Source: Mortierella sp. BCC40632 (Eukaryota; Mortierellomycota; Mortierellomycetes; Mortierellales; Mortierellaceae). Taken from it: a stretch of DNA of 64,000 nt. The translations under genes and the position numbers were made by a program. The notes under the pieces were generated by a model. The model saw only the letters and a list, made by a program, of their open reading frames with translations, was not told where the DNA came from and made no database searches. How positions within the stretch are numbered: the first letter of the stretch is position 1; every line of letters starts with the position of its first letter. This document shows, in pieces, positions 1-64,000 of the stretch. The stretch covers positions 1,632,001 to 1,696,000 of the forward strand of contig WAEK01000010.1 of NCBI GenBank assembly GCA_011634665.1, read 5' to 3'.

Positions 1-3000
1 TCTTGTGTGAATGCTGTAAACTTGAGCTTTCTGCGAGCGAGCTTCTGCGGGAGTGGGTCCGATCACTGCCCATGCTCGTCCTACGACCGTAGTAACTGGT
101 GTTTGATCCATCGCTTAGGTCCTGAATACCTCCAATAAGAATAAAGCGAATGTTGGTCATGTCACCTCCGTAGGACTTCCTTGTGCCACTAGATGCCTTG
201 TACTCCTTGTATCGATTGGAGTTGGACATGGATCGGATCAAGAGGGGCGAGAAATGGCCGCTCACGTCTGTCAAGATTTCATCCAGCTCTAGCAGGAATG
301 AGTCCATAATCCATGGTGGCATCGAATACTCTAGATGGAGCGACTGTACGGCTGGGTTCTTCCAATGTTGAGCATGCTGCAAGACCAAAAACGATGGCTC
401 GATGAAATTCTTCTGGATTCGCTCACCAATCAATGGTTCGCCGTCGGTTTCGTCCACGTCATTCCGTCTGTCGCGTGCACTTGGGCAGAGACCTTGTGCG
501 ATCGAGGTCTCAATGATATCATCACAGAGACTCTGTCTGAAGCTTTTACTGATGGCGTCCAAGAGGGCTGATGCATTGACATTTCCTTGAGCCCACACCT
601 CTATCATCAGCTTATACTTGGCCCTGGAAGTATCGTGCTCGCTTCCATGTGGGAAAGTATCAAAATATTTCTGAATGACCTCCTTGTCGTATTCCCCTTC
701 CTGGTAGCCAACCTCAAAAACGGGGCGGTTGTCTTGTCCCAAGATAGTTAAGCAAACACCTGCTACTCCAATACCGACCAATGCCTCCATCGGCGTTGGT
801 GGCCGACCCTGCACAGCATTGTAAAAGAACGAAAAGTCTCCAATTTGGAGCTGATGGGCTTGACCCGCGCTAGTAAAAGTATAGCGTAATGCCGATGAGT
901 CGATGTGATACACAGTAATGTAGCGCACCTTACCAATAGTGCTAAAACAGTGCTAGTCATTCCTACCGGTCATGAATTCGATCGTTTTGAGAAAGTCGCC
1001 CAAACTGAGCGTGATAGTGCCTCGACAAGGCGTTGATCTTGTCTGGTCCCGAAAGGGGACTGAGGTATAGACACAAGTTTTGCTTCAGATACATCATGAA
1101 TGCATAAGGGACGTTAATAAATGGAGGGATGTCCAGAATCTGGCGCGACGGCTCCATGCGATCCACAGGAAGGATAAAATCGACGTCCTGGTTAAAAGTG
1201 AAGAAGAGGAAGAGAGAGAGAGGGATAGGGCCGTTAATAATTAGACTAAAACTATCTTACATGCATGTAGTTTGTTTTCAGCGCCCACTTACCGCTTGAG
1301 TGAGCTTCAGAGTCGAGTTTCTAGAAAGGAATGTCGAGACGACAGAGAGGACAACAGAATTGTAGAACTTGCTCTCCAACATGGAAAAGAGTTCTCCAGT
1401 AACATTCTTTCCTGGTGGTTCTACGCCATACACCTCAATTACTAGCTCTCTAGTCTCGGTCCGAATAACTGGTGGTGCAGCGACTCTAGATCCAGGTGAG
1501 GCAGTGGGTGAAGGGCGGGGACTGTTGGCGTGGGAGCTCCCTTCGTCCAATCCTTGATCTACCCCAATCACTGATGATGCATCATCTCCTCTGCTGGCAC
1601 TATTGCCCACGTTCAAGTGAGAACCCTTGCCTTCCTCTGCTCCTGCAACCGAGTCGTGTTCTGGGTGGATCTCGATTTCACTCAATCTTAAGAAAACGAC
1701 AATCTTCTTGGTCGGGTCATGGTCATCAATACTTTCGACGACATAAAAGTTTCTCCGGTTTTGAACAGCAAATGGATAAAGAATCGAATGAGCAACGCTC
1801 TTAGTGGCTTGTCCCGGCTTGACACGCCAATGCAAGGGCCAAGCAACACGATGCACCAATGGACATGCAAACTCTCCGGGCTTGAACTTCCGGGCTTCAG
1901 GCGCGTCTTCTCCTGGTCGAGATCCTCCTGTTATAATAGCTTCATCGTCTTGGGACAAGTCGTCCGAGTCATCGTAATCCGACCCCGATCCCGAGTCTGC
2001 ACTGGGATCTGAGTCATCATTTGGCACCAAATACTTGCTGCAGTTGCGAGTTTCGTTCAGAGACTGGAGCAGAGTTAACTGGTTCACCTTGATACACAGA
2101 TTGTTGATAGATCTCTTTACATGGTCGACTATCCTGTTACATTCTTCCTCCGTGAGCGACTTTGAAAAGAAGTACATCTGGACATAGGTCTCCTTGGGGA
2201 CAAGGATGAGCCAAAATTCGCGCTTTTTGATCGGGCGTTTCTTCAGTGAGCTCAAGTCGTTCCGACTTGATTCAGAGGATGGCTTCTTCCTGGACAATGG
2301 CTTGGGTTTCGGGAGGATAACAATGCCTAGACCGTGGCAAAGATCGCTCGATGGTGTCATAGCTGAATCGTCATCGTGATGTGCTCCAGAAAGGGAGGGT
2401 AGGTCCTCATTCTCTGCTCCATCGTTGTCTTGAGCAGTTGGACTATCGGACATCGAAGAGTCAGCGTTGTTCTCGGCACTTTCTTCATCCGGAGAGTCAC
2501 CCTCCATGAGACAGAAAAAGTCACCGCATTGGTGAAGTTCAAAGGGATACATGTCGGCTCGCCCAAGCTCTTGCATAAATATATCATATCCTCGTCTTTG
2601 TTTCACAAATGTCAGCGGCAGTGTCATGGACGTTGGGAAATTTACAAAGTCGCTCTTGGTCTTTAGCTGGGATTCCACAAGATTGAGAATATCGACAGTG
2701 ACGGGTGACACGCTCAATAATCCATGCATGATCTCTTCCTTGAGAAGCCAGTCCAATCTGGACTCGGTGTCTGCGATAGCCTCAGTTTGAACCGAATCCA
2801 ACGTAGGGAACTGATACTGAAAGTTGCGAATGCCTCCTAGCTGACTATTGTCGATGGCAATCTTAGAATCCGACTCGATGGACTTCAATGTTGGTCCCGA
2901 GTAGTCTTCTGGTTGAGGCAAAGAAAGGATTACCAAGTGAAGTATAGCGATTGTTCCATCTGCAGAATCGACAGGCCGTGATTCGAATCCAATCTTTGAA

Positions 3001-6000
3001 GGTGCATAGTCCTGTTCCCGGCCATCCTCCTCCTTGTATATGTAGGAGAGTGGTAACTCTGTAATTGGGAAGGTAACAGAAGGCCGCATGTTGGCTTGGT
3101 CCAAGTCTGCAGGGGAAGTCAAAGGCTTCTGGAAGGAACATTCAAGCTGAAGGAGGAATGGGCGCTCTGCGCTCTCAATCACTTCGGCTAATGCATCGTC
3201 TATGTCTGCATCGATCGATCCAGAACGCGAGACGCTGGGTGACCGCTTCCTCGGCTTGGCTTTAGTGGATTTGGGGGCGCTCTTTCGTAGTGGAGGACGG
3301 TAAAAGTACACGTGTTCCGAGCCAGGGACAGGAGAGAGGTCGAATGAGTGCTTAAGCACGTTTGAGAATCGTTCGCGAATATCGGCCGCCTCTTCTCTAT
3401 CACTAGAGGGTAGAGTATCTAATTTAGCTACTTTTTTTTTTACCACGAACGAAAGTATACTTCTAATAGCTTCCACTTGAGTCAGATAACCACTGTGGCA
3501 CTAACCTTAGACAACCGTCGCGTCTTCCTTGTTCCAATGTGTTCAAGAACCCGGTAATGTTAATATCAACCGTTGCCCTCGTGCAAATCTGGCATGCTCT
3601 CTTGAGATCCTCTTTATCGACTAGATGACCTTCAATGAGCGACGCATAGATCGTCTTTGCAAAACTGTGGGAGAACGCAATGTTGATAGTATCGCTCAGA
3701 TTAGCCGTCGATTCCCATAGTCGTGTGCGATTCTTGAGTCGTTCATTCGCAGCTTCGAACATTGCGGGCTGGATTAAGAACAGCTGTTGGGAGGGAGTCG
3801 GGCCTCGCTGATTTAAGGTTCCAGGTCGAATATCGAACGATGTAAGGTTCATATCCATAGTGCTGACGCTGACCTCAGAGTAATCCCCTGTAAGAGGCTT
3901 GCTTCGCATACACTCAAAGACAAGACAGCTCAAAAAGTCATGTCTGGCAAGTTCTGCCTCCTGTGCACTCTTCTGCTTTAGGGGGAGTGATCGTAGCTTC
4001 GAGATATGGCTAATGACAGAGCCAAGCTTGGGAATGATGGCGAGAAGGAAAACGCGAGGATTAGGTATCTTGACAAAGCATCGAATGTCTTGAAACGAGT
4101 GTGCACAGTGGAATGCCATTAGGGCTTGTCGGATCTCTGGACTGTCCTTAATTGACAATTTAATATCCATGAAGAACTGACAGCAAGCATCATCTTCACC
4201 TCCCGCCATAATCTCGCCATCTGCAAGCTGGGAGAGCGCCTTTTCCATATACAGGTGAAGGATGGCTAGATCGCGGTCCTCACAACAAAGTTCTCGAATC
4301 TGGTCCTTGTACTCTGTCATTAGGTCCGATTCGCCAGGAGCGGTCGTTGCCTCTGCTTCCAAGACAGACTGGTGGAGACTGGTGCTACTTATGTTTGCAT
4401 GCCTGGTCATATAAAGCTCTCTTGCGACTGTTGATGACACTATCAGAGGTTGAGTGCTTTCTCCTGTAGTAGAAGCATTGGCGAGACCGAGAGTATGTAC
4501 GCATCTCTTATGAGGTTCGTTCTCAGGTCCATGATTATTGCCTTTGCCTGCTAAACATTTCCTGGGAGCTTCATAAGCAAGAGTAATAAATCTCTGCTGT
4601 CGCAAAAGTGACGACGGATCAAACAGCCAAGGGTACATGAAGCCTTTGTCGGACTGATGTTGGACTGGGGGTCGTAGTCTGAGTCGACCGATCGTGTGGA
4701 TTGCTTCAAACGTCGCAAGGCGGGAGAGAATTAGCCGGTCTACTACAATAATATCCGATTTAACTCTCCTAAAGACATTTTTCCTTAGAGCATCCGTGAT
4801 TGGCTCCATCCATACTTCGGTGAAAAGCTCTCCAGTGACTGAGCTTCTGAAAATGACGTACTGAAGAGCGCAGTATTTTGCCCGCAGGAGAGAACCCTGT
4901 GGTTTGGATAGCTCAAGTTCCTTGCAGAAAACGACACGGTTTGGCAAGACGGATGCCAGCAGGAACCCCTCGCTTAAACGCTGGGCACAGAGAAACTGAA
5001 AAGCTAGATCCTGGCTCGCCATCAAGTTGTTCTCAGTGAGGTAGGCTATATCCCGAACTTGATCCTTCCATCCCCAGTGCTTGTGAAGTAAATAAGATCT
5101 CATTACGGATTCTTCACCGATTGGCTCTGAGACTTGTGTGTGGAAATCGTCCGTTGCCGTTTCTGGTGTCTGGATTTGTGAAGGTTCGTAGATAACATGC
5201 CGCATCATCAGTCGATAGAGAGGTCGCCGGCACTCGAGAATCTTGGCTTGCAACGTATCAGCCTCAGACTTTGTTTTGATGTCCTGTTCTGCCGTAGTCA
5301 CTTGGAAGTTAGTTAATCGCATTTGGATATCCTTTGCGATCTTCCGCCTCAGGACAAGAGGGACCCCGAAAAATCGAAGTTGGACTTTGAGGATCGAGAC
5401 ACTAGGCTCAGTGAATAAGCGAAGTTCACAGAATCGCGCGCTTCTCGTTGTTGTCTGAGTCTTCTCTGGAGATTGACATGTCTTAATAAAGACATCTCCA
5501 GCAACAAAGGATGCCCATGACTGTTGAAAGTACTCTCGAATTCGCTCTACAGTCGTATCCAGAGCTTCGTTGTATCGAATGAGCGAATGGTCGGTGTCCA
5601 AAGCGGTTGGTAGAAATGCTGGCGGTGGGACTGACAGGAGCGCATCAAACTCGAATTCACTGTACCAACATCGACTGTGCTGGTAATCCGCATCCTTGGC
5701 GAATCCTGACCATTGCTCTGAGAATCGAGATAAATAAATGGATAGATCGTCCTTCTCTTGAACTTGAACTGTCATGCCATGGATACCAGTTCGACGAGCA
5801 CGCTCTCTATCCTTTGCACGCTGGGTCCAGAGCGCTTGGTTGGCTGTAGCATGAGAGCAGGTGAGTCCACGTAGAGAAACATCTGAGTCGCTCAGATTTA
5901 CAATATAGCGGTGCAGTCGGAGGACCTTGGTGTACACAGAGTGATTGGCACTAACTGGTGTGTGTTGCGAGTTTAGAAAGTAGATAGCAAATGCTTGATA

Positions 6001-8540
6001 GGCAATAATATCAATCTCGATCTTGGGCGACTCGAATCGGTCAAAGTAGCTCGTCGACGTTCCAGGGGCTGATACGTGTCCTTTCATTTTGTACTGAACT
6101 GTCACGTTTGGAAGCCATGCTAGAGTCATCGTGATCATGTATCGTTCCATGGATGGTCGTTCTCGATCTGGGGCCACAGAGACACCCTTGATTCTGAATC
6201 CTTGGCGACTACGAGCTCCAACAAGCTTCTCCACGGGTATATTCAGCAGATACTCTTTGCAGGCTGTCTGCATCATCTTAATGGGTTCTGGAGAGCTCTT
6301 TGGGTCCCATGGGAAGTTAGCAAGAGAATAGCCGATTGAGTCGTCCCGATCGTCCAAATCATCCAGACCGGGTCGCGGCTTCAGAAGACAAAGCTCTCGG
6401 ATCAAGAATGCTCGGTGATATGTATTTGGTGCGACACGCGTGGTTGAGGGGCCGTGTGACCTTGCAAAGTAATCGATAGGACTGCAGTCCTGCGAATACA
6501 TAAACTTTCCGAGTGTGGCCTCTGTCACAAAACGAAGGATTTCTGTATCCTGAATAAAGCCCCAGTTGCAACTTGGAATAGAGGCATCACGACCACCCAG
6601 TTGAATAATTGAGCAGGACACATCCAGTTCCATGAGACGTCGAAGGATCGAGCTTCCGTGCAGCATGTTTGACTTGACAACACCGTCGGTGATCAACACC
6701 ATCGAAGGCGAGGCTTCATCTGGCATCATGCCCAGCGCAAACAGTCCAGCTGTCAGCGTATATGAAATATTAGCTCCTGACAATCCAACGCCCCATGATT
6801 TCCGATGGCTGATGTCATCCTCCATGTCCAGCTCGGCATTCTCATCATCAACGGTGTCCTCAACGGCCAAAGAATACCCGAGGTCCTCTCGGGCAGAACG
6901 TAAATCACTTCTAAACTTTGCGAGCTTTGACTGGAACTGGGATAGTTGAATACGGAGAACTCGCAGAACAGAGTGCAAATTCGATTCTGTCAAGATCACG
7001 TCCTGAAGAAGAACCTTCATTGTCGGAAATTTGGCCAGAATCTCCCCTGTGTGAACGTTGCTGGCGAATTGTGAGCATTCCGCGATGACTGTAATATGGA
7101 TGTCTGTCTAAATTTCCAAATGTGAGAAGGAGCGTCGTATTAGTTTTTTTTTTTTTTTTTTTTTTTTTTTCCTATAAGAGACAACAGTAAATATGACGAC
7201 TTTATTTCGAGATGGAGGGTGCACGCGCGCCTTACCTGAACAAAATCCCCTGTCATTCCTGGACACGAGAACCTCTCTGACAAGCCTGATAAACATTTCG
7301 ATAGTCTATAGTGGATGTTCGATACTTGTTGTTAGTGCCTCCGGTATGATTAAAGCAGAGCAATGTTGCGCCTCAAGACCAAACTCTGAGATAGACATAC
7401 GTTTCCATGACTTGGCCCATGATGATTTTCGTTCCGCTTGAATCGACAGTTAGAACAGAGGAGCTGACATCAACCAGGAAAACTGTTCGATACTGCTTGT
7501 TGATATAAAAGACACGCGTCTGAGGAACAAGTCGCATGGAACTAGTTGCCAGTCTCTGATCCTGGGATGGATCTTCTGCCCACGGAAGGTGTTTATCCGA
7601 TGAAGCATGAAGAACATCAATAGTCTATATCCAGCAAGGAAGGTTGCGGGTTTCAAAGACAGTTAGGTTGTCATCTCCTGATATTCTACCGTTGTACATA
7701 TCGCTGCCAGAACGGGAAAAAAAACGCCTTACCTCAGACTTTAGTGCAGCAACAGAGCGAAAGAGATTCCGGAGCAGACTCCCTTCGAGATCCGACCTCG
7801 AGAGCTGTCGTGGGTCCTCAACGACAATAGCCAGGGTTTTGGCGTCCTCAACCAGTTTCTCGGGTGGTGGGATATGCTCCTGGCTTGAGACTGTAGCTTG
7901 AATTTCTGACCCATCATTGGATGGATTCAACGTGTTGGGTGCATTGGTATCATTCGCGGCAACGGGGCCGGGCGAGAGTTCAGAGTTGGGTGACCGCATT
8001 TGTGATGACGGTGAATGGGACTCTGGATGCAAGGCTCCTATTGGTCCTGATGTGTTGGGAGATGGGGATCGACCGCCATCCCGAGGACTAGAAGCTGGAT
8101 CCATGATCTCCAGTGATGCTTCCAGGTGTTTGCCTCTATCGCCGCCCATTTCAGTAGCCACAGGAGGTGGAGGCGTCGCCTCCTCTATCGGACTGGAAGA
8201 CTCTTCGGAGTCTTCTTGAAAGTAGTAGCTGTGACAGTCGAGATTAACGGTCGCGTCCAAATGGTCGCGCATTAGTATGACTAGAGCTTTGTGATTACAG
8301 TGCTGATAGATAATGGATTGCTCTGAGTTGGCTAACGCCTGCGAAGCCTACCTCGCCATGGAGTTCTTATTTCATTAAGGTCCGTGAGTGAATTAGGTGG
8401 TTGGTAGTCAAAGTCGAGTTCATCTCGCAGCGACAGACATGAGTCGTAGCAGAACGGACTGTGTACTCAGCCACGCGATATTGTAGGTTTTCTGCATAGA
8501 GACCAGTCCATAAACTTTGAATGGCAAAGCTTTGTAGCAT
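1..8540 (-). CDS. SZT2: SZT2 homologue, KICSTOR subunit (3' end beyond window)
   Basis: Very large protein. In animals SZT2 is the scaffold of KICSTOR, which recruits GATOR1 to the lysosome and so restrains TORC1 when amino acids are scarce. Model on the minus strand: 8540-8439 (weakest exon), 8302-7733, 7624-7401, 7305-7236, 7107-3506, 3462-1293, 1187-967 and 869 to beyond base 1; all phases agree, giving about 2,609 residues. Human SZT2 is about 3,430 residues, so the missing C-terminus should lie to the left. Recognition rests on the N-terminal part: LVPQTRVFYINKQYR, then LSKCLSGLSERFSCPG, then a block with MVLITDGV, SIIQLGG and TYHRAF, in the same order and spacing as human SZT2. Acidic and Ser-rich linkers fill the middle. 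Met at 8272 is an alternative start. Confidence 0.85.
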
Positions 8541-8797
8541 GTCTACAGTATATGTCTAAACTGCAGCATGGTTGAGAGGTATTCGATATCGCTGATAAAC
8601 AAACAAAGAGCAAGGCGGATAGGTGGCTCCTTGTTTATCTCGTAAAGACAATAATGAAAATCGCCGGAATACCTCGTAGAAAGTGTGTTCATTTGAAACA
8701 CACTCCTTCCCTCTCCTCCATTCCTCTCCAACAATGGGTAAGAGAGTACGATCATTGTCGTGTATTTTTACGCTTTTTCTGTTCTATCGAACTTCTA

Positions 8798-10974
8798 TTA
8801 GACTCGTCCATACATGTCGTACGACCGTCGCTTCTTGGCTATTTCGAACAAAGGAGCAGTTTGTCAGAGTCTTATCAAATCCAGCCGTCAGATCAATGTA
8901 TCCTGAGCTACTTACGGTCACGAAGCACACTATACGCAGCAGTGATCTCTTGAAACTTTTTCTTTCCAACATCTTTTTCTTTCTGGGTAGAGAACCGATC
9001 CGGATCTAATTGAACCCATTCGCATTAGAGGCAACTTTTAGTTACACCGCTAGATATAAACAGACTTGAGCGAAAAAAAAAAAAAAAAAATGCCGTTGTA
9101 GCCATATCACGTACGCCATTTCATAGCAAGGCCACGGAATGCTGACTGAATTTCCTGGGTGGAAGCATCCTTGGATACACCAAGGGTTGCATAATATCCC
9201 TGAGGATCTCCCTGAGGACCCGATCGCTCGTAGGAGGATTGCTGTTTATACTGGCGATTCTCGGACCAGTCTTGGCGACGCTGTTCTTCCTCAAACCTAT
9301 TTCATGTCCATCTATTGTGTAAGTACGGTAGAAACCATGTTGCCATGGAAAGATTGAGGAGTTTTAAAAAAATGTCTTCTGACTTACCTGTCATATGTCT
9401 TTGTCCAGTCACTATCCCAAGAAGCATTTGCTGCCTCTTCGAAATGTCCCTTCATCTCACTATTCCCGGGTCGTGTGGGAGATATGAGACACATACAATA
9501 ATCAGAAAGTGGACAGAAAATACCAAATATCCAAGAGAGAGATATCTGCAAAAGGAAGACTCACCGTTCGCGCCACCAGTCTCGAACTTGATGGTCCAAA
9601 AGAGGGTAGTAGTTTACAGCCCAGGCTGCAAGAAGTGAAGGCGCAACTACCCCTAACCAGAAACCAGAAGTAATAGTCATGCCAAAGCTCGAGGCTCCAA
9701 GGATAGTAAGGGTAGCAGCGGCGCAGACAGCTGTCGCAGCGCTCACCCTCTGCCAGGAATAGAAGCGAAGTCCTCCGACTAAAGGCGTAGGATCATTTCC
9801 TTGTACAAATGTTCGAAACGTTCTGCCAAGGTGCTCCATCGAGAACACATAGACTGGCAAGTAGACAGGGGCTGTGATCAGATCACTATACTGGAAATCC
9901 ATAGAGAGAATCCGTGCTCGGTCACATCTGTAATTTTCTACAAGCCATTGTTCTGCATTCCTGACTTCATTGTTTTCGATTTCCGTTCGGACAAACTTGA
10001 GTGCAATGGACGGCTTCATTGTAAAAGGGTCCAGACCTCTGTTAGCCAACCCACGGTTCACATCTTCAATATCCCTGGACTCCATATCAGCTGGCTCTAG
10101 CGACTTTGCAGAAAGAATACTGGTCCCGCTACGGATCTGGTTCACAAACCCTCGACGATATTTGTAAGAGGCATAGATCTGTAACTCTGGGAGCGTTGAG
10201 GGATATGTACTCGAGAACTCGTGCTGAGTTAGGACAGCTCTCCATGTGGTTTCCCACTGAGATTCATTCCTATTTGTGACCCTGTTGTACCTGGTCACAA
10301 GCCGGTCCCATCCGACTAAGATTTTTTTTTCCCCAGCACAAGATAAACCATTAGTGGAGATGGTCTCACGAACAATAGTTGCAAGGAGAGGAGGGGATTG
10401 TAAAAGATAAAACTGGGCTTTCATAGAGAGCCAGACACAGTGTACAGAGGTGCAACATTACCTTGCGCGTTGATTAACTTTGATCGAACTGAGCCACTAG
10501 CGGCCCAGAAAGGGATGTAAAGTGCTTCCACTTTCCGAACCTGTTTAGCCTTGGCGGAGAAGAAGCTGTGTCCCTGATATTTCTCGAATGCCTAGAGAAA
10601 GATAGTGATAGATAATGGTCGCCATGAGGCGGATCCACGATTGGCGAAGGAGTTATTAGATCGTCGATTAGGTTGTGTTTCCACAAAGGGCCGACAGAGT
10701 CCGCAACGGAGAGCAAGCAATCTCCCGGGTAAAGAAGAAGAAGAAAAAAAAAAAAAAAAAAAAGGAAGAGCGAGAGAAAAGGTCGGCGACTGACCTCTTC
10801 CGCCTGCTTTGCGTTCAGATTGAAGGGGATCAGGCGGATCTTGTTCTTGTTAGGCCCGTCATCTTGACGATAACCAGGGCCTGATCCTTTTGACCGCGAC
10901 TCATTTGAGATTGAACGGCAAAAGGATGGTTGGCGGAAACGAGAGAACGATGATAAAAGTGGATGTCTAGTCAA
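8798..10974 (-). CDS. Mitochondrial-type membrane protein with C-terminal J domain
   Basis: Predicted 510 residues. Exons: 10974-10791, 10721-10639 (these two least certain), 10591-10462, 10315-9565, 9459-9388, 9296-9115, 9005-8916, 8838-8798. The N-terminus (MTRHPLLSSFSRFRQ) is rich in Ser and Arg and lacks acidic residues, as in a mitochondrial presequence. A middle soluble part contains KVEALYIPFW and LITAPVYLPVYVF, followed by two hydrophobic segments around the ATAVCAAATLTILG and WLGVVAPSLLAAW stretches. The last 75 residues form a J domain: YYATLGVSKDAS, the HPD triad split by an intron at 9114-9006, then FQEITAAYSVLRD. J domains stimulate Hsp70 ATPase. A partner such as the matrix or cytosolic Hsp70 is inference. 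I do not recognise a named orthologue. Confidence 0.75.
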
Positions 10975-11295
10975 GGTATGCGACTGGCCAACTGTCGGCG
11001 ATTTGCGCCTTTTTTCTGTTTAGTTCAAACGTTATGTGGTCGAGTCGCGTGGCGTAACGAGATCCAGCTCTGTGAACATAGTTGGTGGGGGGAGAGAGGT
11101 ACATAGAGGAGGATTTACATGAGAGCCGCGCCCATTTCATGATGCTCTCCAGGGGCACGGGCGTGCCGATGAGAACCATCTACGCCAAACTAATAGATGA
11201 GCAATCGCGATGGGAAGATGGAGGTGGGAGGATTAAATGTCCGTGTGGCAAATTTGTCCATGCCATTGACTTCTTCCCTTCCTTTCCCTTCCCGA

Positions 11296-11303
11296 TGACG
11301 TCA
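11296..11303. promoter_or_regulatory. Palindromic CRE/ATF-type site TGACGTCA
   Basis: A perfect 8-base palindrome TGACGTCA lies 322 bases upstream of the J-protein start codon. In fungi this is the binding site of Atf1/Sko1-type bZIP factors. Its function here is inference from one occurrence. Confidence 0.4.
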
Positions 11304-12525
11304 AGAGTACATGGTTCAAAAGGGCGCCGCATGGGATATTTCTGCCTTTCCTGTCTGGTTCTATATTACTCTGGGCTGTCCTGTCCAGTCCTTTTGTCCT
11401 GCAGATCCGACAAAGCCAGGCTGCGGGAAAGCACAGAGGCTTGACCCGGAATAATAATGATGGAGACAAATGGGCACGGAACAGGAAAGAAGGAGAAAAG
11501 GAAGAAAGGGGATTGGGGGGGGGGATGGGTGGGTGTGCAACCCGGACCTGCGGAATGGCAGCCAGGTCTGGTATGTATGACTGCAGAGACAACTGTCGAT
11601 GAAGATGCGATTGCCGATATTGTGCAATTGGTCCTTTTGATCTCTTTTTTACCCTTTTGCTGTTCAGGAACAGTTCCCATTCTCTCCCTCTCTCTTTCTC
11701 TCCCTCTCTCTCTCCCCATAATATTGCTTTAGAAAAAAAAAAAATAATAATAATGCCCTGTTGTCCCGTTGTTGTCTACTCCGGAATTCAAGCAATGGGC
11801 TCGATGTCCAAAAACCGATCCAGGGGAGGTATTATTGGCCTAGGACCAAGGGTGAACAGGGCAGTAGAGACTGAGCATTGAGCATTGTGCATGGCGTCGT
11901 AATGCTATCTCGAATCCAGCAGCCACCCGTAGACGCACTGTGCTTATATCGATGGTCCTTGCATGCCAATGCCAGGGAAAGCATATGAGTCGTTTTTTTT
12001 TTTTTTTTTTGTTGGTCGTGTGCTCGAGATCTTTCTCGCTTTGTTCTGGGGTACAGAGCTCGAGCTCAGGTGAGATACTTGCATGCACTCCTCCTTCTCC
12101 GCCCACCGTGCCCAGTGGGAATGCTACAGAGGCTGACAGGTCTAAGAGCAAGGGAGCGGCGGCGGACAGGGACAGGGATAGTGGACAGGACCAAAAGGAC
12201 GACCTCCACCATTGTCCCTCACTGCCCGTACCCCTAGGGGAGTATGGGAACCGATCCCACGAGAGACAGTGTCCCAGCTTTACTCCTCCTTCATCTCCTC
12301 TTAGCCTGCACCATTGTGGACGGGAGGAGGGCCCGACTGGATCTGCTTGAGGCAACAATGGGGCCTGGACCTGGAAAGGACCGAACAGGCATGCAGCAAA
12401 CTTTGTTACTTGTTGTGTGTGTACCTCTCTCCATGGACGAGAGTTTGACCTCTGTTGTCCGTTCATAGATTGTGTGTTAGTTGTTTATGTCCCAGTGCCG
12501 TTCCCTGGCCCCTCTTTCTCTCTTT

Positions 12526-12528
<3 letters not shown>

Positions 12529-12574
<46 letters not shown>

Positions 12575-12690
12575 TTTTCTGCTGTCTCCCCTCTCTTCTC
12601 TCTCTCTCTCTCTTCTCTCTCTCTTCTCTCTCTCTTCTCTCTCTCTTCTCTCTCTTCTCTCTCTTCTCTCTCTTCTCTCTTCTCTGTCCG
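12529..12690. repeat. CT and CTCTCTT satellite
   Basis: A (CT)n run to 12565 leads into T12566-12578, then a second block of about 93 bases built of CTCTCTT and CTTCTCT variants. It produces spurious Ser/Leu-rich frames on both strands. Confidence 0.9.
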
Positions 12691-13127
12691 TCCCTTTGTC
12701 CCTTTGTGGCCCCTCCTCCTCTCCCCCTTGCCCGTCGCGGCCATTGCCTCTTCTGCCGTTTCCACCCCCGTCCGCCACCGCGACCACCTCATCCCTGGTC
12801 GTTGATCAGCTAGCCAGTCGTCTGCTTGTTGTGAGAGATTCCAACTTGCTTTCTCCTTTTATTCTTTCCCTGCGTCCTCTCCTCGGCCTCTGTCCCCACC
12901 CTTGCGCTCTCACGATCCCGCTCTTTCTCTCACTTTCACACTTTCTCACTTTTTCATTTACCTTCCCTTTCTATCCCTCAACTGATCTCCACACCCTCTT
13001 CATTCAATCCGACCATTTCGACATTAGTCCCTTTTGCACCCTTGTCTTTTTCTACCTCTACTCTTTATATTTATTTTTATTATTTTTATTTTTTTTTTCA
13101 CCCTTTTTTTTCTCGCCTGTCTGTCTC

Positions 13128-13161
<34 letters not shown>

Positions 13162-13447
13162 TTACTTGCTCTCCAATCATTTAACCAACCGAGCTCTCGT
13201 CATTCAGTCAGGCTTCGATGCGCCGAGATCCATAAAAGCCGACTCTGCCCGTAAACCGTAAAGATCACCCACCACTTTTTTTGTCAGCCAGCCTTGCCTC
13301 ACAGCACCCGCCCGAGTCAGCAAAGAGGAATCGTAATAGTGAAACATCATAGCTCGGCCCCACAGGAGGCGAACACCCTAATCACCTAATCCAACATCCA
13401 CCTCGTGTCCCCCTCCGCCCCGCCAGGACATCTCAAGACTATTTGCC

Positions 13448-14483
13448 ATGCATCCCCATCCTAATCCAGGCCAGAGTTATGTCTCGCCATCGCCAGAGCC
13501 ATCAGTACATCCACCACCACGTGTCGACCCTCCTGGGGTGGTTCATGTACCCGAATTCTTTCATCAGGTCGACATGACCCATCTTACAATCATGATCGGT
13601 AAGTGGCTCTTGCTGAAAAAAAAAAAAAAAAAAAAAGACAGAAAGAGTTGTTCATGTCACAGGCCCTGTCTAGAGAAAGAGAGAGCCTGCGACACACGCA
13701 TGAGCTCGAAATTTGAGAGGGTCGAGCCAGAAGCAGGTTCATGGAAGTCGAGAGCGAAATGTTGTTTGCAAGAAAGCAGGATCCAGAAACTCAGGCTGAT
13801 TGACATTCTACGTCTGTGTTCTGAAATTCCTCTTCTTAGCGGACATGCTATGTCGACTGACGGCGCATAACGATCAAATCCCGCTCACGCACTCCAACCT
13901 CACCCGTTTTCATTCCAGGGCACCACCACAGATCTCTGTCTACGAATACCTACGACGTATCGTCAAATATACCTCTCTAGAACGTGCGTGTCTGCTTGTC
14001 ATTCTAATCTACATCGACAGAGTCTGCGAGCGAGTCAAAACCTTCACCATCTCGTCACTTACTGTCCATCGGTTCATTATCGCGTCCGTTACGTTGGCCG
14101 CCAAGGCTGTCTGCGATTCGTATTGCACCAATTCTCACTATGCAAAAGTGGGGGGACTTAGCACTCAGGAGCTGAATACGCTCGAGGTTGAGTTCTTGGA
14201 GCTGATTGATTGGCGTGTAGCAGTAGAGGGCACGGTCATGCAGCGATACTATGTCAACCTCGTACGGCAACATTCACGATTTGAGATCGAGGAGCCATCG
14301 GCGGAATCACTATCACACCGACGCAGGCCATCAGTGCAACAACAGCAAGCGGAGGAAGGCGCCGAGGATGGAGCACAAAGTGGCTCCCAGGATGAGGATC
14401 AAGGTCAGAGCGAGGAATACATCTTTACAGAACAGGACTATGAGGAAGGGCTCAAGGACCAATGGATTCCTATGGGAGAATAA
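13448..14483 (+). CDS. Pho80/Pcl-type cyclin
   Basis: Cyclin of the PHO80-like family, regulatory partner of a Pho85/CDK5-type kinase; in yeast such cyclins act in phosphate, glycogen and cell-polarity signalling. Two exons, 13448-13598 and 13840-14483, give 264 residues; phase 1 joins ATG ATC G to CG GAC. After a Pro-rich N-terminus (about 45 residues) the cyclin box follows: ISVYEYLRRIVKYT, then ACLLVILIYIDRVCE, FIIASVTLAAKAVCD, YAKVGGLSTQELNTLE and FLELIDWRVAV. The YAKVGG and LNTLEVEFL segments are family hallmarks. The C-terminal 75 residues are acidic and Gln-rich. Which of the several Pcl cyclins it corresponds to cannot be decided. The intron at 13599-13839 carries an A run. Confidence 0.88.
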
Positions 14484-15118
14484 ACCCGATGAGTGAGCGT
14501 TTAAAAGAAAGAAAGAAAGAGAAAGAAAGAAAGAGAAAAGAGTAATTGGGCAGCATGCAAGACGATTCGCCGGACCTTCTACTTTCGACTGATTGCTATC
14601 GCACAATAGAATGGATGGAAAGGGCGTCTCTTCGGAGCGGAGACACTTCTTAGTTGTACCATCCCGTGTTAACGAGAGAAAGAGAGAGAAAGAGAAGAGA
14701 GAGGACTCGTTTGGTCTTGTCAGCCGCTCAGGACACAGAGCGGTCAGCTGCCTGTACAAGCTGAGCGATTTTCCCCCCTCATTCATTCCCTGGTTTTGAA
14801 GGAGAAAGAGGAGCCCTCTTCTTCTTTGCACAGAAAGCCTCGAATCATTCCAGACGAAGGCGCAGCTGCTGCAGGTTACCTCCACTCTTCTCTTTCTCTC
14901 TCAATCTCATGATGATGAGGACAGATATCATACACAGACACTTGGATGGTAGGAGAAGAAAAGGGCCAAGATGCCCAAAGATGTTTAAATGAGTAATATA
15001 TTGCAGCTTTGCTTCCCCAAAGCTGGCCAATAGTTAAAGTCCCCATAATGCGATATCCCATGGTCTTTCCCACACTCGCGTATGTGCACCAAAAGCTTGC
15101 ACAACGCAGCACAAAGGA

Positions 15119-15157
<39 letters not shown>

Positions 15158-15462
15158 CCCTCCTCGCTCTTCTCTCTCTTTCTTTCTCTTTCTCTCTCCT
15201 TCTCTCTCCTTCCCCCTCCCCTCTCTTTCGCTCTTTGTCACGTAGAGCTTCCATAGACTTGGGAGAGAAAGATCCTGGTGGCTGCGGCATTAGGAGACAC
15301 TAGGAGGCCCAAGCCACGTCCCTTGCTCGATGATGCACGAGGACCATTTTTCCCATTCACGAGGCCTGTTTCTCTATCTCTCCTCTTCTCCCATCATCCA
15401 CTTGGCTATCACAACCAAGGCCTGACTGCAGCCCCATATCGAAGTCATACAGACAGGATCAC
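14484..15462. other. Intergenic region between cyclin and UPF3
   Basis: No gene supported. It contains GAAA-rich sequence after the cyclin stop, a T run at 15123-15157 followed by CT-rich sequence, and the presumed UPF3 promoter. Confidence 0.7.
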
Positions 15463-17453
15463 ATGAGCGCAACCACATCGGTAAAGGCGCCTGCCTCGAC
15501 ATCATCCAGTCGCTCCAGTCGTCCCAAAGGCCCTGGTCGAGGTCAGGCTAAGACAAAACTCGTGATTCGCCGACTTCCTTCTAATTTACCCGAGCATGTC
15601 TTTCTCGAGTCCATCAAACCTCACATCCAGGATCTGACACTCGAACGATCCGCGACATGGGTTGCAGGAAAGATCAGCAAAAAGTAAGAGGATATGCGTG
15701 GTCAGCTACTTCACCCCATTCCTGTCCTCGATCCTCGAAGCATCTTGAAAAAAAAAAATGCCCTCACTCCTCACCACCTTTCTCGTCTCTGTCCGATATT
15801 GTCTCTTAGTCCTGTGAAGGGGGCTACCAATGCTCGAGCATATCTCTACTTTAAATCGGAAAAGATGGCTCTGGAGTTTCAAAAGGCATATCACGGACAC
15901 TTGTTTGTGGACAAACATGGAAACGAAGGTCGTGCCTGTGTCGAATTTGCACCCTTTCAAAAGATACCCAAGGAGCCACGCAAGCCCGACGCCAAACAGG
16001 GAACCATAGAAGAAGGTACGCGTGATCGATATTCAAAGAGACAGATTTTTTTTTTATCTGGAGAAACTATGCAAATGGAGAACCATGAATGATCTTGAGG
16101 TAGTAAAGTGATGGAGACAATGCGATTTAGACCAAAGCCAACATATAACAAGCTGACAGGATACCGTCTTTGCTTAACTATGAAACAGACCCAGAGTATA
16201 TTGCTTTCCTAGAGTCCTTGAACGCGGAGCCGACTGAAGCCGAAAAAGAGATGAAGCTCTCGGGAACGGAGCTGCGTATGTCGCCGTCGTCTTTTTATTT
16301 TATTTTTGTCAAGAGAAGCACTGGATTCATTGACCGTTAGGATACCGAGCACTCAGCAACTCTTTTTTTTTTTTTTTTAATCTTGTTTGTTTTGTTCTGT
16401 TTAATGACGCACCCTGTATTTACCGACGGCGCAGTTCTCAAGGAAGACTCTGCCAATCCAAAGGCTACTCCTCTTCTGGAAGCTCTCCGAGCACAAAAGG
16501 CTGCTGCTCAGGCAAAAGCTCAAGCAGCTAAATTGGCAGCCCGCCAGGCTCGACTTGCGGGAAGAGCAGGACTTTCTAGCGTTAGCAAGACGCAAATCAC
16601 GATTCTTACCAATAAGAATGCAAAGGACAATGCAAAAGGCAACAAGGGCGACTCTGAGAGTAACCGACAGACTCAGGCCTCATCCCAGTCCAACACCAAC
16701 GCCAAGGGTCAATCAAACCAACAAAACCAGGGTCAACAAAAGCAGACTGGCGGGAAAAAGGCGGCTCAGGTGGCTCAGGCTCAATCAGCGCAGGCCACAC
16801 AGAACCAGAATGCTGAAGGTGCCTCAGCAGAAGGGACGAAGCACAAACGCGAGAGGCGAAAGCGGGACCGTGCGAGCAAGAAGGTTCCAACTAACGAAGC
16901 TTCTTCAGGAGGAGGAGGAGGAGGAGGCTCTGGGCATGCTGAAGAGAAACCTCAGGTCGTGTTGTTGAAGCCAAAGCCGACTAATGCTAATGCCAACACA
17001 TCATCGTCAAGTGGAAGCACCAACAAGGAGACGCCGCAGCAGTCTACTCAAGGTGGACCTCCCAACGCTAATTCTCGCCGTGGACACCATAATCAAAATA
17101 ATCAACAGAATGCTCACGGAAAGGCTAATGCTGCTCCCACCTCGCAGCAGGAGACTACTCAGCAGGCAGGTGCTGAAGGAGGAAGCAACCGACCCGGCAG
17201 ATCTAGAAGAAATAAGGGTGATAAAGTAAAGTCTGAATCGAAAAAGGGTGACGCAGGCAACGCGGCCAACAATAAGGACAGCGGCCCGCCAAGCACCTCG
17301 ACCAAAGGCCAGGAACAGCCTGCAGGTGGAGCAGGTGGTCAGGGTCCAGCCAAATCTGGGCGCAGTCGTCGATCTCGAGGGACGGGAGGTGGTGGAGGAA
17401 GAGGCGGTGGAGGAGGAGGCGAGAACACTTCTGGATCAGCAGTCCAAGGATAA
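15463..17453 (+). CDS. UPF3: UPF3, nonsense-mediated mRNA decay factor
   Basis: UPF3 links exon-junction or ribosome signals to UPF2 and UPF1 to trigger decay of transcripts with early stop codons. Exons 15463-15683, 15810-16015, 16189-16275 and 16435-17453 give 510 residues; all phases agree. Residues about 30-150 form the Smg4/UPF3 RNP-like domain: KLVIRRLPSNLPEHVF, NARAYLYFKSEK, FVDKHGNEGRACVEFAPFQK, then GTIEEGDPEYIAFLESL, which matches the conserved block preceding the Ala/Lys-rich linker. The remaining 340 residues are low in complexity (Ala, Gln, Asn, Gly, Ser, Lys), including a run of Gly and RGG-like ends. The last intron ends in a T run before the acceptor. Confidence 0.9.
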
Positions 17454-18495
17454 CATTTACTCTCGATGTGCTAACGAAAAAAAGAAGCAAAGGACGTTTC
17501 ATGTATTCGACTTTCAACACGCAGCGTCATAAGGAAGGGGGAAGGGGGTAGTGAAGGAGTGGACCTGTGCGTGCCTCAGAGACTCTCTTGTCCCCTGTAC
17601 CTCGTCCTCCGACTTGTCGCATTCTCTCTGTCTTGTGCGGCGCCTTCCATGGAGCAGAACAGTGCGAGAAGAGACGAAGGAATATAATCTTCCCCTCCTT
17701 CCTCACCGTCTGCCAATTGCTTCGAGTAGGACACTCTTGGACCGAGCTCTATCATCCGGGCATGTGCCGCACACTTTTGTTTGCGTTCAGTTCAACTATA
17801 ACTCTTTGCACCGCCACTCCGTTTTGACAGACACCTTTTTCGACTCTAGGAATCCTTCTTTTTTTTTCTTTTCTTTAGGCACTCCCTCTTCCCTTTATCG
17901 CTTGCTCGCTCGATAGCTCCAAAAGAAGAGGAGTTACTAGGGTATCTGTTCTAGTACTTCTCCACACACTAACCAAATCCAATAAAGGGCCATGTCCTGC
18001 ACGCGTGTGGGCATTCGTAAAAAAAAAAAGTGCGAGAGAAAGCCATTGCATGTGTTTGTCCTCGTTCTAAGTTTTTTTTTTTGAATTCACCCTCTTCTCC
18101 CACCCTCTCTCTTTTTTTTTTAACCTCTCTCACTTCGGCTCGCGCATTGCCATGTTTGTCCAGAGCCGGGATGTGCTCGGAGTCTTGTAGACTGCGCGCC
18201 GCGTGCGCATTTCCAATGTTCATTTCCGGTATTGCCCTTTTGCAATAAAAAAAAAAAAAAAAAAAGTTTCCCCCGATTGCCATTACTCTGCATTCCTTTT
18301 CTAGATCCCATTCTCATTCCTAAGTTTATCAACAACCTGCATCTTTCTTTCCCTTCTTTACTCTGTAGATAGACCAGCCTGACAATACGGGATCACTCAT
18401 TTGGTCCTTTCACACACACACACGCTCTTCCTCATCTCGCCAGTCCTGTCAACGACGCGCGCGTCAATTAGGACTGTTGTCATCGATTTAAAGTC
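17454..18495. other. Intergenic region between UPF3 and the ABC1-family kinase
   Basis: Gene-free on inspection. It has CT-rich tracts, an A run at about 18245-18264, and a short (CA) run just upstream of the kinase gene near 18410-18422. Presumed UPF3 3' end and kinase promoter. Confidence 0.65.
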
Positions 18496-21092
18496 ATGAC
18501 CCTCGCCCACGCATCTTTGGCCTCACGGCTACAGGGTACATATTCTCGTCAGGCATTAACCCTTCAGCCCTTAGTTCGACGGCTCCAATATGCCACTGTC
18601 CGGTGCAAGAGCAATCCTACCAGCACGCCACCCCTCTGCACTGGTCCAACGACTTCCGCAAGATTAAGGCAATACCATGGCGGATGCTTCCCTACACGAC
18701 CTCTTCCCAAGACCTCAACTTTTCCCTTTCAAAAGGTTGCCAAGAGAAATCAGAGTCTCCTTGCAACACAAAAAGGGCCTCATTCTTCATCTACAGGCCC
18801 CTTCCGGATATCAGCCTCGCAGTTGATCCTTCCTACCGTGGCTGTTCAAACTGGGATATTGCTTCATGGCAGGCGAATCGCTTATCTGGAGGCTTCTCTT
18901 GATTCAATGAACAGCTCTCAGCGCCTGAACCGAAACCGGAATGCCATCTCAGTGAACCCCATGCCTCTGGCAAAAACCGAGATAGTAGAGTCTCTCCGGT
19001 CACCTTCGATGTTCCGACGGATTTGCCAGTACCTTGGAGACTTGTTGGAGGAGTATATTGTCCATCCTGTGAAAACTATCTGGCGCTTTGGTCTGTTGAG
19101 TCTGATCTTTTTGCCGTTGGTGATCACTGCTCCCGTGGCGTTTATGGGAGAACGGAATAAGGAGTTGAACGATGAACGGTCTGGTACGATCTGGTGGTAC
19201 AGTCTGTTGGTGAGACATATGGAAATGGCAGGGCCTACATTTATCAAGGTCAGTGACGGGTTTATTGTTCTCTCTTGGCACAACACTCCAAGAGTATTGG
19301 TGGAGAGTAAAAAATGATGAATGTGAGTGGGAAAAGACGCTGTTAGCTCACTCTTACAAAACACTTGATTCTTTGGATTAGCTTTCGCAATGGGCAGCGT
19401 CAAGAACCGATATTTTCCCAAAACAACTCTGCATGATGCTTTCCAAGCTTCACAATCAGGTCGAGCCTCACTCATTTGCTCACACGAGGCGAACCATTGA
19501 GGAAGCCTTTGGAGGACGTAAGCTCGAAGATATTTTTGACGATTTTGTTGAAACACCTCTCGGCATTGGTGCCATTGCACAGGTCTATCGTGGACGACTC
19601 AAGCCCGGTATCGCCCTTCATTTCGAACCTGACGAGGATGACCATTCCAAGGATGTATCCAAAACAAACGCCACCTCAAACACTGAGCTAAAACCGAGGC
19701 AACTAAAGACTGAGGTGGCTATCAAGGTCCTTCATCCTAAAGTGGCAAGAACTGTCCAACGAGATCTGGCGATCATGAAATTCTTTGCCAAGTTGATCAA
19801 CTGGATCCCTGGTATGCGATGGATCTCTCTTCCGGACCAAGTCGCCATGTTTGGGTCCATGATGGAGGAGCAACTAGATCTAAGGATAGAAGCTCAGAAC
19901 CTGGCGACCTTTCAACAAAACTTTCGAGACCGCTACACAGTCCGCTTCCCAACACCGCTGATTCAGTTCTCGACTAGGGAAATGTTGATTGAGGAATATG
20001 TTGATGCCTTGCCACTCAAGGAATATCTCGAGAAAGGAGCAGGACCGTTCGATTACAAGATTGCGGATATTGGTCTTGATGGATTCCTGGTAACACAAAG
20101 AAGGATGATTTTGTCCAATGAAAAAACAAATCTTGCGGGACAAATTGTCCAAGACCTTGGCTTGACTCTTAGCAAGTACCAAGTACTAACAAATCCTGTT
20201 TTTTCTTCTTCTTCTTCTTCTTCTTCTTCTTCTTCTTTTACTTTTTGGTGTGACATCTGGTTTCTAGAGAATGTTGATTTTCGACAACTTTGTACATGCA
20301 GATCTTCACCCAGGCAACATCTTTGTGCGGTTCTACAACCCTTCGGCCAATAATTTCTTTAAACAACTCTTCAATCGAATCCGAGGTGTTGAGCCTCGGA
20401 CTATGGCCAATACGGATGAAGCAACTAAACGACTACGAGCCGTCCCCAAGGGGGACAAACAAGCCTGGCTTCGAGAACTCGAGTCCCTCTATCGTGAAGG
20501 ATTCCGTCCTCAGGTTGTCTTTATCGACACGGGACTTGTCTCGGAGCTGTCGAGCAAAAACCGACGTGATTTTTTGGATTTGTTTCATGCATTGGCCGAG
20601 TTTGATGGTTATCGAGCTGGAAAACTAATGATTGAGCGATGCCGAGCTCCTGAGGGTGTGATTGATGGTGAGGTCTTTGCACTGAAAGTTCAGAACTTGA
20701 TTCTTCAAGTCAAGAATATGGCCATGTCATTGAGCAAAATCAAAATTGCCGACTTGTTATCGGATGTAATGTCTATGGTTCGGACGCACCATGTACCCAT
20801 GGAAGGAGACTTTGCGAACGTGGTCATTTCGATCTTGATTCTTGAGGGCATCGGTAGGCAAATGAATCCGAATATCGACCTTTTCAAGACGGCACTACCC
20901 ATTTTGCGTCAGCTGGGACGACAGGATGGAGGTCGTGGAGTGGTAGAGAGTGTCAAAGAGTTGCCAGGAGGTGGAGGATGGTGGATCAAGATGTGGTTCA
21001 TGTTGGAGGCTCGACAATGGGCTCATGAGACGATGGAGTCGACTACGGCAGTAGATAGACATTTGGACGTTCTTTTGCATCCTGCGATTTAA
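18496..21092 (+). CDS. ABC1/UbiB-family atypical kinase, Cqd1/ADCK2 type
   Basis: Atypical kinase of the family that includes Coq8. The closest motif pattern is ADCK2/yeast Cqd1, mitochondrial inner-membrane proteins affecting coenzyme Q and phospholipid distribution. Exons 18496-19248, 19382-20089 and 20268-21092 give 761 residues. The N-terminus is Arg/Ser/Thr-rich without acidic residues, consistent with mitochondrial import, and one hydrophobic segment lies near residue 205 (LLSLIFLPLVITAPVAF). Family motifs seen: GPTFIKLSQWAASR (the KxGQ motif with Ser for Gly), GIGAIAQVYRG in place of the Ala-rich loop, EVAIKVLHP with the nucleotide-binding Lys, HADLHPGN with the catalytic Asp and Asn, and FIDTG in place of DFG. 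The second intron holds a TTC repeat. Confidence 0.85.
20203..20237. repeat. TTC microsatellite within an intron
   Basis: About twelve TTC units in the second intron of the ABC1-family kinase gene, between its donor at 20090 and acceptor at 20267. Confidence 0.9.
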
Positions 21093-21249
21093 ATTCGTAA
21101 GCAGACCCATGCATTAATTAAAAGATAAGACCAAGGAACCGCGGGAGGTGGCTACTAGACCCTAACCAAAAGGTGTTTGTTCTGCTAGATCAGTCCACAA
21201 GGACTCTAGGCATCCCCAACTTGGTCAAATTCGGGGACTACTGATCGCT

Positions 21250-22050
21250 TTACAGGTTGAATGTTGCGATGAGAAAAGTAAAGAGAAAGGCAGCAGCCAG
21301 AAAAGCTCCTGAGGGTCCCTCTCGAATCTGTGTTTCACCAACAGGAGCAAGTACTCTTGCTGGATCGTCTTTTTTTTTCCCCGAACCTTGATCTGTTGTT
21401 CAGGTGATAGCTCAGCAGCTGCCTCAGCACATCGTCGTGGCCACAGTGGTATAGATGACTTTGAGACGATGCTGAACAAACACTACTAAAGCCCATTTGG
21501 TTGCTTTGATCGAGTCCTGTACTGCCGTCGAGCACTGTTTTAAGTCCGGAGGCGAGATCCGTGAATATAGCTTGCGTCACGACCTGCTAATTGTACCTTC
21601 ACATTGCCAGCAAATCCGCCCGGAAGTCGATAATAGAAGCCAAAGTTCACAGTTGCATCTTCACAGGTAGTCCAGGTTGCATTAATCCAGATACTAGATT
21701 GATCTCGAAGACTCTTGCGCCTTTTTTTTTTTTTTTTTTTTCCTCGCCAATACCGTTTTCATTTGGAGATGCCCTCGATAGTGTCCGTGGATTCATCGCG
21801 CTGACTCTTTGACATATTATTTGTTGTTCACAGATATCCATGTGGAGGCGGTTCTCTCCTGTCTCAACTCGCTCTCTATGGCTTCCCTCCAACATCGGTA
21901 TCTTCAAGTCGATATGGCAGGCGCCTTTACTGTAGTGTAATCAGCTCCGATCGATCGCCACTATCCCAAGCTCCTGTCCTTTACCTACACAAAGAGTGAC
22001 GCTCGATTCTTTAGCTCATGGGTTCTGGTTGTGATCTCGGAATAAAACTA
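21250..22050 (-). CDS. Doubtful small gene, possible secreted or membrane-anchored protein
   Basis: Several protein-like fragments occur on the minus strand, convergent with the kinase gene. The last ends at a stop at 21250 and consists of a linker (DDPARVLAPVGETQI) followed by a terminal hydrophobic segment (AFLAAAFLFTFLIATF), as in tail- or GPI-anchored proteins. Upstream are WINATWTTCEDATVNF with FYYRLPGG near 21690-21600, and a Cys-containing segment with KGACHIDLKIPM near 21925. I could link 21690-21600 to the C-terminus with two introns, but I could not find a start codon with a signal peptide. No family recognised. It could be a real secreted protein, or chance frames. Confidence 0.35.
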
Positions 22051-22387
22051 TGCAACATATCCTACCAGCTTTATCTATATTCAGATATGAGGACCAAGGA
22101 TTCCTTCTCGATCTTTTGGCCTGGATCAGTTTGATGTTAGCCTTTTTTTGGGGGGGTCTATAAATCTGGACCCGGCATTTGAAAAAAAAAAAAAAAAACC
22201 AGTGTCAAATTGGTGCGCGGCTGTGGAGTCTCTGGCACAGCCTCAGAAAATGTCAAGGCACGAATTCTCCAATTGATTGATCCCTCCAACAGAAGTCACG
22301 CAAACACTTTTTTTTTTTTTATAACCAAGATCTGTGCATGCATCTCTTTCAGTTTGCATCGCCCGTTTCTCATTCACTTTTAGACAA
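22051..22387. other. Intergenic region upstream of TRM44
   Basis: No gene seen. It contains a TATAAAT sequence at about 22159, an A run near 22182-22198 and a T run near 22309-22320. Likely the TRM44 promoter. Confidence 0.6.
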
Positions 22388-24384
22388 ATGAGCAACAAGC
22401 CTTCCGCAAACGCATCGGCTTCATTCGTATATAGCCCTGTGTTTTGCTTTGACACCTTACCAAATAGTCTATCGAAAAAGAAGAACCATGACGGATCTTG
22501 CGAGACCAACAAGGGTTCTTCACCAATAGACAGTGACCACCAAGGCAATAGCGAAGCTTCGGTAGAGCCAGGGTGGTTCCTGACAGCAAAGGCGCCTGTC
22601 CCCTTTAGCGAAGAAGTCTTTTGGATGGTCCTTGTAAGGCATTGGTCAATCTTTGGATAATCAGACTGTTACCAAACCGAAATTTCCGCCCTCCTCTGAC
22701 CATTCCGTGTTGCAATTTTCTTCTTTGTCACATCAATAGGAGAGATGGATCTCGGAAGCTCCAAAGATTATACCGCCCATTGCAAATGTCGATATTGTTT
22801 CTGATATTGGAGAACAAGGCCAGGGTATTGGTACCAATACCGATACCATTACCGAAGATCAAACGACTGTAGCTACATCTCTTGATTTACTCCGACGCAA
22901 CAACGGTTCCTCATCCTCATCATCGACTCTTAAACCTTTCCGAACTATCCGGCGTCGATTAGTTCCCAAGAGGGCAGACAAGGACCCTTTGATGGACGAA
23001 CAGCTCTACTTTTGTCGATCAAAACCTTTGTCATCCAGCATTAAGGAGCAATCCTCAGAAGTACAGGATCAGGACAGACTGAATCATGGAATTACGAGCT
23101 ATGCCATATTTGCACCTATGATTCCACAAGCCAGCAAAATCTTGTCTACGCATCCCGATAGAGCACTAGAGGAGAAGTGGGGGGGAGAGAAGGAGGAAAG
23201 AGAGTCAAATCTGACCAAAGAGTCTGTCCAGGCAACCGACATGCAGATCATGGAGTCTTCATTACCATTTTATTACCCAAAGGTCCGTGGTCTCCGATAC
23301 GGATACGTCCCAGACCCAGAAGAGGCACTCGAGGATATGGAAGAGCATGCGCATAAGGAGGAGATAGAGGAAGAAGAGGAAGAGCTTTCTGAAATGAAAG
23401 TCAAGAGTCAAACCGATCCAACACAACAACAGCAACAACAACAACAACCCTCTCGGATAGAGGGTTCAAATGATGCAAAGGAGAACCCAAATTGTTCAGT
23501 GACCGAAGCCTGTTCTAAAAAGAAGGGCAAGGGACCTCGTAAGAATGAGGTGGACCCTGTTTTGAATCCTCAATCCATCATCCCGAGAGCAGGCTGGATC
23601 ACTCTGGAGCTGTACCTTGCTGGAGACGAGGGCGAGTTTACGTCCAAGATGGTAAAATATAAATTTGTATTCAAGAATATCTGTTTAAGGATGATTCAAA
23701 ACCAAATTTTTGAAGCAATAGAAGATGAGATTCTCGATTCTAATTTTTTTTTCATTTTATTTTATATTATTATTATTATTATTATTATAGCAATACGCCT
23801 TCAAAGAGCTATTCAAGAAGCTGTTCAAGTGGGGTGTCAACACAACCAAAGGTTTTACAGAAAGCCGAGTGAAACATGATGTCGTAGTTTCCAAGGACCG
23901 ATACTTGGCCACCTATGCTCGAATGAAGGAACGACATGCTCAACGGTGGGTTCAGTCTTGGCCAGAGAAAACAGATCCTCGCAAATTTGTCTTTGAAGAT
24001 ATTGCGATTGCAGCTTGGTTGGTGGCTCTTTGGGAGCAAGAGGAACAACAGGAAACCCATCAAAAGGAGCAAGAAGATCAACAAAACGAACAACAACAAC
24101 AGGAAGCGAGGGAGGTAGAAAAGAGTAATAATATGAGGGCAGCCCTGTGCGAGGAGAAACAAGACCAAGCATCGTCAAGCCCTTCCACCGTCAAGCCCTT
24201 TGTCCGGAAACAGACATTTGTTGACCTCGGATGTGGGAATGGATTGTTGACTCATATCCTGAACGAAGAAGGGTACCGTGGCACTGGAATCGATATTGCT
24301 TCAAGAAAAGTTTGGGAAATCTATGGGCCTGAAACACGATTGGAAGGTAAAAGAGAACATGCAGCAATGACTGAGTATAGGAAG

Positions 24385-24427
<43 letters not shown>

Positions 24428-25138
24428 ATTTTCAGGACTGACATGAACATCTACTCTTTCGCATACTATTATTGCTTGTAGCCAGGACCTTGATTCCAGG
24501 AGAAACAAAGTTTGAGGGTGTGGATTGGATTATTGGAAACCATGCGGATGAACTTGCTCCTTGGATACCCATTATTGCCTCCCGCTCGACTCCCTTGACG
24601 AAGTAAGAGTTTTTTTTAAACCCTCCCCCCCCCCCCTTCGTCTTTTCTATTGCTAATCTTTTAATATTTTTTTTCGTCATTTTCTAGATTTGTGGTGATC
24701 CCATGTTGCTTCTTTGCTTTGGATGGAAGTCGATACCAATTCCCGAATGGTTCAGCCGAGGGCAAATACAAGGCCTATCGGGATTATATCTGTGACATGA
24801 TCGACACTTGTGGATATGAGCTCGAGACCGAGATTCTTCGAATCCCAAGTACCAAAAATGTGGCTCTGATCGGACGAAAACGAAAGCGAATCGAGGTAGA
24901 GTCCTTGAAGGAGGAGGATGAAAGAGCGCGTCCTGAAAAGTTGACCAAGGGCAATGATAACGACGCGATCATGCAATCAATCGTTCGTGAACGAGTGAAT
25001 GCTCTTGTTCGAGAGAGTGGACAGTTTGTGGCCCGTATCTCGGATAAGGAGAAACAAAGTCTTCAGAGGGCTAAATTAGAGACTAGACTGCGGACCAAAC
25101 AAGCAGAAGAACCCGTGGCAAAAGACCCACCAACATAA
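22388..25138 (+). CDS. TRM44: tRNA (uracil-2'-O-)-methyltransferase Trm44
   Basis: Trm44 methylates the 2'-hydroxyl of U44 in serine tRNA using S-adenosylmethionine, in the cytosol. Exons 22388-22633, 22740-23651, 23791-24346, 24482-24602 and 24688-25138 give 761 residues with agreeing phases. The C-terminal half carries the methyltransferase fold: VDLGCGNGLLTHIL (SAM-binding motif I), GYRGTGIDIASRKVW, WIIGNHADELAPWIP and FVVIPCCFFALDGSRY followed by GKYKAYRDYICDM, all characteristic of the family. The N-terminal part has EPGWFLTAKAPVPF and an acidic, Gln-rich insertion near residue 300, making the protein longer than yeast Trm44 (about 570). An in-frame Met at 22334 is an alternative start. 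Intron 3 contains a (GA) run at 24390-24423, intron 4 a C run. Confidence 0.9.
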
Positions 25139-25314
25139 ATAGTCTTTTTCATTTTTTTCATTTTTTACTCGCCATTTACGTTTGATGCTAGGAGCTCCCC
25201 TCCCCTTTCATTGCAGTGGCAGATAAAAGAATGTGCGAAAGAGATATATTTTGGTTGATTGGTTGTGATACAGAATGGGATAAATAGACTCTATTCAACA
25301 GGCATGAAAAAGGC

Positions 25315-25355
<41 letters not shown>

Positions 25356-25479
25356 ACAATGACAAGTAAAATAATAGACATACTAATTATTATTATTTTT
25401 TCCTCCCTCCTTACCTCCTCCTCCCCTCTTCTCTCCTTCCCCTATCTTCGCCCTCTTCTATTTTCTTTTTTCTTTTGCT
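25139..25479. other. Convergent 3' region with long A run
   Basis: Separates the 3' ends of TRM44 (+) and the RasGAP-like gene (-). An uninterrupted A run lies at 25319-25353. Presumed terminators of both genes; no gene. Confidence 0.65.
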
Positions 25480-28400
25480 TCAACCCATTGTTCCAAGCAT
25501 TCCTCCAGCGGATTCCTTGTGCTTGAGATAATTGATCGAAAAGGTATCTCCTTGGGCAGCCGCCAGTTTGAACCAATGCATGGCTGCAGCAACATTCTCA
25601 GGATTAAATTTCTCGGGTCCTGTCTCGTGTTGTGGTGGCTGTCGTGGATGGTGATGATGATGATGGTTTTGATGATGGTGGTGATGATGGTGGTTGTGGT
25701 TGTGGCCATGACTGTTTTGGTTCCCATGGTGATAACGGGATTGAGGATGCAACCCAATACAGTTACACAGTTGTGATCCCATCGATGTTAACCGATCAGG
25801 TGGTGGCTCTAGGTCCTGGTGTTGCTCTAGATCATGAGGGTGTCCCTCTGCACATTCACTGGACCCGCTTGGGGTTGTAGCCCCACCAGTAGTCGAGACC
25901 GTTGCTGGAAGCGAGAGCGTTGAGGAATTCTTGGTCTTGTGCAAACCCGAGCTCAACGTATCCGATCCATTGGAACCTGTGGCCGATCCGAGTGATGAAC
26001 CTCCTGTATAGGAACCAAGACCTGTAATGATCCCAAGTCCCGTCAGCACACCACTACCAAAGCTACTTCCACTACCGCCACTGCTGCTGTGATGATGGTG
26101 CCTCGAACGTTGTTTGATCGGGATACTAGCCGAGATGTTGCTCTTACAGCCTGCGAATGAGCTAGACAGAGTTCCCTTGGGAGAAGGAAGTGGAGGCGAA
26201 ATGGCTCGTGCAGAGGAGGTGCTCATTCCACGTTGAGTTGATCCAAACCTGGAGGTTGTGATTTGAATGGGTGAGGGCATCCGACCGGGCTGACCTAGTG
26301 TTGGAGATCCATCATGTCTCTGCTGGCCTATCCTTGGTGAAGAAGTCATAGGGAGTGCTGGTAGAGACATGTAAAGGATCGCCAGCTCTCGCTGAGCAAT
26401 CGGGTGCGATTCCTTGGCGCCTAAAGCGATGGAGATGGATGATGTTAAAAATATAGGTTATTGTCTGTTTGGATGGATCAAATTACACGAGATAGAGATA
26501 AAATATAAGGACCTCATGTAGTGTTTGGGGTCACATACCAATGGTAAAGAGTCGGACCGCCTCGGTCATCCTCGTGCGCTCATCATCGTCATGCATGATG
26601 GTTCGACTGCCCGTCTTGTCCGTTTCCTGTTTCACTTGTGGACATTCATCTACCTCCACAAGACGCGACCCTTTCCGGACCACATACTTAATCACCTCTG
26701 ACTTCAAGGACATGACCGCAACTGATATGTCCCAAAAGGCCTTTCCGTCGTTGCGGAGATTCAGGATAGTTCCAGGAACAAGCGCCGCAATCAATTGCAT
26801 ATCCCGAAGTAAATGTCGAGGACGGAGAATATCCGGTCGGCGGAACAGTCGCTCAATCTCATTCACAATCATATCCGTGCCTGGAGTGACAGCTATGGGT
26901 GAGATGGGACTCGCTTCATGAGTTTCTTCTCTACTCAATGGACCAAACGATGTTTCCCCTTGCTGTCGAGACTCGTTCTCTGTTGGACGCTTCCGGGCCT
27001 GCATCGTGCATGATTCGGGATACGACAATGACGCAACAATCAAGAGCTCAAGCGCAAAGAGATGGCTCAGCTTTTGATAAGGAGATTTGACCTGGTTGAA
27101 CTGCTCAATAGTCTCTCTGTATGCGTCTGGCAAATAATATGGCTCACAAGAGAATTCCGTTCTGCCCCCTGGTAGAATTGGTTTCTTGGGCTTCAGGTCC
27201 TTGACTTGGACGTTCAACAAACTCTTGCCCGATGTCTTGGTTGTCACAGGTTTGCTCAAGGGAACAAATGTCTCCCGCGAGAACCTGTTTTCAGTCGGAA
27301 CAAGCCCAAACTCTTGGACAGAGCGTCCACTCTCTGCGGGTGAGGTTGACAGAACAGGACTAATGATCGTGTTCCTGGTTGGCGCCGGATCCGACACCGA
27401 TGATCCTTCAGACCGAACTTCTTGTCCTGGTCGCTGTCCTCCCGAGTTATCCATCAGGGGATGAACATGTCCTTCCGTAAACGACGCTCCACTAGAGTGG
27501 ATATCTTGGGGATCCATGACAGATAAACGACCAATGTGATCCAGACGCTCTAGATCAGAATCCTGAGAATCTTCAATGGCTGCTCTGTCATTGGAGAAGT
27601 CCTTTGGAAAGACACCACGGCGTCGATCTGCGTTGGTCTTATCACCAAGGTCCATCTCGTTCAGAGGCAACATGTCGGCATCCTCATTGACATCATCTGT
27701 CGAACACACATCTTCTTGATCGTTTAGATCCGCACTGCAGTCGTTCAAGGTCGTTCCGGAGCTCATCTCTTCCAAAAACTCGAGGAACCATCGGTCCGTC
27801 TCTACTTCACCAAAGAGATCGAGCCACTCTGAAAGCACCAGGCTGGTCAACTTGAGCTGGATTCGTCGTAGAAAATCGGGCATGTCCTTGGGGGAACTGG
27901 TTACCTGAGTCATAGTGGTAGACAGCCCTCCAACATTATACGGGGCACCATAAACGGATGAGGTATTATGGGACGTGGTTGCATATGGAGGACGATAGAA
28001 CGCATAAGCTGCCCCAGAGGATGAAGAGACGGAATGATATCGCTCAGACGACAGACTATCGCGAAGGTCTCTTTGGCTCCCGTTTGGTGTGTGATTATGC
28101 GTTCCTCGAGTCTTGCCATGGCCTCCAGTGTATGTTGAAGTAGTGGACGATGAAGCAGAGTTGGGAAGAGAGCCACTACCGCTGATTGATGCTGTGGATG
28201 ACGGCGTAAAGAGATGGCTGCCGATGCTTGCTGTTGCCACAGTAGTTGCCGAAGCGTTCTTGAACGAGTTGGCCAAAAACTCGGCCACTGCTGAACCACT
28301 ACTTTGCTTTGACTGGGCTCCAGCATCAGAAGGTCCCATTCCTGCGACGAACTGACCATTCAACTTGGTCACCTCCTTTGTAAAGAAATCACAGCCGCTG

Positions 28401-31246
28401 CTTAAGAGTCCTGGAAGCATTACGCCATTCTGAGCTTGTTGAGTTCCTGCTCCCTGGATACCTGTTCCACCCAGTCCTACACCCTGAACAACCGCTTCGA
28501 CTTCCATGCAAAAACGCAAGAAATTATCCTCGCCTTGCAACAGGTTTTGAATATTCGAGTCGGAAACCCAGCGCTGGACAGCTTCTATTTCTTTTGAATC
28601 CATGGTAAAGTCATGAGCCATATCCACAGAGTCTGTCGTCTGCCCTGCAGGTGCTGTTGGTGCGTTTCCACTTGTCCAGAAAGATCCTTGACTGTGAGGA
28701 TTATAGCTGCTAGAGAATGTGACCTGCTCCTTTTCCTTGAGATTACCCAGAGTGCTTTCCAAGAGCGAGCCTCCCGAAGAGCGAGAGTGGATGTTTTCCA
28801 TATAGGTACTAAAGCTACTTCGTCGGCCCTTGGAGCTGTTCATAAGAGCGGCATACCTCCGAGAATGAGCATCCGCCGGGATGTCCATGCTTCCAGTTGA
28901 TTGAGATGTCTGCGAAAAGTCACAGGAAGATCGACCCGTCCTGGATCCATCTCCGCTTTCACTCCCCTGAGAGTCCGTCTCCTCGGGTGCGACATCTCCA
29001 CTATAGTACTGATCCACGGGCTGATATTTCCTCATCACCTCCTTGTTCAGCCGACTCAGCACCCCAACAATTGCCTGGGACTTTTCAAACGACCGAGAGG
29101 CTCGGACACATGTTTGGTAGTACATCTTGGTCCGAAGGATCGAAAGGCTTTCCCGTTTCCGGTCTATCATCGAAACAACCCGCGTATGCCAGGAATGAGC
29201 AAACGATTCCCAGATGGCTCTGCCACTTGCTCGCCCTGCACGATGCTCAAGACGATGTCTCAACGGCATGGCCAAAAGGTAAATCAACTTGGAGCAATCC
29301 AATTGTCGAAGGACCAAGGACGAGTCCAACACGCGAAGCGAATGATGAATCCCAATCGCTGCTGCATGATTCCCATAAAACTGGGCCTTCTCCATGCCCT
29401 GCTGAAGTAGAGTTCGAATGCTTTCATGACCAGTAGCCTTTTGTGGTGACTGATTTCCGATGGCATCCCAATGACCAGAGTAGTAGTCATGGCTCTCATT
29501 AGGTAGCAGATCAAACTCTCGGAGGATCTTGAAGATCGACCTGGCTACCGTCTGAACCTCTTCTGGCATGTCGGACTCTGAATGGACCGTCTGACGGATC
29601 CGGCACTTCCATGTTCGATCAGCAATGGTCCATTTGGCGGCAGCAGTCTGAGGATGAGCAAAGAGCCCCAAAGTCCTGTTGACCATTGACTCTCCTTGGT
29701 CATCCATCTGATCGATATTGGTCACTCCAGAAGCATCCAAGGAAGAAAGCATCTGACTACTGTTGATCCGAAGAATCGACAAACCTCCATCGTCTTCCGT
29801 CAAGGTCGACCTTGCTCGCTGAGCCAACTCATTGTCTTCTGGAGAAAGGATCGACTCGGAATCGGACGCGTCCACCTCAAGATTGATGGATATCGGACCT
29901 TCCTGGTCTGGAAACTCTCGACCTCCAGCAAAATCCATGACTTGATCCATCAGAATAGGCTTCGTTACCGCAACGATCCTGGGAATCTCTCCAATCCCGG
30001 CACTCTCCATGACCATCGCCATACAGGGAGGGGCCACTGCAAGATCTACCTCTGCCAACACTGCCTGTGTCTCCACTGACTGACTCTTGGTTGGGTCCAT
30101 CATCATGTCATCTATGCCTGAATCTCGAGGAGAGCTTGTACTTGTCTTGGGTGACCCATACTGAACATACACAAGTGCCCACGGTTCGCGTAGAGGTGTT
30201 GTATGAACACTCTGTAAAGCCCAAGGTACCTCCTTAATAGGACCATGTTGGAATGTCTTGATTTCTTTCACAGCCTGCTTCAAATCAGGCAGTAAAACAT
30301 CATCCGACCAATGTTCTACTGTCTCTGGCTTGCCAGCATGTGGATGGGACGATAAAGACGATGTGCTCCCTATGGAGCCAGTCTGAATCATGGAAGAGGA
30401 CGGCGGTTGTGTCTGACCAGGCGCTGCCGCCAACTTTGGCAATAGACATGGCGGTCCACTGGCAGTAGCGATACCAAAGGAACTGGTAACCTCGATATTG
30501 GCTGTCTTTGGCGAAACCACCTGTCCAGGCTTGATCCCGGTCAAAGCCAAGAAATTGGTCCCTGAAGAGGATGAATCAGATGTGAACACAGTCGGTTTTT
30601 CCTGTGGAATGGGCGGAGGAGGTTTCGCTTTAAGGTTGAGCGACGATGCAGCTCCAGAGAAGAAAGAGAAACTTGGTGACGATCGTTTATGGGTTCGCGT
30701 CGAGTTGGTGTGACTGACAGCACTGGCAGGAGTCGTCTGCCTCGACTCTTGATTCGCTGTGGAAGAAGAGGAAGAAGAGGAAGAGGCACTTGCTGGTGTT
30801 GAGGAGGCGGCCTTCATCGCCGCCGGATAGGTAGGAGGAGTCTCGGAAGAGGTCCTTTGACGAGTGATGACGGCACCCTTTCCATTAAAGCTACTTGATC
30901 TCCCCATTGGCACTGAAGAGGCTGAAGATGAGGAAGGAGGAGTTGTCTTCTTGAGGTGAGGGCATACAAAATAAAACAAGGTTGTAAAATCTGAAGGACA
31001 GAGCAAAAGGACAGGCGAAGCAACCGTTCTCGCTGAAGTGCCGCGTGGGAGGCCCGATATTGGTCCAGTGGAAGCAGAGATCGCACTGAGGGTATACTGG
31101 GAATGGTTCGGTCCTGGGGTAGTAGGAGTGGACGAAAAGAGGTCCAACAAATGCTCGACTTTTTTGCGTATCCTTGGGTCAATCACGGAAGAGCGACTCT
31201 CCCTAGGATGGTTGTTGCACCAATAGAATAGGGTTAAATGAACGGT

Positions 31247-31281
<35 letters not shown>

Positions 31282-33677
31282 GTCTTCACAAAGATTGTCC
31301 TTCCTGCTTACCATCCTGGGACTGGATTCATGATACCAGTGACATATCGGTATAGACGATGGTGGGTTGCGAATAGTGTCCTTTGACGCTGTGCTTCTGA
31401 AATATATACATCATGCATCATGCCGTACGTCTATTGAACAAGGGTATAGCGCTTGTCATGAGATGCATGTTGGAGAAAGAGAGAGAGAGAAGATGAAGAG
31501 TTCATTGACAACCAACAACAGAAAAACGCCCTAGGCGAACAAAGACTTACCTCGGGGTATGCTATGCACTTGTTCATGAACCGGTAATAGAAAAACTTGA
31601 CCACAATGATCAGAGAGGCATATGACCGCGTCTTTGCATCCAGTTCCGCAAAGATAAGGCGAGAGAGCTCCATCAGACATGGCGGACAAAACTCTTCCAA
31701 TACATCAAGAATGTCAAGACAGGCTTCGGTGTAAAAGTTTTCCACAATCATCTGACGACTGGTCGAGTCCAATGGGACTCGGCCCCGAGAGTCAAGGTTT
31801 CCATGCTGACCATATCCTTCTTTGATAGTTGGACCCGATCCTTGAAAGCGTTGTTGTGATGCTATCGACTCGGATGCGTCGACTCTTGTGGTGGTGAGGT
31901 TTGGTATCCTTCCAAGGGATTGATGATGCTGGTGATGCTGGAGATGGTGATGGAGTCCAAACGTGTGCGGAGGCATGAATGCGTTCAGCTCCTCATCTGA
32001 AAACCCTGCAAGTACCACATCGCCCTTGCGAATAATATCCAAGAGTGTGCGTTCAAATTTTGACTTGACAAGACCAACGTGTTGCCATTCGGACTGAATC
32101 ACATATCGTTCAAGTATCTCAGGCATCAGTCGTTCTCCTTTTCGTTCATTGAGCAAGTTGACAAAGATGTTCCGGAGTGTCCGTGTCCTGAGAATGTGTT
32201 CTCCTGCAAAAGACGAAGGCCCAAAGAGATTGTTGAGGATGATATGGACAACATCCTGGCCGTTCATAAAGTTGGGTATCGTGCCATGAGATGGTAGGAG
32301 ACGCTGCTGTGCGCTTGAAGAGTGTGGGTGTGTGGACTGTTGCTGTGCAGCTGATCCAGCATGGGCAGAGAATCCTCGGTCTCGCCCTGCTCTCCCGATC
32401 TGGAACTGAGAATGGCCTGCTGCTGCAGTCGAGGGCCGCTCTGGAAGCAGTAGTGTATCCAATTCCTGAGATTGCATATTCTTGAAGGCCGTTGCCAAGA
32501 TCGAATGATCCGTCCGAAGTCTGTGCAGAAAGGTGAGGACTGCCGAGGAGGAAGAGTGGCTCATCATATCCAGAAAGCTTGCTCGAGGGTGAGGGTTGGC
32601 AAGTGCGTGCTGCAGTACTCGCTCGGTCTCTTCGAACGAGAAGTTGTAGGCAGAAATAAACTCGTCCCGTCGGTCGGCCCTTTGGCGGTTCTTGAAAGCA
32701 TCATGAGCATGGTCGTACGCCAAGTCCAGTCCTCGAGAGACCCTAGCAGAGAGAGCCAAACCTACTAGATGGACATGGAGTTGTTGCGACTGATGGAGAT
32801 CTTTTTGTTTGGAGCTCTTGTCGAGAACAATCAGTTGTCGCAGGTCTCGCAATGTCGGATCCTCTGGAAAGACATAGTCACCAAACTGAATGTGGGCTGG
32901 GGTGGGTAGTGTTGAGGCGGCTGAGAGAGCTGAGGAAGAATGAGGCTGTGAGGTCCGGAGAGAGGGGTGGGCGATGTTAGGTGGGGCCGAGCAGGTTTCC
33001 CGGCGGGATGGAGGAGAGAGGGTGTCCATGGGAGAATCGAGGGTGATGCTAGGCTGCATGGCATCAGACGCAGGGATGGCCGTGCTCGGCACAGAAGAAG
33101 TGGATCTGACGGTGGAGAAAGAATGGGATGAACGAGAAGAGAAGGATGGAGAAAGTGATGTGTTACTCTCTGCGTTGGTGGTAACCGTGTCGGTCGTGGT
33201 GTCTGTGGCGGTATCTGTTGCGGGGTCCAATGCTGCAGAGTCGGCCAAAAAGGATACATTTGTCTGTGTCACAGCGTCGTCGGTCGCTCTCGATGTTCTC
33301 GCATCGTCTATCTTCGTTTCTGTCTGTTGCAGCTCCTCTTCTGTATCCTCCATCTCTATCTCTGGAGCATGTCTTGGTGCCATATCCTCTTCTCTTCCTT
33401 GTTCTTCTTCCTCTTCCTCGTCCTCTTCCTCCTCGTCTGTTGTTGTGCGTTTGTCATCCAGGGTCCAAGAATGGCACGCCGAGAGGCCATCCTCCGAGGA
33501 GGTGCGGCGCGTCTGTGGTGGGAGATTGCGGCCTGCTCGTCTGGAGAAGGTTGAATAAGCGGATCGGGAGATGAATCGTCGGTCTTCATTGATGGTACTT
33601 GTACCAATGCCATTGTCGAGGGCTGTGATGCTTGGTGTTGCCGCGGTGGAAGTGGTAGCAACCCGATGAGATGTCAT
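25480..33677 (-). CDS. RasGAP-like protein with C-terminal Sel1-type repeats
   Basis: Predicted 2,616 residues from exons 33677-31551, 31430-31312, 31202-26539 and 26420-25480, with matching phases. The N-terminal 250 residues are disordered with an acidic run. A helical region follows (FPEDPTLRDLRQLIVLD, RGLDLAYDHAHDAF, FLDMMSHSSSSAVLTFLHRL). Further on are ILRTRTLRNIFVNLL, FCPPCLMELSRLIFAEL and KFFYYRFMNKCIAYPE followed by ISEAQRQRTLFATHHRLYRY, resembling the arginine-finger block and the FLRF..PAI..PE block of RasGAP domains. That assignment is inference. The last exon and the end of the previous one read as Sel1/TPR-like units: AVRLFTIGAKESHPIAQREL and AAAMHWFKLAAAQGDTFSIN. Ser-rich linkers separate the domains. 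No named orthologue recognised; a signalling scaffold or Ras regulator is plausible. Confidence 0.65.
31248..31279. repeat. A run in an intron of the RasGAP-like gene
   Basis: 32 consecutive A on the plus strand (T in the sense strand), immediately downstream of the donor half of the intron 31311-31203. Confidence 0.9.
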
Positions 33678-35942
33678 TTTTCAGAGTGGACTCCTGGCCT
33701 CGATCGACTGTCCTGGATGAGAAAAAGGCCAAAGGGATCGAGGATAGGAAAAAGTGAGGAGGAGAAGGTGGAGAAGGTAAAGGTGAAGGTGAAGGTGAGA
33801 ATGAGAGACGACGAGGAGTACAAATCAGAAAAAGAGAAAGATCGAACGGCCGATCTGCGAACTGACCTTGCGTTGCTCTCTTACTTCTCTTCGAGCCGCA
33901 GACCTCCTTGCGCGATATTTACTATTGTGTGTACAACGAGTGCAGAGATGGACACGGAAAGGGCTATCCAAAGAAAGGCGGACTCTCTTTTAGAAACATA
34001 CACACAATATTATACGAATCGCACACAGACAGAGAGACAAGGAGATTGAAGGGATCGGAGAGAGAGAATGAAAAAGATAAAACAAACAACTCAAAGAAGA
34101 GAGAGAGTGTGTGTGTGTGTGTGTGAATGTGTGTGCGATGGAAAAAAAAATTGGTCCCTGTGTATTATATGTGTGTGCTCTGTCCACCAACACCCTTCTT
34201 CTTGTCGTCTCTCTCACTCTCTGTCTGTCTGCCTGTTTGTCTTTCTCTTTTGCCTGCAGTATGCTGTCATCAATCCCGCAGGGTGGATCGAACAAGGCCC
34301 GCACTCCACAGGTCCAGCCTGGGAGAAGTAGAGGCAAGAGGTATCAAGTAAAAAAAAAAAAAGGTGTGTATGTGTATAAATAAAAAGAATCTCCCCTCGT
34401 GAGCCGTGTTTGACACGCCGTGGTTTCCGGGGGCAGTGCGGGATGAGCAAGAGTCTAGCACCGTAGAAACAAGCACGCGCACAGAGAGTGGAGGACGGGC
34501 GAAGGACNGGACGAAGAAGAGGACGAAGAGGACGAGAATAAAGAAGAAGAAGAGACACTCATCGGTGTATCTTCTAGGATGCAGTCGACTAAGCGTGGAC
34601 CAGAAAGGGGAGAGAGAGAGAGAGAGACAGGGAGAGAGAAAAGAAGAGAGGGGTAGGTGGAAGGGAGGTACGAAGCGAGAGAGGCAGAGAAAACAGGAAA
34701 AAAAAAAAAAAAGTCATGCCGCCATCGCCTTGCCACGAGCATCATGCGGCTGCCTCTTCCACTACCAAGGACAGACAACGATTACAAGAGCACGCACACA
34801 GGGTATTAAACGCGAGCTGACAAGCACACGTCAACAGACGAGACAGGGTCACGCCATTGACACACTCTGTTCGTTTGTGTTGTGCTCGAGACTCTCCTGT
34901 TCTTCTCTCTCTCTTTCTTTCTCTCTCTTTCTCTTTCTCTAACAGGGGCACCACAGTGTTTCTCAGTCGATTGTGGGGAGGGGGGAGAAGAAGAAGTGGC
35001 TCTTTTTTTTTTTTTTTTTTTTTTGTCACCATCAGTCGCCATGAAGAAAAAAAAAAAGAGTTGATGCAGGAGAGGACTACCAAAGGTCCAGTGAACAAGA
35101 ACTGCACTGAGACAAGCATTGAGGGAAGCAAAGTGCTTGGGACCTCAAAGTCACGCATGGCTCACATTGTCCACGTGGTGCAGGTGCATGCGGGGCTTAA
35201 TGCAAGTTGCATGGTGATGCTCTACTCTCTTTCTCTTATTCATCGCCTTTTTTTCTTTCTCTCTCCATGCAGTATTTTTTTTTGGGCTCATCCAATGCCT
35301 GATGTGAACTGCGGACCGCATTGTCCATGTGGTATTTTGCTCACCAATCCCAGCTTGGTGGAGGTGGGGTGACCTTTAGAGAGAGAGAGTTCCTTCGATG
35401 ATAGTTGATAGTATTGCTAGGGAAGAGAAGCCCAACAGCCAGTAAAAGGCCGAAGAGTGGTCCGACAAGGATGCACCTACCAGGCTGTCGTGTAGGGGAG
35501 GAGGAGAGAAGTGTAGAGAGAATGGTCTACTGATCCGAAGAATGAAAGGATGGAGACGCTGGCATGCACTGCATTAATGAGGGGAAAGAAGGGTGAAGAA
35601 GAAGAAGAAAAGAGAGAGAGAGAGTGTGTGTGTGTGTGTGTGTGCAGCAGACAGAACTATTTTTTTTAGGGATAAGCAAAATCTCCCTTCCCTCACCCCT
35701 CACCCTCACCCTCCACTCCACTCCACTCCACTCCACTCCTCTTCTCTTCTCTTCTCTTCTCTTCTTTCTTCGCTTGTGTAAGTCTGTACACAAGTCTACA
35801 TTTTAACAACACACGCACACAAACACAAACACACAACCTCACCTTGTTGTTGTAGCCTCCATTCGGCTCTTTGTTTCTTACTCACTATAGTACAATGGAG
35901 AGAACTCATCCTACGCAAAACCTCCTTCGCTATCAGGGCCAA
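33678..35942. other. Intergenic region with purine/pyrimidine repeats and an undetermined base
   Basis: 2.3 kb upstream of the RasGAP-like gene. It contains GT/GA repeats near 34098-34125, T and A runs (for example 35002-35024), a (GT) run at 35624-35643, the C-rich block at 35690-35711, CCACT and CTTCT pentamer repeats at 35712-35766, and the only ambiguous base (34508). Reading frames here are low-complexity and not supported as genes. Confidence 0.7.
35690..35711 (-). other. Predicted G-quadruplex motif
   Basis: The minus strand carries four G-runs (GGG, GGG, GGGG, GGG) separated by identical three-base TGA loops. It lies 232 bases beyond the stop of the minus-strand gene at 35943, on that gene's sense strand, so it could be in the 3' untranslated RNA. 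Confidence 0.5.
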
Positions 35943-38670
35943 CTACAAAGATTCTATCTGGGTGTCGATCGGCAAGGTCAATGTGGCCCCTGATGTGGCA
36001 GATGAGGCTGCCACAGAAGTCGTCCGAGAGCCAGATGACATTGCGACAGCATTGGGAGAAAAGAGTGGCATCAAATGGAAGGCCTTCGTGGCATGCTTAA
36101 AGATAAGTCGTCGAAGGAGTTGGATCTCAGGTCCTTGTTCATCCACCACTGGTTGGACAATGGTTGGTTCTCGGAAAGGACTAGCGTGTTGCCCTGGCTT
36201 TTGGTGTTGCTGTTGTTTAAACTGGACCATCTGTTGCTTTAGCTGGACCAGCTGTTGCTGAAGCACATTCATGTTCCTGCCCAAGAGAACATAGAAACAC
36301 TGCTCAAGGATCAGGCCAAGGTCCTTGGACTCGATCAGTGGAAAGAGCACGGCAGCCTGGCTAACAGGGTCAGGTATCAATCCTGTCTACAATGTAGAGA
36401 AAAGGCGAATAGAATATTGTCAGAGAGATGCCACGACGCTTGCCCTGTGTCATGCACAAAAGATAAAGAGTATTGCCCAAAGGACAGTCGTGTGAAGCAC
36501 AGACAGTGAGACCAAGTATGACACAGGTCAGCATGCAGCCTGTAAGGATGATCTGCATGTCCTTCTCATATGTCTGAGGTTCGCCACCCCTTGTTCTAGT
36601 GCTCAATGCTTCGTTTTACCTGTGCGGCGAGTTGGGTCAACCAAGTAGCTTCTTCGAGTTCCTTAGGATATGCCTTTGGCGAGGTGTTTCGGCAAACACT
36701 CCAGTGTGCCATAGAACACTGAAGCATCCCCTGAATAACCGGCAGGAAAAGAATGGCCGAGCGCCCATCTACTCAATTTTTCAGCACAAAAATGTATTGA
36801 GTGGGTTGATCTTATAACAGTCCTAGATCTTTTCTATGGTGAAAACAAGCTATTGTAATGCTTTCTCTTACCTTTTTCCATGGCTGCTGCCATTATCCTC
36901 CTGTAGAGTGGGTTCTCCGAAATGATACGTAGTAAGATTTTGTCTCTATAGAAGTAGAGAGAGAGCGCACACTTCATCCATTAACATTTTTTTTGCTGTT
37001 TTGACCCTCTAGGACGACAAAATAGACACATCTGGGCACCGGTCTTAAAGACCTATTAAATGTAAGCTTGCATGATAGAAAACAACAACTATGACCTCAC
37101 CTCTGCTGTCCTGAATGCTTCAGTGCTAAAGAAGAAGCGCTCACCATAGCGGTGTCGACTTTCATTCCAAGGTGTATATTAAAGCGACGCATCAACTGCT
37201 CTAGCGCATCAGGGTCATCCTGCCGATCCATACATCTCGCCACAAGATCAGAGATCTCAAAGGCACGTTCTTCAGCGCCTCTAGCATGACCCTTTGGTAT
37301 CTCTCGTTCCTTTAGTGATTTGCCCCGAGAAAAGAGTCGTGTGTCGCCATAATTCATAAACCCTCCTGTCTGTCCAGAAGATGAGAACCGGATGGGTTCA
37401 CGCTCCCTGTTAATATCCAGTAATGACGTGGTTGTAATGGGCTTTGGGCGGGGTGCCTCTTCCTTCACTTCTGGGGTCTTGGTCCAACTTCCATCGAGAT
37501 ATCGAAAAATCGAGTCCAAAATGTAAATGAAAAGCTCTGGCACTCCAGCATATGAGGCCACTAGGGTATTGTATGTATAGAGATCAAGGAGTCAATGTCA
37601 TTTTGCGCTTGCTTAGACTTGACCATCTCTGCAGTCATGTGCAAAAGGCGAACTATACCTCGTAACTTTAGTTGTTCAATGCACTCCTCACTCTCTAGAG
37701 AGTCAATCCAGTGAAAAATCCGGCCCAACAGATTAGCGAGGATTAAAAGCTGATTCTCAAACGACTCGTGCGCTGTACCGTCACGCATCTGAACAAGAGC
37801 ATTCAGTACTGACTCGCTGTCACAAAGCGACAATGTTTTATCTGCTAGAGGACCACAGTGCAGCATGTAGATGATATCGTGAAACTTGCTGAGAGTGTTT
37901 CCATGTTGATGTTGACTCTGGCGCTGGCTGTAGTGATGGTGGTGGGATTGCTGGGGTGGCGGTGGTGGTTGATGAGAGTTGAGAGATGAGGATTGTGATT
38001 GTTGGTGACCAGGGTCCTGACTTTGCTTTCTTGCCGCTCTTTTCAGAATCTCCTGCTCTGTTGTCAGCAATGCAACGATCCTCTGGACCGTCAATCTGGT
38101 AAATATACATGATCTCGGGTTAGTCATCAGGCAGCTTTTTTTTTTTTTTTTTTTTTGCTATCCTCTTTTGTCCACTAAACAAGATCTTGTCATTAGTTCC
38201 CAGGTAATTACCACTTACTGCTCGATCCCTTCTCCTCGTTCTTTAGCGAGTCTCCAAAGACGTCGAAGCATGTCTCCTCTTCGGACAAGTTCCTGCTTGT
38301 AGTCCAATGCCCAAACCAGCCAGCCTTCTCCTTTTGCAACGCTCGACATGGAAGGATAGGATTCTCCAGCGTCCACGATAAAGCTGGCGAGAACCCGAGA
38401 GAAAATATGGGGCTCAATGACGGCGCAATAGGACTCGAGTAACATGAATATCCGCTTTGACTGCTCCTCATCCGACTCGCAGGCCAAGATTATCAACTTT
38501 TGAAGACGCGAGAATGATGGAATTTCGGGTCCATTCTCCTCAGCAAGAGAAATGTGCTGGAGGGGTTCGATCAAAGATCCGAGTCCTGCAAAGTCTTGCC
38601 ATTGTGTCCGTGTCCTTTCTGCGAGGATGATCTCTGCGATGGAATCCTGCAATTCAATGACCTGGTCCAT
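35943..38670 (-). CDS. Uncharacterised alpha-helical protein
   Basis: Seven exons with agreeing phases: 38670-38219, 38095-37659, 37560-37101, 36900-36872 (29 bases), 36768-36620, 36573-36444, 36382-35943; 698 residues. The intron after 36444 uses a GC donor. The sequence looks like a helical-repeat fold: MDQVIELQDSIAEIIL, FLYACESDEEQ-like helices, ENQLLILANLLGRIFHWI, VPELFIYILDSIFRYLDG, FLPVIQGMLQCSMAHW, EKDMQIILTGCMLTCVILG and AAVLFPLIESKDLGLILEQ. Between them are His/Gln/Pro-rich and Gln-rich linkers; the tail is Ser/Thr/Ala-rich. No catalytic motif is visible and I do not recognise the family. The hydrophobic stretch near the 36573-36444 exon could instead be a membrane segment. The boundary 37659/37560 is uncertain because the intron itself is open and protein-like. 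Confidence 0.7.
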
Positions 38671-52567: not shown

Positions 52568-53934
52568 GACACGATGAACTCTTTGCAAACATGACTGTGG
52601 ATGCTATGCTGGCTGTCAAGTCGACAAATAGCCGTGGCGAGAGCAAATACCCTGTCAAGGCCGTCAATGTCTTGAAGGCTCACGGAAAGAGTGCAACAGA
52701 ATCCATGCTCATCAAGGGATATGCCCTCAACTGCACGGTCGCCAGCCAGGCCATGAAGACCAAGATCACGAACGCAAAGATTGCTTGCTTGGATATCAAC
52801 CTCCAAAAGGTTCGCATGAACCTCGGTGTCCACATCCAAGTTGATGACCCCGACAAGCTTGAGGACATTCGCAAGAGGTAAGGCCCGTTTGATACTTTCT
52901 TCTTTACTATTATCGCCCAAAGGACTCGAGACGTGTGGGGCAGATGATTCATGATATATATCCACTTTTTATAGGGAGAGCGATATTACAACGGAGCGTA
53001 TCAAGATGATCCTTGCCACTGGAGCCAATGTTATTTTGACGACCAAGGGTATTGATGACATGTGTCTGAAGCTGTTCGTGGAGGCTGGTGCGATGGCTGT
53101 TCGTCGGTGCAAGAAGGAGGATCTTCGCAGGATTGCCAAGGCCACTGGAGGCACTTTGATCTCGACTTTGGCCAACTTGGAGGGAGATGAGACCTATGAT
53201 GCCTCTAACCTTGGATATGCTGAGGAGGTTGTTCAGGAGAGGATCTCGGATGATGAGTGTATTCTTATCAAGGGTACCAAGGCCCAGTCATCGGCATCGA
53301 TTATCCTCCGCGGAGCAAACGACTTTATGTTGGACGAGATGGAGCGTTCGTTGCATGATGCTCTCTGTGTTGTCAAGCGTACCTTGGAGAGTGGAAGTGT
53401 TGTTCCTGGAGGCGGTGCCGTCGAGACTGCTCTCAGCATTTTCTTGGAGAACTTTGCTCTCTCTCTTGTAAGGATCATGATCAAAAAGCGGGAAGTCGAC
53501 TCTGTTGCCAATGTTGATTCTTTCTACAAAGACTATCTCTTGTATTAACTCCATCGTTCCTCTCTTCTTACTTGTCCAAACAGAGCTCTCGTGAGCAATT
53601 GGCCGTCGCAGAGTTTGCCAAGGCCTTGTTGGTGATTCCCAAGACACTTGCCGTCAACGCTGCCAAGGACTCGACAGATCTCGTGGCAGCCCTTCGTGTC
53701 TTCCACAGCAGTGCACAGACAGATGCCACCCGACAGGGATTGAAATATTATGGCTTGGATTTGATGAAGGGAGAGGTCCGTGATAATGTCCAGGCTGGTG
53801 TTCTCGAGCCTACGCTTTCCAAGATCCGTGCCCTGCGCTCTGCCACAGAGACTGCTCTTGCGATCCTCCGTATTGATGACATGATCACGGTTGCACCCGA
53901 GAGGAGAGAGCAGGATGATGGTCACGGACATTAA
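51285..53934 (+). CDS. CCT1: T-complex protein 1 subunit alpha (CCT1)
   Basis: Subunit alpha of the cytosolic chaperonin CCT/TRiC, which folds actin, tubulin and other proteins in an ATP-driven double ring. Exons 51285-51363, 51724-51809, 52074-52411, 52569-52877, 52975-53467 and 53584-53934 give 551 residues, close to the usual length of about 556. TCP-1 signatures are present: [24 protein letters not shown] and [13 protein letters not shown], the last with the catalytic Asp in GDGTT. Others specific to alpha: [39 protein letters not shown] and [14 protein letters not shown]. All phases agree. Introns carry a T run (51816-51836), a T run (51997-52023) and a (CT) run (52523-52567). The start follows the CT-rich leader. 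Confidence 0.97.
52523..52567. repeat. (CT)n run ending at a splice acceptor
   Basis: About 22 CT units form the polypyrimidine tract of the CCT1 intron 52412-52568, ending directly in the acceptor TAG. Confidence 0.95.
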
Positions 53935-54125
53935 GGAATGAAGGTGTTTTCGAAGGAGACAAGAACGACTCTTATTTTTTTTTCTTTACTTTAGTGTTTC
54001 TTAGACTGATGGGAATTCGTATTTAGTAAACGCATATTGTTGCTATCATTAATGCTCTCGATCAAGACGGGGAGGAGAAAATGCTTCATGGACATCTTTG
54101 GATAATTGCGTGTCTATCCCTTTTT

Positions 54126-54158
<33 letters not shown>

Positions 54159-54201
54159 AATAATTTCTATGCTAACAATGAGGTGAACTTTAAGAAGAAG
54201 G
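53935..54201. other. Convergent 3' region of CCT1 and seipin
   Basis: 267 bases between two stop codons. A T run at 54129-54154 lies in the middle. No gene. Confidence 0.7.
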
Positions 54202-55696
54202 TTATATGAAGGTTGCTGTGCGGCGGGCTCGAAGCTGAGCTTCGGTTTCTTGGACGTTTGTTGTAGAGCCAGTGGGAACAACGGCGTCGTCGTCTTCATC
54301 AACAGAAGAGTCGCTCAACACGCCTACGTCTGGTTCTAGCTCATGCTCTACTCTATTGTTGTTGTCGTTGTCGATATCTTGCTTCATGTCCTTCACCCCG
54401 ATTCGTTGTGGTGTTGCAAAGACGTCGACTCCATGATATGGGTCGTCTGTTTCACTGTCAGTATCAGCGAGATGACTGTACTGTGGAGGTGTCTTTGACG
54501 GCTGCTGCTGTTGTTGTTGGAGCTGAGGTTGACGTGGCAATGGAGTTGTGCTTTGACTACCCAAATGAGTCTCCATAGTAAGTCCATGGAGTCCTGGCTG
54601 TACGATATCGCCCCCACTCGAGATCTGTGCTTGAGAGTTGGGATTAAACCAACTAGTTAGGATCTGCCATGTCACGACTGAGAAGATGATCTCCCAAAAG
54701 ATAAAGATTGACATAAAGACAGCGGCTGTCGATGTCTTGTAGTAGTACATGAGGTATCTAAGAGATTATAAAGAATATTAAATATTAAAGGCTGGGCGGA
54801 TTAAATGTGAAAGTATGGGAAAGGGTGATATGGGCGGAGCATAGATGAAACCCCATCTTCTATTCTTTTGTAGTATTGTGCCTCATGCTTCTCTCTCTCT
54901 TTAACCTTGCGAGTTTGTTCCGCCATTGGGACATAGGATAAAAACTGACCTTAATCCATGGAAATGAGCGTCAATATGGATTGTACTTCCATAGATCTGA
55001 AGATTTGCATTCGAGACTTGAACAAGTGCTCGAGAGATGGGACTGGACCCATCCTCGATATAGTTTTCTAGAATGGGAACTTTGATCAATTGTTCTTCTC
55101 TTGACCAGAGCAGTACAAGAGGGATGGATCTCCAGACGGTACGCATGAGTCGCACCGGTAAAGATTCGTATGTGAGAATGGCCTAGTTGGAAGAGAGATG
55201 AATTAGCAAAGGTCAGTACTCTTTGGTTCTCTCTTTATCCTCGTCCAACATTTTAGATGGAGTATTATTCACTTACTGGTCGACTGGAGGTGACAAGGGT
55301 TTCCCCGTCTTCTTTGAGAAGAGAGACGGTCACCATAAAGTTTCCAAGGGCGACGTTGGATTCCGAGGTAGGCACGCGTAGATCCACAGAGACATCATAT
55401 GCCTGTTCTCCACGTAGGACCTTTTTTTTTTTTTTTTTTTTTTTTTGGGTTGAGACAGATAAATTAGTCATCTTGAAAGAGTTGTCTTCTCTCTCCGAAG
55501 CGGAATATCCAATTACAGCAACTCAATCCTGGTAGAAAAAGTGAGGAGAACTTACATTGCGGTATTTGCCTCCATTTGAAAAGTCGACGATAGCCGATGG
55601 TCCAGCTTGAATTTCTCCTTGTCCACTACATTCGAGAAGAAACGTTTAGTCTATTTGTAACCAAGTTCTGGACTGGATATTTGTCCATCCTAACCA

Positions 55697-55729
<33 letters not shown>

Positions 55730-56196
55730 TATTGACAACGACAACGAACCTGGGTCGACCATATTGAAGGTGAACTTGTCCTACATGACCCCGTTGAGGA
55801 ATATATACCCAGTAGAATCCGAGATAAGCCGTGAACGACGTGCCAATCAACAATGCCAAGACGATGGTCGTTACAAACGTCTGGATGATCCGACGTCGTA
55901 GTGTCCGAGAATAGAGGAGTTGTGTTGCTTGTTGGACATAGGGCTCTATCAGTCGTAGGATAGGCACAATAAAAAAGGATAGGATCTAATCAACACCAAG
56001 AGAGAAAGAAGGGAAGGGGGTAATAGAGAGAGGGAGAGTTTCCAGTTAGACATGGGATGCTTGATCGGTAGCTCTTCCATTGATGACTCCAGTCTTTTCG
56101 CCTCTTTTCTCATTCTCTCTAGCGAGGAGCAGGTTCTTTGGTGGGGGCGACTGAATTGATAGAATGTAGAAATGAACAGACCTCAAAGGCTGCCAT
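54202..56196 (-). CDS. Seipin, lipid-droplet assembly protein
   Basis: Seipin (yeast Fld1, human BSCL2) forms an ER ring that organises lipid-droplet budding. Exons 56196-56182 (15 bases), 55985-55750, 55625-55556, 55420-55277, 55182-54950 and 54757-54202 give 417 residues with agreeing phases. Topology is typical: a short cytosolic N-terminus, first membrane helix (TFVTTIVLALLIGTSF with AYLGFYWVYIP), a lumenal beta-sandwich (AYDVSVDLRVPTSESN, LGNFMVTVSLL, LTYESLPVRLMRTVW), then GLRYLMYYYKTSTAAVF and the second helix (FMSIFIFWEIIFSVV). The GLRYLMY segment is a strong family marker. The C-terminal 150 residues are cytosolic, Gln-rich and acidic. An A/T run lies in most introns. Confidence 0.93.
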
Positions 56197-56743
56197 GGCC
56201 TCTTTTTTTTTTTTTATTAGTTTAACTTTTGGTGGCAATGAACAAAGGATCAGGGATGGGAAATGGAAGAGTGAGAAAGAAATGCAGAGAATGGAATGAA
56301 GGAAGGAAAGAGGAGCTGCTGCACTTTTTTTTTTTTTTTTAATATCGAAAAGGGTGCACGCGCCTTTGGCTCCTTTTGCTCTTGGCTTTTTTTTTTTATC
56401 TATTATCATAGCTCGTCTTAACCTTATATCGCCTAACAGAGCATCATATGCGTTCCCATGTGAAGGACTGCTGGTCCACTCTTTTTCACTCACTCTACTC
56501 GCTCTCCTGCTGAGGTCATTGGGCCCCGCCCTACCTCACTCTCTGCATGTGGACACCCTGCTGGCAAAAAAGAAAAACAAATGCCAAGAATATGGTACAG
56601 TACACCAGTGTATTATGAAAAAATGTGCATCCTCTCCCTCCTTTCCCTTTCGCATTTGCCCTTTCTCATCTTCGACTTGACATCCTCCTTTCGCTAGGGG
56701 AAGAGAAATAAAAAAAAATAAAATAGAACCGGCGAGTCTCTCT
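56197..56743. other. Region between seipin 5' end and PKC1 3' end
   Basis: 547 bases, tandem orientation. T runs near 56204-56217 and 56326-56340; no gene seen. Likely seipin promoter plus PKC1 3' untranslated region. Confidence 0.65.
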
Positions 56744-62361
<5,618 letters not shown>

Positions 62362-63167
62362 TGTAATTGCACTCTAATGACAGTCTAGATGGGACGATGA
62401 GAGGTCTTGACAATGTAATGCCAACACATGCAGAAATGGCAAAAAGAAATAAGGGACGAGTGAGTGAATGAATGAAAGAGAAAGAGTAAGAGTAAAAGTA
62501 GAGCGAGTGAGAGAAAGAGAGAAGGAGAATAGGGTATCGAGAGCCATAAGGAACTTTATTAGTCGGTGTGCAGCTGCGACCGTAATTGACATGGGGCAAG
62601 GCGCTACCCGTCGCGATGTCATTGGTGCCCTGAGCAAAAAAAAAGATTGGGGAAAAAACGTGTCTTACAAGTCTGGCTGGTCACGAAAGGGCCTGCGGAT
62701 GGAGGTGAGGGAGAGGAGGAGGATGCTCGAGAGAAGGAAGGACGAGAAGGAAGGACAAGAAGGAAGGGAAAATGAAAGACGCAAGCCAGGAAGGAATGTG
62801 AGAGAGTGAGAGAGTGAAAGAGAGTGGAAGAGAGAGAGAGAGAGAGAGAGAGACAGAAAAAAAAAAAAGTAAAAGTAAATGCGGTGGACTGGATGTGCCT
62901 CGGGGCGGAGGAGGCGCAGACAGCGGACGGAAGGGATTGATGGATGCGGATGGGCCAGGAAGAGAAGAAAAGATGCAGAGGGCGATGCGGATGGATGCAA
63001 AGATGGAGATCAGGCGGAGCGGATGATTTAAGGAAGAGAGAGTCAGAGCGAGAAGGGGGGGGGGGTAAAGGAGCAAAAGAGAGAGTGAGAAAGAGAAACG
63101 GACGTGTGTGCGATTGGGAACCGATGAGATGGAGCGAGACGGAGGACTCTGTCGTCTGTTCCTTTTT

Positions 63168-63198
<31 letters not shown>

Positions 63199-64000
63199 TT
63201 TCTTTCACTCTCTCTCTTTCTCTCTCTCTCCGAACACTGGGCCCTCGCGCGAGACAGGACCCCTGACAGGAACACGCCCGCCTGAAGCCACCACCACCCC
63301 ACTCGCTTCTCCTGATGCAACGTCGGGAAAGTGAGCTGTCCTGCCCTGCTATACCGACCCTCTGTTCCCCTCCACTTCATTTAATGGCATATGGCATATA
63401 GCATTTGGCATATAGCATTTGGCATACAGCATTTGGCATATACATGCCATGCTATGCCATGTCATGCTATGCCATGCCGTATCGTGTCGTGTCGCGCCAC
63501 CCCGTCTGAACGATAGGAACAGCCTGTGGTGAATGCTGCCGTTGGGGAGAGGAGGAGGGGAAGGGAAAAGATCAGAGGCACCTCCCCTGGACAGAATCTG
63601 TAAGGTTGTCGGGGGGGACTAGCCAACGGCAATGCGATCTAAACAGTCGACCCATCCTTTTTGGTGGTACCAAAAGAAAGCGAAAAAGACCTTTTACTCT
63701 CTCAAGAACGATGGCCAATGCGAGAAAGAAAAGGCTGTCCCCTTTGTAGCAAAGTTCATTAAAAATCATTCCGACTCTTCTCCTCCTTTTTTCGCCAGCG
63801 TAGAATGGACTCCTTGAGAGCGATATGAAAACATACGGTCACCATGCTGCCGACTCGTGGATCTCTGTGCAATGCTGCCGAACAAATTTTTTTTCTTTTG
63901 CTTCTCTTTCTCTTTCTTCCTCCTGTTGCTTTTTTCTTCACTTGGAAACATTACTTGCACAAGGTTCCTTGCACAAGCGACAAGGAGGGACCAGAAAAGC
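62362..64000. other. Upstream region of PKC1
   Basis: No gene supported to the right edge. Contains GA/CT repeats (62823-62852, 63172-63199), a G run at 63055-63065, the GGCATA repeat block at 63384-63500 and a CTT-rich end. Frames encode only Arg/Glu or Ser/Leu runs. Confidence 0.6.
63384..63500. repeat. GGCATA direct repeats followed by inverted TGCCAT copies
   Basis: Three to four copies of a 14-15-base unit (GGCATATAGCATTT and variants) are followed by CATGCCATGCTATGCCATG-type sequence in the opposite sense, then degenerate CGTGTCGTGTCGCG. The two arms can pair into an imperfect hairpin. Confidence 0.8.

What the first reader, a model, noticed from the sequence alone, without database searches (positions are those of the whole stretch)
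1..8540. SZT2/KICSTOR scaffold in a fungus
KICSTOR was described as an animal GATOR1-recruiting complex and is missing from budding and fission yeast. Here the N-terminal 2,600 residues of an SZT2 homologue are intact, with conserved blocks in the human order and no disabling mutation. It implies that SZT2-dependent nutrient control of TORC1 predates animals and was lost in yeasts.
Basis: partly seen in the sequence, partly recalled or inferred. Interest (0 to 1): 0.75.

Follow-up and report, generated by a model that had tools for sequence, protein, structure and literature searches.

The report
Fungal SZT2 gene of KICSTOR complex
A mould genome carries an intact copy of SZT2, the giant scaffold that in animals ties a growth-braking complex to the lysosome, together with its partner genes; this was already reported for such fungi in 2025, so it is a sound but expected result.

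Summary
On the minus strand, window 8359-1 codes the first 2,578 of 4,188 residues of an intact 8-exon SZT2 gene that runs on to C10:1627166 outside the window. Searches of solved-structure sequences hit only SZT2. Conserved blocks lie in the human order, two of them in the window. A predicted fold of 1,165 residues matches human SZT2 from KICSTOR-GATOR1 structures. The genome is Mortierella-like. It also encodes KPTN, ITFG2 and KICS2/C12orf66, and GATOR1.

The novelty is not there. Barua et al. 2025 (PMC11836306) reported KICSTOR in non-Dikarya fungi, Mortierellomycota included, and drew the same conclusion. Of 44 database relatives, 14 Mortierella-type ones are already named 'KICSTOR complex protein szt2'. 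One small refinement: that paper proposes a 3-protein KICSTOR for Mortierellomycota; here all four subunits have matches. Six of the 44 are deposited as DnaJ-SZT2 fusions, probably mergers with the neighbouring DnaJ gene: unfused models start MAS-YYFQED, and the window has that mini-exon. Control of TORC1 is inferred, not shown.

The parts
8352..8359 (-). SZT2 exon 1 (ATGGCGAG, codes MA and two bases of S)
   Evidence: 9 of 47 related proteins begin MASYYFQED.
7733..8228 (-). SZT2 exon 2 (low-complexity N-terminal part)
7401..7624 (-). SZT2 exon 3
   Evidence: aligns with relatives.
7236..7305 (-). SZT2 exon 4
3506..7107 (-). SZT2 exon 5 (aa 267-1466)
   Evidence: The open frame 3466-7107 finds human SZT2 at E 9.8e-10; the fold of 3610-7104 matches human SZT2.
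1293..3462 (-). SZT2 exon 6
   Evidence: holds the start of the second block conserved with human SZT2.
967..1187 (-). SZT2 exon 7
1..941 (-). SZT2 exon 8, first part; continues outside the window to C10:1627166
   Evidence: the whole exon finds human SZT2 at E 6.1e-23.
6396..6795 (-). Conserved block 1 (human SZT2 226-349)
   Evidence: for the match, for the window coordinates of its end motifs.
505..2216 (-). Conserved block 2 (human SZT2 1916-2390), over exons 6-8
   Evidence: for the match, for the window coordinates of its end motifs.
4024..4635 (-). Approximate counterpart (aa 1091-1294) of the human region around residues 1026-1132 that is reported as needed for GATOR1 binding
   Evidence: Alignment; human numbering through the grasshopper protein; role from PMC8534408 passages. 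Weakly conserved.

Best explanation
The window holds the N-terminal three fifths of an intact SZT2 orthologue from a Mortierella-type fungus. It most likely works as in animals: SZT2 is the long scaffold of a four-subunit KICSTOR complex (with KPTN, ITFG2 and KICS2) that holds GATOR1 at the vacuole or lysosome membrane, so that GATOR1 can switch off RagA-type GTPases and with them TORC1 when amino acids are short. Shown: the gene, its predicted fold, and matches in the genome to the three other KICSTOR genes and the three GATOR1 genes. Inferred: that the proteins form a complex, where it sits and what it signals. The gene fits vertical descent from the common ancestor of animals and fungi.
Against: No functional data. 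Similarity to human is low (15-20% in the structural alignments), and the model has 283 of 1,165 residues under pLDDT 50. The GATOR1-binding region is only weakly conserved, and phmmer does not align human 1022-1118 even to the grasshopper protein. One KPTN exon found no kaptin among PDB sequences (best E 0.38, an unrelated protease), one ITFG2 exon found nothing, and the ITFG2 PDB match is weak (E 0.0022).
Confidence: 0.85

Rival explanations
1. The gene is an SZT2 orthologue, but in this fungus the complex has been rewired: it keeps the scaffold fold but binds something other than GATOR1 or serves another role.
For: The GATOR1-binding region is only weakly conserved, with long fungal inserts; overall identity to animals is about 23-25% in BLAST pieces.
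Against: KPTN, ITFG2, KICS2 and all three GATOR1 genes are retained in the same genome, and the fold matches SZT2 chains from GATOR1-bound structures.
Confidence: 0.1
2. The true protein is a DnaJ-SZT2 fusion: the upstream membrane-type DnaJ gene is spliced to SZT2 exon 2, so that the scaffold carries a J-domain.
For: 6 of 44 relatives are deposited as one J-domain plus SZT2 protein. Two of them (P0146, P0147) share the junction YDI-YYFQED, and the window has, read by eye, an in-phase possible donor (after 8814) that would give the same junction.
Against: 9 of 47 proteins examined start MASYYFQED and the window has exactly that mini-exon. Among the four fused models that keep YYFQED the junction differs in three ways. 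Linnemannia zychae is deposited both fused and unfused (P0136, P0129). The window's DnaJ frame has its own stop at about 8798 (read).
Confidence: 0.04
3. The similarity is to another family with a VWA-like domain, and the SZT2 label is wrong.
Against: No other family appears among solved-structure sequences at E <= 0.001; SZT2 stands far above the rest in fold; the other named relatives are SZT2 or carry the neighbouring J-domain's name.
Confidence: 0.01

Closest known systems
'KICSTOR complex protein szt2' of other Mortierella-type fungi (Linnemannia zychae, Podila verticillata, Gryganskiella cystojenkinii and others)
   Same: Same protein end to end, 52-62% identity in the near full-length rows; same MAS-YYFQED start in 9 of 47 proteins examined.
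   Different: Different species; no annotated difference in build found.
Human SZT2 in KICSTOR-GATOR1 structures (9o5a, 9o5d, 9o5e, 9v0j)
   Same: Collinear blocks and fold of the N-terminal 1,165-residue stretch tested.
   Different: 4,188 aa against 3,432; long low-complexity inserts, mostly near the C-terminus; low identity.
KICSTOR of non-Dikarya fungi (Barua et al. 2025, PMC11836306)
   Same: Same claim: KICSTOR, GATOR, Sestrin, Samtor and TSC in early fungal lineages, many lost in Saccharomycotina.
   Different: They propose a 3-protein KICSTOR for Mortierellomycota (model species Lobosporangium transversale) and report more than two SZT2 copies in all Mucoromycota; here four subunits match and one SZT2 copy was found.

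Membership tests
SZT2 | Best sequence match is SZT2, in N- and C-terminal parts | tested here: met
   all hits at E <= 0.001 are SZT2.
SZT2 | Very long protein with conserved blocks in the human order | tested here: met
   4,188 aa; four collinear stretches, three significant on their own.
SZT2 | SZT2 fold | tested here: met
SZT2 | Region reported as needed for GATOR1 binding (human about 1026-1132) | tested here: inconclusive
   A counterpart is present in order but weakly conserved.
SZT2 | Holds GATOR1 at the lysosome or vacuole; needed for starvation to inhibit TORC1 | not testable with these tools
   Needs experiments.
KICSTOR complex | KICS2/C12orf66 present | tested here: met
   PF09404 E 2.4e-13 over cut-off, one exon; PDB KICSTOR subunit 2 E 3.5e-9.
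KICSTOR complex | ITFG2 present | tested here: met
   PF15907, three pieces over cut-off, best E 8.5e-7, one with a stop inside the scored stretch; PDB ITFG2 E 0.0022; another exon gave nothing.
KICSTOR complex | KPTN present | tested here: met
   Three collinear pieces with a toad KPTN, E 2.0e-7, 0.0017 and 0.048; PDB kaptin E 1.7e-14; another exon found no kaptin.
KICSTOR complex | Its target GATOR1 (Iml1/DEPDC5, Npr2, Npr3) present | tested here: met
   E 7.2e-89, 1.3e-38, 4.0e-35.
KICSTOR complex | The four proteins form one complex | not testable with these tools
   Needs co-purification.

The most novel reading that the evidence does not exclude
Mortierella-type fungi keep the whole four-subunit KICSTOR (not three) with GATOR1, a Sestrin-family protein, a Bmt2/SAMTOR-family protein and TSC2, so that a complete animal-style nutrient brake, including whether SAM sensing on KICSTOR-GATOR1 predates animals, could be dissected genetically outside animals.
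Probability: 0.5. Interest if true: 0.35.

Novelty: already known. Interest (0 to 1): 0.2.

Why it matters
KICSTOR has been called mammal-specific (PMC8534245, passages) because the usual yeast models lack it. An intact SZT2 with matches to all its partners in a mould would offer a non-animal system for KICSTOR function and supports an origin before animals and fungi split. That point is already in print (PMC11836306); this genome adds a four-subunit example with one SZT2 copy found.

Tried and rejected
DnaJ-SZT2 fusion: followed because 6 of 44 relatives are deposited fused; set aside as gene-model mergers but not excluded without RNA data. Provisional starts at 8272, 8149 and 8104 were replaced by the MAS mini-exon.

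Pfam on five window pieces gave no family over its cut-off, nor on relative P0121; no SZT2 model turned up in either, so this is not evidence against. Weak matches below cut-off there (EF-hand_FSTL1, Remorin_N) were dropped.

CASTOR1_N (PF18700) was not found, but it rang in no control genome either, so absence is not shown. For the other eight families sought in the genome the 14 control genomes did not ring. A second NPR3 match on C18, below cut-off and with seven stops, was not followed.

Literature searches. No paper holding both 'SZT2' and 'Mortierella' was found, though PMC11836306 covers Mortierellomycota under that name. Which KICSTOR subunit that paper finds missing I could not see (figures and supplements not held). 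No paper on the KICSTOR cryo-EM structures was recognised in the listings; only PDB titles were seen.

Full report
What is there. The window is C10:1632001-1696000 of a 49.9 Mb, 62-contig genome. On the minus strand a gene of 8 exons starts at window 8359 and runs off the window's low end; its stop codon ends at C10:1627166. The seven introns are GT-AG (boundaries chosen by eye) and the 4,188-codon frame has no internal stop; 2,578 residues are coded in the window. An earlier model with an ATG at 8272 gave 4,200 aa. I replaced it because 9 of 47 related proteins examined begin MASYYFQED and the window has ATGGCGAG^gt ... cacag^CTACTAC, which gives just that start.

Whose genome. The nearest proteins are from Mortierella, Linnemannia, Podila, Haplosporangium and kin (52-62% mean identity in the near full-length rows). 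In a FastTree tree of 27 sequences (the window's protein plus 26 chosen from the 47) on 2,606 columns the window falls inside that group; Rhizophagus, Ambispora, Umbelopsis and other fungi come next, and fungi are split from the five animal rows with support 1.00. This fits vertical descent.

The other parts. In the same genome: KICS2/C12orf66 (PF09404; PDB KICSTOR subunit 2 E 3.5e-9), ITFG2 (PF15907, three pieces over cut-off; PDB ITFG2 E 0.0022; another exon gave nothing), KPTN (three collinear pieces with a toad KPTN, E 2.0e-7, 0.0017, 0.048; PDB kaptin E 1.7e-14; another exon found no kaptin), Iml1, Npr2, Npr3, Sestrin family, Bmt2/SAMTOR family (the family also occurs in yeasts, recalled, so it is not diagnostic) and TSC2. 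CASTOR1_N was not found, inconclusively. The exon 5 frame finds only itself in the genome, so SZT2 looks single-copy at that sensitivity.

Mechanism. In mammals KICSTOR tethers GATOR1 to the lysosome (PMC8534245, passages). Deleting SZT2 residues 1026-1132 prevents GATOR1 binding (PMC8534408, passages, citing earlier work; the numbering may be of another isoform). Human 901-1021 and 1119-1151 were placed through the grasshopper protein, and the fungal protein keeps a counterpart between YPWLFDP and RCFVK (aa about 1091-1294) with a long fungal insert; inside it DLAILHLYMEKALSQLADGEI lines up with animal rows, weakly. The best reading is that KICSTOR recruits GATOR1 to the vacuole as in mammals. 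The steps from gene content to complex, place and signalling are inferred.

What is known. Barua, Plecha and Muszewska 2025 (PMC11836306; abstract, sections 9, 12, 14 and passages seen) report KICSTOR across Mucoro-, Mortierello- and Glomeromycota and others, against the earlier statement that fungi lack it. They propose a 3-protein KICSTOR in Mortierellomycota and report SZT2 duplications in Mucoromycota. In one search, 14 of 44 hits are Mortierella-type proteins already named 'KICSTOR complex protein szt2'. So the finding's novelty does not hold. The four-subunit set and single copy here differ in detail from that paper, which used BLASTp at 1e-5; a divergent KPTN or ITFG2 could be missed that way (my inference).

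DnaJ neighbour. Six of 44 relatives (P0122, P0133, P0136, P0137, P0146, P0147) are deposited with a J-domain in front of SZT2. In the window that DnaJ gene lies just upstream (PF00226 match in 9110-9301) and its frame stops at about 8798 (read). Junctions differ between fused models, one species is deposited both ways, and the MAS mini-exon explains the unfused start, so I take the fusions for annotation mergers that reflect conserved gene order. Against this, two fused models share a junction that the window's sequence could also form.

Noticed in passing
window about 8798-10575, minus strand: A DnaJ-type gene (J-domain match at 9110-9301) lies directly upstream of SZT2 in the same orientation; in 6 of 44 relatives the two are deposited as one protein, which suggests conserved gene order and merged gene models.
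   Followed up: partly
window 44001-48000: Strong G over C skew (0.37 and 0.41 per 2 kb); the part read, 45001-48500, is purine-rich with many GA-type simple repeats.
   Followed up: no
window 12512-12685: An imperfect CT repeat of about 170 bases.
   Followed up: no
G000:C1:1800697-1803609 and C1:1916412-1916666: The ITFG2 and KICS2 genes lie on the same contig and strand about 113 kb apart; probably not meaningful.
   Followed up: no
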